DNA of 64,000 nucleotides from NCBI RefSeq assembly GCF_001592965.1, contig NZ_LRPC01000001.1, positions 1,302,001 to 1,366,000 of the forward strand, in the 5' to 3' direction. Below are positions 1-64,000 of the stretch, piece by piece (positions within the stretch are counted from its first letter, which is position 1; each line of letters begins with the position of its first letter). The position numbers were made by a program, and so were the translations under genes. The DNA comes from Roseivirga spongicola (GTDB taxonomy: Bacteria > Bacteroidota > Bacteroidia > Cytophagales > Cyclobacteriaceae). The notes beneath the pieces were generated by a model. It did not search any database and had not been told where the DNA came from. It saw only the letters and a program-made list of their open reading frames with translations.

Positions 1-1
1 G

Positions 2-718
2 GCTGCTGGCAGCGCTACTACTGCTTTTGCCATTCGTTCATTAGGAATAGGCGGAAGTTGGCTAATTGTGCTAGCATCTTCGGTTGGAGCATTCTTAGTA
101 CTTCTAATCATTTTGGCAATCTCTTATCGTATTAGAGACAATGTGGTAATGCTCATTGTAGGAATTATGGTGGCCAATATCACTATTGCCGTGGTTAGTA
201 TTTGGCAGTACTTCTCTGACCCAGAGCAAATTCAAGAATACATTCTTTGGACATTCGGAAGCCTTGGAGGTGTAACTAATCATCAGTTAGGTGTGCTTGG
301 ACTCATAGTAGGCCTCGGAATTGTAGCCACCTTCTTGCTTTCTAAGACATTAAATGCACTGCTTCTGGGCGAAGACTATGCCCAAAGTATGGGGCTGAAC
401 ATCAGGCGGTCTCGAATGCTCATTATTCTGGTAACAAGCATTCTAGCTGGAGCCATTACAGGTTTCTGTGGTCCCATCGGTTTTGTAGGTATTGCAGTGC
501 CGCACTTAACCAGAAGCTTTTTGAATACCTCAGATCACCGACTTCTAATTCCAAGTTGCGTGTTGGTTGGAGCAATTCTAATGTTGTTCTGTGATATCAT
601 TTCTCAGGTACCAGGAAGCACGACAGTACTACCGGTGAACGCAATTACAGCCATGATTGGCTCACCCATAGTAATATGGATAATTGTAAAGCGTAGAAAT
701 CTAAAATCGAGTTTTTAA
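2..718 (+). CDS. btuC: FecCD/BtuC-family ABC transporter permease, 5' end cut by window edge
   Basis: Inner-membrane permease subunit of an iron-siderophore/cobalamin-type ABC importer. The frame is open from base 2, reading AAGSATTAFAIRS before a GTG at 68, so the GTG is an internal valine and the real start lies left of the window. Several hydrophobic segments are visible, and the GPIGFVGIAVPHLTR stretch near the middle is the FecCD-family signature that contacts the ATPase; a typical member is about 330-350 residues, so roughly the last two thirds are here. The ATPase gene starts 2 bases after the stop, and the following TonB receptor and Cob enzymes point to cobalamin or other corrinoids as substrate. 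The family is seen directly; the substrate is inferred from neighbours. A substrate-binding BtuF protein is not in the window. Confidence 0.9.
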   Translation, partial: AAGSATTAFAIRSLGIGGSWLIVLASSVGAFLVLLIILAISYRIRDNVVMLIVGIMVANITIAVVSIWQYFSDPEQIQEYILWTFGSLGGVTNHQLGVLGLIVGLGIVATFLLSKTLNALLLGEDYAQSMGLNIRRSRMLIILVTSILAGAITGFCGPIGFVGIAVPHLTRSFLNTSDHRLLIPSCVLVGAILMLFCDIISQVPGSTTVLPVNAITAMIGSPIVIWIIVKRRNLKSSF

Positions 719-720
719 CC

Positions 721-1719
721 ATGTCTGATAAGATTCTACATACCGCAAATCTTTCAGTTGGTTATAAAGACCGAACTGTTTTGAGTTCACTGAATTTGAA
801 CCTTAATAAAGGGCAACTTACCTGTTTACTTGGGCCTAACGGAAGCGGAAAATCTACACTAATCCGAACGCTTGCAGGTATTCAGAAGCCACTGTTAGGC
901 ATGGTTACTCTTCAAGGGAAAAGCCTCAGAGAAGTATCTCCAAAAACTCTTGCTAAGCAGTTGAGTTTGGTGCTTACTGACAGAGTTACTCCTGGCAATC
1001 TGACAGTCTACGGATTGGTTTCTCTCGGCCGTTTTCCTTACACCACCTGGATGGGAAGCCTTACGGGCGAAGATAAAGATGTAATTCAGTGGGCCTTAGA
1101 AATTACTGGTACTATGCAGTTTGCCAATAGACATATTGGTGAATTGAGCGATGGCGAGAAACAAAAGGTGATGATTGCTAGAGCTCTTGCTCAACAAACT
1201 GACCTTATCATCTTAGATGAACCAACAGCCCATTTAGACTCACCCAATAGAATTGAAATCTTCCACCTGCTCCGAGAATTGGTTTCGTCAGGCCATAGGG
1301 CCATTCTAATTTCTACCCACGATATAGACACAGCCATAGCCAATGCAGATAAGCTTTGGCTGGTAGCGAATCAATCAATCAGTCAAGGGGCACCAGAAGA
1401 TTTGGTGTTGGATGGAAGGCTGGAAAAGGCGTTTACCAAAGAAGGTCTTTCCTTCAACTACAGCTTGGGGAGGTTCGAAAAGGCAATAAATAATAATGGC
1501 TTAAAAGTATTGATTAAAGGGAGTTCACTAAGCGCCTATTGGACTGAAAGTGCTTTGAGGAGAGCAGGGTTTCAGCCAGTAGAGCATTTGCCTCAAGTTA
1601 CTATTGAGGTATTTGATGATGGCTCAACGCGAAAGTGGATTCTCAACAATCAATTAGAAATAACAACTATAGAAGAACTACTTACAAAACTCAACACTTA
1701 TGAAAATGAGATGGAATAG
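721..1719 (+). CDS. btuD: ABC transporter ATP-binding protein, BtuD/FecE type, with C-terminal extension
   Basis: Cytoplasmic ATPase that powers the preceding BtuC-type permease. Walker A GPNGSGKST is at residues 38-46, the signature LSDGE at 142-146 (Asp replaces the usual second Gly) and Walker B LIILDEP at 162-168; the H-loop His lies in ISTHD. The classical ATPase ends near residue 245. An extra tail of about 85 residues follows, mixed alpha/beta in appearance and starting near the motif VLIKGSSLSAYWTESALRR; I do not recognise a named domain there. Length is 332 residues against about 255 for E. coli BtuD. Its last 20 bases overlap the start of the TonB receptor gene, so the three uptake genes are translationally linked. 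Confidence 0.9.
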   Translation: MSDKILHTANLSVGYKDRTVLSSLNLNLNKGQLTCLLGPNGSGKSTLIRTLAGIQKPLLGMVTLQGKSLREVSPKTLAKQLSLVLTDRVTPGNLTVYGLVSLGRFPYTTWMGSLTGEDKDVIQWALEITGTMQFANRHIGELSDGEKQKVMIARALAQQTDLIILDEPTAHLDSPNRIEIFHLLRELVSSGHRAILISTHDIDTAIANADKLWLVANQSISQGAPEDLVLDGRLEKAFTKEGLSFNYSLGRFEKAINNNGLKVLIKGSSLSAYWTESALRRAGFQPVEHLPQVTIEVFDDGSTRKWILNNQLEITTIEELLTKLNTYENEME

Positions 1720-3577
1720 AGCACTAGCTCTAAGCATTACATTGGCAGCCTTCGGTGGGGCAACTTTTGCCCAAGAAGAAAAAGCCAAAGACCTCGGTGA
1801 GGTTGTGGTAACTGGCAACCGATTTGAAACTCCTATTGAGAAATCGGGAAAGGTGATTTATAAAATCACCCAAGATCAGATTGCAAAATTGCCTGGCAGA
1901 ACTGTTGCCGATCTTTTAAACACCCTACCAGGCATTAATGTAGACGGTGCATTCGGAACTCCAGGAACCAACTTGGACTACAGCATTCGTGGAGGTAGAA
2001 ACAGACATACGCTCGTACTAATCGATGGTCTTCCAATTAACGATGCTTCTGCCATTTCTAATGATTATGATCTGAGGCTTTTAAACGCCAATGCCATTGA
2101 ATACATAGAAGTGCTTAAGGGAGGAGCGAGCACATTATATGGTACAAATGCCGCTTCTGGTGTAATCAATATTAAATTGAAAGAGGCTGCTACAGATGAG
2201 CCTCAGGTTACCTTGTCTCAAGATGTAGGCTCATTTCAAACCATGAACACCAATGCCGATGTTCAAGGCAGAACAGGCAAGTTGAGCTATTTAGCTGGAG
2301 CATCTGTATCTATAAGTGATGGTATTTCTGCTGCGCAAGACAACGACCCAACGCTAGAATTCGGCAACGATGGTTTCTTTAGATATACAGGTAGAACCAA
2401 GCTGAACTATAAGTTTTCGGAAGCCTTTAAACTTGGCGCAAATTTGTCTTATGAAGACCTAAAGGCAGATTATGACAATAGTGCCTTCTCAGATGGCGAC
2501 AACGAATTCTTAATTCACCAAGTAAGCGTAGGTTTAAGCCCTGAATGGAACTACAATGGCGGTAAACTAAGCTTAAACACTAATTTCAACCAGATAAGAA
2601 GAGAGTTCGTTTCTGCATTCCCTTCAACTGCCAAAGGCAAGAACTTTCAGGCCGATTTAAACAACCAGAAAGTCTTTAATGGCAATATCAAAACCATTTT
2701 AGGTGTTCAGTTCCAGTCTTACAAATTTCAGAGTGGAGATGAGCAGCCTAATCAGTCGAATTTCGATCCTTATTTAAATGTTTCGGCCGATGTAACCGAT
2801 GCCCTTACCTTAAATGCAGGTGTGCGATTGAACAACAACAGTGAGTATGGTTCCAATTTCGTCTACATGTTCAACCCATCTTACCTTTTTCAGTTAGGTG
2901 AAGATGCCCAGCTGAAGCTTTTTGGTAGCTACTCTACTGCTTTTGTGGCGCCAAGCCTTTATCAATTATTTGCTGAATTTTATGGAAACCCAGATTTGGA
3001 GGCAGAATCTACCGAATCTTTAGAGTTTGGGGTTTCTCTTTACCTGTCTGATAAGCTTACCCTGAATGCCGAATACTTTGATAGAAAGGAAGAAAACGCA
3101 ATAGACTTTGTTTCCATATTTGATGGACAAGGTAATTACGTTGGTGGCGGATATGACAATGTAGAAGGAGAAAGAAATATTGAAGGCTTGGAGGTAGATC
3201 TTACTTGGAGCGTAACTAACGACTTGAATCTTACAGCTCATTTTGCAGATTACAACTTTGGTGACCCTAGTCAATTCTACAGAATTCCGAATCAGAAATA
3301 CGGCTTGGGTGGTCAGTATACAATTGCAAGTAATACCCAGCTTGGAGTTACTTACAATTACTTTGGCGACAGAGAGGCAGCCATTTTCTCAGATCCTTTC
3401 TTAGTAGAGTTAGAGGGCTACAACATGGTAGACTTTAACGTTTCTCATGCTTTATTCAATGGTGATTTAATTTTCTCTGGCTCAATCAGAAATTTATTGG
3501 ACGAAGACTTTGTGGGAGTTTACGGATACACCACAAGACCAATCAATTTCACTGTAGGGTTAACAGCTAAGTTCTAG
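1700..3577 (+). CDS. btuB: TonB-dependent outer-membrane receptor, BtuB-like
   Basis: Outer-membrane beta-barrel receptor that takes up a large ligand with TonB energy, probably a corrinoid. The start is the ATG at 1700, giving a clear signal peptide (MKMRWNRALALSITLAAFGG, cleavage near ATFAQ). A TonB-box-like LGEVVVTGNRFETPIEKSG at about residues 33-51 closely resembles the start of BtuB. The plug domain follows, with SIRGGRNRHTLVLIDGLP and the LKGGASTLYGTNAASGVINI signature, then a barrel ending in FTVGLTAKF with a terminal Phe as needed for BAM insertion. The length of 625 residues matches BtuB-size receptors rather than SusC. No N-terminal carboxypeptidase-like domain is present. The cobalamin assignment rests on the downstream Cob genes. 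Confidence 0.88.
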   Translation: MKMRWNRALALSITLAAFGGATFAQEEKAKDLGEVVVTGNRFETPIEKSGKVIYKITQDQIAKLPGRTVADLLNTLPGINVDGAFGTPGTNLDYSIRGGRNRHTLVLIDGLPINDASAISNDYDLRLLNANAIEYIEVLKGGASTLYGTNAASGVINIKLKEAATDEPQVTLSQDVGSFQTMNTNADVQGRTGKLSYLAGASVSISDGISAAQDNDPTLEFGNDGFFRYTGRTKLNYKFSEAFKLGANLSYEDLKADYDNSAFSDGDNEFLIHQVSVGLSPEWNYNGGKLSLNTNFNQIRREFVSAFPSTAKGKNFQADLNNQKVFNGNIKTILGVQFQSYKFQSGDEQPNQSNFDPYLNVSADVTDALTLNAGVRLNNNSEYGSNFVYMFNPSYLFQLGEDAQLKLFGSYSTAFVAPSLYQLFAEFYGNPDLEAESTESLEFGVSLYLSDKLTLNAEYFDRKEENAIDFVSIFDGQGNYVGGGYDNVEGERNIEGLEVDLTWSVTNDLNLTAHFADYNFGDPSQFYRIPNQKYGLGGQYTIASNTQLGVTYNYFGDREAAIFSDPFLVELEGYNMVDFNVSHALFNGDLIFSGSIRNLLDEDFVGVYGYTTRPINFTVGLTAKF

Positions 3578-3578
3578 T

Positions 3579-4259
3579 TTGGAAAGCAGAAAGGTAAATA
3601 TTAGCCCTCTTTTTCTCTGCTCTTGGAGTGGAGGTAAAGACAGCTATTTTGCTTTTTATCGGGCATTGCAGCAGGGGTTAAAGCCTGCTGTACTGCTAAA
3701 TACGCTCAATGAATTTGGTGAAAGATCTCGGTCTCATGGTATTCCAAAAGAGCTGCTTCAGCAACAAGCCGAGTCGGTAGGTTTGCCCATAGAGTTTATT
3801 CAAACTACGTGGGCCAATTACGAAGCGAACTACATTGAAAAACTTAAGGAGCTAAAGGCGAAGTATGCTTTTAGTCACACCGTTTTTGGCGATATTGACA
3901 TAGAGTCACACCGAGCATGGGAAGAAAAAGTATCTGCCGCAGCAGATGTAAAAGCAGTTTTGCCCATTTGGCAGGAGAATAGGCGAACTCTGGTAGAGGC
4001 CATGATAGATGCAGGAATGCAGTGTTTAATTGTGTCTTGTAGAAAAGAATTGGCCGATGCTATAATTGGAAAAATCATTACTAGAGAGCTGTTAACGGAG
4101 TTTGAAGAGCTAGGGATAGACCCTTGTGGCGAAAATGGCGAGTATCATACTTTTGTAGTAAACGGACCACTACAACAATTTCCTTCAACAGTTAGATTCT
4201 CTGATTATAGTGTGCACAACACGTATGCTTTTTTGAATTTTCTAACCGAACCAAAATAA
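3579..4259 (+). CDS. DUF71/COG2102 ATP pyrophosphatase (Dph6-like), first copy
   Basis: PP-loop ATPase of the family whose eukaryotic member is diphthine-ammonia ligase; these enzymes adenylate a carboxyl group for amidation or ligation. Visible motifs are SWSGGKDS (PP-loop, about residues 15-22), SRSHGIP, FGDI, LPIW and the family hallmark IDPCGENGEYHTFV near the C-terminus. Bacteria lack diphthamide, and a DUF71 subgroup has been predicted by comparative genomics to act in B12 salvage, which fits its place between the TonB receptor and CobU. The first usable start is TTG at 3579, one base after the receptor stop; no better in-frame ATG precedes the PP-loop. A second, divergent paralogue lies at 5615-6307. 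The reaction is not known. Confidence 0.85.
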   Translation: MESRKVNISPLFLCSWSGGKDSYFAFYRALQQGLKPAVLLNTLNEFGERSRSHGIPKELLQQQAESVGLPIEFIQTTWANYEANYIEKLKELKAKYAFSHTVFGDIDIESHRAWEEKVSAAADVKAVLPIWQENRRTLVEAMIDAGMQCLIVSCRKELADAIIGKIITRELLTEFEELGIDPCGENGEYHTFVVNGPLQQFPSTVRFSDYSVHNTYAFLNFLTEPK

Positions 4260-4260
4260 T

Positions 4261-4728
4261 ATGCTACATAAGTACCTACATTCTTGGGATGTCATTTCAA
4301 CAGATTTACGAATGAGAAATCAGAGGAAAATTTATAGAAATGACTTAGAACAATTGGAGGCACTGAATCAAGAATATTGTTGGTCATTAGATTTAGATAG
4401 AATTGTAAGTAAAGATTATGACGCACTGGTGCTTACAAACTTCAACCAAGTAATTGAGTGGGTAAATGGCGGATTCGAAAGAATGACAGGTTATTCGGCA
4501 GAAGAGTCAGTGGGCAGAAGACCTGGGTTTCTACAAGGCCCTAAAACTTCCGAATTAGCAAAAAGAAGATTAAGAACGGGTATTCATGAAGAAAGAGATG
4601 CCTGTGCCACCCTCATTAATTACCGTAAATGTGGCAATCCTTACAAATGCAAAATCTCAATTCTTCCACTTAAGAACGCAGCATTACGCACCACCCATTT
4701 TTTAGCAATTGAAAAAGAAGTTACGTGA
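4261..4728 (+). CDS. Single PAS-domain protein
   Basis: Small cytoplasmic sensor-like protein of 155 residues with one PAS domain and no kinase, cyclase or DNA-binding output. The PAS core starts near residue 53 with YDALVLTNFNQVIEWVN, followed by GFERMTGYSAEE and RPGFLQGPKTS. The latter corresponds to the NCRFLQG region of LOV photosensors, but the flavin-binding cysteine is absent (RPGF instead of NCRF), so blue-light sensing by adduct formation is unlikely. The N-terminal 50 residues are charged and unassigned. It begins 1 base after the first DUF71 gene and its stop overlaps the next start (GTGA). Why a PAS protein sits in a cobalamin operon is not clear. Confidence 0.75.
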   Translation: MLHKYLHSWDVISTDLRMRNQRKIYRNDLEQLEALNQEYCWSLDLDRIVSKDYDALVLTNFNQVIEWVNGGFERMTGYSAEESVGRRPGFLQGPKTSELAKRRLRTGIHEERDACATLINYRKCGNPYKCKISILPLKNAALRTTHFLAIEKEVT

Positions 4729-5108
4729 ATCTAAAAGAACGAATTGAAAAATCGGAAACCAGAATTTTTAAAGCTGTTTTTCCGAATACAACCAACCACT
4801 ACGACACACTTTTTGGAGGTACTGCCATGCAGCTGATGGACGAAGTAGCTTTTATTACCGCTACTCGGTTTAGCAGAATGCGCATGGTTACAGTAAATAG
4901 TGATAGAATAGATTTTAACAGGCCAATACCTGCCGGAACAATTATAGAACTGGTAGGAAAAGTGACCTACTTGGGCAACACCAGTCTAAAGGTAAAAGTC
5001 AAAATTTACATAGAAGAGATGTATTCTGATGTTCGAGAAGAAGCCATTTCTGGTGAATTTACTTTTGTCGCTATCGATGAGAACAAGAAACCTATCGCTA
5101 TTTCTTAG
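4725..5108 (+). CDS. Hotdog-fold acyl-CoA thioesterase, YciA-like
   Basis: Predicted acyl-CoA hydrolase that cleaves the thioester bond of acyl-CoA in the cytoplasm. The 127-residue length and the motifs NHYDTLFGGTAMQLMDEVAFI and FNRPIPAGTIIELVGKVTY match the single-hotdog YciA/BACH family, in which the Asp/Glu of the MDE region is catalytic. Translation begins at GTG 4725, overlapping the PAS stop by four bases (GTGA). The gene lies 3 bases before CobU, so it is co-transcribed with the B12 genes, although no link between thioesterase activity and cobalamin salvage is obvious; it may simply be a passenger. Confidence 0.8.
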   Translation: MNLKERIEKSETRIFKAVFPNTTNHYDTLFGGTAMQLMDEVAFITATRFSRMRMVTVNSDRIDFNRPIPAGTIIELVGKVTYLGNTSLKVKVKIYIEEMYSDVREEAISGEFTFVAIDENKKPIAIS

Positions 5109-5111
5109 CTT

Positions 5112-5615
5112 ATGATTTACTACATCACAGGAGGGCAGCGGTCAGGGAAATCTAGCTTTGGGCAAAAACTAGCTCTAAGCCTCTCTGATAACCCAGTTTA
5201 TCTGGCAACTTCTCGCCATTGGGATGGTGAATATGAAAAGCGCATAGACAGACATAAGGCGGACAGAGATGAGCGCTGGACAAACATTGAAGAAGAAAAG
5301 CACATAGGTAAGCTAGTATTCAATCAAAGAGTAGTGCTGGTAGATTGTGTCACCCTTTGGCTTACTAACTTTTTTGTAGACACTAAGAACGATGTAGACC
5401 AAAGCTTACAGTTAGCAAAAAGCGAATTTGATGGGCTGACCACACAAAATTCCGATTTTATATTTATCAGTAATGAGATTGGAATGGGTACACACGCCCA
5501 TACCGAGATTGGCAGAAAGTTTACTGACTTACAAGGGTGGATGAATCAATTTATTGCTGAAAAATCAGACCAAGCTTGGTTAATGGTTTCCGGCATTCCC
5601 ATGAAACTCAAATAA
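5112..5615 (+). CDS. cobU: Adenosylcobinamide kinase / adenosylcobinamide-phosphate guanylyltransferase
   Basis: Phosphorylates adenosylcobinamide and then transfers GMP from GTP to give adenosylcobinamide-GDP, the activated form used by CobS. The P-loop GGQRSGKSS is at residues 7-15, the RHKADRDERW segment carries the conserved histidine region used for guanylyl transfer, and VVLVDCVTLWLTN and FISNEIGMG are family motifs. The protein ends SGIPMKLK, the usual CobU C-terminus. Its 167-residue length is close to the roughly 180 of Salmonella CobU. The stop TAA overlaps the ATG of the second DUF71 gene by one base. Confidence 0.93.
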   Translation: MIYYITGGQRSGKSSFGQKLALSLSDNPVYLATSRHWDGEYEKRIDRHKADRDERWTNIEEEKHIGKLVFNQRVVLVDCVTLWLTNFFVDTKNDVDQSLQLAKSEFDGLTTQNSDFIFISNEIGMGTHAHTEIGRKFTDLQGWMNQFIAEKSDQAWLMVSGIPMKLK

Positions 5616-6307
5616 TGGCAGAATTAGCATTGTTCAATTGGAGTGGAGGCAAAGACAGTGCGCTGGCGCTTTACCACACCTTAAGAAACTCACAGTTTGA
5701 AGTAAAACATTTACTCACTTCGGTAAATTCAGAGACCAATAGAATTTCAATGCATGGAGTAAGGCTCAGCCTGTTGCAAAAACAGGCAGAAAGCATTGGC
5801 ATACCCTTGAGTTTGCTTTCGCTTCCGGGAGAGATATCTATGGATGAATATGATCAGCTGATGGCTGATAAAATGCAAGGGTTTTTAGATGCTGGCATAT
5901 CAACCTCCATTTTTGGAGATATTTTTCTTGAAGACTTAAAGCAATACCGAGAACAAAAACTAGCGCAAGTAGGCTTGAAGGGAGATTTTCCCCTTTGGCA
6001 GAGAAACACAAAAGAGTTGGTCAATGAATTCATTAGCCTAGGCTTTAAAACCATTGTGGTCTCAGTAGACGGAAGCAAGCTAGACCAGTCTTTTGTAGGT
6101 AGAATTATTGATGAGAGCTTTCTGAATGATTTGCCAGAAAACGTAGATCCCTGTGGAGAAAATGGAGAATTCCACAGCTTTGTTTTCGAAGGGCCAATCT
6201 TTAAAAAGCCAATTCGGTTTGAACGTGGTGAGGTTGTAGGCAAAGAATATAAACTCTCTAAAGAAACAGGTGAAACGGTTACATACTGGTTTCAAGATTT
6301 GATATGA
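5615..6307 (+). CDS. DUF71/COG2102 ATP pyrophosphatase (Dph6-like), second copy
   Basis: Second PP-loop ATPase of the diphthine-ammonia-ligase family in the same operon. The best start is ATG 5615, which overlaps the CobU stop (TAATG) and gives MAELALFNWSGGKDS; an in-frame start 39 bases upstream would add a tail inside CobU and is rejected. Motifs are NWSGGKDS, SMHGVR, FGDIF, FPLWQ and VDPCGENGEFHSFV. It differs widely from the copy at 3579-4259 in the middle of the protein (residues about 60-120), so they are old paralogues rather than a recent duplication and may act on different substrates. Sandwiched exactly between cobU and cobT, it is the stronger candidate for a direct corrinoid-salvage role. 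Confidence 0.87.
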   Translation: MAELALFNWSGGKDSALALYHTLRNSQFEVKHLLTSVNSETNRISMHGVRLSLLQKQAESIGIPLSLLSLPGEISMDEYDQLMADKMQGFLDAGISTSIFGDIFLEDLKQYREQKLAQVGLKGDFPLWQRNTKELVNEFISLGFKTIVVSVDGSKLDQSFVGRIIDESFLNDLPENVDPCGENGEFHSFVFEGPIFKKPIRFERGEVVGKEYKLSKETGETVTYWFQDLI

Positions 6308-7335
6308 ACTGGAACATTGCCCCTATAAATCGGGAGATTGAAGGAGAACTTCAGCAAAAGATAGATCTAAAGACTAAGCCAATTGGTGCGCTCGGCCAGC
6401 TTGAGCACATAGCGCTACAGCTTGGACTTATTCAACAAAGCTTGAACCCTGAGTTGCGTAATCCGCAGATTTTAGTTTTTGCTGCCGACCACGGAGTTGC
6501 CAAGGCTGGCGTAAGTGCGTACCCTCAAGAGGTCACCTATCAAATGGTGATGAATTTTCTGAATGGGGGAGCAGCCATTAATGTATTTGCTCGCCAGCAT
6601 AATATCCAATTGAAGGTGATAGATGCCGGAGTGAATTACAACTTTGCGGGAGCGGATGGTCTGATTGATGCAAAGATTGATTTCGGTACTAAGTCTTTTG
6701 TTAGTGAGCCTGCTATGACTCAAGCGCAGTGTATAGCGGCCCTCAATGAGGGGGGCAATTTGGTAGAAGAGGCTTTTGAAGACGCTTGCAACATTATCGG
6801 TTTTGGAGAAATGGGCATTGGCAACACTTCTTCTGCTTCTATGCTCATGCATTTGCTTACAAATATTCCATTAAGAGACTGTATTGGGGCTGGCACAGGC
6901 TTAGACAATAATGGTTTGGAGCGAAAGAGAACTGTTCTTGAGGTGGCTTTAGATTTTCATGGTAAGAAAGCGAACCCAATGGACGTGCTAAGCACTTTTG
7001 GAGGCTTTGAAATCGCTATGATGTGCGGAGCAATGCTTAAAGCTGCCGAACTGAAAATGACAATTATGGTAGACGGGTTTATAGCTACCTCAGCATTTTT
7101 GATGGCGTCTCAGTTTAATAGAGAAGTGAGAGATTACGCCATATTTTGTCACAAGAGTCAAGAAAAAGGACACACGCTTCTACTTGACTACTTAAATGCA
7201 GAACCAATTTTAGATTTAGGAATGCGCTTAGGAGAGGGCACTGGCTGTGCTGTAGCTTTCCCCATAATTCAATCGGCAGCCAATTTTTTGAACGACATGG
7301 CTAGCTTCGAATCAGCCGGAGTAAGTAACAAGTAA
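6304..7335 (+). CDS. cobT: Nicotinate-nucleotide--dimethylbenzimidazole phosphoribosyltransferase
   Basis: Makes alpha-ribazole phosphate from nicotinate mononucleotide and the lower-ligand base, the nucleotide part joined on by CobS. The sequence shows TKPIGALGQLE at residues 24-34, FAADHGVAKAGVSAYPQEV at about 59-77 and the catalytic glutamate E311 in RLGEGTGCAVAFP. The 343-residue length is normal for CobT. The start ATG overlaps the previous stop (ATGA). No gene for making 5,6-dimethylbenzimidazole (BluB) is present in the window, so the base is presumably salvaged or made elsewhere. Confidence 0.95.
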   Translation: MNWNIAPINREIEGELQQKIDLKTKPIGALGQLEHIALQLGLIQQSLNPELRNPQILVFAADHGVAKAGVSAYPQEVTYQMVMNFLNGGAAINVFARQHNIQLKVIDAGVNYNFAGADGLIDAKIDFGTKSFVSEPAMTQAQCIAALNEGGNLVEEAFEDACNIIGFGEMGIGNTSSASMLMHLLTNIPLRDCIGAGTGLDNNGLERKRTVLEVALDFHGKKANPMDVLSTFGGFEIAMMCGAMLKAAELKMTIMVDGFIATSAFLMASQFNREVRDYAIFCHKSQEKGHTLLLDYLNAEPILDLGMRLGEGTGCAVAFPIIQSAANFLNDMASFESAGVSNK

Positions 7336-8115
7336 ATGAGAGAACAAGTACGTATTTTCTTTACAGCACTAATGTTCTACACAAGAATACCGTGTCCAAA
7401 ATGGGTAGATCATTCACCAGACTACATTAATAAAGCCACCCGCTTTTTCCCCTTAATGGGTTGGATAATAGGAAGCTTTGCTTTTGCCTTTTTTTCACTT
7501 TGCTTATGGCTCAATGAACCAGCCTTGGCTGTTGTCTTTTCTATGATAGCAAGCGTTTGGATTACTGGGGCTTTTCATGAGGATGGTTTCGCAGATGTAT
7601 GTGATGGTTTTGGCGGAGGCTGGACCAAGCAAAAGATATTGGACATAATGAAAGATAGTAGAGTGGGAGCCTACGGACTGATAGGCCTTCTTCTGCTATT
7701 TGCTCTCAAGTTCACTTTGATTTTCAGACTCACTCAGGTTTTTGAAAATGGCTTGTTACTTATGGCAGCCACAATAATCTCAGGTCATAGTATCAGCCGT
7801 TTTATTACCGCTACATTTATTTTCACCCATGAATATTCTCGAGACGATGCTACTTCTAAGGTAAAACCTGTCGGTAAAAAAATGTCTTGGTCTGAGCTTC
7901 TTACGGCTGCTTTTTTTGGCCTTTTGCCTCTCTTGCTTTTTCAAACCCCCATAGTATTTCTGTGTGTTATTCCGCTTTATGTGGTCAAGTGGAGGCTTGG
8001 TCGCTATTTTCAGAAATGGATTGATGGTTATACTGGAGACTGCCTTGGTGCAACTCAACAGATTACAGAAGTAGTCTTTTATCTTACTCTACTCATATTG
8101 TGGAAGTTTATTTAA
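7336..8115 (+). CDS. cobS: Adenosylcobinamide-GDP ribazoletransferase (cobalamin synthase)
   Basis: Polytopic inner-membrane enzyme that joins adenosylcobinamide-GDP to alpha-ribazole (phosphate), the last assembly step of the B12 nucleotide loop. The family motif HEDGFADVCDGFGGG at about residues 80-94 contains the acidic residues thought to bind metal, followed by IMKDSRVGAYG. Five or more hydrophobic segments are visible, and the 259-residue length is usual. It begins directly after the CobT stop with no gap and overlaps the downstream phosphatase gene by 16 bases. Confidence 0.94.
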   Translation: MREQVRIFFTALMFYTRIPCPKWVDHSPDYINKATRFFPLMGWIIGSFAFAFFSLCLWLNEPALAVVFSMIASVWITGAFHEDGFADVCDGFGGGWTKQKILDIMKDSRVGAYGLIGLLLLFALKFTLIFRLTQVFENGLLLMAATIISGHSISRFITATFIFTHEYSRDDATSKVKPVGKKMSWSELLTAAFFGLLPLLLFQTPIVFLCVIPLYVVKWRLGRYFQKWIDGYTGDCLGATQQITEVVFYLTLLILWKFI

Positions 8116-8660
8116 TCAGACATACCAAACCTAAAGTAGCTAAAGGTGTATGCTACGGACAAACAGATTTGGATTTGGCTGAAAGCTACAGAGAAGAGTT
8201 TGCTCAAGTAAAAAGGCTATTGCCAAGCTCATTCGATGCCATTTATTCTAGTCCACTAAAGAGGTGCTCTCAACTTGCCCATCATTTATCTGAAGACATT
8301 CTGTTTGCTGAAGAACTGAAAGAAGTGAATTTTGGCCTTTGGGAAATGAAAGAATGGTCTGGCATCAATTCAAAAGAGCTGAATAAGTGGATGGATGACT
8401 TTGTTCATGTTCGCCCTCCAGAAGGCGAGTCGCTCATAGATTTACTTTCAAGAACGCTGAACTTTTGGGAAAACCTAACCAGTCAAAAGTATCAGCAAGT
8501 AGCTATTTGTGCTCATGCTGGTCCAATCCGATGCATTTTGGGTGAAGTATTGGGCGTTCCACCTCAAAAGCTATTTGGCATAGGCCAATCCTTTGGTGGA
8601 GTCAGTATGGTGAGTGTAAAGTTTGGTCAACCTCAGGTAGAGTATATAAATAGAGTTTAA
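8100..8660 (+). CDS. cobC: Alpha-ribazole phosphatase, histidine phosphatase family
   Basis: Phosphoglycerate-mutase-like phosphatase expected to remove the 5'-phosphate from alpha-ribazole phosphate or adenosylcobalamin phosphate. The phosphohistidine motif is LIRHTKP at residues 5-11, followed by GQTDLDLAE and SSPLKRCSQLA; the second catalytic His is in CAHAGPIR. Start is GTG 8100, inside the end of cobS. The family includes other small-molecule phosphatases, and it is the position at the end of the cob operon that makes CobC the best call. It closes the operon: about 100 bases of non-coding DNA follow. Confidence 0.86.
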   Translation: MEVYLIRHTKPKVAKGVCYGQTDLDLAESYREEFAQVKRLLPSSFDAIYSSPLKRCSQLAHHLSEDILFAEELKEVNFGLWEMKEWSGINSKELNKWMDDFVHVRPPEGESLIDLLSRTLNFWENLTSQKYQQVAICAHAGPIRCILGEVLGVPPQKLFGIGQSFGGVSMVSVKFGQPQVEYINRV

Positions 8661-8763
8661 AATTATTATGCCTTAGTTGGTCTTGTAGATGTCATTTATT
8701 CGATCCCTAAATAGTCTGTTTTAACAAGTAGTGCGTATATAGGTTAGTTGTTAAAGCGAAAAC

Positions 8764-9537
8764 ATGAAATCATATAAATATTTACTCTTAGTTATTCTAA
8801 CTGTTTTGTTCTCCTGCTCTAGCGGAAATACCACTTTTGCTAATGTAGACGCGGGTAAACCAGACCATTCTAAATGGACAGATTTGCTTCAAAAGCACGT
8901 AGATAGCAAAGGTTTTGTAGACTATAAAGGTATGATTAACGATAAGGATATGCTGAATGCCTATACCTCCGAGTTATCTGCCAACCCACCTCAAGAAAGC
9001 TGGTCTGATGATGAAAAACTGGCTTATTGGATCAACGCGTACAATGCTTTTACGGTAAAACTGATTGTAGAGAACTACCCTGTAGAAAGTATAAAAGATC
9101 TGAATCCGGGTTTGGCCATTCCTACGGTAAACACCGTTTGGACGAAAAAATGGTTTAAAATAGGGGGCGAAGACTTTAGTTTAGACAGAATAGAGCACAA
9201 AATTATCCGAAAAGAGTTCGATGAACCAAGAATACATTTTGCAGTGAATTGCGCCTCATTCTCTTGCCCGCCTTTAAGAAACGAAGCATTCATAGCCGAA
9301 AAGCTAGATGCTCAATTAGACGAGCAAGCCAAAGAATTCATCAATGATGAGGTCCGCAATAAAATTTCTAAAAACCAGGTAGAGATTTCTCAAATCTTCA
9401 GTTGGTTCAAAGGCGACTTCACTAATGGGCAAACACTCATTGAGTTTTTAAACAAGTATTCAAAAGTTAAAATCAGCTCAAATGCCGATGTAGACAATAT
9501 GGATTACGACTGGTCTTTGAACGATTCAGACAAATAA
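8764..9537 (+). CDS. DUF547 lipoprotein
   Basis: Cell-envelope lipoprotein of unknown function. A type II signal peptide ends with lipobox LFSC, making Cys18 the mature N-terminus. The DUF547 domain covers most of the rest, with hallmark segments YWINAYNAFTVKLIVENYP and HFAVNCASFSCPPLRNEAF, which resemble a cysteine-protease-like core. The length of 257 residues is typical. A strong terminator 25 bases downstream ends the transcript, so this is a single-gene unit. Confidence 0.86.
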   Translation: MKSYKYLLLVILTVLFSCSSGNTTFANVDAGKPDHSKWTDLLQKHVDSKGFVDYKGMINDKDMLNAYTSELSANPPQESWSDDEKLAYWINAYNAFTVKLIVENYPVESIKDLNPGLAIPTVNTVWTKKWFKIGGEDFSLDRIEHKIIRKEFDEPRIHFAVNCASFSCPPLRNEAFIAEKLDAQLDEQAKEFINDEVRNKISKNQVEISQIFSWFKGDFTNGQTLIEFLNKYSKVKISSNADVDNMDYDWSLNDSDK

Positions 9538-9561
9538 AAAGTAGACCAATACAATGTGAGA

Positions 9562-9589
9562 AAGGCCGCAAGAACTGCGGCCTTTTTTT
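9562..9589 (+). terminator. Rho-independent terminator after DUF547 gene
   Basis: A nine-base-pair stem (AAGGCCGCA with TGCGGCCTT) around a five-base loop is followed directly by a run of T. It lies 25 bases after the DUF547 stop on the same strand. Confidence 0.9.
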
Positions 9590-9611
9590 CGTTATTAATT
9601 TCTTATAATTG

Positions 9612-9619
9612 TAGCTTTC
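9612..9619 (+). promoter_or_regulatory. Candidate -7 element (TAGCTTTC)
   Basis: TAGCTTTC, followed by G, lies 20 bases before the ATG of the serine hydrolase gene. It matches five of six fixed positions of the Bacteroidota -7 consensus TAnnTTTG. A -33 TTTG is not obvious at the expected spacing, so the call is weak and rests mainly on three similar sites in the window (18466, 24811, 25756). Confidence 0.3.
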
Positions 9620-9638
9620 GAAAAGGTCGAAACAGTAT

Positions 9639-10922
9639 ATGTACTATAAAAACTGGCTGAGGTCAGCCTTCCTTTTAATCACTTTCTTATTGTTCACCTC
9701 CTTCTCTGCAGGTGATAAATTTCACTCACCAGCTACGGAAGAGGCACATTTGCCTAAGGGTGTCCAGCTTACTAACAAGCATTCAGACTTGCCTAGCCTA
9801 AAACCGCTAGACTCTATGATGAATAGAGTAATACGTAACCTTCGATTGGAAGGGGCAACAGTGGCTTTAGTAAAAGACGAGAAGTTGGTTTATGCAAAAG
9901 GCTTTGGCTATGCAGATAAAGAAGGTAAAGTAAAAGTTGAACCATATCACAGATTCAGAATTGGCTCTGTTTCAAAGCTTATTACTGCCATTGCAGTGCT
10001 CAAGTTGGTAGACGAAGGCAAAATTACGCTAGACGATTATGTTTTTGGTGAAAGAGGAATACTGAAGGGTAAGCCGTACGACAAGGTTTCTAATAGAAAC
10101 ATTTATCAGATTAAAGTGAAGCATTTACTCAATCATACAGCTGGTTGGAGTTTGATCACTTATGGAGATCCTATGTTTATTCCGCATAAGATCCATAAAA
10201 TGGATAAGGTGAGCTACCCAATAGAGTTCGATGATGTAGTGAAATTTGTCCTTACCAGACATTTGCCTTATCGACCAGGAACGCGCTTCGATTATTCGAA
10301 CTTCGGCTATTGTCTTTTGGGTAGTGTAATTGAAAAAGTTACGGGCGATGATTACGAAGAGTGGGTTATAGATCATATTCTGGCGCCTAATGGAGTAAAG
10401 AACATGGCCATTGCTGGCAATTTTGAGAAAGACAGATTGAGAAATGAGGTGAAATACTACGACTATAGTGTAGATAATCAACAGCTGTCTTTTACCGGGT
10501 CTGGCAAAATGGCTTATAAACCTTACGGTGCAGACGATGTAACTATGCTAGGGCCGGCCGGAGGCTGGGTGGCCAATTCTGTAGATTTAATGCGCGTTTT
10601 AGTAATGGTAGATGGTTATTCTAAGCGCTACAAAGATATTCTTAGTGCAGACCTGATAAAGAAAATGACAGGTGGTGTTGGAGGTATAAATCAGCCACTT
10701 GGCTGGAGAAGTGTAAGAGGAGAGCATTGGTGGAGAACTGGAACTTTAAGTGGAACCTCGGCTTTGTTGACTAGAGATGAAAAGGGCTATTCATGGGTGG
10801 TTGTGTCTAATACTACGCCCAGAAGGGGGAGCTTTCCGAGCACTAGTCGTTGGGCAATTAGAGAGGCGATTAAGCAGATTAAGAATTGGCCTTCACATAA
10901 TTTGTTTGATGTTGCCGAATAA
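9639..10922 (+). CDS. Class-C beta-lactamase-family serine hydrolase, exported
   Basis: Penicillin-binding-protein/esterase-type serine hydrolase, likely periplasmic or outer-membrane associated. A hydrophobic signal sequence covers residues 8-25. The active-site S110-x-x-K113 is in GSVSKLITA, the Y219-S-N motif in DYSNFGYCL, and an RTGTLSG motif near the C-terminus stands in for the usual KTG triad. The 427 residues fit the beta-lactamase (PF00144) domain plus a short N-terminal extension. The family includes carboxypeptidases, esterases and lactonases; the substrate cannot be told from sequence. It is preceded by a terminator and is convergent with the small gene at 10988-11380. Confidence 0.85.
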   Translation: MYYKNWLRSAFLLITFLLFTSFSAGDKFHSPATEEAHLPKGVQLTNKHSDLPSLKPLDSMMNRVIRNLRLEGATVALVKDEKLVYAKGFGYADKEGKVKVEPYHRFRIGSVSKLITAIAVLKLVDEGKITLDDYVFGERGILKGKPYDKVSNRNIYQIKVKHLLNHTAGWSLITYGDPMFIPHKIHKMDKVSYPIEFDDVVKFVLTRHLPYRPGTRFDYSNFGYCLLGSVIEKVTGDDYEEWVIDHILAPNGVKNMAIAGNFEKDRLRNEVKYYDYSVDNQQLSFTGSGKMAYKPYGADDVTMLGPAGGWVANSVDLMRVLVMVDGYSKRYKDILSADLIKKMTGGVGGINQPLGWRSVRGEHWWRTGTLSGTSALLTRDEKGYSWVVVSNTTPRRGSFPSTSRWAIREAIKQIKNWPSHNLFDVAE

Positions 10923-10952
10923 AAAAGCCGATTCCTTTTACAGAAACCGGCT
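10921..10952 (-). terminator. Rho-independent terminator for the minus-strand gene at 10988
   Basis: Read on the minus strand, a ten-pair stem (AGCCGGTTTC with GGAATCGGCT, two G-T pairs) and a seven-base loop are followed by six T. It lies 35 bases past the stop of the small secreted-protein gene. The plus-strand reading lacks a T run, so the convergent hydrolase gene would be less well terminated. Confidence 0.8.
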
Positions 10953-10987
10953 CTAACCAAAATTAACCCTAACTAAAACTGTTGATT

Positions 10988-11380
10988 TTATTCCGCTAAG
11001 CGGTAATATTTGTTGTTACCAAAACTGGTAAGGTAATCTGCCTGATTCACTAAACTTCTTAATGAAGAGTCTGTAGAAGGGGTGCCAGATGCCACTAGTT
11101 CACCTTGGCTATCGAACACTTTTACTTCCTCAATTACTTCTTCTTCAATTTCGAACAGAATAGCCTCTTCAAGACTCATCTCATCTTTATCCATAAAGTA
11201 GGCTTCAATTTCGGCCAATTCTTTGGCTTCCATCGCAGAGATTCTTCTTTCTGAATCAGGGTTGTTTTTAGCACTTGCCTGAAAAAGCGTGACCATCGCT
11301 AACATTATGGCAATTGCAGTACTTAAGTTTTTGATTCTTCTTCTTGAGTTGTTTCGAGCTTTGACCTTTGGGCTATTCAT
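10988..11380 (-). CDS. Small exported protein of unknown function
   Basis: I do not recognise this 130-residue protein. The N-terminus is strongly basic (residues 5-17) and followed by a hydrophobic stretch ending LFQASA, consistent with export and cleavage near residue 37. The mature part is acidic, with a Glu-rich helical region (residues about 52-90) and then a short VKVFDSQGELVASG strand-like section resembling tails of secreted Bacteroidota proteins. It has its own terminator and is divergent from topoisomerase IB across a 206-base gap that carries repeated TGTAC motifs. Confidence 0.65.
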   Translation of the reverse strand: MNSPKVKARNNSRRRIKNLSTAIAIMLAMVTLFQASAKNNPDSERRISAMEAKELAEIEAYFMDKDEMSLEEAILFEIEEEVIEEVKVFDSQGELVASGTPSTDSSLRSLVNQADYLTSFGNNKYYRLAE

Positions 11381-11486
11381 GACCGTATTGTTTAATGTTG
11401 TTGTTTCGTTTTTGAATGTGCCAATAATTATTCAAGCCTTGTGCCAATACGTGTAAGTATCAGTAATTCAGATGTTTAAAATTTGT

Positions 11487-11563
11487 TGTACGATTTTGAA
11501 CGAAATAAAGTGTACTAAAAACGTACGCCATGTGAGTGAAAAGTGTACAGTTTTCGAACGAAA
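11487..11563. promoter_or_regulatory. Pair of 20-base direct repeats with TGTAC cores
   Basis: Two near-identical 20-base sequences, TGTACGATTTTGAACGAAAT at 11487-11506 and TGTACAGTTTTCGAACGAAA at 11544-11563, lie 57 bases apart in the gap between two divergent genes. Between them is an inverted pair GTAC-7-GTAC at about 11512-11525. Such repeats could be operator sites for a regulator of one or both genes. Nothing in the sequence identifies the regulator. Confidence 0.4.
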
Positions 11564-11586
11564 CCAAGACTGGCTAGTTAAGCTAT

Positions 11587-12618
11587 ATGTCATCAATAAA
11601 TATGCAGAAAGCAGATATACCAAAAGAGCTCGTCTATGTGTCTTCTTTTGACCAAGAAGGTTTCAAAAGAGAGAAGACTAACGATGGCTTTGAATACTTG
11701 GACTTGCAAGGAAAGCCGGTTAGAGATAAAGCCATTTTAAAGCGGATCGATGAACTGGTAATTCCACCTATTTGGGAAGATGTGTGGATTTGTAAGAATG
11801 CTAAAGGGCATGTTCAGGCCGTTGGTTACGACCTGAAAGGCAGGAAGCAATATATTTATCACCCTAAGTGGAGTGAGTATAGGCAGCAGAATAAGTTTTC
11901 TCAGCTTCCATTATTTGCTGAAAGGCTCCCAATAATTAGGGAAAGAGTAGCTGCTGATTTGCGTAAAAGAGGTTGGCCAAAAGAGCGTGTTCTGGCATTA
12001 ACAGTGAAAATGTTAGATGAGTATTATCTCCGAATCGGTAACCTAAACTATAAAAGGAATAATGAAACCTATGGGCTCACCACACTTAGGCGCAAGCATT
12101 TGAATGATAATGGCAAAAGCCTTAGCCTGACCTATAAGGCCAAAAGTGGAAAGTATAGAAATGTATCGGTCTCTAACCCAACCTTAGCTAAACTGATTCG
12201 AGAAACTTCCGATCTACCGGGTTACGAAGTGTTTCGCTATATTGATGAGGATGGTAAGTCTCAAACAATAGATTCTAGCGATGTGAACGAATACATCAAA
12301 GAACTATCGGAAGGCGATTTTACAGCTAAGGTTTTCAGAACATGGGGAGGCAGTCGCCTTTCCATCGATTACCTAGAAGACGCAAAAAAGGATGTTGAAG
12401 AGAACCCGAGAAGAAAGATTGAAACGGCCTTGGTTCAGCGAGTAGCCAAAAAGCTGGGCAACACAGTCAGCATTTGCAGAGACTACTATATCCACCCGAA
12501 AGTTCTAGAAGCTGTTGCCCAACCGGAGTTTAAAATGCCGAGAATTTCCAATGCCAAGAAGTATCAACATTTAGATACTTCGGAACAAGTAGTGCTGAAG
12601 ATACTGATGGAGAGGTGA
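11587..12618 (+). CDS. DNA topoisomerase IB (poxvirus/bacterial type)
   Basis: Relaxes supercoiled DNA by nicking one strand through a 3'-phosphotyrosine link. The N-terminal DNA-binding half is followed by the catalytic domain with GLTTLRRKHL, the FRTWGGS motif (Arg251) and the active-site Tyr301 in SICRDYYIHP. The length of 343 residues is normal for the short bacterial enzymes. ATG 11587 is used; a second Met at residue 6 is possible. It is convergent with phoH, with only 20 bases between the stops. Confidence 0.92.
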   Translation: MSSINMQKADIPKELVYVSSFDQEGFKREKTNDGFEYLDLQGKPVRDKAILKRIDELVIPPIWEDVWICKNAKGHVQAVGYDLKGRKQYIYHPKWSEYRQQNKFSQLPLFAERLPIIRERVAADLRKRGWPKERVLALTVKMLDEYYLRIGNLNYKRNNETYGLTTLRRKHLNDNGKSLSLTYKAKSGKYRNVSVSNPTLAKLIRETSDLPGYEVFRYIDEDGKSQTIDSSDVNEYIKELSEGDFTAKVFRTWGGSRLSIDYLEDAKKDVEENPRRKIETALVQRVAKKLGNTVSICRDYYIHPKVLEAVAQPEFKMPRISNAKKYQHLDTSEQVVLKILMER

Positions 12619-12638
12619 TTGCTAAAATCAACCCCCTT

Positions 12639-13988
12639 TTACAACAACTCATTCGCCAAATTAGCTAGCTCAGATCTCTCACCTTTTTCTAGTGTGATAT
12701 GCGCGTAAAGCGGATGGTCTTTCACTCGGTCTATCAGGTAAGAAAGGCCGTTAGACTGAGAATCTAAATAAGGTGTATCAATCTGATGGATATCTCCTGT
12801 AAAGACAATCTTGGTGTTTTCTCCAGCTCTGGTAATGATGGTTTTAATTTCATGCGGAGTGAGGTTTTGAGCCTCGTCCACAATAAAGAAGATGTTGGAC
12901 AAACTTCTACCTCTAATATAAGCCAGAGGAGTGATCAACAGCTTTTCCTTATTCACCATTTCGGTGATGGCTTTAAACTCCTTGTCGGTCTCCTTGTACT
13001 GGTTTTGGATAAACTTCAGGTTGTCCCAAAGTGGCTCCATATAAGGGTTCAACTTGGATTTGATATCGCCAGGTAGGTAACCAATGTCTTTATTGCTCAA
13101 TGGCACGATCGGTCGAGCCAAATAAATCTGCTTGAATTCTCTGCGTTGTTCCAAAGCTCCGGCAAGGGTAAGGAGCGTTTTTCCAGTACCTGCAACCCCT
13201 TGAATGGTCACTAACTTAACCTCAGGATTCATGATGGCATGAATAGCGAAAGTTTGTTCAGCATTCTTTGGTTTCACCCCAGAAACAGGACGCTTGTCCA
13301 CTTTTTCAATGGTATCGTCAATCGAGTTGTAGTATGCAAGTACGGAGTTTCTATCGCTCTTAAGAATGAAGTATTGATTCGGCTGAGCCTTCTTTCTCTT
13401 CAGAACATCTTTTGGCGCCAAGGTGCCATCTTCATAAAGGTGGTTGATGAGGTCTGAATCAATCTTCTCAATTTCAATCTTTCCTTTGCGAAGAGAGTCT
13501 ACATTCTTAATTTTTCCGGTTTCGTAGTCTTCGGCAGGTAGCCCCATCGATTTCGCCTTCAACCGAAGGTTAATGTCTTTAGAAACCAAGATTACGTTTC
13601 TACCCGGGTTTTCCTCTTTCAACCTAAGTGCGGCATTAAGAATTCGGTGGTCGTTTTTTCTTTCACCAAAAACCTCATTGGCATCGTGCTGACTTTCACC
13701 ACTTCCGGCCTCCATCACCACTTTAAAGCTTCCACGCGTTTTCCCATTAAGTGGAATCCAGTCTTGCAGAGACTTATCCTTTGCCAGCTTATCTAGCAAG
13801 CGGGTGAACTCTCTAGCTTCAAAGTTTTTGGTATCGTTGCCCTTCTTGAAAGTGTCTAATTCTTCGAGCACAGTGATTGGGAGGCCAATATCATGCTCCT
13901 CAAAATTCATCAGTGCAATGTGTTCGTAAAGGATAACGGAGGTGTCTAGTACAAAAATCTTCCGGTCAGTCTTCTTCGCTCTCGGCAT
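12639..13988 (-). CDS. PIN-domain/PhoH-type ATPase (YlaK/PhoH2-like)
   Basis: Two-domain protein: an N-terminal PIN ribonuclease domain (FVLDTSVILYEH at residues 12-23, with further acidic residues at DANE and KDIN) and a C-terminal PhoH helicase-like ATPase with Walker A GVAGTGKT at 264-271 and Walker B-like FFIVDEAQNLTPHEIK, then FTGDIHQID. PhoH2 proteins of this type unwind and cleave RNA in mycobacteria. At 449 residues it is complete. It stands alone, with the DUF559 element upstream of its start. Confidence 0.9.
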   Translation of the reverse strand: MPRAKKTDRKIFVLDTSVILYEHIALMNFEEHDIGLPITVLEELDTFKKGNDTKNFEAREFTRLLDKLAKDKSLQDWIPLNGKTRGSFKVVMEAGSGESQHDANEVFGERKNDHRILNAALRLKEENPGRNVILVSKDINLRLKAKSMGLPAEDYETGKIKNVDSLRKGKIEIEKIDSDLINHLYEDGTLAPKDVLKRKKAQPNQYFILKSDRNSVLAYYNSIDDTIEKVDKRPVSGVKPKNAEQTFAIHAIMNPEVKLVTIQGVAGTGKTLLTLAGALEQRREFKQIYLARPIVPLSNKDIGYLPGDIKSKLNPYMEPLWDNLKFIQNQYKETDKEFKAITEMVNKEKLLITPLAYIRGRSLSNIFFIVDEAQNLTPHEIKTIITRAGENTKIVFTGDIHQIDTPYLDSQSNGLSYLIDRVKDHPLYAHITLEKGERSELANLANELL

Positions 13989-14087
13989 ACTACTAATTGG
14001 GGTTCAATAATGAATAGAACGTTGTTTTAAATTAGTAAATATTCGGGGCAAAAGAGAGTGAGGGAGATTATTAACACAGAATTAATT

Positions 14088-14123
14088 TGACCTCCACCAA
14101 CCTCCTCCTTGCCAAGGAGGAGG
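14088..14123. repeat. Type A palindromic repeat, left flank of DUF559 gene
   Basis: Begins TGACCTCC and contains a perfect hairpin CCTCCTCCTT/AAGGAGGAGG at 14101-14123 with a three-base loop. The last base of the hairpin directly abuts the stop codon of the DUF559 gene. The same design, a TGACC end plus a CT-rich/AG-rich hairpin, recurs at 14601-14642 and in the intergenic copies at 35950-36037 and 40327-40426. Confidence 0.75.
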
Positions 14124-14486
14124 CTAGACTCGTGACGCGATGTAATTTTGAATTACCTCGATTACATTTTCAATTTCGAATTCAACTTGTCTATTGGTGA
14201 ATCTGATGGTGTTATAGCCAAGTTCAGCCAACTCCCGATCTCTTATTTGGTCATTATCATAGTTTTCAGGCTTATTATGAATTTCACCATCTACTTCGAT
14301 AATGAGTTTAAAAGTAGCGCAATAAAAATCTACGATATAGTGATTGAGGCTGTGTTGTCTCCTGAACTTTATGCCATTAAGTTTCTTGTTCGCCAACCGC
14401 TTCCAAAGCAACTCCTCGTACTTAGTTGGATTATTCCGAAGCTCCCTTCTTCTTTCCTTAAGATAATTCAGATTATTGATTCTCAT
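14124..14486 (-). CDS. DUF559 (Vsr-like fold) endonuclease-domain protein
   Basis: 120-residue protein of the DUF559 family, related to the very-short-patch-repair endonuclease fold. Visible hallmarks are NPTKYEELLWKRLANKK near the N-terminus, GIKFRRQHSLNHYIVDFYC, and the core IIEVDGEIHN at about 80-89, in which the acidic residues and the earlier Glu and Asp form the PD-(D/E)XK-like site. It ends with RDRELAELGYNTIRFTN, also typical. The biological role of stand-alone DUF559 proteins is unknown. It lies between two palindromic repeats and has no partner gene such as a methylase, so classical restriction is unlikely. Confidence 0.85.
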   Translation of the reverse strand: MRINNLNYLKERRRELRNNPTKYEELLWKRLANKKLNGIKFRRQHSLNHYIVDFYCATFKLIIEVDGEIHNKPENYDNDQIRDRELAELGYNTIRFTNRQVEFEIENVIEVIQNYIASRV

Positions 14487-14600
14487 TTGCCGTGTGTGAT
14501 AAGAATCAAATTACTAAAATCAGTGACAATACCCTTAGGCATGGAGCTGTTTTACTCTATCCAAGAGTCGTGAATAAGGAACGTAGACTTCAAACTTATC

Positions 14601-14642
14601 TAGTCCTCCTAAACTAGGAGGACGCGCGAAGCGAGGAGGTCA
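14601..14642. repeat. Type A palindromic repeat, right flank of DUF559 gene
   Basis: Contains hairpin GTCCTCCT/AGGAGGAC at 14603-14623 with a five-base loop, then ends GGAGGTCA at 14635-14642, the inverse of the left end. The last three bases are, on the minus strand, the TGA stop of the SSS transporter gene, so the element and the gene end coincide. Confidence 0.75.
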
Positions 14643-16415
14643 GAAGGTCAACTTTTTCCAAGCCTTAACTAGAGTAATGGTACTTATCAAAACAATCGCT
14701 AACCAGATTAATCCATACTCTATGTTACCATAGACGAACATTCCAGTAGCGAAGAGCAAAGCGTAAATAAGCACAGTACCTGCAAACATCGCCAGCAAGT
14801 CAACGCTGAATCGGCCAATGCCTGGCTCCAGTTTTTCACCTTTTGCCTGTGCTTGCTTTCTCAAGCCATTCCATCCCTTACCATAAGGTTTTACAAGGTT
14901 GAAGAATGAAACCAGTGTTTTATAGTCGGTCGGTTTGGTCATTAAAGTAACTAGCACCCAAACAGCCGTGGTTACTCCAACACTTAGTAATAGTTGGTAT
15001 TCACTAGAAATGGAGGTGAGGCTTTCTGGTCCGAACTTGAAAAGCAGTGCCAGAATGAATGAAACCACCATACCTGCGATTTCAGAATAAGCATTAATTC
15101 TCCACCAGAACCAACGCAAAATGAAGATAGAACCAGTACCTGCACCAATAGAAAGCAGAATCTGGAAGGCATCATATGCACTGGTGAGCACCAAGGCAAA
15201 CAGGCCTGCAAATACCATGAGAATCACTGTGGAGATTCTACCTACGTTCACCAATTCTTTCTCAGTAGCTTCTGGCTTAATGAATCTTTGATAAAAGTCG
15301 AATGCTACGTAAGAAGAACCCCAGTTGAGGTGAGTGGAAATAGTAGACATATAGGCTGCAATCAATGAGGCAATCACAATTCCGAGAAGGCCCTTAGGCA
15401 GCGTCAATAACATGGCAGAGTAGCCCAAATCGTGACCTATTTTGCTTTCGCTTATTCCTGGAAACGCCTCTTTAATAGAAGCCAAGTCAGGGTAAACCAC
15501 CAAGGATGCCAAAGCGATCAAAATCCATGGCCAAGGTCTTAGTGCATAATGAGTGATGTTGAAAAGGAAGGTTGCCGAAACCGCATGCTTCTCATTTTTA
15601 GAAGAGAGCATTCTTTGGGCAATGTATCCTCCGCCTCCAGGCTCAGCACCCGGATACCAAACACTCCACCATTGCACAGCAATAGGGATAATCAATAGGG
15701 TGATAAACAATTCTCTATTATCGATACTTGGAATTAAGTCTAATTTTGAAGCAACTTCAGGTCTGGTTAAGAGGGCATCAAGACCACCAACTTCTGGTAA
15801 ATTGATGATGTAAATAGCCGCAGCCACGGAACCTACCATAGCTACTAAAAACTGAAGGAAGTCAGTCAGTATAACACCTCTTAAGCCACCGAGGGAACTA
15901 TAGGCCACAGTAATTATGGAGGCGTAAACCACGGTTTTCCATGGTTCTAATCCGAACATCACTTCACCAATTTTAATGGCGGCTAATGAGACCGAGGCCA
16001 TTATCATAATGTTGAAGAATACGCCTAAGTAAATGGCTCTAAAGCCTCTCAGAAAAGCTGCTTCTTTGCCTGAATATCTCTTTTCGTAGAACTCTAAATC
16101 AGTTAAAACTCCGGACTTTCTCCACAGCTTGGCATAAACAAAAACGGTTAACATACCGGTAATCAAAAATGCCCACCAAACCCAGTTACCAGCAACTCCA
16201 TTTTGGCGGACAATATCTGTTACTAAGTTGGGGGTATCAGCAGAAAAGGTAGTGGCTACCATAGATACTCCCAGTAGCCACCAAGGCATATTTCTCCCTG
16301 AGAGGAAGAATTCTTTAGAAGATGAACCCGCTTTTTTCGAAACAATCAGACCGATAATTAAAAAAACAGTGAAGAATAGGAGAATGATGATCCAATCGAG
16401 CGAAGAAATATTCAT
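14640..16415 (-). CDS. Sodium:solute symporter (SSS family), probably sugar
   Basis: Inner-membrane sodium-coupled importer of 591 residues with about 14 hydrophobic segments. Family features are ATTFSADTPNLVTDIVRQNG near residue 60, the GGLRGVILTDFLQFLVAM segment (about 185-205) and GPESLTS-containing C-terminal helices. It is divergent from a nucleotidyltransferase and NahK-like kinase gene pair across 83 bases, which suggests that the substrate is a hexose or hexosamine that these enzymes then activate. The stop codon lies in the end of a type A repeat; the C-terminus (KAWKKLTF) looks natural. Confidence 0.88.
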   Translation of the reverse strand: MNISSLDWIIILLFFTVFLIIGLIVSKKAGSSSKEFFLSGRNMPWWLLGVSMVATTFSADTPNLVTDIVRQNGVAGNWVWWAFLITGMLTVFVYAKLWRKSGVLTDLEFYEKRYSGKEAAFLRGFRAIYLGVFFNIMIMASVSLAAIKIGEVMFGLEPWKTVVYASIITVAYSSLGGLRGVILTDFLQFLVAMVGSVAAAIYIINLPEVGGLDALLTRPEVASKLDLIPSIDNRELFITLLIIPIAVQWWSVWYPGAEPGGGGYIAQRMLSSKNEKHAVSATFLFNITHYALRPWPWILIALASLVVYPDLASIKEAFPGISESKIGHDLGYSAMLLTLPKGLLGIVIASLIAAYMSTISTHLNWGSSYVAFDFYQRFIKPEATEKELVNVGRISTVILMVFAGLFALVLTSAYDAFQILLSIGAGTGSIFILRWFWWRINAYSEIAGMVVSFILALLFKFGPESLTSISSEYQLLLSVGVTTAVWVLVTLMTKPTDYKTLVSFFNLVKPYGKGWNGLRKQAQAKGEKLEPGIGRFSVDLLAMFAGTVLIYALLFATGMFVYGNIEYGLIWLAIVLISTITLVKAWKKLTF

Positions 16416-16498
16416 ACTTAATGAAAAGTTAAATTGATTTGTCTGAAGTTTTTGTTCATTTTCGAACCAACAATAATAGAAAAATTTAAGAGGATATT

Positions 16499-17389
16499 AT
16501 GGATTTGACACTAGTGGTATTAGCAGCAGGAATGGGTAGCCGTTACGGAGGCAATAAGCAACTTGACGGAATTGGCCCAAATGGTGAAATCATTATGGAT
16601 TATTCCATCCACGATGCAATCAATGCCGGATTTACCAAAGTGGTTTTTATCATCCGAACTGATATAAAAGAAGCATTCGAAAACCATTATGCCGAGCGTT
16701 TCAAAGGCAAAATCAAAATGGAGTTTGCTTACCAAAACGAATACACTGAGCACACTGCACCATATGAGCCTAATCGTAAAAAGCCTTGGGGTACTACGCA
16801 TGCCGTTTTAGCCGCTAAACATTTAATTAATGAGCCATTTGTGGTGATTAATGCCGATGATTACTACGGTCAGGAGTCTTTCGAAGAGGTGGTGAAGGCT
16901 ATCAATATGATGAAGGAGAATGAGTACCTCATTATGGGATATAGACTAGAGAACACACTATCCGATCATGGAACAGTAAACAGAGGTGTTTGCCAGGTTG
17001 ATGAGAACATGCACTTGGTTGGCATTAAAGAGACACTTTCTATCGGTAAGAATGATGGTGTTATCTCATACATGGAGAACGATCAGCCTGTTGAGCTGAG
17101 CCCAGAGACTTATGTTTCTATGAACTTCTTTGCATTCCCACCTTCAATTTTGCCTTTGCTTGAGGAGAAGTTTGTGGATTTTGTAAAGGATAATAATGAA
17201 GATCCAAAAGCAGAATGTTTCATTCCTGTTGAAGTGGGTAACCTGATGGAAGAAGGTAAGGCTGTTGTTAAAGTAATTCCTACTTCTGCATCATGGTTAG
17301 GAGTAACTTACAAAGAAGATAAAGAGCATGTGGTTGCCGGAATCAATCAGATGATTGCCGATGGTAAATATCCGCAAGAGGTAAAATAA
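16499..17389 (+). CDS. Sugar-phosphate nucleotidyltransferase
   Basis: Cytoplasmic enzyme expected to convert a sugar-1-phosphate and an NTP to an NDP-sugar. The N-terminal VLAAGMGSRYGGNKQLDGIG (residues 6-25) is the GxGxR-type nucleotide-binding loop, and INADDYYG near 120 holds the metal-binding Asp. The 296-residue length suits a minimal nucleotidyltransferase without an acyltransferase domain. It overlaps the following kinase gene by one base (TAATG), so the kinase product is the likely substrate. The exact sugar and nucleotide are not visible. Confidence 0.85.
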   Translation: MDLTLVVLAAGMGSRYGGNKQLDGIGPNGEIIMDYSIHDAINAGFTKVVFIIRTDIKEAFENHYAERFKGKIKMEFAYQNEYTEHTAPYEPNRKKPWGTTHAVLAAKHLINEPFVVINADDYYGQESFEEVVKAINMMKENEYLIMGYRLENTLSDHGTVNRGVCQVDENMHLVGIKETLSIGKNDGVISYMENDQPVELSPETYVSMNFFAFPPSILPLLEEKFVDFVKDNNEDPKAECFIPVEVGNLMEEGKAVVKVIPTSASWLGVTYKEDKEHVVAGINQMIADGKYPQEVK

Positions 17390-18399
17390 TGCTTATTGCT
17401 GCCAAAGCACTTGAGCTATACAATATTAAAGGAGCTATCGATTCGGTAGCTCCTTTCGGTTTAGGGCATATTAATGATTCTTTCGTTGTAATGGCAGAAG
17501 GTAAAAAGTATTTACTACAGCGCCTAAATACCGCAGTGTTTCCTAAGCCAGAAGTTGTTGAAAATAACCTAAGAAGAATTCTCAGCTTAGCTCCTGAATT
17601 GTTCGCTCACCATGTTTTAGGGAAAAACGGAAAGTATCATCAGTTCGATGGTGAAAGCTTTTGGAGGCTACAAGAATTTGTAGCCGATAGCTATGCTCCA
17701 GAAAAACTCGGCCTGAATGAGCTAGAAGAAATAGCCAAAGGCTATGGGAGGTTTACCGCCTCTTTTTCTGCTGAAAACCTGAGCGATTATGTAGAGGCTA
17801 TTCCAAAGTTCCTTGACCTGACACATCGTTTGAACCAGTTTGAGGAAGCTTTGAGGAAAGATAAAGCTGGTAGGAAAAGCAAAGTTTCGTCAGAAATTGA
17901 GGCTGTTTTATCCTTTCAATGGGTGGAAGATCGTTTCAATAATTTGGTGGAGGCGGGTTTGCCTCACAGGGTGTGCCATAATGATACTAAAGCTGCCAAC
18001 TGCTTACTAGCTCAGCCTTCAGGCCAATTTTTAAAGGTGGTAGACCTTGATACGGTTGGGCCAGGGTATGCTATGTTCGATATGGGCGATATGCTAAGGT
18101 CTATGCTTTTCAATATTCCCGAAAATGATTCAAACCTGAGCGGACTGGCATTTGACAACAAGCGGTTCGAGACTATTTTGAATTCGTATCTAAAGGAATG
18201 CTCTCATGCCTTAACCCCTGTGGAAATTGAAACACTTCCTCTTGGTGGCCTTTGCATGACATACATTACAGCGGTTCGTTTTCTAACAGATTACCTTAAT
18301 GGAGATGTCTATTACAAGGTCACTTTTGAAGGTGAAAATTTAGTTAGAGCTAGAAATCAGCTCAAGATATTGGAGCTGATGTCAGAGGCTATAGCCTAA
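17389..18399 (+). CDS. Phosphotransferase similar to N-acetylhexosamine 1-kinase (NahK)
   Basis: APH-fold kinase predicted to phosphorylate the anomeric C1 of a sugar. The catalytic loop HRVCHNDTKAANCLL and the metal-binding VVDLDTVGPGYAMFDMGDML (about residues 195-240) follow the NahK pattern rather than the aminoglycoside-resistance one. The length of 336 residues fits. It shares a one-base overlap with the upstream nucleotidyltransferase; together with the divergent SSS transporter this makes an import, C1-phosphorylation and NDP-activation route. Substrate identity (GlcNAc, GalNAc, galactose or other) is an inference left open. Confidence 0.82.
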   Translation: MLIAAKALELYNIKGAIDSVAPFGLGHINDSFVVMAEGKKYLLQRLNTAVFPKPEVVENNLRRILSLAPELFAHHVLGKNGKYHQFDGESFWRLQEFVADSYAPEKLGLNELEEIAKGYGRFTASFSAENLSDYVEAIPKFLDLTHRLNQFEEALRKDKAGRKSKVSSEIEAVLSFQWVEDRFNNLVEAGLPHRVCHNDTKAANCLLAQPSGQFLKVVDLDTVGPGYAMFDMGDMLRSMLFNIPENDSNLSGLAFDNKRFETILNSYLKECSHALTPVEIETLPLGGLCMTYITAVRFLTDYLNGDVYYKVTFEGENLVRARNQLKILELMSEAIA

Positions 18400-18465
18400 T
18401 TACCCCAAAGGTAGCTGTCACTGTTTTATCGAGATTTTGCCATAGTATATCTTCAATGCATTTAG

Positions 18466-18473
18466 CATCTTTC
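18466..18473 (+). promoter_or_regulatory. Candidate -7 element (CATCTTTC)
   Basis: CATCTTTC followed by G lies 24 bases upstream of the cupin gene ATG and resembles the Bacteroidota -7 element. A TTTTG at 18435-18439 is somewhat too far upstream for the normal -33 spacing. Weak call. Confidence 0.25.
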
Positions 18474-18496
18474 GCACTTCTTCTACAATTAGTATT

Positions 18497-18997
18497 ATGA
18501 AAAACGCCCAGTATTGGATAGAGAAACTTAACCTTCAGCAGCACCCTGAAGGAGGTTTTTATGCTGAAACTTATCGATCTAAAGACAGGCTGCATGAGTC
18601 TAAACTTCCAGATCGTTACAAGTCTCCCAGAGTTTTCGGAACGTCCATTTACTTTCTGCTAACCACGGAAAGTGTTTCTAATTTTCACAGGTTGAACTCA
18701 GACGAAATTTGGCATTTCCATACTGGAGGCGCTGCTAAAATTCATTTTATCGATAAGCAGGGAGCGCATTCCGAGCATTTGATTGGCTCAGACTTAGAGC
18801 GTGACCAAAGCTTACAGGTGGTAATTCCTAAAGACACTTGGTTTGCAGCAGAGGTAGTTGATGGGGATTACATTCTAGTAGGGTGCACAGTAGCTCCAGG
18901 TTTTGAGTTTGAAGATTTTGAATTGGCCGATCGCACCGAGCTATCATCCGCTTATCCGCAGCACCAAACTCTAATTGGGCGCTTCACGAATAACTAA
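18497..18997 (+). CDS. Cupin protein, DUF985 family (PF06172)
   Basis: Small beta-barrel cupin of 166 residues with unknown enzymatic role. The characteristic N-terminus LQQHPEGGFYAETYRSK, the central TSIYFLLTTESVSNFHRL and EIWHFHTGG, and the C-terminal LVGCTVAPGFEFEDFELA match DUF985 closely. His residues in HRL, WHFH are probable metal ligands. It stands alone between the kinase and a YbjQ-like gene. Confidence 0.9.
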   Translation: MKNAQYWIEKLNLQQHPEGGFYAETYRSKDRLHESKLPDRYKSPRVFGTSIYFLLTTESVSNFHRLNSDEIWHFHTGGAAKIHFIDKQGAHSEHLIGSDLERDQSLQVVIPKDTWFAAEVVDGDYILVGCTVAPGFEFEDFELADRTELSSAYPQHQTLIGRFTNN

Positions 18998-19040
18998 GGG
19001 TAGCTCAAAGGTCGAGCACATTTAAATTCAAAATTGAAAT

Positions 19041-19358
19041 ATGCTACTATCAACAACTAACACTATCGATGGACATACCATCAACACTTATCATGGCGTG
19101 GTAACTGGTGAGGCAATCATTGGTGCCAACCTTTTCAAAGACATTTTTGCAAGTATTACCGACTTAGTTGGTGGTCGTTCGGGCACTTATGAAAGAGTGC
19201 TTCGCGAAGCAAAAGACAACGCACTCAAGGAGCTTGAGTATAACGCTCGGAACATGGGCGCGAATGCTGTAGTGGGCATTGATTTGGATTATGAAACAAT
19301 TGGTCACAACGGTAGCATGCTGATGGTTACAGCAAGTGGAACTGCCGTTACGTATTAA
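19041..19358 (+). CDS. YbjQ/UPF0145 family heavy-metal-binding-like protein
   Basis: 105-residue protein of the YbjQ (DUF74) family, which forms pentameric rings of unknown function. Family signatures are [21 protein letters not shown], the SGTYE-R-L-REA pattern and [18 protein letters not shown]. The length is exactly normal. A strong terminator follows 52 bases downstream, so it ends a transcription unit. Confidence 0.9.
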
Positions 19359-19409
19359 GAAACTTGGGAATTCTATAGTCTAGTAAGAATAACAAGTGTT
19401 TTCTATCTG

Positions 19410-19436
19410 AAAAGCCACCCGAAAAGGTGGCTTTTG
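19410..19436 (+). terminator. Rho-independent terminator after ybjQ-like gene
   Basis: A perfect ten-pair stem AAAAGCCACC/GGTGGCTTTT with loop CGAAAA ends in a T-rich tail. It sits between convergent genes and its A-run on the other side means it may also act for the minus-strand SYLF gene. Confidence 0.88.
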
Positions 19437-19452
19437 TTATATCTAGTATTTA

Positions 19453-19483
19453 GTCGTCTGACCACTTGGAGTGGTCTGAAGAC
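19453..19483. repeat. Type C palindrome (GACCACTtggAGTGGTC)
   Basis: A 31-base imperfect palindrome with core ACCACT/AGTGGT and outer arms GTCGTCTG/CTGAAGAC. A close relative, with the same GACCACT core and the same outer CGTC sequence, is at 40441-40469. Two copies in intergenic sites suggest a dispersed repeat or a shared terminator-like hairpin. Confidence 0.6.
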
Positions 19484-19491
19484 TGATGTTG

Positions 19492-20043
19492 TTATTTCAT
19501 TTCGCTAGGCGGGATAAACTTAAATCTTTGTCCGCCAACTGAGGCTTCGTACATCAAGCCTCCTTTGGCCATGGTGAATACCGCTACGCCATTAGAGTAT
19601 TTAGCATTGGCCGAAACTCCAGATTTTAATGCCACAGCTGAGGCTTGCGCGGCAAACTGAAATTCGTTTTCAATGAATCGTTGGTAGGCTCCAGCATTTT
19701 CAAAGAAAATGACTTCGCTGTAAGCTTGTCCACCAAATTGGAATCCTACTGAGATTTGGGTCATATTTACCCCGCCTGTCATTGCGCCATCTTTGTAAAC
19801 CACACCCTTACCAGCAGCGCCACCAATTCCTATGGCTCCTTTGCCAATGGAAGGAAATACAGCATAGCCATATGCGTGTTCAAAGAACTCGGCAATGCCT
19901 GAATCTACTTTCTTAAATTCTACAATAGTTTCTGCAGCAGCCGCTTTATCGTACTTCTCTTTTTTTCTTTTTCTTTGAGCTTCTGCCTGATTGATTCCTA
20001 GTAATAATATAAAGCCAAGTAGTAGGCTAATTTTAGTTTTCAT
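19492..20043 (-). CDS. SYLF-domain (YSC84-like) exported lipid-binding protein
   Basis: Signal peptide at residues 1-22 (cleavage near AEA-QRK) followed by a basic stretch and a SYLF domain. Visible features are FFEHAYGYAVFPSIGKGAIGIGG, SVGFQFGGQAYSEVIFFEN and the C-terminal AKGGLMYEASVGGQRFKF. SYLF domains bind phosphoinositides in eukaryotes; the bacterial role is unknown. Its start overlaps the end of the upstream AlbA_2 gene by 11 bases. Confidence 0.86.
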   Translation of the reverse strand: MKTKISLLLGFILLLGINQAEAQRKRKKEKYDKAAAAETIVEFKKVDSGIAEFFEHAYGYAVFPSIGKGAIGIGGAAGKGVVYKDGAMTGGVNMTQISVGFQFGGQAYSEVIFFENAGAYQRFIENEFQFAAQASAVALKSGVSANAKYSNGVAVFTMAKGGLMYEASVGGQRFKFIPPSEMK

Positions 20044-20692
20044 ATGATTCTTCTTTAAGTATAAAATAGTCTCCTTTTGGATTCGGAACTACGTCCAAAA
20101 TGTTTGCCAAAACCAGTCTAATAAGTGTTTTTGAGGCAATAAATTTGGGCGTTTTCGCGATCTGAGAAAATTCAGAGACTGTAATTTTTTCATGCAAATC
20201 TAAATGGCTTACAGCCACTTTTTCTTTTTCACCGTATGTGAACTGAATGTCTTTATTCTTTAGTCTTCTTTGAATAATTTCCCTCACTTCTCGACTAGCC
20301 TGAATGCTCTCGTCTTTAAACCGAACGTAGGCTGTACCCTTTCTGGTATTGGCGTGCTCTCTTACAAAATGAGGTTTTTTGTAGCTCTCTTGTACTCTGA
20401 AAATTGCTATGCCTTTTTTTTCAGTAAGGTGAACATACTCAACAGAGTAATTGATTTTAGGGCGAATTAATTCTTGGATAGCTTTTTCCAGAATGAACGC
20501 TTCGCCCTCAATATCTCTCGTGCCAGAAAGGTCTCCATTATCATCTACCCCAAGTAGCAAGCTGCCACCCTTTGTATTGGCAAAGGCCACCAGTTCCTTC
20601 GCTATTTTTTCAGGATGATTGGCTTTCTTTTTGAACTCAAGCGTGGCAGACTCACCTTGTGCTGTCAACTTTTCCAAGTCTCTTAAAGTCAT
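20033..20692 (-). CDS. AlbA_2 (Schlafen-type) DNA-binding-domain protein
   Basis: 219-residue protein whose first half is an AlbA_2/divergent AAA-4 domain: GESATLEFKKKANHPEKIAK (residues 13-32) and AFANTKGGSLLLGVDDNGDL are the family hallmarks, followed by RKGTAYVRFKDESIQAS. The second half looks like a winged-helix region (KITVSEFSQIAKTPKFIASKTLIR). Proteins of this type act as transcription or nucleic-acid regulators. It precedes and slightly overlaps the SYLF gene. Confidence 0.8.
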   Translation of the reverse strand: MTLRDLEKLTAQGESATLEFKKKANHPEKIAKELVAFANTKGGSLLLGVDDNGDLSGTRDIEGEAFILEKAIQELIRPKINYSVEYVHLTEKKGIAIFRVQESYKKPHFVREHANTRKGTAYVRFKDESIQASREVREIIQRRLKNKDIQFTYGEKEKVAVSHLDLHEKITVSEFSQIAKTPKFIASKTLIRLVLANILDVVPNPKGDYFILKEESYEN

Positions 20693-20720
20693 ACCAAGTC
20701 AATTGAATTACTGCTAAATA

Positions 20721-22256
20721 TTACTGATCGTCATCTTCGTCCTCATCTTCAAACTCTCCAAAGTCAGGCATAGAAAACATGCTGCTAAGAAGGTCTTTGA
20801 AGCGAGTGCCAGTATCTAATGGAGATTTACTAAGCTTGCTGTACTCGGCCAAACCATGAAGCATAAACTCCATTAAAAATAGCTTTTCGTGCTTACTGGC
20901 CTTTTTGTGATGCGACTCTATCAAATCTGCCAAACCTGGAACTGCATTGAGCGCCTGTTCGTACTGCTCGTTAGTCAGATCGTTTATCAGATCTAAGGTG
21001 AATCCTTCACCGAACCATTCAATAATGGTTTTGTATGGATTTTCCTTCTGCTCTTTGTTCTTGTCTTTGTCGTCTGGCTTAGGGAAGTAGTCTGTAAAAA
21101 GAGTACGAACTGCTTTTCCGACCAAATTGTGAGCTACAATGCCAGCACCTTCTTGTTCACCTTCATAGACCAGCTCAACTTTTCCGGTTATGGCTGGAAT
21201 CACTCCTATGAAATCTGAAACTCGAACATAGGTTTGCGATTCACCATTGAGCAAGGCTCTTCTTTCGGCAGCGCTAATCAAGTTTTCATAGGCTGAAATA
21301 GTCAGGCGTGCCGAAACACCACTTTTCTCATCTACATATTCGCTGTCTCTTGCTTCAATAGCTACTTGTTCAATTAGGTCTTGAGCAAGCTCATTGACAA
21401 CCACTAGCTCTTTCTGAGGCTCCTTAATTTTCGCCTCTTGGACAGTGATCTGCTTACTGATTTCGCGCGTTTTTGGATAGTGTGTAATGATCTGGCTATC
21501 GATTCTATCTTTTAACGGAGTTACAATACTTCCTCTGTTTGTATAGTCTTCCGGGTTAGCGGTAAACACAAACTGAATATCTAATGGCAAACGTAATTTG
21601 AAACCACGAATCTGAATATCGCCTTCTTGAAGAATGTTGAAAAGTGCCACCTGAATTCTCGCCTGTAAATCAGGTAATTCGTTGATCACGAAAATAGATC
21701 TGTGAGACCTTGGCACTAACCCGTAATGAATCACTCTTTCATCGGAATAAGGCAACTTGAGAGAAGCTGCTTTGATTGGATCGACATCTCCAATAAGGTC
21801 GGCAATAGATACATCTGGAGTAGCCAGTTTTTCGGCATATCTTTCCGAACGGTGAAGCCATGCAATTTCAGTATCATCACCATGTTCAGAAACCTGATCG
21901 TGACCAAATCGGCTCAAGGGCTGCAAAGGGTCATCATTCAATTCTGAGCCTTTAATGAAGGGAATGTATTCATCTAACAAGGCCGTCATCTGTCTGGCAA
22001 TCCTTGTTTTTGCCTGCCCTCTCAAACCTAAAAGGTTCATGTTGTGCATAGACAGGATGGCTCGTTGAATATCTGGAATTACAGTGTCTTCATAGCCCCA
22101 GATGCCCTCGAAAGTAGGCTCTTTAGCTTTGAGCTTGGTAATTAGGTTGTCTCTCAGTTCTTGCTTTACTGATTTACTCTCGTAACCCGCGGCTTTCAGT
22201 TCGCCAATGGTCTTTATTTTTAATAATTGATCGGAGGTCAATTGGTCGTATTTCAT
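20721..22256 (-). CDS. MoxR/magnesium-chelatase-like AAA+ ATPase
   Basis: 511-residue AAA+ ATPase of the ChlI/RavA/MoxR group. The nucleotide loop GLRGQAKTR (about residues 78-86) lacks the last glycine of a standard Walker A, and the Walker B-like VINELPDL has Asn where Asp is usual; both look like subfamily features because the rest of the domain (EGDIQIRGFKLRLPLDIQFVFTANPEDY) is well kept. The C-terminus ends in an acidic tail (FEDEDEDDD). It starts 1 base after the VWA gene stop, a typical MoxR-VWA pair thought to insert metals or remodel protein complexes. The target is unknown. Confidence 0.85.
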   Translation of the reverse strand: MKYDQLTSDQLLKIKTIGELKAAGYESKSVKQELRDNLITKLKAKEPTFEGIWGYEDTVIPDIQRAILSMHNMNLLGLRGQAKTRIARQMTALLDEYIPFIKGSELNDDPLQPLSRFGHDQVSEHGDDTEIAWLHRSERYAEKLATPDVSIADLIGDVDPIKAASLKLPYSDERVIHYGLVPRSHRSIFVINELPDLQARIQVALFNILQEGDIQIRGFKLRLPLDIQFVFTANPEDYTNRGSIVTPLKDRIDSQIITHYPKTREISKQITVQEAKIKEPQKELVVVNELAQDLIEQVAIEARDSEYVDEKSGVSARLTISAYENLISAAERRALLNGESQTYVRVSDFIGVIPAITGKVELVYEGEQEGAGIVAHNLVGKAVRTLFTDYFPKPDDKDKNKEQKENPYKTIIEWFGEGFTLDLINDLTNEQYEQALNAVPGLADLIESHHKKASKHEKLFLMEFMLHGLAEYSKLSKSPLDTGTRFKDLLSSMFSMPDFGEFEDEDEDDDQ

Positions 22257-22257
22257 C

Positions 22258-23361
22258 TTAGAAGTTCTTTCTGCGATTTCGTTTATAATCTTCGAATATT
22301 AGGTGGCCAAGGCCCTTCAGGCTACTGTAATAGGCGTTGCCGTTGTTAGTTTTGGTGAACTCTTGTACGAACTGTTTCAGGTATGGGTCTGATGCAATCA
22401 TAAAAGTAGTTACCGGAATATGTAGTCTTCGGCATTGAGTTGCCAAATTGAGTGTCTTATTGAGAATCTTTGGGTCTAAGCCGAAGGCATTTTTGTAGTA
22501 TTTGATACCCACTTTCATACAAGTTGGTTTGCCATCGGTAATCATGAAAATCTGCTTGTTCGCATTCTTTCTTCGCCTTAAAATATCCATGGCTAGCTCT
22601 AGTCCGGCTATGGTATTGGTATGGTAAGGGCCAACCTGTAAGTAAGGCAGATCTTTAATGTCTATTTGCCAAGCATCATTACCGAAAACAATCACGTCTA
22701 GCGTATCCTTTGGGTATTTAGTGGTGATGAGTTCTGCCAAAGCCATAGCCGTTTTTTTGGCTGGAGTAATTCGGTCTTCACCATACAGAATCATGGAGTG
22801 AGAAATATCAATCATCAGTACCGTGGAGGTCTGCGTTTTGAATTCCGTTTCCTGTACTTCCAGATCGTTTTCTGTCATCATGAAATCTCCGAAACCATTG
22901 TTGATTTGAGCATTCCTGATGGAGTCTGTCATGGCAATTTGCTGAAGCGAATCGCCAAACTCAAAAGGTCTTCGGTCGGTGCCCATTTCATCACCAGTTC
23001 CTGAGAAGTTGGTTTTGTGTTGGCCTTTTCCTGACTTTTTTAGCTTACCGAAAATTTCTTCAAGGGCTGATTTTCGAATCTGCTGACCTGTTTTTCCTGT
23101 TACATCGAACTTGCCTTCTTGGTTTTCTTCTGAGATATAACCTTTCTCTTTTAGGTCATCAATGAAGTCGCCAATTCCATATTGACCATCAGTTAGATTA
23201 TACTGATTGTCTAGGTTGGTAAGCCAAGCTAATGCCTCAGAAACATCTCCACCAGTAATACTAACCAACTGAAGGAAAATGTTTAACAAATTATCGAAGG
23301 CCGATTCGCCTTGCGCTTTTTGCGGAATGAATTTAGAGAAGCGGTATCCTTTCATGAGCAC
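22258..23361 (-). CDS. VWA-domain protein partner of the MoxR-like ATPase
   Basis: 367 residues, with a C-terminal von Willebrand A domain carrying an intact MIDAS motif DISHS in VLMIDISHSMILYGEDRITP (about residues 182-201) and a later MITDGKPTCM. The N-terminal half has an EISALE-like helical section and a glycine-rich linker. No signal peptide is visible, so it is cytoplasmic. Being one base from the ATPase gene, the two are certainly co-expressed, and the VWA protein is likely the substrate adaptor. Confidence 0.85.
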   Translation of the reverse strand: MLMKGYRFSKFIPQKAQGESAFDNLLNIFLQLVSITGGDVSEALAWLTNLDNQYNLTDGQYGIGDFIDDLKEKGYISEENQEGKFDVTGKTGQQIRKSALEEIFGKLKKSGKGQHKTNFSGTGDEMGTDRRPFEFGDSLQQIAMTDSIRNAQINNGFGDFMMTENDLEVQETEFKTQTSTVLMIDISHSMILYGEDRITPAKKTAMALAELITTKYPKDTLDVIVFGNDAWQIDIKDLPYLQVGPYHTNTIAGLELAMDILRRRKNANKQIFMITDGKPTCMKVGIKYYKNAFGLDPKILNKTLNLATQCRRLHIPVTTFMIASDPYLKQFVQEFTKTNNGNAYYSSLKGLGHLIFEDYKRNRRKNF

Positions 23362-23587
23362 CTACACAACGCGACAGTGATAAAATTGGTTTAACTTGGT
23401 GTTAATTCCTGAACCCATTTTTTTAATGTGTTATGGTGTAAGTTGTTTCTTTTACCTCTGAAAGCGTTAATGATTCAATAACTTAATAATCTCTAACATC
23501 GAAACTTTAGCCAAAAAAGAGTATAGTGCTTTAACAGAAATTGAACTGATAGAGAAATCTAAGCAAGATAAAAGGTTCTTTGAGCCT

Positions 23588-24070
23588 TTGTATGAGAAGT
23601 ATTTCGAACAAGTATTCAGGACAGTTTTTAATAGAGTACAAGATTTTGAATTAGCAGCCGAAATAACTTCAGAGTCTTTTGGAAAGGCTTTAGTGAATAT
23701 TGAAAAGTTTAAATATAAGGGTTATCCGTTTTCTGCTTGGCTCACTAGAGTTGCTATTAATTGTTGTTATGATTATTTCCGAGCTCAAAAGAAGAGTAGA
23801 ACCGTGAGTTTGGAAAAATATGCTACTCATGACCTAGCTTTTGAGGTAGAGTTGGAAGAAAGTGATAAGGAATTATGGCTGGCCTTACTTCCTGAAGCTT
23901 TGGGTAAACTAAAGCCAAGAGAATTGGAATTGGTAGAGTTACGTTTTTTTGAGGGGAAAAGTTTTGCAGAAATAGCATACATTTTAGACATCACAGAAGG
24001 TAATGCTAAGACCAGAACTTATAGAGTATTGAAGAGGATGAAAAAACATTTTAAACGTACTGTGAGATGA
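23588..24070 (+). CDS. ECF-like sigma-70 factor, N-terminus uncertain
   Basis: RNA polymerase sigma factor with regions 2 (AAEITSESFGKALVNIEKF and YPFSAWLTRVAINCCYDYFR) and 4 (LKPRELELVELRFFEGKSFAEIAYIL then EGNAKTRTYRVLKRM). The only standard start is TTG 23588, but the frame is open upstream to 23474 and reads TEIELIEKSKQDKRFFEPL just before it, which is a normal beginning of sigma region 2. The real start is therefore probably upstream and non-standard (CTG 23546 or ATT 23540). Its stop overlaps the next start (ATGA), so the following membrane protein is its likely regulator. Confidence 0.83.
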   Translation: MYEKYFEQVFRTVFNRVQDFELAAEITSESFGKALVNIEKFKYKGYPFSAWLTRVAINCCYDYFRAQKKSRTVSLEKYATHDLAFEVELEESDKELWLALLPEALGKLKPRELELVELRFFEGKSFAEIAYILDITEGNAKTRTYRVLKRMKKHFKRTVR

Positions 24071-24765
24071 GTTATAGGTTTGTAAGAAAATCTGAGACTC
24101 CCTCTGCTGAGCGTATAGAATCAGCAAAGAATTTTAATGAAGCTCTGGAAGCATCTAAGAGCTTTAGCGAGTTTGGTATAAGTTCATCGGCTTTAAAGGG
24201 GGGAGTGACAATAAAGTCTCTGGTGTTGGGTTCGGTAGGTATATTAGTTAGTGGAAGTGCGCTTTGTTTTGGGGTGCTTGGTGTTAATCCGTTTCCGGTG
24301 AAGGAACCAGTGAATGAAGACACAAAAATAGAACAGCAACTAGAAAAAAACAGTCAAATTCATATAGATAGCTTAGATAGGGCTGAGATTAAGGGGCAGG
24401 TTGAACAACTAGATCAAGTAAACGATGAATTCACGTCATCTCCTTTGCATTATGAAGATTTGTTAGTTAGAGCCAGTCCATTACCTTCTACTGAAGCTTT
24501 TTTGCAGTTTGTAGATCGCGAACTAGAGTATCCAAAAGAATTACTAGACGACTCCATTGAGGGTTTCGTTGAGGTTCGTTTTAAAGTGAATAGAAAAGGA
24601 GAGACAGAAGACTTTAAAATAAGTAAGTCATTAGGTAGATATTTTGACGAAGAAGCCATTAGAGTAATTAAGCAATATAAAAACTGGAAGCCAGCCACAT
24701 ATTCCGGAGAAGCCCAAGAAGACTTTTTAAAGCTCAAGGTTACTTTTACGCTCGATTCTAATTAG
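24067..24765 (+). CDS. Single-pass membrane protein with TonB C-terminal domain
   Basis: 232 residues. A transmembrane segment at about residues 50-72 (LVLGSVGILVSGSALCFGVL) separates a cytoplasmic N-terminus from a periplasmic linker and a TonB C-terminal domain (GFVEVRFKVNRKGETEDFKI, then FDEEAIRVIKQYKNWKPA). It overlaps the sigma factor gene, and the cytoplasmic 50 residues could act as an anti-sigma domain. I infer a signalling role rather than energy transduction because no ExbB/ExbD is nearby. Confidence 0.75.
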   Translation: MSYRFVRKSETPSAERIESAKNFNEALEASKSFSEFGISSSALKGGVTIKSLVLGSVGILVSGSALCFGVLGVNPFPVKEPVNEDTKIEQQLEKNSQIHIDSLDRAEIKGQVEQLDQVNDEFTSSPLHYEDLLVRASPLPSTEAFLQFVDRELEYPKELLDDSIEGFVEVRFKVNRKGETEDFKISKSLGRYFDEEAIRVIKQYKNWKPATYSGEAQEDFLKLKVTFTLDSN

Positions 24766-24810
24766 CAAGGGTTGCTGCTGCCAGGCAGTGCAAAAGGAGT
24801 CTATTTTTAT

Positions 24811-24818
24811 TACCTTTC
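24811..24818 (+). promoter_or_regulatory. Candidate -7 element (TACCTTTC)
   Basis: TACCTTTC followed by G lies 19 bases before the TTG start of the MerR-type regulator and matches five of six fixed positions of TAnnTTTG. No clear -33 element is present. Confidence 0.3.
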
Positions 24819-24836
24819 GAAGTAAAGTGAGGCACC

Positions 24837-25730
24837 TTGGTAAAATACTCAATCAAAGATCTAGAAAAGTTTTCGGGAATAAAGGCTCATACTATACGTA
24901 TTTGGGAGCAGAGGTATCAACTGCTTACACCCAAAAGAACTGAGACCAACATTCGCTATTACGATGAAAGTCAGTTGAAGTATTTGCTCAATGTTACCCT
25001 GTTGGTAGAAAATGGCTTCCGAATATCTCATATCTGCTCAATGTCTGATGAGGAGTTCAACAAAAACCTAAAAGAGGTAGCGGAGAAAGGCCTTCAAACC
25101 AAAGAGGATAATCATCTGAGTGTAGCGGTAAATGAGCTCGTTCTTGCCATGCTTGAGCTAGACGAGCAAAGGTTTGAAAAAATTATTAGCGGTAGCTTAC
25201 TGCAACGCAGTTTTGAAGAAACAATTACCAAGATAATTTACCCTTTTCTGAAGCGCATTGGGGTAATGTGGAGAGTAGGAGAGGTGTCAACTGCTCAGGA
25301 GCACTTTATCTATCAGCTCATTCGCCAGAAGGTGATAGTAGCCATAGATGGATTGATAGACAGAAAAAAGACAGGCGAAAAGTACTTACTTTTCCTACCT
25401 AAATCAGAGTTCAGCGATCTACTCATTCTTCTCTTTACCTATTTGCTTAAAAATAGAGGTCGCCAGTGTATTTATCTTGGCGCAGATATTCCCTTCAGAG
25501 ATTTAAAACAGGTAACTGAAATTACCAAACCAGATGTACTTCTGACCTTTGTAAAAGCACCAGCTTCTAAAATCGACACCCAAGCATACGTTTATGAGTT
25601 GTCTGAAAAGTTCGAAGAGAAAAAAATACTAATCAGTGGCAATCCATACTTTATGGATGAGCTAGATTTTCCGAAGAATGTTCGGCTTATTTCTGAGGTA
25701 GAAGACCTAATTGAAATGTTAACGGAGTAA
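24837..25730 (+). CDS. MerR-family regulator with B12-binding domain, CarH-like, axial His missing
   Basis: 297 residues: MerR winged helix (residues 1-70, TIRIWEQRYQLLTPKR), a four-helix B12-binding cap (about 95-180) and a Rossmann-type B12-binding domain (180-297). The cap keeps the CarH upper-face triad, W145 and E155-H156, in MWRVGEVSTAQEH. The lower-ligand histidine of the DxHxxG-type motif is absent: the aligned section reads PKSEFSDLL at 188-196, with Phe192 about where His is expected. It may therefore bind cobalamin differently or not at all. Relatives repress carotenoid genes in the dark; no crt genes are seen here. Start is TTG. Confidence 0.83.
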   Translation: MVKYSIKDLEKFSGIKAHTIRIWEQRYQLLTPKRTETNIRYYDESQLKYLLNVTLLVENGFRISHICSMSDEEFNKNLKEVAEKGLQTKEDNHLSVAVNELVLAMLELDEQRFEKIISGSLLQRSFEETITKIIYPFLKRIGVMWRVGEVSTAQEHFIYQLIRQKVIVAIDGLIDRKKTGEKYLLFLPKSEFSDLLILLFTYLLKNRGRQCIYLGADIPFRDLKQVTEITKPDVLLTFVKAPASKIDTQAYVYELSEKFEEKKILISGNPYFMDELDFPKNVRLISEVEDLIEMLTE

Positions 25731-25755
25731 ATACGGTATAATCGGTATTAATTCT

Positions 25756-25763
25756 TATCTTTC
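25756..25763 (+). promoter_or_regulatory. Candidate -7 element (TATCTTTC)
   Basis: TATCTTTC lies 16 bases before the ATG of the lipoprotein gene and resembles the Bacteroidota -7 element; it would give a very short leader. No -33 element is evident. Confidence 0.28.
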
Positions 25764-25778
25764 ACTAAAACTTTAGTA

Positions 25779-26231
25779 ATGGGTCAAAGGTCAACACTCA
25801 TATGTTTCTTGGTGCTTAGTATAGTATCATGCTCAACAAAAAATAATGAAGAATATTTGCTAGGAGAATGGTACAATGAATCTGTTCGGGTAGATATTGA
25901 TGCGCTAGACGGACAAATAGACTCTGTCTTTTCTGTACCAGCAGGTAAGTGGGAAGAAATTCTTCAGATTAAACCAATTAATACCACATACAAGCCAGAT
26001 GGAACTTTCGAATCTATCTACTATAATTTAGATGGTTCGGTTTTGCAGAAGACATCCGGAAAGTGGGAGCTCAAAAAGGATTCGTTATACTTTACTGAGC
26101 AGGGGCAAACAACAGGTTATTTATTTCAATGGCAAGAGGGAAAGGGGCTTTTTGAAGGATATCTCGATTGGGATACAGATGGCCAAGAAGATGATTTTTA
26201 TTCTGGTGTACAGATTAAAAAGGTAGACTGA
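25779..26231 (+). CDS. Lipocalin-like small lipoprotein
   Basis: 150-residue envelope protein. A lipobox SIVSC at residues 14-18 marks it as a lipoprotein. The mature part has alternating strand patterns with YLLGEWYNESV, PDGTFESIYYNLDG and SGKWELKKDSLYFTEQ, which is the style of Bacteroidota lipocalin-like (DUF4488/lipocalin_5-type) domains. No enzymatic motif is visible. It is followed 21 bases later by a DUF1761 gene, probably co-transcribed. Confidence 0.7.
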   Translation: MGQRSTLICFLVLSIVSCSTKNNEEYLLGEWYNESVRVDIDALDGQIDSVFSVPAGKWEEILQIKPINTTYKPDGTFESIYYNLDGSVLQKTSGKWELKKDSLYFTEQGQTTGYLFQWQEGKGLFEGYLDWDTDGQEDDFYSGVQIKKVD

Positions 26232-26252
26232 TTTTAACCAAATCAAATAACT

Positions 26253-26675
26253 ATGGATTTTTCTGCTATTAATTGGATTGCAGTGCTCGTTGCTGCTGTT
26301 GCATTTTTTGCTCTTGGAGCCATCTGGTACGGCCCTGTTTTTGGAAAGGCTTGGCAAAAAGGTGTCGGCTTGTCCGATGATGAAATGAAGAACGCCAACA
26401 TGGGCAAACTCTTTGGGTCGGCTTTCGTTTTTGCTCTAATCATTTCTGTAGGTATGGCCATCTTTTTCTTTGGCTTTGGCACCGACCCCGAAAACCCTAT
26501 GGATGCTACAATGGGCGCTATGTATGGTCTAATGACGGGTATTTTCTTTATACTACCTTCTACCTGTATGAACTATCTTTTTGCCAGAAAGTCTGCTTCC
26601 TTAATGCTTATCGATTCCTTTTACCACATCATTGCTTATACCATTGTTGGTATAATCTTAGGTGCTTGGCACTAG
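26253..26675 (+). CDS. DUF1761 membrane protein
   Basis: 140-residue integral membrane protein with four hydrophobic segments. The N-terminus INWIAVLVAAVAFFALGAIWYGPVFGKAW is the DUF1761 signature in its first part, and the middle SAFVFALIISVGMAIFF and last ALIIAYTIVGIILG-like helices follow the family pattern. Function is unknown. Confidence 0.85.
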   Translation: MDFSAINWIAVLVAAVAFFALGAIWYGPVFGKAWQKGVGLSDDEMKNANMGKLFGSAFVFALIISVGMAIFFFGFGTDPENPMDATMGAMYGLMTGIFFILPSTCMNYLFARKSASLMLIDSFYHIIAYTIVGIILGAWH

Positions 26676-26679
26676 TTGT

Positions 26680-26728
26680 TTAGGCTATTGTATGAAGTGG
26701 TTTTTACAGTAGCCTAAATATTTATTTT
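26680..26728 (+). terminator. Putative terminator after DUF1761 gene
   Basis: Inverted repeats TTAGGCTA (26680-26687) and TAGCCTAA (26710-26717) with an inner TGTA/TACA pair form a long hairpin followed by an AT-rich ATATTTATTTT tail. The U-tract is interrupted, so efficiency is uncertain. Confidence 0.5.
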
Positions 26729-26810
26729 AATGATCGTGAACCTTTTTTTAGTCTTGTTTCGTTGAGCGGCTAGGTAAAACTTAATAGAAGTTATTCTAGT
26801 TTAACAAACC

Positions 26811-26990
26811 ATGATTCCGACAACAACAAAGAAGGCAGTACTTTCACCGGAAGTATACCAACAAGGATTTCAAAAAGCGCTTCAAGAGTTTGAACACTAT
26901 GAGCAGGTTAAGAAAAGGCTCAATCAAATTAAAGCGTATCAGCAGTTGAAGAGAGGCGAAGGCTTCTTAGAGTTGATAGATGCAGCCTAA
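26811..26990 (+). CDS. Small 59-residue protein, unknown
   Basis: ATG 26811 to TAA 26988-26990 gives a 59-residue protein that starts MIPTTTKKAVLSPEVYQQGF and is rich in Lys, Gln and Glu with a regular helical pattern. A leader of over 100 bases with a terminator before it separates it from the DUF1761 gene. Its last four bases overlap the 3' end of the opposite-strand oxidoreductase gene. It has no recognisable family; the size and charge resemble small antitoxin-like or RNA-binding proteins but no toxin partner is present. Coding is supported by the sensible start, amino-acid composition and helical pattern only. Confidence 0.5.
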   Translation: MIPTTTKKAVLSPEVYQQGFQKALQEFEHYEQVKKRLNQIKAYQQLKRGEGFLELIDAA

Positions 26991-27772
26991 AAATTTAGAG
27001 GAGACTTTAACCCAGACTCCTTAAAGCTACTTTCTACTACTTTTGACTGAATAGTTGAAGGTTCCACCCATTTGGGTAGTTCAAACCCGTATTTCTCAGC
27101 CATTTTCTCGTGTACTTCTTTTCTAGTCGGATGATCATCTGAAACTAGGTTGAAGACTTTTTGTGCTTGCGGCCAACCTTCAATAAGGCCTTCAATTGTA
27201 GCAATAACATCGTCTCTATGCACATAATTAACTGGTGTGTCTGCTCCTTGTGTCTCTTTGCCCACAAACCATTTTCCAGGAATTCTATCATCACCCATTA
27301 GTCCTCCACAGCGGAGAATAATAAGCTCTTGAGAAATAGCCGATATCTGTTCCTCTCCTTTTACAACAGCTTTAGATGATCCGTTGGCAAAATCGTAATT
27401 GGTGTTTACGTCTACGGTGTTATTGGTATTAGGGTAGAAGGAGGTAGAGCTGATGAAAATGACTTTCTTGACCTTTGAGTTTTGCAGCTGATACTTCAGG
27501 TACTTAATCTGTTCAGCATAAAAGTGTGGTGGGTTTTTCTTCCGGCCAGGAGGAATATTAATAATCACCAATTCTGATTCAAACAATAGGTTGAAATCTT
27601 CGCCCACTGGCATGGGTTCTAGCTTGAATTGAACAGGTGTGATTCCTGCTTCTTTTAGCTGTTTAAGCTTATCAGCAGATGTGGTGCTACCGATTACTTC
27701 ATGGCCTTTTTGAATTAGGCTTTTAGCTAAAGGAAGCCCCAACCAACCACAACCAATTATACTTACCTGCAT
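26987..27772 (-). CDS. NAD(P)-dependent epimerase/SDR-like protein (YeeZ type)
   Basis: 261 residues with an N-terminal Rossmann motif SIIGCGWLGLPLA (residues 4-16) and an extended-SDR body: VIFISSTSFYPN carries the Ser, but the usual Tyr-x-x-x-Lys is not clearly kept (SSKAVVKGEE region). The motif GCGWLG is typical of the YeeZ/SDR group found next to thiol or sugar genes. It overlaps bshA by one base and is transcribed after it. Substrate is unknown. Confidence 0.75.
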   Translation of the reverse strand: MQVSIIGCGWLGLPLAKSLIQKGHEVIGSTTSADKLKQLKEAGITPVQFKLEPMPVGEDFNLLFESELVIINIPPGRKKNPPHFYAEQIKYLKYQLQNSKVKKVIFISSTSFYPNTNNTVDVNTNYDFANGSSKAVVKGEEQISAISQELIILRCGGLMGDDRIPGKWFVGKETQGADTPVNYVHRDDVIATIEGLIEGWPQAQKVFNLVSDDHPTRKEVHEKMAEKYGFELPKWVEPSTIQSKVVESSFKESGLKSPLNF

Positions 27773-28908
27773 TAATGTGCTTCTAAAACAGACTCCAGAA
27801 CCTGATTGTAATGCGCTTCATAAAGCGGAAGTACTTTGTCTATATCAAACTCTTTTGCTCTCTCTAGGGCGTTTCTCTTAAAGTTATCGAGGTTTTCTTC
27901 GCTTAGAATGAAGAGAGCTTTTTCCGTCATGGTTTCTACATCACCAATATCTGCTGTGAAGCCAGTTACTCCATCTACATTAAGCTCAGGAATTCCCCCA
28001 GCGTTAGACGAAATTACCGGAACTTGACAGGCCATAGCTTCCAAAGCTGCCAAACCAAAGCTTTCTTTTTCTGAAGGCATTAAGAACAAATCGGCAACAG
28101 AAAGTACTTCTTCCACCGCCTCTAATTTCCCTAAGAATCTAACTTCGTCATAAATACCTAACTCTCTGCAAAGACCTTCAATATGGCCTCTTTCGGGGCC
28201 ATCGCCTACAAGAAGTAATCTGGCCGGAATGGTCTCAGAGATTTTCTTGAAGATTCTAACCACATCGTCCACACGCTTTACTTTTCTGAAGTTAGAGGTG
28301 TGCACAATGAGCTTTTCACCGTTGGGGCAAATGGCCATTTTGAAATGGTCTTTGCGCTGACGCTGAAACTTCTCTAAATCTATGAAGTTAGGAATTACCT
28401 TAATTTCACGGGTGATATTAAAGTGCTTATAAGTATCGTTTTTAAGGTCTTCAGAAACAGCCGTAACGCCATCAGATTGATTTATGCTGAAGGTAACCAC
28501 TGGTTCGTATGAAGGATCTTTTCCTACTAATGTTATATCAGTTCCATGGAGTGTAGTTACTACTGGAATTTGAATGCCTTCTGTTTTTAAAATTTGCTTT
28601 GCCAAAACCGCTGCCGAAGCATGAGGAATGGCATAATGCACGTGCAGTAAGTCTAGCTTTTCATTCTTGGCTACATCTACCATTTTACTGGCTAAAGCCA
28701 ACTCATAAGGTGGATATTTAAAAAGTGGGTAAGAACGAATGTTCACTTCGTGGTAAAATAGGTTCTCATTAAAAAAGTCTAACCTAGTGGGTTGAGAGTA
28801 AGTGATAAAATGTACTTCATGTCCATTTTTTGCTAATCCTTTTCCCAATTCTGTGGCTACCACACCACTTCCCCCAAACGTAGGGTAACAAACAATACCT
28901 ATTTTCAT
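27772..28908 (-). CDS. bshA: N-acetyl-alpha-D-glucosaminyl L-malate synthase
   Basis: GT4 glycosyltransferase that joins UDP-GlcNAc and L-malate in the first step of bacillithiol synthesis. The N-terminus IGIVCYPTFGGSGVVATELG (residues 2-21) and the LHVHYAIPHASAA and VVTTLHGTDITLVGKD segments are diagnostic for BshA; the donor-site EXXXXXXXE motif is in MPSEKESFGLAALEAMA. The length of 378 residues is normal. BshB and BshC genes are not in the window. It is the first gene of a short minus-strand unit with the SDR gene. Confidence 0.93.
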   Translation of the reverse strand: MKIGIVCYPTFGGSGVVATELGKGLAKNGHEVHFITYSQPTRLDFFNENLFYHEVNIRSYPLFKYPPYELALASKMVDVAKNEKLDLLHVHYAIPHASAAVLAKQILKTEGIQIPVVTTLHGTDITLVGKDPSYEPVVTFSINQSDGVTAVSEDLKNDTYKHFNITREIKVIPNFIDLEKFQRQRKDHFKMAICPNGEKLIVHTSNFRKVKRVDDVVRIFKKISETIPARLLLVGDGPERGHIEGLCRELGIYDEVRFLGKLEAVEEVLSVADLFLMPSEKESFGLAALEAMACQVPVISSNAGGIPELNVDGVTGFTADIGDVETMTEKALFILSEENLDNFKRNALERAKEFDIDKVLPLYEAHYNQVLESVLEAH

Positions 28909-28949
28909 TAATTAAAAGTCATGTTGGAGGTTAAACTCAGAAACTCCTG

Positions 28950-31868
28950 CTAAGGTTCCAAGATTGACTGATAGACCATGTCTTGAATTCTAGTTCTTAC
29001 GTTCTCTTCTATCAGCTTAAAGTTTTCACTATCTGGATAAGTTCTGTTACAGAGGAAAACAAAAACAAGCTCTTCTGCCGGGTCTGCCCATACAGATGCG
29101 CCTGTAAAGCCCGTATGGCCAAATGTGCTAGCCGAGGCATACTTACTTGTTGGGCCGTCTTCTGTTCCAGTAATTGGTTTGTCCCAGCCCAAGCCTCTTC
29201 GGTTTTCCATGCTCTGTGGAGTTGTGAAAATTGGTATGGTCCAAGCATTTAGGTACTTTTTGTCGGCATACTGACCCATTTGCATATTCATCTGAAGAAG
29301 AATTGCTAAATCATTGGCGTTGCTAAAGAGACCGGCATGGCCAGCTACTCCGCCCATTAATGTGGCGTTTTGATCGTGAACCGTTCCGCATACAATGGTA
29401 TTTCTGAAATAAGCATCTACTTCTGTAGGAGCCACTTCTGAGTAATAGCCCTTTTCATTAGGCAAATACATGGTTCGGCTCATGCCTAGTGGCTGGTAAA
29501 ATTCTTTAATGAGGTAGGTCTCAATTGGCTCCTCAATAATGCTTTCAATGAGGTGGAAAATAATTTCGTAACCGAGATCAGAATAAAGGTAGTCGTACTT
29601 CTTTTTACCTCTTGGCATAGACCGAAGATCAGAAGTGATGGTCCATTTCCATACCGAATCTGCCAAAGCAACAGGAAGGTTTTTTTCTTGAATTCTGTAA
29701 TTATGGTTTGGGCCGGGAGCATCATTAAAATAGTCGGTGTTTAATTCACCTTTAGTCACTGTTTTCTCCCAAAAAGGAATGTAAGGTTTTAAGCCAGCTT
29801 GATGCGTAAGGATATCTCTTAAAAGAAGATTTTCCTTATTAGTACCTCTCAGTTCTTCCAAGTAGTAGCCAATGGGTTTGTTAATGTCTACTTTCTTTTC
29901 GTCATAAAGCTTCATTAATATTTGCGTGGTTGCAGCCACTTTAGTTACTGAGGCTATGTCGTAAATGGTTTGGTCAGTAATTGGTTTTTCCTCTTGGTAG
30001 GTCTGGTGACCATAGTTCTTCTGATATATAACCTTGCCTTTTCTGGCTACTAAAAATTGAGCACCAGGAGTAGCCTTCTCTTTAATAGCATCTTCAATAA
30101 TCTGGTCAATTTTTCTCAAAGAATCTATACTCATTCCTGCCTCTATTGGCATTCCGTAGCTAAGTCGGTTAGTGGTTAGGGTTTCAATTCCCATACCTGC
30201 TTTGAAGCTTTTCCCTGCAGTAATAGGAAGCCTACCTTCAGCCTTTAAAGCACCAAAAATGATTTGTGGAGTTACCTCTTGAGTGATTTCGTTGTCTTCG
30301 TAAGTGCAAATAATATTCTTAACCCCTTCGAAATATTTGAGTGAATAAGCATTGCCCATTACCACAACAATCACCTGCGTTTTTTGCTGAAGCTTTTTAA
30401 TCCACTCAACTTCTTCGGTTTTAACTCCATGCTGTTTTCTTGGCGAGTTGGTTATGCCATGAACAGATATAACCACCTTGTCGAACTGGGCTGCCTTTTC
30501 TAGGCTTGCTTCGTTTAGTGAGTCTATCTTTAGGTGGTCGAACTTGGCATACTTGCCCAGCATGTTTTCAAAGATTTGGTTGTCATTTCCTCCTAAGCTC
30601 AAGGAAGCAAATTTGGTGTCTTCCAACTGAATGGTAGGGATCAATAAGTCGGTGTTATCAACAAGCGTTATGGCTTTTTGGTAGAGAATTCGGTTAAGGT
30701 ATTTCGCATAGTCGTTATTGATTCTCTTAGTTAGATTGGCTGTTTCAATTGGCTCATATTCATTCAGTCCGAACCAATATTTCGCTTTCAAAACTTTCAG
30801 CACTCTCTCATCTAGCATTTCTTGAGTAAGTGTTCCTTTCTTGAGTGCCTTCTCAATTTGCTTCATGGCCTTCGGCACATCTAAAGGAAAAAGGATAATG
30901 TCATTTCCTGCTTGTAGCGCCTTTACATCTGCCTCTCCAGGTTCGTAATATTTGGCCACTCCTTGCATATTCATGGCATCGGTAAAAGCTAAGCCTTCAA
31001 AGCCAAGTTCACCTTTTAGAAGGTCAGTGACCACATTTTTAGACAGGGTGGTAGGTGTATTTTTGGCACTATCGAAGGCAGGTACTTGCAAATGAGCCAC
31101 CATTACACTCATTAGGCTATCGCGCATGAGTTCTTTGAAAGGGTAGAGTTCGGTTTCAGTCATTCTACTTTTAGAATGCTTAATTACTGGGAGGTCATAA
31201 TGCGAGTCTACTCCAGTGTCTCCATGGCCAGGGAAGTGCTTGGCGTTGGCCATAATGCCATGGTCTTGCAGTCCTTTCATGTAGGCACTTCCTCTTAGAG
31301 CTACTTCCACTTTGTCTTCTCCGAAAGAACGATATCCGATTACTGGATTATTTGGGTTTACATTAACATCTACCACAGGGGCGAAATTGATATGCATATT
31401 TAGCGCGTGGAATTGGTTGGCCACCTCTTTCCCCATTTCGTAAATCCATTTTTTATCCTGAATAGCCCCGAGAGTCATTTGCTTGGGAAAGTCGTAAACG
31501 CTGTCTAGACGCATACCAATGCCCCATTCAGCGTCCATTGCTACGGCCAAAGGTACTTTTGCTAATGCCTGATATTCATTGTTGAGCTTTGCCTGCCTGT
31601 AAGGTCCGCCCTGAAAGAAGATGAGCCCTCCAATATGATAGTTGCTAACGAGCTCTTTAATTTCGTTTACATGCTTTTGGTCTTTGTTAGAGTAAGCAGC
31701 TACCATGAAAAGTTGCCCCAATCTTTCCTCAGGCGTTAACGCATTAAATACACTATCGGCCCATTGCTTTTGAGCCACGGTATCTATTTTATGATAGAAT
31801 TTTTGGGCTGAGAGCGAGCTGGTTAGTATAACTAAGAAAGTAGTGAATAAGGTAACTTTTTTGAACAT
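28950..31868 (-). CDS. GH3 beta-N-acetylglucosaminidase fused to serine beta-lactamase domain
   Basis: 972-residue exported fusion. Signal peptide residues 1-22. The GH3 (NagZ-like) part has KHFPGHGDTGVDSHYDLP at 210-227, with the His/Asp acid-base pair, and nucleophile Asp297 in FTDAMNMQG; a GH3 C-terminal domain spans about 400-575. From about 585 a class-C-like serine hydrolase domain follows, with S640-V-T-K643 in DIASVTKVA, a YSDLGYE motif and GHTGFTG near 914. The two active sites suggest joint cleavage of sugar and peptide or ester bonds in peptidoglycan. This fusion is common in Bacteroidota. Confidence 0.92.
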   Translation of the reverse strand: MFKKVTLFTTFLVILTSSLSAQKFYHKIDTVAQKQWADSVFNALTPEERLGQLFMVAAYSNKDQKHVNEIKELVSNYHIGGLIFFQGGPYRQAKLNNEYQALAKVPLAVAMDAEWGIGMRLDSVYDFPKQMTLGAIQDKKWIYEMGKEVANQFHALNMHINFAPVVDVNVNPNNPVIGYRSFGEDKVEVALRGSAYMKGLQDHGIMANAKHFPGHGDTGVDSHYDLPVIKHSKSRMTETELYPFKELMRDSLMSVMVAHLQVPAFDSAKNTPTTLSKNVVTDLLKGELGFEGLAFTDAMNMQGVAKYYEPGEADVKALQAGNDIILFPLDVPKAMKQIEKALKKGTLTQEMLDERVLKVLKAKYWFGLNEYEPIETANLTKRINNDYAKYLNRILYQKAITLVDNTDLLIPTIQLEDTKFASLSLGGNDNQIFENMLGKYAKFDHLKIDSLNEASLEKAAQFDKVVISVHGITNSPRKQHGVKTEEVEWIKKLQQKTQVIVVVMGNAYSLKYFEGVKNIICTYEDNEITQEVTPQIIFGALKAEGRLPITAGKSFKAGMGIETLTTNRLSYGMPIEAGMSIDSLRKIDQIIEDAIKEKATPGAQFLVARKGKVIYQKNYGHQTYQEEKPITDQTIYDIASVTKVAATTQILMKLYDEKKVDINKPIGYYLEELRGTNKENLLLRDILTHQAGLKPYIPFWEKTVTKGELNTDYFNDAPGPNHNYRIQEKNLPVALADSVWKWTITSDLRSMPRGKKKYDYLYSDLGYEIIFHLIESIIEEPIETYLIKEFYQPLGMSRTMYLPNEKGYYSEVAPTEVDAYFRNTIVCGTVHDQNATLMGGVAGHAGLFSNANDLAILLQMNMQMGQYADKKYLNAWTIPIFTTPQSMENRRGLGWDKPITGTEDGPTSKYASASTFGHTGFTGASVWADPAEELVFVFLCNRTYPDSENFKLIEENVRTRIQDMVYQSILEP

Positions 31869-31949
31869 CAGGGCGTTAGGCTTTTAGTAAGAGCAAATAA
31901 ACTATAAATTTACGTATTAACAGAACGCCAAATAGGTAGTATTGATATA

Positions 31950-32306
31950 ATGAATTTACCAGGACTATTCAAAAAAGCTAGATATCAGAGATTTCACATT
32001 GAGCCGAGATATTATGATCCGGTGAAGGAAGACATAGAAAATCGTACTTCCCGAATTAAGGCAGAAATGGGTATGTCTGATGCTAAAACTGTAGATCCTG
32101 GTTATCGCTCTAGAATTGAAGGTTCTTTCCGCAAAAACATGAAACATGCCACGGGAAATGGTGTGGATCAGACAATTGTGTTGCGTCTAATCATTATGGT
32201 CATCCTTATTTTTATGATTGGCGGCTACTTGTACGTAGGTAAAGAAATATTTTATCTGGTCTTGCTAGCCATTCCATTCTATCTTTGGAAGCGCTTAAGA
32301 AAGTGA
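31950..32306 (+). CDS. Small two-helix membrane protein upstream of mutL
   Basis: 118 residues, family not recognised by name. The first 75 residues are polar and basic (PGLFKKARYQRFHIEPRYYD, then EDIENRTSRIKAEMG), and two hydrophobic segments fill residues 78-113. This kind of protein regularly precedes mutL in Bacteroidota, probably with its basic N-terminus in the cytoplasm. mutL begins 13 bases downstream, so they are co-transcribed. Confidence 0.7.
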   Translation: MNLPGLFKKARYQRFHIEPRYYDPVKEDIENRTSRIKAEMGMSDAKTVDPGYRSRIEGSFRKNMKHATGNGVDQTIVLRLIIMVILIFMIGGYLYVGKEIFYLVLLAIPFYLWKRLRK

Positions 32307-32319
32307 CGACCAATTTTAG

Positions 32320-34158
32320 ATGTCCGATATAATAAAATTACTTCCTGATAACATTGCGAATCAGATTGCTGCCGGTGAGGTTGTTCAGCGGCCTGCTTCT
32401 GTTGTTAAAGAATTGCTCGAAAACTCAATCGATGCGGGCTCTACCGATGTAAAGCTCATCATTAAAGAGTCTGGAAAAGCATTGATTCAGGTGGTAGATA
32501 ACGGCAAAGGTATGTCGCATATCGATGCCAGAATGTGCTTTGAGCGCCACGCAACTTCTAAAATTAGTTCTGCTGAAGACCTTTTCGCTATTAAAACCAT
32601 GGGTTTCCGTGGAGAGGCCATGGCATCTATTGCCGCGGTGGCTCAGGTAGAATTAAAGTCGAGAAGAGAAGAAGATGAATTAGGCGTTCTTATTCAGATT
32701 GAGGCTTCGGAAGTAAAAAAGCAAGAACCCGTTTCTACTCCTGTAGGTACTTTAACCTGCGTAAAGAATTTATTCTTTAACGTTCCGGCCCGAAGAAATT
32801 TCTTAAAGTCGAACGCGGTTGAAATGCGTCATATCGTTGATGAATTTCAGCGAGTAGCGCTAGCGAATCCTGAAGTAGCCATGTCTCTATATCAGAACGA
32901 TTTGGAGATGTACCAGCTGTCATCAGGTAAGTTGAGCAAGCGGGTTGTCGGTATTTTTGGGAAGAAATACCAAGACCAAATGGCGGCTTGCGAAGAAGAA
33001 ACCGACCTGATGAAGGTTTATGGTTATGTAGGTAAGCCGGAGTTTGCAAAGAAGACTCGTGGAGAGCAGTTTTTCTTCGTGAACAACCGATTCATCAAGA
33101 GCAACTACCTAAACCATGCGGTGATGACCGCTTTTGAGAACCTACTTCCCGAGGGTAGTTTTCCGTTCTATACCTTGTTCATTGAGATAGATCCAAGGCA
33201 TATTGATATCAACGTTCATCCGACTAAAACGGAAATTAAGTTCGATGACGAAAGAACCGTCTATGCTGTAATTAGAGCAGCCGTAAGGCAAGCCTTAGGA
33301 ACTCACAATATAGCACCGGCAATAGACTTTAGTCAAGATGTGAACTTCGCCAACTTTGCACCCAAATCCGAACCAGTAAAAAGTACATCTGCCGCAGATA
33401 GAGATTATTCTCAGTTCAAGACTTTTGAAAGAAAACAAGATACAAGTCACTGGGAGAAGCTTTATGAAGGATTGAAGACAGAGATTTCTCAGCAAGAAGA
33501 GTCGAATAGACAAATGGAAATTCACCCAGAAGCGCAAAGTACCATTACGCTAGGTAGTGCGGCAAATGTTTCTGAAGAGAAGGTCAGTCAAAAGCCAGAT
33601 GCTTCTTATTTCCAGATTCATAAGAAATACATTGCTACCCATGTGAAGTCTGGGCTGATGCTAATAGCTCAACAAGCGGCTCATGAGCGTATTCTCTATG
33701 AGAAATTTTTAAACCAAATTTCCAGAAGAAGCGGAGCTTCTCAGCAAGCGTTATTTCCGCAAAGCCTGAAACTTAATTCTGCAGACTTCAGTCTTATCCA
33801 TGATATTCGTGAAGAGCTGAATGCCATTGGCTTTGAGTTTTCCGACTTTGGCGATAACTCCATTGTAATTAATGGGGTGCCAGCCGATCTTAAATCTGTT
33901 AATGAAAAGGCTCTTTTTGAGGGCTTTATCGAACAGTTTAAACTTAATCAGTCGGAATTGAGTATATCAAATGACGAGAATATTGCTAGAGCAATTGCTA
34001 AGCGTTCGGCATTGAAGGTAGGGACAAGTTTGAGTGCTCAAGAAATGAGCTCAATTATAGATCAGCTGTTTGCCTGCAAAAGCCCGAATTATTCTCCTGA
34101 AGGTAAAAAGACTACCTTCATTCTAGAATTAGATAAAGTAGACCAGTTTTTTAACTAA
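32320..34158 (+). CDS. mutL: DNA mismatch repair protein MutL, endonuclease motif degenerate
   Basis: Mismatch-repair coordinator. The GHKL ATPase N-terminus is intact: [33 protein letters not shown] and [13 protein letters not shown]. The C-terminal dimer/endonuclease domain is present, but the metal-binding DQHA(X)2E(X)4E motif reads [12 protein letters not shown] from Ala450 to Glu461: the catalytic Asp and the His are lost, and the CPHGRP motif is replaced by YSPEGKK. At 612 residues the length is usual. Either nicking is weak or absent, or the lineage uses changed ligands. Next gene (rhomboid) begins after 5 bases. Confidence 0.93.
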
Positions 34159-34163
34159 CCTAT

Positions 34164-34961
34164 ATGTTTGGAAGACTTACACCTCTGGTAAAGAACCTAT
34201 TGATTATCAATGTTGGTATAGCTCTGCTCCAGGGATTTTTTAAATTAGATTTAGGCGATTACTTCGGCCTATATTACGTTTCGGCTCCTGAGTTTAAGCC
34301 ATATCAGTTTGTTACCTACATGTTCCTGCATAGTACAACAAGCATTATGCACATATTCGGAAACATGTTTGCCCTCTTTATTTTTGGCCCACTGTTAGAA
34401 CAGTTCTTAGGACCTAAGAAGTTTTTGATTCTTTATATGGTAACAGGAGTAGGAGCAGGACTCTTCTATACTGCCGTAAATTATGTAGAGGTGAGTGCTG
34501 TTCAGCGAGATGTTGAAGCTTACGTTCAAGACCCTAATCCTGATGATTTTAATAGGCTTTTAATAGATCATGGCTCGAACCTAAACCCTCAGATTTATGA
34601 GTTTGTCGATCAGTATTCTCGAAACCCTAACTCTGCTGAGCTTAAAAGAGATTCAGTAAGTTTGGCACAAAGGCTTTATGATATTCAGGGAAATTATAAC
34701 ATGGTTGGTGCCTCTGGTGCTGTCTTTGGCATTCTAGCAGCATTCGCTCTATTCTTCCCCAATACAGAACTTTTCTTACTCTTTATTCCTTTTCCAATCA
34801 AGGCGAAGTATCTGGTGACAGTCTATATTTTGTACGAGGTTTTTGCCGAATTACAGCGTGCTCCAGGCGATAATGTTGCTCACTTGGCACATATTGGAGG
34901 TGCAATTATTGCCTTCTTCTTAGTTAGGGTTTGGAAAAAACAGCGGAATAATTTCTACTAG
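34164..34961 (+). CDS. Rhomboid family intramembrane serine protease, first copy
   Basis: Six-helix membrane protease that cleaves substrates within the bilayer. The catalytic Ser184 is in VGASGAVFG and the partner His243 in HLAHIGGA; the WR/HxxxH-type region FLHSTTSIMHIFGNMFAL is at 55-72. An inserted soluble loop of about 60 residues (112-175), rich in Asp, Asn and Ser, lies between the third and fourth helices and is unusual. Sits between mutL and a second rhomboid gene, 1 base apart from the latter. Confidence 0.9.
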   Translation: MFGRLTPLVKNLLIINVGIALLQGFFKLDLGDYFGLYYVSAPEFKPYQFVTYMFLHSTTSIMHIFGNMFALFIFGPLLEQFLGPKKFLILYMVTGVGAGLFYTAVNYVEVSAVQRDVEAYVQDPNPDDFNRLLIDHGSNLNPQIYEFVDQYSRNPNSAELKRDSVSLAQRLYDIQGNYNMVGASGAVFGILAAFALFFPNTELFLLFIPFPIKAKYLVTVYILYEVFAELQRAPGDNVAHLAHIGGAIIAFFLVRVWKKQRNNFY

Positions 34962-34962
34962 A

Positions 34963-35874
34963 ATGAACAGTATTTTAGACGATTTTAAACTGGCCTTTAA
35001 AACAGGCAATGTGTTAAATCAAATCATCATAGTGAATGTGGTGATTTTTCTTGCCTTTGCTGTAATCAATGTGTTCTTCACTTTTGCAGGTCAGGGAGCA
35101 ACTTTCGATGCTATTGGCAATTACCTCATGTTGCCTTCGAACCTAAGCACCTTGCTCACTCAGCCGTGGACTTTGATTACTTATGGCTTCTTCCACAAAG
35201 GCTTCTTCCACATACTTTTCAATATGTTGTATATGTATTGGTTTGGAAGAATTATCTCTGAATATCTAGGCCAGAATAAGCTTTTAGGACTTTATGTGTG
35301 GGGTGTGATTGGTGGAGGGTTGCTCTATCTTTTGGCCTACAACGTAATGCCTTATTTTGAGAATCAGGTAATGGGTTCTTATCTGCTAGGTGCTTCTGGC
35401 GGAGTAGTGGCTATAGTGGTTGGTGCAGCTACTTTTCAACCAAACTTTGCGATTAATTTAATCTTTTTAGGTCCCGTGAAGCTCAAGTACATTGCAGCTG
35501 TAACGGTATTTATCTCCTTTATTCAGAGTACTGGCTCAAATGCTGGGGGCGAAATTGCTCACCTAGGTGGTGCATTGGTTGGCTACTTGAGTATTAAGCA
35601 ATTACAGCGAGGAAGCGACTGGAGTAAACCAATTGTAAGCATTATCACTTGGGTGAAAAGCCTATTCAAGCCGCAACCCAAGATTAAGGTAAGCTATAAA
35701 AAGGCTAAAACTACTTCTGGAAGATCTTCATCCAAGGCAAAAGCCAAAGCAGAGGCTAAATCAAAAAGCTCTCAAGATGAAATAGATGCTATTCTAGATA
35801 AGATCTCAGAAAAAGGCTACGATGCATTAAGCAAAGAAGAAAAGCAGAAGCTTTTTAACGCCAGCAAAGATTGA
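34963..35874 (+). CDS. Rhomboid family intramembrane serine protease, second copy, basic tail
   Basis: Second rhomboid in tandem. The active Ser145 is in LLGASGGVV and His200 in EIAHLGGA; the FHKGFFHILFNMLYMYWFG segment is standard. After the last helix a cytoplasmic tail of about 80 residues follows, Lys/Ser/Ala-rich (KAKTTSGRSSSKAKAKAEAK) and ending in a helical DALSKEEKQKLFNASKD motif that is common in Bacteroidota rhomboids. The stop TGA is followed by CC, so the intergenic region starts TGACC, matching the other end of that region. Confidence 0.9.
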   Translation: MNSILDDFKLAFKTGNVLNQIIIVNVVIFLAFAVINVFFTFAGQGATFDAIGNYLMLPSNLSTLLTQPWTLITYGFFHKGFFHILFNMLYMYWFGRIISEYLGQNKLLGLYVWGVIGGGLLYLLAYNVMPYFENQVMGSYLLGASGGVVAIVVGAATFQPNFAINLIFLGPVKLKYIAAVTVFISFIQSTGSNAGGEIAHLGGALVGYLSIKQLQRGSDWSKPIVSIITWVKSLFKPQPKIKVSYKKAKTTSGRSSSKAKAKAEAKSKSSQDEIDAILDKISEKGYDALSKEEKQKLFNASKD

Positions 35875-35949
35875 CCCTTTTGGTCAGTTATCAGTTGAAT
35901 AGTTAATTGGAAAACGGAGAGGCAAATTCCAGTCTGTAGTCTTCGATAA

Positions 35950-36037
35950 CCTCCCCTTACCAATTGGAGGACTAAGCCTTAAAGATTCATCTAAACTAAT
36001 TCCCCTCCTTTTTTCAAGGAGGGGCTAGGGGTGGTCA
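35950..36037. repeat. Type A repeat, copy without gene, between rhomboid and rlmN
   Basis: Two hairpins, CCTCCcctt/aattGGAGG at 35950-35970 and CCCCTCCTT/AAGGAGGGG at 36002-36024, then CTAGGGGTGGTCA. Bases 35994-36035 match the reverse complement of 40383-40424 over 42 positions with one mismatch. The final TCA is the stop codon (TGA) of rlmN. It resembles the DUF559 cassette with the gene missing. Confidence 0.8.
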
Positions 36038-37081
36038 GCTTTTATTCGCTAACTGCCCGCAAGCGGCATCAATATCTTTACCTCGGCTTCTACGAACGTT
36101 TACTATAATTCCTTTAGCCTCCAAAATACGTTGATACATATCTAGACTTTTAGGGTCAGCTTGTTGGTATTCGCCATCATCAATGGGGTTATATTCAATG
36201 ATGTTCACCTTAGAAGCCACTTTTCCACAGTATTTAGCTAGAGCCTTGGCATGTCTTTCATCGTCATTGATGTTTTTCCACACCACGTATTCAAAAGTGA
36301 TTTTTCTGCCAGTTTTTCGATGCCAATATTGAAGTGACTCAGCCAACTCAGCCAAATTACTTTTATCATTGATAGGCATCATTTTGCTTCTGGTTTCATC
36401 AATAGCCGAGTGAAGCGAAACCGCTAAGTTGAATTTCACTTCATCATCAGCCAGTTGCTTAATCATTTTAGGAATACCCACTGTAGAGAGCGTAATACGC
36501 TTTGGAGACATACCTAGACCATCGGGAGAAGTGATTTTATCAATCGATTCGAGAACGTTTTTGTAGTTCAACAGAGGTTCTCCCATTCCCATATATACAA
36601 TGTTGGTCAATGGGCGGTCAAAGTAAAGTTCTCCTTCGTCTTTAATGGCTACTACCTGATCGTAAATTTCATCGGCATTAAGGTTTCTCATGCGCTTAAG
36701 ACGTGCAGTCGCGCAGAAATTACAATCGAGGCTACAACCTACCTGAGAAGAGATACACGCAGTAATTCTAGATTCTGTCGGAATGAGTACTGACTCCACT
36801 ATCATTCCATCGTGCAGTTTTACCGCATTTTTGATGGTACCGTCAGAGCTCCGTTGCATCTCATCTACCTTAATGTGATTGATAGCGAAATGCTCTTTCA
36901 GAAGCTCACGGGTTTGCAGAGAAATATTGGTCATTTGGTCGAAATCTTTAGCCGATTTCTTCCATAGCCATTCATAAACTTGCTTGGCGCGAAATGCTTT
37001 GTCGCCAATGGAAACAAAAAAGTCCTGAATTTCTTCCAGACTCAATTTTCTAATATCCTGCTTCTTTACCTGTGCCTCCAT
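36035..37081 (-). CDS. rlmN: Dual-specificity 23S rRNA/tRNA adenine C2 methyltransferase
   Basis: Radical SAM enzyme that methylates C2 of A2503 in 23S rRNA and A37 in some tRNAs. The [4Fe-4S] cysteines are C116, C120 and C123 in CSLDCNFC, and the catalytic C-terminal Cys is in DAACGQLANK. The IVYMGMGEPLLN segment binds SAM. The 348-residue length is standard. The TGA stop is part of a type A repeat end. A 17-base gap separates the start from the next upstream gene, a thioesterase. Confidence 0.96.
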   Translation of the reverse strand: MEAQVKKQDIRKLSLEEIQDFFVSIGDKAFRAKQVYEWLWKKSAKDFDQMTNISLQTRELLKEHFAINHIKVDEMQRSSDGTIKNAVKLHDGMIVESVLIPTESRITACISSQVGCSLDCNFCATARLKRMRNLNADEIYDQVVAIKDEGELYFDRPLTNIVYMGMGEPLLNYKNVLESIDKITSPDGLGMSPKRITLSTVGIPKMIKQLADDEVKFNLAVSLHSAIDETRSKMMPINDKSNLAELAESLQYWHRKTGRKITFEYVVWKNINDDERHAKALAKYCGKVASKVNIIEYNPIDDGEYQQADPKSLDMYQRILEAKGIIVNVRRSRGKDIDAACGQLANKS

Positions 37082-37098
37082 GCTGCAAAGGTAGCACT

Positions 37099-37521
37099 CT
37101 AGTTTTGAATCTTTGTTAGGAAGTTTTCAGGGATGCTGCAGACCTTACCTTGGCCGTAGTCGAACATAACAATTCCCGTTTTAGCCCTAGCAATTTCTTT
37201 TCCACCACAGCTTAGCAAGTAGAAGACATCAAAACTCTTTCTTGAGATATCCTGAATCGCAATTTTAATGGAGATTTCATCGCCATGAAAAGCTTCTCCT
37301 TTGTAAACAATGGCTGTATCGGCTTGAATAGTGCCGACACCATCAATGCTGATTTCGTCTTTGTAACCAAGTGAATTGAAAAAGCGAAACCTGGCTTCAT
37401 GCATAAGGCTTAGCACCGCATCGTTTCCTAAGTGACCTCCATAGTTTATATCTCCAATCCTAACTTTGATGGAAGTTTCAAAAATGAACTGTTCTGGTAG
37501 GTCTAACTTAATTCTGGCCAT
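37099..37521 (-). CDS. Hotdog-fold acyl-CoA thioesterase, 4HBT type
   Basis: 140-residue single hotdog protein. The N-terminal strand-turn KVRIGDINYGGHLGNDAVL (about residues 19-37) holds the conserved Asp and the HxGN pattern of 4-hydroxybenzoyl-CoA thioesterase-like enzymes; MHEARFRFFNSLGY is also typical. It is unrelated in detail to the YciA-like thioesterase at 4725. Probably co-transcribed with rlmN, 17 bases apart. Confidence 0.83.
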   Translation of the reverse strand: MARIKLDLPEQFIFETSIKVRIGDINYGGHLGNDAVLSLMHEARFRFFNSLGYKDEISIDGVGTIQADTAIVYKGEAFHGDEISIKIAIQDISRKSFDVFYLLSCGGKEIARAKTGIVMFDYGQGKVCSIPENFLTKIQN

Positions 37522-37669
37522 ATAAATTTTTGTTGCAATCTAGGACAAAATGGCCGAATACGTGGTTCAATCCATGAAAATGCAGCCATAATTTCCGAAA
37601 AATAGAGTTGGATTATGTTTTGATTAATGCTCTGCGGCAGAAATGCCTCAAAGGAGAAAACATAAAACA

Positions 37670-40312
37670 ATGGATTTTAAGAAATATACAATCAAGTCGC
37701 AGGAAGCCATTCAGAAGGCGGCCGAGATAGCCAGCGGAAACCAACAGCAGGCTATTGAACCAGGCCATTTGTTGAAGGCCATTCTGCTCATCGATGAGAA
37801 TGTAATTTCATTCTTATTGAAGAAATTGGGAGTAAACAAAGGGCAGCTAGACATTCGCCTAGATGAGATAGTGAATAGCTATCCGAAGGTCAGTGGTCAG
37901 CAGCCTTACCTATCGAACGATGCACACGCAGCCTTGACCAGGTCTATGGATTATCTTAAAGAATTTGGAGATGAATTCGTAGCGGTTGAGCACATCATTC
38001 TAGGTTTGTTAAAAGGAAAGGAAAAAGTAGGTGGCCTACTCAAAGAGCTTGGTTTTGCCGAAAAGCAACTGATTACAGCCATTAAAGAGTTGAGAGGAGG
38101 AAGTTCGGTCACTGATCAAAATGCCGAGTCAAAATACCAGTCTCTCAATCGTTATTCTAAAAACTTGAACGAGCTGGCTAAGTCTGGAAAAATTGACCCA
38201 GTAATTGGTCGAGATGAAGAGATTCGAAGGGTACTTCAAATTCTTTCGAGGAGAACCAAAAACAACCCAATTCTTTTGGGTGAACCAGGTGTCGGTAAAA
38301 CAGCTATAGTGGAAGGAATGGCTCAGCGAATTGTAGATGGTGACGTTCCTGAAAATCTGAAAAGTAAGACTTTGATTTCGCTAGATATGGGTCTGCTAGT
38401 AGCAGGCGCCAAGTATAAAGGTGAATTCGAAGAAAGGCTGAAAGCCGTGATCAAAGAGGTGCAAGATTCTGACGGAGAGATCATTCTCTTTATCGATGAA
38501 ATTCACACCTTGATTGGTGCAGGCGGTGGTGGAGAAGGAGCTATGGATGCAGCCAACTTGCTGAAACCTGCCCTAGCCAGAGGTGAGTTGCATGCCATCG
38601 GTGCGACTACTTTAAAGGAATATCAGAAATACATAGAGAAGGATAAGGCGCTTGAGCGTAGATTCCAGTCGGTGATTGTAGATGAGCCGAATCAAGAAGA
38701 TGCCATTTCGATCCTTCGTGGTATTAAAGAGAAGTATGAAGTTCACCATGGGGTGAGAATTCAGGACGATGCGGTTATCGCTGCCGTTGAGCTTTCCAGC
38801 AGATACATTTCAGATCGTTTCTTACCTGATAAGGCGATCGATTTAATGGATGAAGCAGCTTCTAAGTTGAGGATTGAGATCGATTCTCTACCTGAAGAGT
38901 TGGATGAGCTAAACCGTAAAATCATGCAATTGGAGATTGAGCGTGAGGCCATCCGTAGAGAGAAAAACAAAGACAAAGAGTCTGTACTCTCCAAGGAAAT
39001 TGCTGACCTCTCTGAGAAGCGTGATGATCTTAAAGCCAAGTGGGAGAATGAAAAGGAAGTAATTGTTGGTATTCGAGCTGAAAAAGAGAATATCGATAGA
39101 TATAAATCTGAAGCAGAGAAAGCCGAACGTGAAGGCGATTTCGGGAGAGTGGCAGAAATTCGTTACGGAAAAATAACAGAAGCTGAGCAGCAACTGGAGC
39201 AGTACAAGCAGAAAATGAAGGAGATGCAAGGAGAGAAATCCTTGCTGAAAGAGGAGGTTGACTCGGAGGATATTGCTGAAGTAGTAGCCAAGTGGACGGG
39301 CATTCCGGTTTCTAAAATGCTTCAGTCGGAGCGTGACAAATTGCTTCATCTCGAAGAAGAATTGAGTAAACGAGTAGCTGGGCAGAAAGAAGCCATTGCA
39401 GCCTTATCTGATGCGGTGAGAAGAAGCCGTGCTGGTTTGCAAGACCCAAAACGTCCGATTGGCTCATTCATCTTCCTAGGAACAACCGGTGTAGGTAAAA
39501 CAGAGCTGGCCAAAGCTCTTGCAGAGTATCTCTTCAACGATGAGAACAACATGGTGCGAATCGATATGTCAGAGTATCAGGAGCGTCATGCGGTATCTCG
39601 ATTGATTGGAGCGCCTCCGGGCTATGTCGGTTACGATGAAGGTGGTCAGTTGACTGAAGCAGTTCGAAGAAAGCCTTACTCAGTCATTCTTTTGGATGAG
39701 ATTGAAAAGGCGCATCCTGATGCTTTCAATATTCTCTTGCAGGTGCTTGACGATGGAAGGTTGACTGACAACAAAGGTCGCGTGGCGAACTTTAAGAACA
39801 CCATCATCATCATGACTACCAATATTGGTTCTGGTTTGATTCAGGACAATTTTGAGAAGATCAATGAAGACAATGTGCTGGAGGTAATCGATGAGACTAA
39901 GCTTCAAGTGTTCGACTTACTGAAGAAATCAGTGAGACCAGAGTTCCTGAACAGAATTGATGAGACCATCATGTTCATGCCATTGAATAAGGAGAACATC
40001 CGTCAGATTGTAAGAATTCAGTTCGGACTCATTCAAAAGCAGCTGCATGAAAACGGAGTTGAGATTGAAGCAACAGATGAGGTGCTCGATTACCTCGGAG
40101 AACTTGGTTGGGATCCGCAGTTTGGAGCCAGACCATTGAAGCGAGTGATTCAGCGAAAAGTGCTGAACGAGCTGAGTAAGCAGATTCTGGCAGATAAAAT
40201 CACCAAGGATTCTGTGGTAAGCGTTGAGCTCAGCCCTGATCAGGAGATTGAGTTTGTGAACGTTGAAGCTCCGGCCGATTCTACCAAAAGTGATGATTAC
40301 TTAGGTAAGTAA
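37670..40312 (+). CDS. clpB: ATP-dependent disaggregase ClpB
   Basis: Hexameric AAA+ chaperone that pulls polypeptides out of aggregates with DnaK. The best start is ATG 37670, giving [20 protein letters not shown], the usual ClpB beginning; an in-frame ATG at 37643 would add nine unusual residues and its region holds a GGAG ribosome site. Domains: N-terminal Clp repeats (1-145), NBD1 with Walker A GEPGVGKT at 204-211, coiled-coil middle domain (about 410-525), and NBD2 with GTTGVGKT at 604-611. The ClpP-binding loop is absent, as expected. 880 residues. Confidence 0.95.
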
Positions 40313-40326
40313 CTCGCATGCTGTGG

Positions 40327-40426
40327 CCTTCCCCTTTTAAGGGGAAGGATTGGAAGGGGTCTGAGAAGGTGGAGGAATTGTAACCACCCCTAGCCCCACC
40401 TTGAAAAAAGGAGGGGAATTAGTTAC
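40327..40426. repeat. Type A repeat, copy without gene, inverted relative to 36.0 kb copy
   Basis: A 22-base palindrome CCTTCCCCTT/AAGGGGAAGG (40327-40348) and a second hairpin CCCCACCTT/AAGGAGGGG (40394-40416) separated by about 45 bases. Bases 40383-40424 are the reverse complement of 35994-36035 with one mismatch. This two-hairpin layout is the same as at 36.0 kb and around the DUF559 gene. Confidence 0.8.
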
Positions 40427-40440
40427 TAGTATAGGTTAAT

Positions 40441-40469
40441 CGTCAGACCACTCGAAGTGGTCAGACGAC
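40441..40469. repeat. Type C palindrome, second copy
   Basis: Arms CGTCAGACCACT and AGTGGTCAGACG around CGA, with one mismatch each way. It shares the GACCACT/AGTGGTC core and outer sequence with 19453-19483. Confidence 0.65.
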
Positions 40470-40472
40470 TTT

Positions 40473-40495
40473 TTAGGCTCTTCGGAGCCTTTTTG
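40473..40495 (+). terminator. Rho-independent terminator with UUCG loop, downstream of clpB
   Basis: Perfect six-pair stem AGGCTC/GAGCCT with a TTCG tetraloop, followed by five T. It lies about 160 bases after the clpB stop with only repeats in between and probably ends the clpB transcript. Confidence 0.85.
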
Positions 40496-40516
40496 CTTTA
40501 ATGAATTATTCAACCA

Positions 40517-40596
40517 TTTTTCATCCCGAGTGTAACCGAGGGATCGGCCAAGTAGTATTCTTGGCTGATGCTTCGGCTTCGCTCAGCATGAAAAAC
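40517..40596. repeat. Type B repeat, single copy outside the 48 kb array
   Basis: Contains TTTTTCATCCCGAG then CCGAGGGATC, and, after a GGCCAAG/CTTGGCT hairpin, GCTTCGGCTTCGCTCAGCATG. These are the two conserved boxes of the 47.7-48.9 kb array in the same relative order, so this is a dispersed copy of that family. Confidence 0.65.
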
Positions 40597-40676
40597 ATCA
40601 TAATGATTCCTTACTTATACAATGGAAGTTAAGCGAAGTCGAGCGGCTTTCATTTTATGCGGAGAATAGTTCTCCC

Positions 40677-40701
40677 AATCTCCGCAAAATCTGCGGAGAT
40701 T
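40677..40701. repeat. Hairpin AATCTCCGCA/TGCGGAGATT
   Basis: A perfect ten-pair stem with loop AAATC and no T run; a partial GCGGAGA copy lies just upstream at 40659. It is not a normal terminator; it adds to the dense set of palindromes in this gap. Confidence 0.55.
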
Positions 40702-40712
40702 ATTTGAGTAAC

Positions 40713-40739
40713 AAAAAAGCCCTGAATCACTCCAGAGCT
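40713..40739 (-). terminator. Rho-independent terminator after M61 peptidase gene
   Basis: On the minus strand AGCTCTG/CAGGGCT (one G-T pair) with an eight-base loop is followed by six T, 52 bases beyond the M61 stop. Confidence 0.75.
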
Positions 40740-40790
40740 CTTTGTCTAATATCTATGTACTAATTACTAAAGTCTATGTACTCATACCCA

Positions 40791-42593
40791 CTACTTCGCC
40801 TTTAACCACTCTTCTCTTCTTTTTTGAGCGGCAGCATTCGCATTGGCATCCCAGCTAGAACGCATATTTTGAGTTTCAGCGATAGTCACTTTCTTGGTCA
40901 TTTTCGTGCCCCATCGATCGATTTCAACTTCAATGACATCGCCTGGTTTTTTGTCGGCAATCAGTTCATCCACACTTCTACCTTGAAAAGTTGAAAGCGC
41001 TGTTCCGTTAATGCTTAAGATTTTATCTTCCTTCTCAATACCTGCTTCATAAAGCGGAGTACCAACAATGGCATTTTGTGCTAGTTGTCCGACTCCTTCT
41101 CTTACCCTAACAAAAGCATTTAAGGTAGGAGCTCCTGCATTTGGGTTTTGGAAAACTACGCCCATTTTCTTGAATAAGCGCTCATAATCTGGCATCTCAC
41201 TTTTGAAGATATGTTTGCTGAAGAATTCATTCGCAAAGCTTTCCCCAGCATATTCAGCTAATCTGGCCTGAAGGTCACGCACAGAGTAAGGAATTTCTGG
41301 CTTACCCTGAGTTTTCCAAACATGCTTCATAAAGTCGTCTAGGTTTTTGCCATTGTCCATAGTGCGGAGTGACATATCTAGCGCCAAACCAAGCACTGAA
41401 CCATAAGTGTAGTAAGAGATGAAGATGTTTGAGTTGTTGTCTGGGTCGATTGAGCTGGCGGCATCTACAAACGGAGCGCGGTAACTCATCTCAATTGGGT
41501 TGAAGTATTTTCTGCCCGGAGCATTGATTACATAGCTAACAGCACCACCCAATCCGTTTACGTATTGCTCGGCTGTAATGCTACCAGAGCGGGCTCTGAT
41601 CAAGTTGGTGTAATAGCTGGTGAAACCTTCGGCAAACCAAAGCTCGCCACTCATATTAGCATCTTCAAAGCTAAATGGCTCCAAAGAAGCAGGACGGATT
41701 CTCTCCACATTCCAAGCATGGAAAAACTCGTGAGAAATAGTACCCATTGAAGTGCTGCCCAATGGTCGGTCGTTTGGTTTACCAGAAACAACATAGGTTG
41801 AATTTCTGTGCTCCATACCATCACCGCTGGCATTTGGTACGTAACAAGAAAGGAATGTGTATTCACCAAAATCGAAATCTGGAAGTTCACCGAAAACAGC
41901 AGCCTGTTGTTCTACAATGCCAATTAACTCTTCGAAATAAGCATCTACTTCCGAATCGGTGGCGGAGGTGTGAAGTGCTAAACGAATATTCTGGCCATCT
42001 ACCATTCTTTCTCTTAAATGGAAGTCGGCAATTTCCGTTGGGCTATCCATAAAGTAGTAAGTGTTAGGAGTATAGAAGGTGTCGTTGCCCAAATCCTTCA
42101 TTTGAGTAGCTACTTTCCAGTTTGAACCGGCTGGTAAATTGTACTTGACTTTTACTGGGCGATGGTCATAATTTCTTGCCCAAACGTAGGTAGCAGGAAT
42201 GTTCAGGTGAGCGTGAGTTTCGTCAATTCCAGAATAGGTTCCTCCCGCACGATTAGCGAACAAGGTATATTCAAAAACTACGGTGCCGTCATGGCCGGCA
42301 ATATCCCACTGATGAGGGTTCGATCTGGTAACCGCCAATTCTTTACCCTTTCCGTCAGTTGCTTTCACAGAATACACGTTTTTAGCGAACTCATGCACGG
42401 CATATCGGCCAGGAGAGCTGCGACTCATGCGTACTTCCAGCACCTTGTTTTCGAGGTTGCTAAAAGTGACTTTGATGTTTGCCTCATGGTGAACACGATT
42501 GTCGAAAGACACCTCGTATTCGTTGTATGTTTGAGAAATAAGGAAACTGGTGAGACAGGAGATTAGTAAAGTAGTAAGCAGTAGTTTTTTCAT
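40791..42593 (-). CDS. M61 family glycyl-aminopeptidase-like metalloprotease with PDZ domain
   Basis: Exported zinc peptidase of 600 residues. Signal peptide residues 1-20. After an N-terminal beta domain comes the zinc motif H288-E-F-F-H292 in SHEFFHAWNVERI with the third ligand Glu322 in WFAEGFTSYY. A PDZ domain occupies about residues 480-575 (EDKILSINGTALSTF). This is the standard M61 layout, with gene length close to the family norm. Own terminator; no obvious partner. Confidence 0.92.
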   Translation of the reverse strand: MKKLLLTTLLISCLTSFLISQTYNEYEVSFDNRVHHEANIKVTFSNLENKVLEVRMSRSSPGRYAVHEFAKNVYSVKATDGKGKELAVTRSNPHQWDIAGHDGTVVFEYTLFANRAGGTYSGIDETHAHLNIPATYVWARNYDHRPVKVKYNLPAGSNWKVATQMKDLGNDTFYTPNTYYFMDSPTEIADFHLRERMVDGQNIRLALHTSATDSEVDAYFEELIGIVEQQAAVFGELPDFDFGEYTFLSCYVPNASGDGMEHRNSTYVVSGKPNDRPLGSTSMGTISHEFFHAWNVERIRPASLEPFSFEDANMSGELWFAEGFTSYYTNLIRARSGSITAEQYVNGLGGAVSYVINAPGRKYFNPIEMSYRAPFVDAASSIDPDNNSNIFISYYTYGSVLGLALDMSLRTMDNGKNLDDFMKHVWKTQGKPEIPYSVRDLQARLAEYAGESFANEFFSKHIFKSEMPDYERLFKKMGVVFQNPNAGAPTLNAFVRVREGVGQLAQNAIVGTPLYEAGIEKEDKILSINGTALSTFQGRSVDELIADKKPGDVIEVEIDRWGTKMTKKVTIAETQNMRSSWDANANAAAQKRREEWLKAK

Positions 42594-42708
42594 AATATTT
42601 GTTTTGACTTCGACCTCAATTAGAGATTAGGCTTGCTAAAATAGGGTTTTAGTTTGTAACGTAATGTTGGTCTTTTTTTGCACGGAGAAATGATTTCTGG
42701 ATGAAAAG

Positions 42709-43230
42709 CTAAGTGATTGATTGAGCAAAATGCATTTCATTTTTTTTAAGCCATTTTTTTGACTCTTCAATTACGATTGTTTCAATATTCGCTCTTGTTG
42801 CTCCACTCCAGTAATGATTGAATTTACTATCCTCGTAATCAAGTTGATCCCAAGCCCAATGGAGAAGGTGGAAGTCATAAATTAAACCTTCATAATTTCT
42901 GCTCTGACAAAATGTGTAAATCTCTGTTAAGTTCTCTCTGACTTTATGTCCTTTAGCAATTTGATAGACATAATAACCAGCGTAACTTAATATTGCTTCT
43001 TCCCCATCCTTAAGTGTCAGCCCTAGCTCGTCAACAGTTTCTGTTACATATTTAATTATTTCGAAGTAATTCGCTGGTTTACTGAAGCTTGAAAGCATAT
43101 ATAATGTTAGGCTTTCATAACCCAACTCAATCATTTCGATTGCCCAATCAATACTCTCATTAACGTCAATTTGTTGAATATAGGGCAATGTCACTATCTT
43201 ATATGTTAGTAGGCTAATTGGCTTTGTCAC
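42709..43230 (-). CDS. Unrecognised 173-residue protein
   Basis: Cytoplasmic-looking, acidic, largely helical protein with many aromatic residues (ILSYAGYYVYQIAKGHK, YDFHLLHWAWDQLDYED). No family is recognised. It has no signal peptide and lies between the M61 gene and a RidA-type lipoprotein gene on the same strand, with 14 bases between it and the latter. A coding role is supported by length and normal composition. It could be an immunity- or adaptor-like protein, but nothing in the context shows this. Confidence 0.6.
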   Translation of the reverse strand: MTKPISLLTYKIVTLPYIQQIDVNESIDWAIEMIELGYESLTLYMLSSFSKPANYFEIIKYVTETVDELGLTLKDGEEAILSYAGYYVYQIAKGHKVRENLTEIYTFCQSRNYEGLIYDFHLLHWAWDQLDYEDSKFNHYWSGATRANIETIVIEESKKWLKKNEMHFAQSIT

Positions 43231-43244
43231 TTTCTTATAAACCT

Positions 43245-43757
43245 TTAAGGATAAACCGCCCTCACCTCAACTTCCACTAACATATCTGGATTTACCAAAG
43301 TATATACGCCAATGGTTGAGCGGGCTACTTTATTAGGGTTCCCTTCATTATTGAAGAATTCAGCATAGGCCTTGAACCAGCCATCAAAGTCTGGTTTGTT
43401 GTCATTCAGCGGGTCGGGAGCTACATATACTTTCATGGCTACCACATCTTTAAGGCTCAGGCCTTCTTCGCCCAAATATTCTTCAATACGTTTTAGGGCG
43501 CTTACGCTTTGCTCATAGGTGTCGCCAAAACGCTCTCGGTCTCCAGCTGGCTTGCTGGCATCTTTAGGATAGGCCACAATGCCGCTGGCAAAATACATAT
43601 CAGCTCCGGCAGGCACCTTTACGCCCTTCAGAATAGATGAATCTTCCCTGTCGAATCGGGTTACTTCTTTGCTTGTTTCCTGATGGTCATCGACTTCCAT
43701 TTCACAAGAGAAACAGAACAGTGCTAGTAGGGCTAGGGTAACGATCTTTGATTTCAT
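43245..43757 (-). CDS. RidA-family lipoprotein
   Basis: Envelope-anchored member of the YjgF/RidA family, whose cytoplasmic members hydrolyse reactive enamines or imines. The signal peptide ends in lipobox CFSC (Cys18). The RidA core follows from about residue 40: MYFASGIVAYPKDASKPAGD, QSVSALKRIEEYL, and VARSTIGVYTLVNPDMLVEV with the conserved Arg and Glu of the active cleft. An extracytoplasmic RidA is uncommon as the usual substrates are cytoplasmic. 170 residues including the signal. Confidence 0.82.
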   Translation of the reverse strand: MKSKIVTLALLALFCFSCEMEVDDHQETSKEVTRFDREDSSILKGVKVPAGADMYFASGIVAYPKDASKPAGDRERFGDTYEQSVSALKRIEEYLGEEGLSLKDVVAMKVYVAPDPLNDNKPDFDGWFKAYAEFFNNEGNPNKVARSTIGVYTLVNPDMLVEVEVRAVYP

Positions 43758-44056
43758 AAGGGAAGGGCTGCAGTTAAGAGTAATATGTGTTCAAAATTTA
43801 ATAAAGTTAAAGGCTATGAATTTTTTAAATTTCACCCTTTTTATTCACTAAAGGGACTGTTATTTGGGCAACCGTTCCCCTTTAGGGTTAGGGTGAAATA
43901 CCTCAAGAGCAACCATAACTTTCATAGACTTTAACGAAAGTAAAAATGTATTGCTCTACTGTATACTTCCCAATATACAAATACGGTCATCAAATTGGCT
44001 TTGGTAAATAACAGATTACCTGCTTATCTTACTGATTCAACCTTAAATAGCTCACC

Positions 44057-47000
44057 ATGAGAACCATCCGCCTATTGTGCGTAACGCTGCTTTGCTTAGC
44101 ACTTTTATCTGTTGAATCTTTCTCTCAGCGCAGAAACCGAAAACAATCTAATACCGGCATCAGCTATGAGTCATCACTGTTCAATGCCATGGAGTTTCGG
44201 CTGGTTGGCCCTTTCAGAGGAGGCCGAGCCACTGCGGTAGCTGGGGTGGTTCAAGACCCTATGACCTACTACATGGGAGCTACAGGTGGAGTGTGGAAGA
44301 CAGATAATGCGGGAGAAAGTTGGTACAACGTATCTGATGGATTTATGAAAACGGCTTCTGTGGGAGCTATTGCTGTGTCTGAATCAGATCCCAATGTGGT
44401 CTATGTGGGCATGGGCGAAGCACCTGTCCGTGGGGTAATGACCTCTCATGGTGATGGTGTGTATAAATCGACCGATGCTGGTAAGACTTGGAAACACATG
44501 GGGCTGGAGAAAACACGCCAAATCTCCAAAATTGTGGTAGATCCACGTAATCCAGAGGTACTCATTGTTGGTGCTCAAGGAAGCCCCTATGCTGCTACTG
44601 AAGATAGAGGTATTTACAGGTCGGAAGATGGTGGTGAATCGTGGACTAAGGTTCACTATGTAGATGAAAACTCAGGAGTGAGTGATTTGAGCATGGATAT
44701 GACCAACCCAAGAATCGTCTATGCAGCTTATTGGGATCATAGAAGGTTTCCATGGAAAGTACAAAGCGGAGGGCCTGGTAGCGGTATTTGGAAATCGGTG
44801 GATGGTGGAGTTACTTGGAATAAGCTGACCGAAGGTTTGCCGAAAGGGGTAATGGGTAAAATAGGTGTTTCGGTTTCCAGAGCTAACCCGAACAAGGTAT
44901 GGGCAATTATAGAGGCCGATAATGGAGGGCTTTATAGATCTGATAATGGCGGTAAAAACTGGAGACTGATCAACCCAGATAGGTTATTGCGTGCTAGATC
45001 TTGGTACTATATGCACATTCAAGCGCACCCTACCGATGAAGAATCAGTCTTTGTTATGAATGCCCCTTTGGTGCAATCTACGGACAACGGTAAAACCTTT
45101 GTGAACCTCAATACGCCTCATGGCGACAATCATCAGATTTGGGTAAACCCAGTTCACCCTGAATATATGATCAATGCCAATGATGGTGGTGCAAATGTTT
45201 CTATCGATGGAGGTAAGAATTGGTCTACTCAGAGTAATCAACCGACAGCACAATTCTACAGAGTAAATGTAGACAATCAGTTTCCATACAGAATCTATGG
45301 AGGTCAGCAAGATAATAGCTCCGTTTCCATTGCTTCGCGAGTGGATGGTGGAGGTATTTCCAACGAAGATTTCTTCCCTGTAGGAGGTTGTGAGAGCGCC
45401 TATTCAGCTTTCGATCCAAACGATCCAAACGATCCAAAATATGTGTATTCAGGCTGCTATCAGGGTATTATCGATGAGTGGAACGCTAAAACTAAGCAGA
45501 CGAAAGATGTAATGGCTTATCCTTTTCAGGGCCTTGGCACCAACCCGGCCGATGTAAAATATCGATTCAATTGGAATGCTCCGATTGTGACTTCAAAGCA
45601 TGATCCTTCAGTGATTTATCATGCAGGAAATAAGCTCTTAAAAACTTCTAATAGAGGAATTACTTGGGAGGAAATTAGCCCAGATTTAACCAAAAATGAT
45701 TCTACTCACATCAGTTGGGGAGGTGGCCCAATTACTAACGAAGGAGCGGGTGGAGAAATCTATCACGCGATCTATTATGTAGCGGAATCTCCGCATACGC
45801 CTGATGTAATTTATACTGGTGCCGATGATGGCCTGCTTCACGTAACCAAAGACGGTGGAGCGAGCTGGTCTAATATTTCTATTCCAAATGTTGAAGAGGG
45901 AATGGTCAACCAAATTGAAGTTTCTCCTCATACGCCAGGAACGGTCTATGTGGCTTATAACCGTTACAAGTACAACGATTTTACGCCACATATTTTCAAG
46001 TCTACCGATTATGGCCAGACTTGGAATAGACTGGTGAGTGGAATAGATGCTGATGCTCATGTGCGCGTTGTGCGTGAAGACCCAAATCAGAAAGACTTGC
46101 TTTATGCAGGAACGGAAACTGGGCTGTATGTTTCTTTCGATGTCGGGTTAATGTGGAACAAGTTTCAGCAGAACTTACCAATAGTGCCAATTACCGACTT
46201 GATGATCAAAGACAATGATATGATTGTAGCGACTCAGGGTAGAGCATTTTGGGTTATGGACGATCTGAATCCGCTTTATGAGCTGGCAAAAGCTAAAGAT
46301 TCAGACTTCTATGTCTTTGAGCCAGAGAATGCCATCAGAGACAATGCATTTAGAACTGGAAGCACAATTATGGGGCAGAACCCGTATCCTGGTTTCTCCA
46401 TAATGTATTACCTCAAAGAGAATGTCGATTCAGTCGATTTAGCCATTGATTTTAAAGATGCTCAAGGCAATGTGGTAAGACATTTCTCTAGTTCGGCAGA
46501 TAAGAATCAGGAAAAGCTGAGAAAGAAATCGGGCATGAACCGATTGAATTGGAATCTTTCAATGACTAATCCTGACGGAGTTGAAGGCGTGTTTATGGGA
46601 TTGGGTGCTGGAGGGCATCGAGTTGCGCCAGGACAATATACTGTAGAGGCTACTTATGGTAGCCAAACAATAACCAAGCAGGTAGAAGTATTGGCAGACC
46701 CTCGCTGGGAGGCTACCACAGCTCAATATGCTGAGCAGCAAAGGTTGCTATCTTCTTTACGCACCCAGATTGATGAACTGCAAGAGATGGCCTCAGATAT
46801 CCGTTCGGTAAGGAGTCAGGTGAGCGACTTGAAAACTAGAGTAGATGAAGACGAGTATGCAAAGGTGCATGAACTGGCCGATGCGCTTATTGCTGAAATA
46901 GACGGTTTGGAAGAAAAGCTGATTCAACCGAATCAAAAGACATTTCAAGATGTAATCAATTTCCCTAATAAGGTTGAAGCACAGTTGCTACATATTTATG

Positions 47001-47182
47001 GTACCATAGATGGTATTCAACCTCCCGTTACCAATGGGCAAAAGAAACGTGCTGCTGATGTTATTTCTGAGGCAAAAGCAGCAATGGCTAAGGCCAATGA
47101 TGTGAACAGAAAGCTTGAAGAGCTGACGGAGTATCTCAGGGTTGAGAAGGTGCCATTTATTGCCCCTAAAAAGAAGAAGTAG
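44057..47182 (+). CDS. Exported BNR/sortilin-like beta-propeller protein
   Basis: 1041 residues with a signal peptide (residues 1-24). Many Asp-box repeats (S/T-x-D-x-G-x-T/S-W) are spread over about residues 70-720, such as SEDGGESWTKV, SVDGGVTWNKL, SDNGGKNWRLI and STDYGQTWNRL, which give two VPS10/sialidase-like propellers. The C-terminal 300 residues hold a beta domain and a coiled-coil (EQQRLLSSLRTQIDELQEMA) ending in a lysine tail. Relatives are annotated glycosyl hydrolase or VPS10-domain protein, but a sialidase catalytic site is not visible; binding to a polymer or peptides is more likely. A small gat-cca-aac triplet repeat gives DPNDPNDP near 455. Confidence 0.85.
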   Translation: MRTIRLLCVTLLCLALLSVESFSQRRNRKQSNTGISYESSLFNAMEFRLVGPFRGGRATAVAGVVQDPMTYYMGATGGVWKTDNAGESWYNVSDGFMKTASVGAIAVSESDPNVVYVGMGEAPVRGVMTSHGDGVYKSTDAGKTWKHMGLEKTRQISKIVVDPRNPEVLIVGAQGSPYAATEDRGIYRSEDGGESWTKVHYVDENSGVSDLSMDMTNPRIVYAAYWDHRRFPWKVQSGGPGSGIWKSVDGGVTWNKLTEGLPKGVMGKIGVSVSRANPNKVWAIIEADNGGLYRSDNGGKNWRLINPDRLLRARSWYYMHIQAHPTDEESVFVMNAPLVQSTDNGKTFVNLNTPHGDNHQIWVNPVHPEYMINANDGGANVSIDGGKNWSTQSNQPTAQFYRVNVDNQFPYRIYGGQQDNSSVSIASRVDGGGISNEDFFPVGGCESAYSAFDPNDPNDPKYVYSGCYQGIIDEWNAKTKQTKDVMAYPFQGLGTNPADVKYRFNWNAPIVTSKHDPSVIYHAGNKLLKTSNRGITWEEISPDLTKNDSTHISWGGGPITNEGAGGEIYHAIYYVAESPHTPDVIYTGADDGLLHVTKDGGASWSNISIPNVEEGMVNQIEVSPHTPGTVYVAYNRYKYNDFTPHIFKSTDYGQTWNRLVSGIDADAHVRVVREDPNQKDLLYAGTETGLYVSFDVGLMWNKFQQNLPIVPITDLMIKDNDMIVATQGRAFWVMDDLNPLYELAKAKDSDFYVFEPENAIRDNAFRTGSTIMGQNPYPGFSIMYYLKENVDSVDLAIDFKDAQGNVVRHFSSSADKNQEKLRKKSGMNRLNWNLSMTNPDGVEGVFMGLGAGGHRVAPGQYTVEATYGSQTITKQVEVLADPRWEATTAQYAEQQRLLSSLRTQIDELQEMASDIRSVRSQVSDLKTRVDEDEYAKVHELADALIAEIDGLEEKLIQPNQKTFQDVINFPNKVEAQLLHIYGTIDGIQPPVTNGQKKRAADVISEAKAAMAKANDVNRKLEELTEYLRVEKVPFIAPKKKK

Positions 47183-47647
47183 TTGGAAAGAAACATCATT
47201 AATGAACTGGGAAGTCTAGCGCTTGCCACGCGACTGAAAAACCTGAGTGACCATTTGGCTAAGGATGTAGCTCAGATATACAAAGAGTCCGACTTTGATT
47301 TTGAGCCGCGATGGTTTGCAGTTTTCTATTCGCTGAAAGATGGGAACGAGCTTGCAGTTATGGAGCTGTCTAGCATGTTGCAGCAGTCACACCCTGCTGT
47401 TAATCAGGTAGCTAACGTATTGGTTAAAAAAGGGTTGGTGGTTGAACGAAAAGATAAGCTAGATCAACGAAAGAGACTGCTTAAGCTTTCAAAGAAGGGA
47501 CTTCAGTTGGCAGCAGATATGGAGCCACTTTGGGCCAAGATTAAAGAGGCCAACGATCAATTACTCAGACAGTCAAAGAATATTCTAGCGAGTTTGGAGG
47601 CTGTTGAAAACGCCTTAGACAAGAAATCAATAAAGGAAAGGCTGTGA
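47183..47647 (+). CDS. MarR-family transcriptional regulator
   Basis: 154-residue winged-helix repressor. The helix-turn-helix with AVMELSSMLQQSHPAVNQVANVL (about 75-97) and the wing VVERKDKLDQRKRLLKLSKKG are standard MarR features; N-terminal helices form the dimer interface. Start is TTG 47183, directly after the BNR gene stop with no gap, so it is co-transcribed. Ligand unknown. The repeat array begins about 35 bases downstream. Confidence 0.85.
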   Translation: MERNIINELGSLALATRLKNLSDHLAKDVAQIYKESDFDFEPRWFAVFYSLKDGNELAVMELSSMLQQSHPAVNQVANVLVKKGLVVERKDKLDQRKRLLKLSKKGLQLAADMEPLWAKIKEANDQLLRQSKNILASLEAVENALDKKSIKERL

Positions 47648-47681
47648 TTAAGATATAAATGCTCTTAGCCAGAGCCCTCTA

Positions 47682-48903
47682 CTGACAACTTGAGGCTCCG
47701 CTCAACATAGAAAAACGAGCTGCGCCTGTTTTTCATTCCGAGTTTAGCGAGGGATCAACCAAGTCCTAATATGTTTCTCTACTTGAATTAGCTGGGCAGA
47801 TGTTTCGACTCCGCTCAACATAGAAAGATGAGCTGTTGCCTGTTTTTCCATCCCGAGTTTACCGAGGGATCTGCCAAATTTAAAATTTTGATAGATTTGA
47901 TTAGCAATACACACAATGAATAAGACTTTCTATACTTATATCACAACAAACCCTAACAGATCTGTTCTCTACGTAGGTAGAACCTGATGATTTATTACAG
48001 AGAATCACTGAACACTATCTAAATCGAGGTAAACCTGAGACCTTTGCTGGTAGGTATTACTGCTACAACCTTCTTTACTATGAAGAGACACCCTATGTAT
48101 TGAATTCTATAGATAGAGAAAACCAGTTGAAGGGGTGGCGAAGATCTAAAAAAGAAGCCTTGATCAATGAAACTAACCCAGACTGGAGATTTCTAAACTC
48201 AGAGCTAATGGAATGGCCACCTATTGATCCTTTTCATAGAGGTGACTTTTATAAGGATTGAACAGGGCAGATGTTTTTCCTGACAAATATTGAGATCGCT
48301 CAACATAGAAAAGTGAGCTGTTGCCTGTTTTCCATCCCGAGTTTACCGAGGAATCAACCAAGCCCTAATATCTTTCTCTACTTGAATTGGCTAGGCAGAT
48401 GTTTCGGCTCCGCTCAACATAGAAAAAAGAGTTGTGGCCTGTTTTTCATCCCGAGTTTGAGGGATCAACCAATTCCTAATTGTTTCACTACTTGATTTAG
48501 CTGGGCAGATGTTTCGACTTCGCTCAACATAGAAAAATGAGCTGTTGCCTGTTTTTCCATCCCGAGTTTACCGAGGGATCAGCCAAGCTCAAATTTGCTC
48601 CACCCGGTTTAGTCGGGCAGATGTTTCTACCTATAAGTATCGTGATCGCTTAACATAGAAAAACGAGTTAAGGCCTGTTTTTCATTCCGAGTTTGCCGAG
48701 GGAACTACCAAGCCCTATTATTTTTCTCTACTTGAATTGGCTAGGCAGATGTTTCGACTCCCCTCAACATAGAAAAGTGAGCTGGCGCCTGTTTTTCATC
48801 CCAAGTTTACCGAGGGATCAACCAAGCCCTAATATCTTTCTCTACTTGAATTGGCTAAGCAGGTGTTTCCCCTCATAATCATTGGTTTCGCTCAGCTGGG
48901 AAA
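47682..48903. repeat. Degenerate tandem array, type B repeat, about 110-128 bases per unit
   Basis: Units begin near 47682 (partial), 47795, 48266, 48394, 48504, 48616, 48744 and 48858 (partial). Each holds box 1 (CAGATGTTTCGACTCCGCTC, then AACATAG), a variable TGAGCTG-GCCTG middle, box 2 (TTTTTCATCCCGAG, then CCGAGGGATC), and a linker like CTCTACTTGAATTGGCTAG. Box 1 and box 2 are loosely inverse to each other, so a unit could fold into a long imperfect hairpin. The unit starting at 47795 is interrupted at about 47880 by the GIY-YIG remnant and the array resumes at 48266. A stray copy is at 40517-40596. Confidence 0.85.
47916..48261 (+). pseudogene. GIY-YIG nuclease-like gene with one-base frameshift
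   Basis: From ATG 47916 the frame reads MNKTFYTYITTNPNRSVLYV then GRT and meets TGA at 47985. In the frame one base later, from 47986 to TGA 48259-48261, the sequence continues DDLLQRITEHYLNRGKPETF, later RYYCYNLLYYEE, QLKGWRRSKKEALI and NPDWRFL. Joined, this is a complete small GIY-YIG domain of the UPF0213/YhbQ-like type (about 114 residues), with TYI-LYVG as the GIY-YIG-like pair, the conserved Arg-x-x-EH and the QLKGWRR helix. One extra T at 47985 explains the shift. It is surrounded on both sides by the repeat array. Confidence 0.85.
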
Positions 48904-49018
48904 AGTTTGTTTTTGCGTGAAGCCTTCACCTTGTTAATCCTGCTTTTTATGTAAATGTCTGTTAATGAGATAGACTAGCTATTGCATTTTATGTAAGCAC
49001 TTACGTAATTAGAATGCT

Positions 49019-49966
49019 ATGAAAACTCAATTCACAACATTACTGCTGCTTTGTAGCCTAGTAGTCCTTGGTCAGGACTTCGACAAAGCCAAAGTAGTAA
49101 GCAAGCTTGCCCAAGTTATGGATAGAAATTACGTCTACCCCGATAAAGGCAAGGCCATGAAAGAACTCCTCCAAGCCAAATTGAAAGAAGGACAGTACGA
49201 TCAAATAAGCACCAAAAAGGAGTTGGCCGCTGAACTTCAGGCCGATTTGAGATCTGTTATTAACGACAAACATATTAGAGTCGCTTTTGATGAAAAAAGA
49301 GTAAGCGCTATTCAGAATTCTGATCCTAACGGTGGTCGAAAACCTCCGGCCAATTACGGTTTTGAAAGCGTAGAAATTCTAGATGGAAATATCGGTTATC
49401 TAGATCTGAGAGGGTTTATGGAAATTCGGTATGCCGAAGAAGTTGCTGTGCCTGCCATGGATAAGCTAATTGAAGCTGATGCTATTATTTTCGACCTGAG
49501 GAAAAATGGAGGAGGATCGCCTTCAATGATTCGGTTCATATGCAGATACCTTTTCGATAAGCCTACTCACCTCAATACTTTTTATTGGAGGCCTTCAGAT
49601 CGCTATTCAGAAACATGGACTGATCCATCGTTAGTGAGTAAAACCAAAGAAGATATACCTGTTTTTGTACTTACCAGTAACTATACCTTTTCTGCTGCCG
49701 AAGAATTTACCTACGATCTCAAAAACTTAGAAAGAGCAACAATAATCGGAGAAACTACTGGTGGTGGTGCACATCCTGGTGGCCCCATGGTTATCAACCA
49801 AGGCTTTTATGTAAATGTGCCTCAGGGAAGAGCCATCAATCCTGTAACCGAAACCAATTGGGAAGGTATAGGTGTAGAGCCACATATAAAGGTAAGTGCC
49901 GATGAGGCATTGAGTAGGGCTCTAGAGCTAGCAAAGGTGACTATATCAACCAACCAAAATAAGTAA
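49019..49966 (+). CDS. Secreted S41-family peptidase
   Basis: C-terminal-processing/tricorn-type serine protease domain of 315 residues with a short signal peptide (residues 1-18). The catalytic Ser is in TSNYTFSAAEEF and a Glu in ETTGGGAHPGG; IIFDLRKNGGGSPSM is the conserved oxyanion-hole region. No PDZ domain is visible, so it is the IRBP-like type. It follows the repeat array with about 115 bases of leader. Confidence 0.86.
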   Translation: MKTQFTTLLLLCSLVVLGQDFDKAKVVSKLAQVMDRNYVYPDKGKAMKELLQAKLKEGQYDQISTKKELAAELQADLRSVINDKHIRVAFDEKRVSAIQNSDPNGGRKPPANYGFESVEILDGNIGYLDLRGFMEIRYAEEVAVPAMDKLIEADAIIFDLRKNGGGSPSMIRFICRYLFDKPTHLNTFYWRPSDRYSETWTDPSLVSKTKEDIPVFVLTSNYTFSAAEEFTYDLKNLERATIIGETTGGGAHPGGPMVINQGFYVNVPQGRAINPVTETNWEGIGVEPHIKVSADEALSRALELAKVTISTNQNK

Positions 49967-50028
49967 GTGGTTCTATAGACTAGCATCGCTTACAACGTGT
50001 ATTTGTCAAACTCATCACAACAAAGGTC

Positions 50029-52410
50029 ATGTTTAAAAATTATATCAAAGTAGCATTAAGAAGCCTCCTGAAAAGTAGAGGTACCTCAGTAATCAATATT
50101 GTTGGTCTTTCCATAGGAATGGCCTGCTGCATCATTATTTTTCTATTCGTTCAGAATGAAATGGGTTATGATAAGTTTCATTCGAAAGCCGATAGCATTT
50201 TTAGGGTACTTACCATAGATGAAGCACTTGGAGTGAGTAGTAATTTGGTAGGAATTACCCTTCCAGCTTTGGGTGAAGCCATGGATAACGACTTTCCAGA
50301 GGTGGTTCAACGGGTAAGAATGATTCCTCAGGGCCGACAGCTGATCAACTACGAACAGCAAGGGTTTTACACGGAGCATTTCGCCTATGCAGAGCCAACA
50401 CTCTTTTCCATGTTCGACTTTAAATTGGTTGATGGAGATACTGAAAAGGCTTTAACAGAACCCAATACGGTAGTGATGTCTCAAGCAATGGCCGAAAAGA
50501 CATTTGCTGGCGAACCAGCTATTGGAAAGCGAATAGATATTGGCAATCAGTCGGGTTTGGAAGTAGTAGGCATTATGGAAGATGTGCCTCAAAACTCTCA
50601 CCTTAATTTCGATGTGGTTGTCTCTATGCAGCAGTCAGATACTACCTCTGGCTTTGCGCAATTTCTACGCTCTTGGCAGAGTATCAGTATGGTGACTTAT
50701 GTTGAATTGGCCAACCCTACTTCTGAAGATAATGTGGAAACTAAGATGGAGGAATTGATTCGAGCCAACGATGTTGGAGAAAACTTCAAGGTAACTCTTC
50801 AGCCTTTGGCAGATGTACATCTAAAATCTAGCGGAATATTATTCGAGAATTACAATCTGAATAAGACAGACATCAGCTATGTCTACACCTTAGCGGCTGT
50901 TGGGCTGTTTGTGATCCTTATTGCCTCCTTCAATTTCATGAATTTGTCTACTGCCAGATCGGCCAACAGAGCACAAGAAGTTGGGGTAAGGAAGGTTTTT
51001 GGAGCGTTTAGAGCACAACTCATCAATCAGTTTATGATTGAATCTGTAGTACTTTGTGTGGTGTCTTTTCTAATCGCGCTGGTTTTGGTGAGCCTGACCG
51101 GAGGTTTAGTAAATCTACCAATAGAACAGAACTTAGCTTTATACTTTTTGAGTAACCCTCAATGGTTAGGCGGAGCTTTGCTTTTTGTCTTACTGTTAGG
51201 CATTTTTTCGGGAAGCTACCCTGCCTTGTTACTCTCTAGTTTCAATCCTATTGCTATTCTTAGGGGCTCATTCAAAACCAGTTCTAAAGGGGTAGTTCTT
51301 CGAAAGTCGTTGGTGATTTTCCAGTTCACCATTTCAATCATCATGATTATTGGAACGGCTATCGTTTACGATCAGCTTCAGCATCAGAGAAATATTGATA
51401 AAGGTTTCGACCCAGAGCAAGTGGTCACTTTAAATGTTGGTCATCCTAGCTTGCAACAGTCGCTACCTGTGCTAATCAATAAGCTAGAGCAGAGTCCTGA
51501 TATTCTAAGTACGGCCAGAACTGGAGGTATGCCTGGTAGAACTTTTGGCCGAAGAGGCATGGTTCCGGAAGGAGCTTCTCAAGAAGATACATGGATTGTT
51601 TCGGTGCTCAATTTCGATGAGAAGTTTATGGATTTGATGGATATGGAAGTTGTTGATGGAAGAGGGTTCAATATAGACATGCAAACAGATCAGCAGCAGG
51701 CAGTTTTAATTAATGAGGCCATGGCTAAAGAGCTTACTTGGGATGAACCAGTGGGTAAAAAACTGACTTTCGGCCAACAAGAGCAAACAGTTATTGGGGT
51801 GGTGAAAGATTTTCATTTTGCCAATATGCGCCATAAGATTGAACCATTGGCCATGTTCTTTAACCCAACCGGAGGAGGAAACTTGGCAGTAAAGTTTAAT
51901 GCTAGTAATACCAGTGAAACCATATCTTTTCTGCAGTCTTCTTGGGATGAAGTTTTTCCTAACAGTCCGTTAGAATATAGATTCTTTAATGAAGAATTCG
52001 GTCAACAATTTGCTTCAGATGAACGCTTTGGCAAGTTGGTTTTCAGCTTCACATGGTTAGCCATTTTCATAGCTTGCCTCGGCTTATTCGGACTTTCTGC
52101 CTTTACCGCAGAACAGAAAACTAAAGAAATTGGTGTAAGAAAAGTGCTAGGAGCAAGCGTGGGCGGCATTGTGTTATTGTTATCTAAGCAATTCTCTCAA
52201 CTCATTGTTGTGGCTATAGTACTGGCCATTCCTGTGGCTTATTATTTAATGAGTCAGTGGTTGAGCGATTATGAGTATCGAGTAGATATTAATTGGACAT
52301 GGTTTGTCATTTCGGCAATAGTGGCACTGTTTATTGCACTAAGCACCGTCACTTATCAGTCGGTGAGGGCTGCTTCAATAAACCCGTCTAAATCGCTCAG
52401 ATACGAATAG
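50029..52410 (+). CDS. FtsX/MacB-type ABC transporter permease
   Basis: 793-residue membrane protein with two MacB_PCD plus FtsX halves, typical of the large Bacteroidota permeases. The N-terminus FKNYIKVALRSLLKSRGTS (2-20) and the first helix INIVGLSIGMACCIIIFLFV are standard; the second half ends with FGLSAFTAEQKTKEIGVRKV and a last helix before SIRAASINPSKSLRYE-like basic tail. The cognate ATPase is not adjacent. Role likely lipid, peptide or antimicrobial export. Confidence 0.87.
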   Translation: MFKNYIKVALRSLLKSRGTSVINIVGLSIGMACCIIIFLFVQNEMGYDKFHSKADSIFRVLTIDEALGVSSNLVGITLPALGEAMDNDFPEVVQRVRMIPQGRQLINYEQQGFYTEHFAYAEPTLFSMFDFKLVDGDTEKALTEPNTVVMSQAMAEKTFAGEPAIGKRIDIGNQSGLEVVGIMEDVPQNSHLNFDVVVSMQQSDTTSGFAQFLRSWQSISMVTYVELANPTSEDNVETKMEELIRANDVGENFKVTLQPLADVHLKSSGILFENYNLNKTDISYVYTLAAVGLFVILIASFNFMNLSTARSANRAQEVGVRKVFGAFRAQLINQFMIESVVLCVVSFLIALVLVSLTGGLVNLPIEQNLALYFLSNPQWLGGALLFVLLLGIFSGSYPALLLSSFNPIAILRGSFKTSSKGVVLRKSLVIFQFTISIIMIIGTAIVYDQLQHQRNIDKGFDPEQVVTLNVGHPSLQQSLPVLINKLEQSPDILSTARTGGMPGRTFGRRGMVPEGASQEDTWIVSVLNFDEKFMDLMDMEVVDGRGFNIDMQTDQQQAVLINEAMAKELTWDEPVGKKLTFGQQEQTVIGVVKDFHFANMRHKIEPLAMFFNPTGGGNLAVKFNASNTSETISFLQSSWDEVFPNSPLEYRFFNEEFGQQFASDERFGKLVFSFTWLAIFIACLGLFGLSAFTAEQKTKEIGVRKVLGASVGGIVLLLSKQFSQLIVVAIVLAIPVAYYLMSQWLSDYEYRVDINWTWFVISAIVALFIALSTVTYQSVRAASINPSKSLRYE

Positions 52411-52571
52411 TTTGCAAATTTTAACATCTTATAAACCGTCCGTTGAAACTAGTAGTGCAGTGGATGGTATTATAATTGTACCCCTTTTAAAAATAGGCCG
52501 TGAGAATTCGATTGAAATTCATACATTGAATACCCGCCTTTGGAAAACGTTTGATAGATAACCGCGTTGAA

Positions 52572-54626
52572 ATGAAGATGATGAGAAAGCTGATGATGTT
52601 TGCCCTAATGATATTAGCCGTTCAGGCTGCTTGGGCAGAGAGAGATAGTACCCAATATTTACAACCAACAGAATCGCACATGAAAGAGGCGAGAATCATA
52701 ACTCAGATTCTCGATTTTGTGCACTACCGCGACATTGACCTAAATGACTCTCTTTCTTCAGTCATTTTCGACAATTTCATTGAGTCTTTGGATGGTAATA
52801 AAAACTACTTTTTAGAGAGTGATATTAAGTCTTTTGAGAAATACAGATTCACTTTAGACGAAGACCTGAAGCGAGGAAATCTAGTTCCTGCTTTTTACAT
52901 ATTCAACATATACAAAAACCGAATTGAGTCCAGGCTAGACTATGCCTTAGCTCATGCAGGTGATAAGTTCAACTTTCAGAAGAATGAGTCCTTCATGATA
53001 GATAGAGAGGACGAGCCTTATGCGAAGTCTGAAGATGAGCTAGACGAACTTTGGAGAAAGGTTTTGAAGAGCCAAGCTTTAAGCCTAAAACTCAGTGGTT
53101 CTACAGACGAAAAAATAAAAGAGGTACTTACTACTCGCTATGAAAGATTTCAGAGCAATGTAGAGAAATATAACAGCAATGATGTTTTTGAAATTTTCAT
53201 GAATTCATTGACTGAAGCTTTCGACCCGCATACCAATTACTTTACCCCATTAAATGCTGAAGATTTTGAAATGAACAGCAAAAAGTCTTTGGAGGGAATT
53301 GGTGCTACGCTTCAGCAAGACAATGATTATACAAAAATAGTTGAGCTACGACCTGGCGGCCCTGCTTTCAAAAGTGGTGAAGTTAACAAAGACGATAGAG
53401 TTGTGGGAATTGCTCAAGGAGCAGATGGCGAAATGATCAACACTATTGGTTGGAGATCTGACGAGGTTGCTGGCCAAATCAGAGGGCCTAAAGGGACTTT
53501 GGTTAGGCTAGAGCTTTTACCTGCCGGAGCAAGCGCTGGTGCTGAAACTAAAATTGTGACGCTAGTAAGAGACAAAATTAACCTAGATGATGCTAAACCT
53601 GTGAGCGAAGTAATTCAGATGACCGAGAATGGTCAGAAGTATACTTTAGGTGTAATCACTGTGCCAGACTTTTACCTCAATGCAGAGGAAATGGAAACCA
53701 AACCAGATGATTATGCTAGCACAACCAATGATGTAAAAAAGCTCATCAAAGACTTAGAGGCTCAAGGTGTAGATGGTGTTATGCTAGACCTTAGAAATAA
53801 TGGCGGTGGTGCCCTATATGAAGCCATCAACATGTCAGGTCTGTTTATTCCTGGAGGGCCTGTGGTACAAGTGAAGTACCCGCAAAATAGAAAAGATGTA
53901 ATGGACTCTGAAAGCACTGAAATGTTCTATGATGGACCGTTGAATGTGATGATTAATAGATTCTCGGCTTCTGCCTCTGAGATTTTTGCTGGTGCCATCC
54001 AAGATTATAAAAGAGGAGTTATTGTTGGCGAACAGAGTTACGGAAAAGGTACAGTTCAGCAAGTTAGAGGGCTCAATGAGTTTTTAAGACAGTCTACGGG
54101 AGAAGAATTAGGGCTAATGAAATATACCATAGCCAAATTTTACCGAGTAACAGGAAGTAGCACCCAGCATAAAGGGGTGTCTCCAGATATTGAATTCCCT
54201 TCAGTTTATAGCGCTGAAGAATTTGGAGAGAGTTCTCAGCCGAGTGCCTTGCCTTGGGATAAAATTGACGCAACTAATTTCAAGCCACTCAACTATGTAG
54301 ATGATCAAATGCTTGCTTCATTGAAGAAGCTTCATAATCAAAGAATGAAGACGGATCAGTTGTTATTAGACCTTCAGTTTGACATTAATGAATTGAAAAA
54401 GTCTAGAGCCAGAAAAGAAGTTTCTTTGAACTATGATGTTAGAAAAAAGGAGCAAGAAGACTTAGAGCAGCGAAGAGCAGCTAGAGTAAAGGTTGGTGCT
54501 TCACTATCAGAGCTAGAGGCGAATAAGGTAAAAGATCGCTCATTAGACGACTTGAAAGATCCTTACCTCAAAGAAAGTATCAGACTATTGGCCGATCAGA
54601 TTCAGGCCACTAAGAAAAAAGGATAA
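52572..54626 (+). CDS. prc: Carboxy-terminal processing protease, Prc/Tsp type
   Basis: Periplasmic tail-specific protease of 684 residues. The start ATG 52572 gives MKMMRKLMMFALMILAVQAA and a signal peptide ending AWA; an upstream TTG at 52551 adds seven non-signal residues. Features: N-terminal helical domain (DFVHYRDIDLNDSLSSVIFD), PDZ (about 240-330), the S41 catalytic Ser in FSASASEIF and the Lys in SYGKGTVQQ, and a C-terminal DUF3340 region (QRRAARVKVGAS). The length matches E. coli Prc. A strong terminator follows. Confidence 0.93.
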   Translation: MKMMRKLMMFALMILAVQAAWAERDSTQYLQPTESHMKEARIITQILDFVHYRDIDLNDSLSSVIFDNFIESLDGNKNYFLESDIKSFEKYRFTLDEDLKRGNLVPAFYIFNIYKNRIESRLDYALAHAGDKFNFQKNESFMIDREDEPYAKSEDELDELWRKVLKSQALSLKLSGSTDEKIKEVLTTRYERFQSNVEKYNSNDVFEIFMNSLTEAFDPHTNYFTPLNAEDFEMNSKKSLEGIGATLQQDNDYTKIVELRPGGPAFKSGEVNKDDRVVGIAQGADGEMINTIGWRSDEVAGQIRGPKGTLVRLELLPAGASAGAETKIVTLVRDKINLDDAKPVSEVIQMTENGQKYTLGVITVPDFYLNAEEMETKPDDYASTTNDVKKLIKDLEAQGVDGVMLDLRNNGGGALYEAINMSGLFIPGGPVVQVKYPQNRKDVMDSESTEMFYDGPLNVMINRFSASASEIFAGAIQDYKRGVIVGEQSYGKGTVQQVRGLNEFLRQSTGEELGLMKYTIAKFYRVTGSSTQHKGVSPDIEFPSVYSAEEFGESSQPSALPWDKIDATNFKPLNYVDDQMLASLKKLHNQRMKTDQLLLDLQFDINELKKSRARKEVSLNYDVRKKEQEDLEQRRAARVKVGASLSELEANKVKDRSLDDLKDPYLKESIRLLADQIQATKKKG

Positions 54627-54629
54627 AAG

Positions 54630-54656
54630 AAAGGCGGTTGAAAAACCGCCTTTTTT
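54630..54656 (+). terminator. Rho-independent terminator after prc
   Basis: Stem AAGGCGGTT/AACCGCC with a GAAA-type loop is followed by six T; it begins 4 bases after the prc stop. Confidence 0.92.
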
Positions 54657-54706
54657 GTTTTAGTTAACTGTGTCATTCACGAATTAACCATCATTCCTAG
54701 GTTAAC

Positions 54707-54784
54707 CGTCATTCCCGCGTATGCGGGAATCTCAAAATATACTCTGAGTCTCTTTTGAGATTCCCAGTCAAGCTGGGAATGACG
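54707..54784. repeat. Type D nested palindrome, 78 bases
   Basis: Outer arms CGTCATTCCC and GGGAATGACG enclose two small hairpins (CCCGCGTATGCGGG and CCCAGTCAAGCTGGG) and an inner pair GAATCTCAAAA/TTTTGAGATTC, so the whole block can form a cruciform. The GTCATTCCCGC-GCGGGAAT pattern resembles dispersed MITE-like repeats in many bacteria. A decayed piece (TCATTCCTAGG) lies just upstream. Confidence 0.75.
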
Positions 54785-54818
54785 AATCTATTATAGATTC
54801 AGACATTCTTTTTTATTG

Positions 54819-54858
54819 CTAATCGCCCCTAGCCCCCTCTTCAAAAAGCGGGAATAAC
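54819..54858. repeat. Type A repeat, decayed fragment
   Basis: Reads CGCCCCTAGCCCC, then CTCTTCAAAAAGCGGG, close to the second hairpin of the 40.4 kb type A copy but with several changes, so the stem is imperfect. It lies between prc and the TPR gene. Confidence 0.55.
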
Positions 54859-54892
54859 GTGCAAATAGTAGCTACCATGCTTTATGGAAACT

Positions 54893-55921
54893 TCACTGCA
54901 ACCTCTTCATATCCGCTTCTGCGGCAATGTATCCAAAGGCAGCCCAACTAGTTCCATCTAATACCTTTTCAAGGATCTCCTTGGCTTTGTCTGAATCACC
55001 GTTGTATAAATACCAATTGGCCACACCATAGCCTTGGGTAGCTAAACTTAGAGCTACATCATCATTATCGGTTTCAAAAAGCTCCTCTACAGCCAACTCA
55101 CCTTTGTACATTAATAGCCTTTTGTAATAGCTATCGTTTTCTACTATTTCTGTTTTGTAGTCGAGAATCTTATCGAGCATAATCGCATTTGCTACTTCCG
55201 TAAGTTCTTTAGCAGTTTCTAGTACTTTCATTTCAGTAAGAATATTGTTGAGTAACTTCTCAGCTTCTTCCTTTTTCTCCTGTCTCATCAGTGTCATATA
55301 AAGCCAATCAGTTGTAGCAACAAAGAGGTCCAGATTATCGCAATAGTTGTTTAGAAGCTCTTTGTATATTTCTTCGGCTTGCTCAAACTCTCCTTTCAAG
55401 TAATGCGCTAAACCATAATGATAGAGTATGTTGAACTGTGTATTTGAAAGCGGGATGTTAAGCTTATTCGGTGCTCCATCTGGTTCAATTTCTACCACTC
55501 CTTTTGGCATCAATTCATAGGCCTTTTTATAGTCGGCAACGGCTTTGTCAAACTCTCTTAGGCTAATGTATCTGTGCCCTCTATGGCGGTAAAGCTTATA
55601 AGACTCGGGGAATTTCTGGAGGCCATCAGTAAAGACCTCAACAGCCTTCTGGTAATCGGATAGATAGGCGTATCTACGCCCCAACCAGATAGTGTTCATT
55701 TCTGACGGATCTGCTTCAAAGTTTGTTTTAGCCTGTTCCAGGTTATCATTGAGTGCTTTTAATGCGGCTTCAGATCTTTGAGGTATTTTCAGGCTGTCTC
55801 CTAAAAGAGAAATAGTCTGAAATTCTTTCAGCTCATAATGAGTTTCTTTTGGCTCATTGCTGCACGCAGTAAGGCAAATGATCAAAGAGAGTGCAAGGGC
55901 TTTTAATGTTGATTTATGCAT
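54893..55921 (-). CDS. TPR-repeat lipoprotein
   Basis: 342 residues. Signal peptide with lipobox LTAC (Cys20). About four or five tetratricopeptide-like repeats follow, such as WLGRRYAYLSDYQKAVEVFT, LYRHRGHRYISLREFDKAVA and YGLAHYLKGEFEQAEEIYKE. No catalytic motif. It begins directly after the amidohydrolase stop (no gap), so the two are one transcript and the TPR protein may assist or accompany the enzyme. Confidence 0.82.
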   Translation of the reverse strand: MHKSTLKALALSLIICLTACSNEPKETHYELKEFQTISLLGDSLKIPQRSEAALKALNDNLEQAKTNFEADPSEMNTIWLGRRYAYLSDYQKAVEVFTDGLQKFPESYKLYRHRGHRYISLREFDKAVADYKKAYELMPKGVVEIEPDGAPNKLNIPLSNTQFNILYHYGLAHYLKGEFEQAEEIYKELLNNYCDNLDLFVATTDWLYMTLMRQEKKEEAEKLLNNILTEMKVLETAKELTEVANAIMLDKILDYKTEIVENDSYYKRLLMYKGELAVEELFETDNDDVALSLATQGYGVANWYLYNGDSDKAKEILEKVLDGTSWAAFGYIAAEADMKRLQ

Positions 55922-57505
55922 TTACTTATTCGTTAGTTTTAATCTTAAACCGTCTTTCTTCTCTTCCACCATTCTTCTCACATCTTCTAATAGTTTTTTG
56001 GCATCATAAATAATTCCATCCTTTATGGTGTAGACTACTCCACCTGCTCGTTCTACTTCGTTGGCTTCATTCAGTTTTATGAATCCGGTTCCATAAAGCA
56101 TTTTTAAGTTCGCTAAGGGGTTTTCTTCAAGGATTACAAAGTCAGCATATTTTCCAATCTCAACCGAGCCTAACATGTCATCTGCTCCAAGCGCTTCAGC
56201 ACCATTGAGTGTGGCAGACATTATTACTTCTAGCGGATGGAAACCTGCTTCGCGAAGCAATTCTAACTCACGAATAAACCCAAAGCCATAGAGTTGATAG
56301 ATAAAACCAGAATCCGAACCGGCTGTTACTCGGCCACCACGGTTTTTGTATTCGTTTACAAAGGTCATCCACAGCCTATAGTTTTCTTTCCAGGCCACTT
56401 CTTGCTCGGTTCCCCAAGAAAACCAATAAGAACCGTGCGACCTTCTGCTCGGTCGGTAGAAATTCCAAAGACTCGGTAGCGTATATTGGTTGTGCCACTC
56501 GGCCGCATAAGCGCGCATGAGGTCGCGGTTAGCATCGTAAATATTAAAAGTTGGATCTAAGGTAAAATCTAGACTGATGAGCTCATTCATTACCTCATTC
56601 CATTTTTCCGAGTAAGGAGGTGCCGCTTGCTTCCAAAGCTTACCAGCCTCACCAAACCTATCTTGTTCGTTTCTGTAATTATAATCTACGCTGTAATCCT
56701 GAATTTTTCTATCGGTAAACATTGCCTCAGGCAAACCATACCAATGTTCCATTGAAGTGAGCCCTGCTCTGGCAGAATTTAATACGTTCCATCTTACCAC
56801 GTCCATTTGTGCATGGTGCATAGCTGACCGTAGCCCCAATTTCTTATTTTCTTCTAATGCAGCCTGCATAATGTCTGGCGCGGCACCAAAGAATTTAATG
56901 CCATCAGCTCCATTAGCCTTGTTCTGTCTTACCCATTCCCTGGCTTGTTCTGGGGTTGAAATGGGTTCTTTTGCGCCTTGTCCAAAACCGGTATAGGCAA
57001 AAATTCTAGGAGCTGTAATTTCGTTTTTCTTACTCTTTTCTTTGTGTTCGAGCACCCAATCTAGTCCGTTGCCAGCCGAAGGATCACGGATGGTAGTAAT
57101 TCCATGGCCTAACCATAGTTTGAATACATATTCTGAAGGCGTGCCTTGCCCCGTACCGCCAATATGGCCATGCATATCTATAAAACCAGGTAAGAGGTAC
57201 ATGCCCTCAGCATCTAAAACCTTATCGCCTGCACTGGCTTTTGGTCTACTTCTTTCTTCTATAGGTAAACCGGGGTATCCTACGTTATAAATACCCTTAA
57301 TAATGTTTTGCTCTACCACAATATCTACAGGGCCTGTGGGAGGTGCACCATTCCCATTAATGAGAGTTACGCCACGAATAATTAGTTTTTGAAAAGGTCC
57401 TTCTCCCTCTGCTCTGGGAGGGGCTTTCTCTATTTGGGAATAGGAGAGGTGGAATGAGACGAGTGCCAAAGCCAAGAAGCAAAGGCGTAAGGTGAGTTTC
57501 TTCAT
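55922..57505 (-). CDS. Exported metal-dependent amidohydrolase
   Basis: 527-residue exported enzyme of the amidohydrolase superfamily (imidazolonepropionase-like group). The best start is ATG 57505, giving MKKLTLRLCFLALALVSFHL and a signal peptide; a longer frame adds 17 unlikely residues. The metal motif HxH is in GFIDMHGHIGG, later His residues are in MHHAQMDV and MEHWYGL, and the final Asp in VTAGSDSGF. The C-terminal KYADFVILEENPLANLK strand is typical. The substrate, perhaps a peptide or cyclic amide, is not known. Its downstream TPR partner overlaps in context. Confidence 0.87.
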   Translation of the reverse strand: MKKLTLRLCFLALALVSFHLSYSQIEKAPPRAEGEGPFQKLIIRGVTLINGNGAPPTGPVDIVVEQNIIKGIYNVGYPGLPIEERSRPKASAGDKVLDAEGMYLLPGFIDMHGHIGGTGQGTPSEYVFKLWLGHGITTIRDPSAGNGLDWVLEHKEKSKKNEITAPRIFAYTGFGQGAKEPISTPEQAREWVRQNKANGADGIKFFGAAPDIMQAALEENKKLGLRSAMHHAQMDVVRWNVLNSARAGLTSMEHWYGLPEAMFTDRKIQDYSVDYNYRNEQDRFGEAGKLWKQAAPPYSEKWNEVMNELISLDFTLDPTFNIYDANRDLMRAYAAEWHNQYTLPSLWNFYRPSRRSHGSYWFSWGTEQEVAWKENYRLWMTFVNEYKNRGGRVTAGSDSGFIYQLYGFGFIRELELLREAGFHPLEVIMSATLNGAEALGADDMLGSVEIGKYADFVILEENPLANLKMLYGTGFIKLNEANEVERAGGVVYTIKDGIIYDAKKLLEDVRRMVEEKKDGLRLKLTNK

Positions 57506-57577
57506 AAAATTAAAGGTTGACGTATTCAAGATATTGATTTCGTCAACCTTTAACAATAATGCTTTTATAAGCAGGGC

Positions 57578-57946
57578 TTAACTCGTTCCTGTTCTTTTTA
57601 TTCTTGTTAAGTTTAGATCGAAGGTTTGACCTCCTTGAGTCCACTTTCCAATAATTTTGCCATCCTTGGCTTTGCCTTTAAATGTGCCATTATATTGTTT
57701 GATGGTCATTTCTAAGCCTTGTTCGGTGTATTTTACTTCGTCCATCTTGAGCCCGAAAGCATCTTGGCTTGGGCTGTCCATAGTGGCGCCAAGCTCTTTA
57801 TTAAGATAGGTGATATGGAATACGATTTTCAAATCTACGCCTGGAGCCTCAATTTTTCCTTCCCAGTTGCCTATTACATCACCCTTGTCTACCTCTTGAG
57901 GTAGAAGCATGATAATTCCGAATAATAGTGTCAATACAGCTTTCAT
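57578..57946 (-). CDS. Small exported domain usually found before alpha/beta hydrolases
   Basis: 122 residues from ATG 57946, which gives a signal peptide (MKAVLTLLFGIIMLLPQ); a longer frame starts at 58009. The mature part, GNWEGKIEAPGVDLKIVFHI, TMDSPSQDAFGLKMDEVKY and GKIIGKWTQGGQTFDLNL, looks like the N-terminal accessory domain of Bacteroidota alpha/beta hydrolases, but no hydrolase follows: the frame ends cleanly. It may be a stand-alone accessory or a remnant. The assignment is from pattern memory only. Confidence 0.65.
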   Translation of the reverse strand: MKAVLTLLFGIIMLLPQEVDKGDVIGNWEGKIEAPGVDLKIVFHITYLNKELGATMDSPSQDAFGLKMDEVKYTEQGLEMTIKQYNGTFKGKAKDGKIIGKWTQGGQTFDLNLTRIKRTGTS

Positions 57947-58041
57947 GATTTCTGAATTTGGAATCGAAAGTACGAAAATTGTACCAAAGCCAAATGTGGC
58001 CTTCATCAAGTTAAAATTACTTCTCTATGTTAAAGAAATGG

Positions 58042-60600
58042 CTATTGAATTTCGCTTCTTAGAACTTCCAAGGGTGGCTTGCTTACTATACCTCTGCTGT
58101 TGGCTAAACCTATAAGAATGGTGATGCTAGTAATAGAAATATAGACCAGAACAATTGGCAATAGATCAGGAACAAAGGTGGAGTTGAAGGTAAAGTAGGC
58201 TAAGCCCCAGCTTGCTAACAACGATAGTATAATCCCTGATAAGGATGCCAGACTACCTAAAAAGAAATACTCAAGGCTGTTTATGCTGAAGATTTGTCTC
58301 TTGCTCGCGCCCATGGTTCTCAATAATACACTCTCTTTTATACGCTGAAATTTGGAGAGGATGACTGAACTCACTAAAACCAAGAGTCCTGTAAGTATGC
58401 TAAATAGCGCCATGAATCTGATGACAAAGGAGATTTTGCTCAGAATGTTGTCTAAGGTATTTAGAATGAGCCCAACATCAATTACGGATACATTCGGGTA
58501 ATTCTTCACTACTTCTCGCTGGAAGAGAGCGCCTTCTTCAACATCTTTTACACGTGTAATCAGTACATGAAATTGTGGAGCTTGTTCCAATACTCCACTC
58601 GGAAATAGCCCTAAGAAATTGGTTTGAACTCTCTCCCAATCTATTTCTCTGGTGCTGCCTAGTGTAGTGCTAATTGGCACCCCTTGAACGTTCCAGACAA
58701 TGGTGTCGCCAATTTCGATCTTATTTCTTTTGGCATATTCATCTTCTAAACTCACTTGAGGCAGTTCATCTATGTTATTGGGTTTTGTAATTTCTCCACG
58801 TACTATCTTTTCAGATTCAATTAAGCTATCACGATAGGTCACTCGCCATTCTCTTCTGTAAGGGCTGCTGCGCCTTCTGTTGTCTTCTGTGGTATCACTT
58901 ACAACGTCCTCCAAAGTCAGCCCGTTAATAGATTCAATCCTCATGGTGACTACAGGGACTTGCTGAAGTACTGGTAGATCATAAGACTTAGTCAGTTCAG
59001 CCAACTCTTCTACCTGATGACTTTGAATGTCGAACACCATCAGATTAGGACGGTCATTATCCGTAGTTATTTCTACCTGACTAATTAATAGAGCCTGAAT
59101 AAAGTAGAGCGTAGTGATCAGCGCTGTTCCCAAACCGATAGAGGCAATGAGCACCGAAGTTTGGTTGTTTGGTCGGTATAGGTTAGCTAGACTTTGGCGC
59201 CAAATGTAGCTCCAACTAGCCGGGAAAAATCTTTTCACCAGCCACATGCTGAATCGGGCCACTAATGCCAAAAAGCCGAATGAGAAAGCAATGAAAAGCG
59301 TAAATACAACACTGTCTCCTAAACTGCCAATTTGGATGAAAGCGAAGACGATTACAAACAACAGTATCCCTACGTAGATAAGCCATTTGAGCTTATCTTT
59401 CAAAGCATTATTGTCCGCTTCAATTCCTCTTAAGGTAATTAATGGCGAAGCTTTTCGTACACTCACTAAAGGTGCTAGCGCGAAAAGAATTGAAACAAAA
59501 ATTCCAGTGAGCAAACCGCCTAATATAGATGGCCACGAAAGCGCAATGTTTACTTCGACAGGAAGAAATTCGCCAAATACTTTAGGCAGAATGGTCTGAA
59601 TGAAGGTTCCCGCAAGTGCACCTAAAAACGATCCAATAAAACCTGCAGCACCAATTTGAATCAGGTAAATGAGGAAGGTATCTTTTCCAGAAGCACCTAA
59701 ACACCTAAGTATGGCAACCGAGCGAATTTTGTCTTTGATATAGATGTGAACCGCACTGGCCACACCAACACAACCCAAAAGGAGCGCAACAAAGGCTACT
59801 AGGTTAAGGAAATCAGCTAGATCATCGAAGGTCTCTCCAGTTTCTTCCTTTCTCTCTTCTATGGTTTCGCTACTAATGTCTTGAATGCGGAGGGTGTCAC
59901 TGTCTTCACGGATTTGAGCTTCAATATCAAAGCCTTCTGGTGGGTCGGTAAATTTGTAAAATCTTCTGTAGTATACCCTGCTGCCTTTTTGAATCAGTTC
60001 GGTATCGTCTAAATATTTTAAAGGAATGTAGACGGCAGGAGCTACTAAGGTAGCGCCCAGTGATTGTGATGGAGAAGAAATTAATGAACCCTCAATTTTG
60101 AAATTGACCAAGCCAATGCGGATGGAATCTCCAACTTCCACATCAAATTGAATCATCACGCTTTGGTCTACCAGAGCCTTTCTCTCACCATCTCTGAAGG
60201 TAGCCTCAGCATTGGCAGGCTCTGTTTCTATTTTTCCGTAGTAAGGGAAGTCACCTTCCAAAGCTCTTACATCAACCAATCGGCTTTCCTGATTCTTCGG
60301 GAAGAAAACCATGGAGGCAAAGCTGTTTTCGTAAGAAACTTCGTGAGCCAATGTGTCTACTAAGCCATAATTGAAGGTAGAGTCATTGCTGCCTAATTCT
60401 AAATCGGCACCGAGCAGTTCTTTCGCCTGACTGTTAATATCATCCTTCAAATTATCGCTGAAGGAATTAATGGCCACCAAGGCTGCAATGCCAATGATGA
60501 TAGACGAAATAAAGAGGAAGAGTCTCGATTTGCTTCTACGACTATCTCGCCAGGCCATTTTGAATAGCCATTTCCAATCTGTTTTCGACTGACTATCCAT
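58042..60600 (-). CDS. YbbP-like FtsX-type permease
   Basis: 852-residue inner-membrane permease of the YbbP type: N-terminal helix (LFLFISSIIIGIAALVAINS), a large periplasmic domain, a central pair of helices, a second periplasmic section, and a last set of helices near the C-terminus. The QTSVLIASIGLGTALITTLY segment near 480-500 is a second FtsX unit. It overlaps the end of the ATPase gene by one base and is thus co-expressed with it. Together they resemble E. coli YbbA-YbbP, which lies next to tesA, as here. Confidence 0.87.
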   Translation of the reverse strand: MDSQSKTDWKWLFKMAWRDSRRSKSRLFLFISSIIIGIAALVAINSFSDNLKDDINSQAKELLGADLELGSNDSTFNYGLVDTLAHEVSYENSFASMVFFPKNQESRLVDVRALEGDFPYYGKIETEPANAEATFRDGERKALVDQSVMIQFDVEVGDSIRIGLVNFKIEGSLISSPSQSLGATLVAPAVYIPLKYLDDTELIQKGSRVYYRRFYKFTDPPEGFDIEAQIREDSDTLRIQDISSETIEERKEETGETFDDLADFLNLVAFVALLLGCVGVASAVHIYIKDKIRSVAILRCLGASGKDTFLIYLIQIGAAGFIGSFLGALAGTFIQTILPKVFGEFLPVEVNIALSWPSILGGLLTGIFVSILFALAPLVSVRKASPLITLRGIEADNNALKDKLKWLIYVGILLFVIVFAFIQIGSLGDSVVFTLFIAFSFGFLALVARFSMWLVKRFFPASWSYIWRQSLANLYRPNNQTSVLIASIGLGTALITTLYFIQALLISQVEITTDNDRPNLMVFDIQSHQVEELAELTKSYDLPVLQQVPVVTMRIESINGLTLEDVVSDTTEDNRRRSSPYRREWRVTYRDSLIESEKIVRGEITKPNNIDELPQVSLEDEYAKRNKIEIGDTIVWNVQGVPISTTLGSTREIDWERVQTNFLGLFPSGVLEQAPQFHVLITRVKDVEEGALFQREVVKNYPNVSVIDVGLILNTLDNILSKISFVIRFMALFSILTGLLVLVSSVILSKFQRIKESVLLRTMGASKRQIFSINSLEYFFLGSLASLSGIILSLLASWGLAYFTFNSTFVPDLLPIVLVYISITSITILIGLANSRGIVSKPPLEVLRSEIQ

Positions 60601-61295
60601 TAGACTTCTAGAGCTTGGTTTAAGCTGTTGCTAATGATTCTTCCTCCTTTAAGCTGAATCACTCGGTCGGTTTTCTTGGCCAGTTCATTATCATGGGTAA
60701 CTAGCACAAGTGTAGTTCCCAATTCTCTGTTCAGGTCGAAGAGTAGGGACTCAATTTTCACCGAGGTTTCTTCATCTAGGTTACCAGTTGGCTCATCGGC
60801 AAATAGGATTTTTGGTCTGTTTGAAAAGGCTCTCGCAATTGAAATTCTTTGTTGCTCACCACCTGAAAGTTGAGTAGGGTAGTGGTCGTGTCTTTCGGCC
60901 AAACCTACTCTCGCTAGCAAATCCATAGCTCGGTCTTTAATGCCTTTTTCGCCTCTCAATTCCATAGGAACCATAATATTTTCAAGGGCTGTAAGTGTTG
61001 GAAGAAGTTGGAAATTTTGGAATACGAAGCCCACATGCAGGTTTCTAACTCTGGCTCTTTCATCTTCATTGAGCGAATCCAACTTGGTGCCATTCAAAAT
61101 AACACTACCAGAAGAGGCTCTGTCTAAACCTGCACAAAGGCCAAGCAACGTAGTTTTTCCACTACCTGAAGAGCCAACAATACTCAGTTTGTCTCCAGGT
61201 TCTATGGAAAAACTAATATCAGAAAGTACCGTTAATGCTTTGGTTCCGCTTTGGTAGGTTTTAGAAAGTTGAGAAACCTCCAGAATATTAGGCAT
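60600..61295 (-). CDS. YbbA/LolD-type ABC transporter ATP-binding protein
   Basis: 231-residue ATPase. Walker A GSSGSGKTT at about residues 38-46, the ABC signature LSGGEQQRISIARA and Walker B FADEPTGNLDEET followed by VTHD. The GFVFQNFQLLPTLTALENIM segment is a mark of the LolD/MacB/YbbA group. It is the first gene of a two-gene transcript with the YbbP-like permease and is divergent from tesA. Confidence 0.9.
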   Translation of the reverse strand: MPNILEVSQLSKTYQSGTKALTVLSDISFSIEPGDKLSIVGSSGSGKTTLLGLCAGLDRASSGSVILNGTKLDSLNEDERARVRNLHVGFVFQNFQLLPTLTALENIMVPMELRGEKGIKDRAMDLLARVGLAERHDHYPTQLSGGEQQRISIARAFSNRPKILFADEPTGNLDEETSVKIESLLFDLNRELGTTLVLVTHDNELAKKTDRVIQLKGGRIISNSLNQALEV

Positions 61296-61385
61296 ATAAA
61301 TTGAATTGATGATTTATATTCAAAAGACGCAAGAACCAAAAATAAGTTCACTGGTTCTGAATGTATAAAGAAATTTACGCTCGAA

Positions 61386-62000
61386 ATGTTTAGACTCGCT
61401 TTCATTGCCCTCTTTAGTTTGTTTAATCTCTTTCCGATGTCTCAAGATCAACCCAAAAGGATTGTCTTTTTTGGCGATAGCATAACCGCTGGTTATGGGA
61501 TTCCGATTGAAAGTGCTTTTCCTGCCCTGATCCAAAAGAAAATCGAGGAGGCAGACCTAGATTATCAGGTCATCAATGCTGGGCTTAGTGGAGAAACTAC
61601 TGCCGGAGGATTAAACAGAATCGACTGGATTTTAAGGTCGAAGCCAGATGTGTTTGTACTGGAGTTGGGAGGGAATGATGGTCTTAGAGGTTTGAGCATG
61701 GAGGAATCTGAGAAGAACCTAAAGGCCATGATAGAGAAAGTGAGAAAGGCGAACCCTAAGGCCGAGATTATTCTGGCGGGCATGCAAATTCCGCCAAACT
61801 TGGGGCAAGAGTACACTTCTAAATTCAAGTCGCTGTTTCCAGATGTGGCAAAAGAGATGAACACCAAACTGATTCCGTTTCTATTAGAAGGTGTTGGAGG
61901 AGACCCAAAACTGAACCTTTCAGACGGCATCCATCCGAACCAAAAAGGGCATGAAATAGTGGCCGAAACAGTTTGGGAATACCTTAAACCAATGCTCTAG
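61386..62000 (+). CDS. tesA: SGNH hydrolase, TesA/arylesterase type
   Basis: 204-residue exported esterase or lysophospholipase/thioesterase. Signal-like N-terminus (residues 1-19). SGNH blocks are visible: FGDSITAGYGI (Ser), NAGLSGETTAGG (Gly), LELGGNDGLRG (Asn) and DGIHPNQKGHEI (Asp and His). It is divergent from the ybbA-like gene across about 90 bases, the same arrangement as in E. coli. Its last four bases overlap the convergent gene at 61997. Confidence 0.9.
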   Translation: MFRLAFIALFSLFNLFPMSQDQPKRIVFFGDSITAGYGIPIESAFPALIQKKIEEADLDYQVINAGLSGETTAGGLNRIDWILRSKPDVFVLELGGNDGLRGLSMEESEKNLKAMIEKVRKANPKAEIILAGMQIPPNLGQEYTSKFKSLFPDVAKEMNTKLIPFLLEGVGGDPKLNLSDGIHPNQKGHEIVAETVWEYLKPML

Positions 62001-62743
62001 CGAACTAAAAATTCTTTATACTTCTTGAGAATAAGCAAAGTGACTTGATACTCAGTTTTGCCGATAATCTGCCCATCGAGGAAGTTGCAGTACTCCATAA
62101 ATTCATCGATCACACGATCATCTATTCGGGTCACCCGCTTTACTAGTTCTTTGTTGAAGTACTTTTCGCGTTCAGCTTGCCGTTGCTTTTTGAACTCTTT
62201 AGACTTTTTAAATTCGTTGATGATTTTTTCTTGCTGAATCTTCTTGTCAAAAGAGTTCAGAAAGCCAGAAATTGTGATTCCCATTTGACCTTCATGAGCA
62301 AAAGGAATTGTTTGCATTTGGTTCCAGTCTCTAATAATTCTTGGCCTGTAAATGCCTAACTCTAGTGTGTCTAGTTTGGGTCTTTTGAGGTAGAAGTTGT
62401 CTGAAAGTTGAATGATTTCAATGCTGTCTAATTCATAAACGGCTGGCTTCAACTCGAACACATTTTCCTTATCAAAGTCTAGTTTGTCACGGTCTATTAG
62501 TAGCTGAAGCGTTTCATAACCAATGGATGAAATCTGCAATGTATCTCCGTTTTCTACTTCGAACCTAAACTTACCTTCTCCTGAAGCTCCCATGCCTTGA
62601 GACTTATTGGATAGCAATACGCTAGCATAAGGTACAGCAAAGCCAGTCTTGGCGTCTACAATTTTTCCGCGCAAAAGTTCTTCTTGGCCAATGGCCGAAA
62701 AGCAGCAAGTAATGAGTAAGAAAAGGGTAAGTACTAAGCGCAT
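61997..62743 (-). CDS. Carboxypeptidase-regulatory-like domain protein, exported
   Basis: 248 residues with a signal peptide (1-19). An N-terminal carboxypeptidase D regulatory-like beta domain (LLRGKIVDAKTGFAVPYASV, GEGKFRFEVENGDTLQISSI, IGYETLQLLI) is followed by an unassigned basic, helical C-terminal half (EFKKSKEFKKQRQAEREKYF). Proteins of this layout occur widely in Bacteroidota envelopes. It is convergent with tesA, overlapping by four bases. Confidence 0.78.
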   Translation of the reverse strand: MRLVLTLFLLITCCFSAIGQEELLRGKIVDAKTGFAVPYASVLLSNKSQGMGASGEGKFRFEVENGDTLQISSIGYETLQLLIDRDKLDFDKENVFELKPAVYELDSIEIIQLSDNFYLKRPKLDTLELGIYRPRIIRDWNQMQTIPFAHEGQMGITISGFLNSFDKKIQQEKIINEFKKSKEFKKQRQAEREKYFNKELVKRVTRIDDRVIDEFMEYCNFLDGQIIGKTEYQVTLLILKKYKEFLVR

Positions 62744-62814
62744 TTTAGTTTAGACAACTAAAATTGAAAAGAAGTGTACCCGAAAGAAAATGATTAACCC
62801 TTTTTAACCGAGTG

Positions 62815-63189
62815 TTACTTCTGGTTAGAAAGCACTTTGTTAAAGAAAACAGAGAGCCAAATCACTCCAACTGTAAGTGCTAAAAAGTAGAAATAGTAGC
62901 TATTCACTTGAAAGTCTAAGCTAGGCGATGGGATGCTTATTTGTTGTTCTTTTATGGTCTCTACTAAGCCTAGATCAACTCCACCTCCAACGAAAATCAG
63001 AATAAGCGGAATGAGCATTAAGACACCAAAAGCGATTTTCAAGGCTAACGGTGTTTTGATAGAACGAGTTTGTTCAAAAGCTTGAGCCTTTTCCAGAATC
63101 ATGCGGTTGAAGCTCATAGAAGGCTCTTCCAACCCTTCGTTCTGAAGTAGCTGTTTTAATTCTTTATCTGATAGCTCAAATTTGCTCAT
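62815..63189 (-). CDS. Two-helix membrane protein, probable anti-sigma partner
   Basis: 124 residues: a cytoplasmic N-terminus of about 48 residues (SDKELKQLLQNEGLEEPSMS) and two transmembrane segments (IAFGVLMLIPLILIFVG and FYFLALTVGVIWLSVFF). It starts inside the stop of the sigma factor gene (ATGA overlap), the usual position of an anti-sigma or regulatory protein. No zinc anti-sigma motif (HxxxCxxC) is present, so the mechanism is unclear. Confidence 0.7.
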   Translation of the reverse strand: MSKFELSDKELKQLLQNEGLEEPSMSFNRMILEKAQAFEQTRSIKTPLALKIAFGVLMLIPLILIFVGGGVDLGLVETIKEQQISIPSPSLDFQVNSYYFYFLALTVGVIWLSVFFNKVLSNQK

Positions 63190-63776
63190 AACAACGATCG
63201 CACTTCCGTTTCCAACAATTTCTCAAGTTCAATCAAAAGCCTTTTTCTAGCTCTGTGCAATCTAACTTTTACGTTAGATAATTCCCAATTAGTAATCTCG
63301 CAGATCTCTGCTAAGGAGTTTTCGTTGAGGTAGAACAAGGTAATAACCACCTGATCTTCTTCTACGAGTTGCTCTAAAGCTTGTTTAATATAACTGCTCC
63401 TTTCGTCTCTTTGTAGGTTTCTCCACTCCATTCCCGATTCAGAAAAGGCCGATGAAGATTCCACAGAATGACTATCAATATCTTGTATATCGAGCTGTTT
63501 TTTACGCAGTCTGGTCAATGCAGTATTGTACACTATGGTATAAAGCCAGGTTGAGAACTTAGATTTTCCTTCAAACTGACCAATGTTTTTGTAAGCCTTA
63601 ACAAAGGCATCTTGCGCTACTTCTTCCGCATCTTCCCTGTTTTTCATCAGCTTGAGCGCCAGTGTAAAAGCCATGGCTTTGTACTCATCAATTAGGGCAT
63701 TGAATGCAACCATATCGCCTTGTTTTACTTTAGCGATAATCAATTCCATTGCATACCGTTCATTGTGGCCTTTCAT
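63186..63776 (-). CDS. ECF sigma-70 factor
   Basis: 196-residue ECF sigma factor: region 2 (DAEEVAQDAFVKAYKNIGQF, FSTWLYTIVYNTALTRLRK) and region 4 (VITLFYLNENSLAEICEITN, then LSNVKVRLHRARKRL). The protein is complete with a normal ATG start. It overlaps the two-helix membrane protein gene by four bases and is divergent from a small membrane protein gene at the right edge, a possible target. Confidence 0.92.
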   Translation of the reverse strand: MKGHNERYAMELIIAKVKQGDMVAFNALIDEYKAMAFTLALKLMKNREDAEEVAQDAFVKAYKNIGQFEGKSKFSTWLYTIVYNTALTRLRKKQLDIQDIDSHSVESSSAFSESGMEWRNLQRDERSSYIKQALEQLVEEDQVVITLFYLNENSLAEICEITNWELSNVKVRLHRARKRLLIELEKLLETEVRSLL

Positions 63777-63936
63777 TTTTCTGGTTTGACTACAGGCTAA
63801 TATTTTAGGTTACAGTTCAAGTTACATTTTTTAATAGTTACCGGGCTGAAGAATTTTTTTGGCTAATTTTTAAAATGGGTGTAACCTGATTCTACTGTTC
63901 GACATCAAAGCTTGTAGAACTTAAAATTGAAAAATC

Positions 63937-64000
63937 ATGGACGGAGGTTTAGTTACTGCTTTATTCTTTGTGTTCTCAATAGGAGGAACAGTTGGTCTTG
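63937..64000 (+). CDS. Start of a small membrane protein, cut by window edge
   Basis: ATG 63937 opens a frame reading MDGGLVTALFFVFSIGGTVG to the end of the window. The hydrophobic start suggests an N-terminal membrane segment. It resembles the start of small membrane proteins often set opposite ECF sigma genes, but too little is present to name it. Confidence 0.5.
   Translation, partial: MDGGLVTALFFVFSIGGTVGL

Follow-up and report, generated by a model that had tools for sequence, protein, structure and literature searches.

A DUF559 nuclease gene between triplex-capable hairpin ends in Roseivirga spongicola: a candidate small mobile element

Organization of the DUF559 locus

The window, a 64-kb stretch of the Roseivirga spongicola genome, contains a single intact DUF559 gene between two hairpins of the pyrimidine/purine type, bounded on the outside by TGACCTCC (14088-14095) and its exact reverse complement GGAGGTCA (14635-14642), as read directly from the sequence (Table 1). 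A preliminary description of this DNA had proposed such a block at 14088-14642, with inverse ends, a hairpin inside each and one DUF559 gene, and all of these parts are found at those coordinates. The left hairpin has 11-bp arms and a 1-nt loop, and the right hairpin has 9-bp arms and a 3-nt loop. Two contacts with coding sequence that it had pointed out are likewise confirmed: the left hairpin ends at 14123 and the DUF559 stop codon abuts it (the ORF spans 14124-14486, minus strand), and the symporter gene, whose ORF spans 14640-16415 on the minus strand, has its stop codon in the final 3 nt of GGAGGTCA.

Table 1. Features of the DUF559 block and its surroundings in the window.
Feature	Position	Strand	Basis
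3' end of element (gene orientation)	14088-14123	-	11-bp hairpin 14101-14123 and outer purine third strand 14088-14100 on the minus strand
DUF559 gene, 120 aa, PD-(D/E)XK/EDxHD-type nuclease	14124-14486	-	PF04480 match and fold
Leader, 5' end hairpin to start codon	14487-14602	-	Sequence
5' end of element (gene orientation)	14603-14642	+	9-bp hairpin 14603-14623, 11-nt spacer, outer GGAGGTCA
Solo repeat copy of the window-block family, no adjoining DUF559	36002-36040	+	CCCCTCC-N9-GGAGGGG hairpin, third strand GGGGTGGTCA 8/9
Sodium:solute symporter, left neighbour by transcription	14640-16415	-	Element touches its stop codon
PIN/PhoH protein, right neighbour	12639-13988	-	Follows symporter in 7 genus-mates without room for DUF559

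The pattern CCTCCTN5AGGAGG, with at most one mismatch, occurs twice in the 64 kb, both times in this block, compared with a mean of 0.10 in shuffled sequence, and none of 100 shuffles reaches two. In folding as single-stranded DNA, both ends outperform shuffled sequence (z -4.2 and -2.7). A hairpin with an adjacent purine third strand, the combination that defines the PIT/TM triplex repeats, is present at the left end, where the antiparallel strand fits at 9/9 positions (equalled by 1 of 5000 shuffled flanks), and at the solo copy at 36002 (8/9); the right end reaches only 7/9, across a long 9-nt loop (equalled by 74 of 5000). The hairpin cores of the two ends are only 77-79% alike, so the block looks like an older copy; with its ends diverged it is probably old, and its nuclease is intact.

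As a stand-alone argument the 8-nt inverted ends were rejected as too weak, because at least nine others of this length occur within 1.3 kb (among the 25 inverted pairs listed). What gives them weight is the recurrence of this outer segment, as TGACC[A/T]CC or inverted, beside other hairpin copies in the genome. The exact CCTCCTN5AGGAGG pattern is present at nine places genome-wide, two of them in the block, and by eye the outer segment lies at four of the other seven; the solo copy at 36002 is also bordered by a segment of this type. Allowing one mismatch, the genome holds 18 occurrences versus 6 for the reversed pattern. A family search of the same genome returned five DUF559 matches, four of them strong. 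By eye, three of the strong copies have C-rich hairpins on both sides (the window copy, L004, and a copy lying in frame inside methionine synthase, MetH), and around the fourth, L002, the C-rich repeats look different.

The DUF559 nuclease

The window protein belongs to the PF04480/YcjD family (E 2.9e-34, 117.7 bits against a curated cut-off of 20.6). Pfam recovers only DUF559 and MTES_1575 on the one gene of the block, with no HUH Y1 transposase. Residues T21, E24, W28, Q44, D53, E64, D66, G67, H70, G90, and R95, invariant in 33 aligned relatives, are all present. The structure model (pLDDT 88.9) finds its nearest solved folds in the Neisseria DUF559 protein 3hrl and then in the homing endonuclease I-Bth0305I, 3r3p (profile E 1.5e-6; Foldseek E 1.5e-4, TM 0.66/0.79). 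A defence library gave only weak matches, one of them a named homing endonuclease (E 1.8e-4).

The fold of Vsr, the very-short-patch repair endonuclease, is more distant (TM about 0.5), and this likeness raises the reading of DUF559 as a housekeeping enzyme, a Vsr-like repair or structure-resolving nuclease kept near triplex DNA to process it. Such a role would suit the Enterobacterales ycjD gene, an old resident, and the Caulobacter DUF559 protein VsrA, which is reported to cause DNA damage in vivo when a cytosine methylase is missing (PMC12907096). Unlike Vsr, DUF559 stands without a nearby Dcm-type methylase partner and in a mobile context: within the fetched flanks of 120 DUF559 loci, a Dcm-like cytosine-C5 methylase occurs once, and not in the window, and a Vsr gene at none. 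Patchy presence, in-frame insertion in unrelated genes, and gene-less derivatives, all described below, are unexpected for a repair gene, and we consider this reading very unlikely.

Association with C/T-armed hairpins across bacteria

DUF559 genes are associated with C/T-armed hairpins well beyond Roseivirga. The survey covered 80 loci from named genomes, which are the best matches to E. coli YcjD and rich in Enterobacterales copies, and 40 Bacteroidota loci, the highest-scoring of a single list with each genome represented once; dropping loci with less than 300 nt of flank (6 of 80 and 1 of 40) left 113 testable. Plasmid loci L230-L237 were used for annotation only and stand outside every count. 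The criteria for a hairpin were a position no more than 300 nt from the domain, an arm of 7 bp or longer, a loop of 12 nt or shorter, and a 5' arm with four or more C and a pyrimidine content of 85% or higher. By this measure 50 of 113 loci, from several phyla, have hairpins on both sides, whereas none of 678 random windows or 616 small ORFs (80-250 aa) does. The named set (n = 74) has 38 upstream, 56 downstream, and 27 on both sides, and the Bacteroidota set (n = 39) has 28, 27, and 23. The corresponding counts for random windows are 6, 8, and 0 of 444 at named loci and 3, 2, and 0 of 234 at Bacteroidota loci; for small ORFs they are 4, 3, and 0 of 443 and 1, 4, and 0 of 173.

The two-sided signature is missing in 63 of the 113 loci. 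These include the 29 Enterobacterales-type loci, which are one old resident gene (upstream 2, downstream 23, both 0); the other 45 named loci have a hairpin on either side in 42 cases and on both in 27. After dereplication at 70% identity, 67 of 78 loci have a hairpin on either side and 39 on both; at 55% identity the counts are 27 and 17 of 34. DUF559 genes lying outside such repeats, which would speak against an element of the kind first suggested, are thus the minority at 70% dereplication. The second doubt, that the repeats might be as common beside unrelated genes, receives a mixed answer: they are far rarer there, but solo copies do adjoin unrelated genes. In E. coli K-12, ycjD (L080:2908-3328) has its start in a different long hairpin, CACCTCATTCTGACAA...TTGTCAGAATGAGGTG, and its stop in a CCCTCTCCC hairpin.

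Overlap of the hairpins with the DUF559 stop codon is frequent, as would be expected if a small gene were simply surrounded by transcription terminators or regulators of the usual kind, and termination was the guess offered for CCCTCTCCC palindromes in the Enterobacter sp. 638 report (PMC2869309). Other small ORFs at the same loci stand without such hairpins, and inside genes the DUF559 hairpins are translated in frame; they are matched left to right and carry a third strand. Holder et al. reported no terminator or promoter activity of these motifs (PMC4666352). Ordinary terminators are therefore hardly a credible explanation.

Pairing, third strand, and co-variation of the ends

The two ends of a unit are paired. 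Among the 50 two-sided loci, the left end matches its own right partner best in 31, and none of 100,000 permutations equals the summed score. Hairpin-to-hairpin lengths run from 396 to 810 nt, with a median of 516 nt. Orientation is not fixed: the inverted reading is better in 29 loci and the direct one in 21, and where both third strands could be placed (32 loci; 18 more gave no placement of both) the relation is inverted in 19 and direct in 13. A plain terminal-inverted-repeat model is weakened by the occurrence of ends in direct as well as inverted relation.

The third strand was scored next to the hairpin arm as G on G and A or T on A, at a threshold of 88% or better. An antiparallel purine third strand is present at 121 of 152 hairpins of DUF559 loci, versus 3.6% with shuffled flanks, and, when the common CCCTCTC arm type is set aside, at 55 of 76, versus 2.9%. 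In 140 of 152 hairpins the third strand is a closer match to the arm it belongs to than to other arms. Arm similarity follows DUF559 identity (Mantel r 0.52, 0 of 2000 permutations), with r 0.42 for pairs below 60% identity and 0.21 below 45% (0 of 2000 permutations each). An arm-type test, which is partly circular, found the CCTTCTCC hairpin in 8 of 41 genomes, including all five whose sampled DUF559 has that arm; in three of these five it is confined to DUF559 itself. From the co-variation of nuclease and ends, together with the kinship to homing and Vsr nucleases, we infer that DUF559 may act on the hairpins beside it, as the preliminary description had suggested; joint inheritance alone could also produce the co-variation.

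Residence in host genes and empty sites

DUF559 lies inside an open frame longer than 350 aa at 22 of the 120 loci, and all 22 hosts were identified by Pfam. They are leucyl-tRNA synthetase (LeuRS, 3), another class I synthetase (3, isoleucyl by eye), PriA (3), GHMP kinase (2, IspE by eye), a GATase_5 protein (1), an M23 peptidase (1), and nine restriction-modification proteins (L190, L191, L193, L196, L198, L204, L218, L222, and L228). Recurring hosts are IleRS (3), PriA (3), HsdR (2), and HsdM (2). Two frames have additional domains: a class I tRNA synthetase frame with DUF559 and GNAT acetyltransferase domains (L160:9047-13348), and a single frame with a GHMP kinase domain and two DUF559 domains (L159:9878-11608).

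The units are insertions, and sites without them exist in relatives, in line with the empty sites that the preliminary description had anticipated; these were found at LeuRS, at MetH, at an intergenic locus of genome G222, and at the window locus. At the window locus, 18 symporter loci were read, nine with PhoH within the fetched flank. Seven relatives have 125-319 nt between the symporter and PhoH genes, too little for DUF559, and G016 has a decayed DUF559 remnant in which the outer GAGGTCA is kept (by eye). At MetH, 18 loci of the same genus comprise four filled (G000, G013, G015, and G018), ten empty, two gene-less remnants with in-frame ends (G004 and G006), and two not parsed. For the G222 intergenic unit, 16 relatives (up to 95% identical) were examined; both flanks could be read in 15, and all 15 lack the unit. 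The site measures 598 nt in G222 versus 131-265 nt in these 15, with an apparent target loss of about 130 nt, and, as in the window, the outer end is the stop codon of the neighbouring gene. By eye, no target site duplication is seen at the G222 copy and minis, LeuRS, or MetH, unlike at a classical DDE insertion sequence. Since no duplication is seen and small target stretches are sometimes lost, repair-driven insertion is favoured over a DDE transposase. E. coli was rejected as an empty-site system: of 5426 genomes, 3362 contain a ycjD segment (at least 80% coverage), but there are other kinds of variation in the fabI-ycjD neighbourhood.

For LeuRS, 100 genomes of one family were searched and 30 loci fetched: five have the unit (one degenerate), 24 do not, and one was not parsed. 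The insert has triplex ends at its beginning and end. Carriers occupy scattered positions in the LeuRS tree and have homologous inserts with a common leader and nuclease; G286 carries the insert and its 88%-identical sister does not. The scattered pattern fits either homing or an old insertion followed by losses. The linker that hosts DUF559 has other in-frame repeat-like inserts in L253, L263, and L246, relatives of G160, exemplified by the VIASEAKQSPTSE peptide, and may be regarded as an insertion hot spot because such inserts occupy the same linker. In L032, the LeuRS of G055, a DUF559 unit is accompanied by a second in-frame insert of repeat ends only (by eye).

These distributions bear on the strongest rival reading, in which DUF559 is a free-standing homing endonuclease that cleaves the unoccupied allele of a single host gene and enters it through gene conversion, with the hairpins as by-products or binding sites and not drivers. 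Free-standing homing genes exist, and a missing intron or intein is compatible with homing. The EDxHD homing endonucleases, including I-Bth0305I, the nearest solved fold beyond DUF559, have a related fold, and like these enzymes and the inteins the DUF559 units insert in conserved genes and are patchily distributed at one site; homologous LeuRS inserts at one site in scattered lineages and the recurring host genes point the same way. The patchy LeuRS pattern could also be an old insertion with losses, and plain homing leaves unexplained the gene-less minis at many unrelated sites, the solo copies, and the matching of left and right ends. Unlike homing endonucleases and inteins, DUF559 is accompanied by no intron or intein (no Rfam family reached gathering score in seven DUF559 loci, indicating no self-splicing intron, and the Pfam matches of the 22 in-frame hosts include no intein domain), its domain stays in the host frame, and its ends disperse without the gene. 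Plain homing is therefore unlikely as the general explanation; at LeuRS and similar sites it may be at work.

Gene-less derivatives and copy number

The ends also occur in derivatives without the gene. G222 has five DUF559 units with different end types, and seven gene-less minis have ends common to three of these units (four, one, and two minis); another three minis and five single ends were examined as well. One arm type has 42 copies, among them 13 close pairs (26 copies); DUF559 is bounded by one of these pairs, and in the remaining ones the copies are 95-221 nt apart.

Across 198 Bacteroidota genomes, hairpin-pattern matches (counts include overlapping matches) have a median of 8.5 in genomes with a strong DUF559 (n = 84; strong being an E cut-off of 1e-15 set in this analysis), 1 with weak matches only (n = 25), and 1 with none (n = 89). 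Strong versus weak plus none gives a Mann-Whitney p of 1e-10, compared with 0.57 for a reversed control pattern. The trend holds within genera g74, g41, g93, and g81, and not in g96, g71, g47, and g82; some genera show the reversed trend. Eleven genomes without a strong DUF559 have at least 10 matches, up to 72. G143 (72), G116 (47), and G182 (42) have no DUF559 match at all; there the enzyme may have been lost, or another may be used.

Repeat-rich genomes without DUF559, and the unfixed orientation of the ends, would be natural if the gene were a hitch-hiker, captured between two REP-like repeats that are moved by another enzyme such as an HUH transposase. Recurrent capture of one gene family across phyla would then be needed, whereas the small-ORF control found none in 616; moreover, the ends track the nuclease sequence, and repeat number tracks nuclease presence. 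This makes a hitch-hiking DUF559 distinctly improbable.

Relation to known systems

The closest relatives of the ends are the PIT repeats, or G/C-rich intrastrand triplex motif TM, on which earlier work was reportedly done by Hoyne and Maher. Like these, the DUF559 ends combine a CCCTCTCCC-type hairpin with a purine third strand in dispersed copies, sometimes as inverted pairs, and such a copy lies downstream of E. coli ycjD. Holder et al. (2015, PMC4666352) describe PIT/TM as abundant and linked to genome instability, treating the motif alone, with no mobility gene nearby and no function of flanking genes reported. Unlike PIT/TM as described, the repeats of the DUF559 unit bound a nuclease gene, show many arm types, and move with the gene. 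The data support the view that PIT/TM repeats may include non-autonomous relatives of the unit. A search of open-access PMC found no literature link between DUF559 and triplex repeats.

A REP/RAYT-like, nuclease-linked element had been suggested in the preliminary description. The flanking repeats, their rarity beside other genes, and the empty sites uphold this idea in part; solo repeats by unrelated genes and repeat-rich genomes without DUF559 do not fit it. That description recognized the hairpins and the gene and missed the triplex third strand, the in-frame housekeeping insertions, and the PIT/TM class described earlier. Like REP/RAYT/REPIN systems (IS200/IS605), the DUF559 unit has a nuclease or transposase gene flanked by small palindromes, non-autonomous copies dispersed singly and in pairs, and no observed target duplication; palindromes on both sides, here at 50 of 113 loci, and dispersed gene-less copies, the marks of a RAYT system, are both present. 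Unlike the RAYT, an HUH tyrosine transposase, the enzyme is PD-(D/E)XK/Vsr-like, and the ends have a triplex third strand. REP palindromes have a GTAG or CGTC tag at the foot, whereas DUF559 ends have, by eye, a C-rich head, often TTGACC or CCTCACC, and no such tag. The unit would thus work like RAYT/REPIN but is no member, because the enzyme is unrelated. Rickettsial palindromic elements are likewise short palindromic repeats found in frame within genes; unlike the DUF559 unit, they are not known to carry a nuclease gene.

Proposed mechanism

Taken together, a DUF559 gene and two cognate triplex-capable ends probably form a small mobile element that spreads by nuclease action and repair, of which the window holds an ageing copy. 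In this mechanism, DUF559 would recognize the ends, perhaps folded on single-stranded or supercoiled DNA, and would cut at or near them, or at the target site. Host break repair would then copy or paste the unit. Ends without the gene would persist as solo or paired repeats and may move in trans, and insertions in vital genes would survive only if the whole unit reads through in frame.

More tentatively, and with somewhat less than even confidence, DUF559 units could constitute an undescribed class of mobile elements: transposase-free, with a Vsr/homing-type nuclease recognizing triplex-forming ends, spreading by host break repair, settling in frame in essential genes, and giving rise to PIT/TM repeats in hundreds of bacteria, including E. 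coli. We know of no earlier mobile element with triplex-forming repeat ends, and the DUF559 unit would be the first.

Conclusion

The widespread nuclease family DUF559 (COG2852) still bears the label 'unknown function', and the DUF559 unit may account for scattered repeats of obscure origin. The in-frame copies offer natural examples of working LeuRS, IleRS, PriA, or MetH proteins with a nuclease domain inside. Should the nuclease prove to be the partner of the repeats, simple cleavage and mobility assays could address both the DUF559 and the PIT/TM puzzles.
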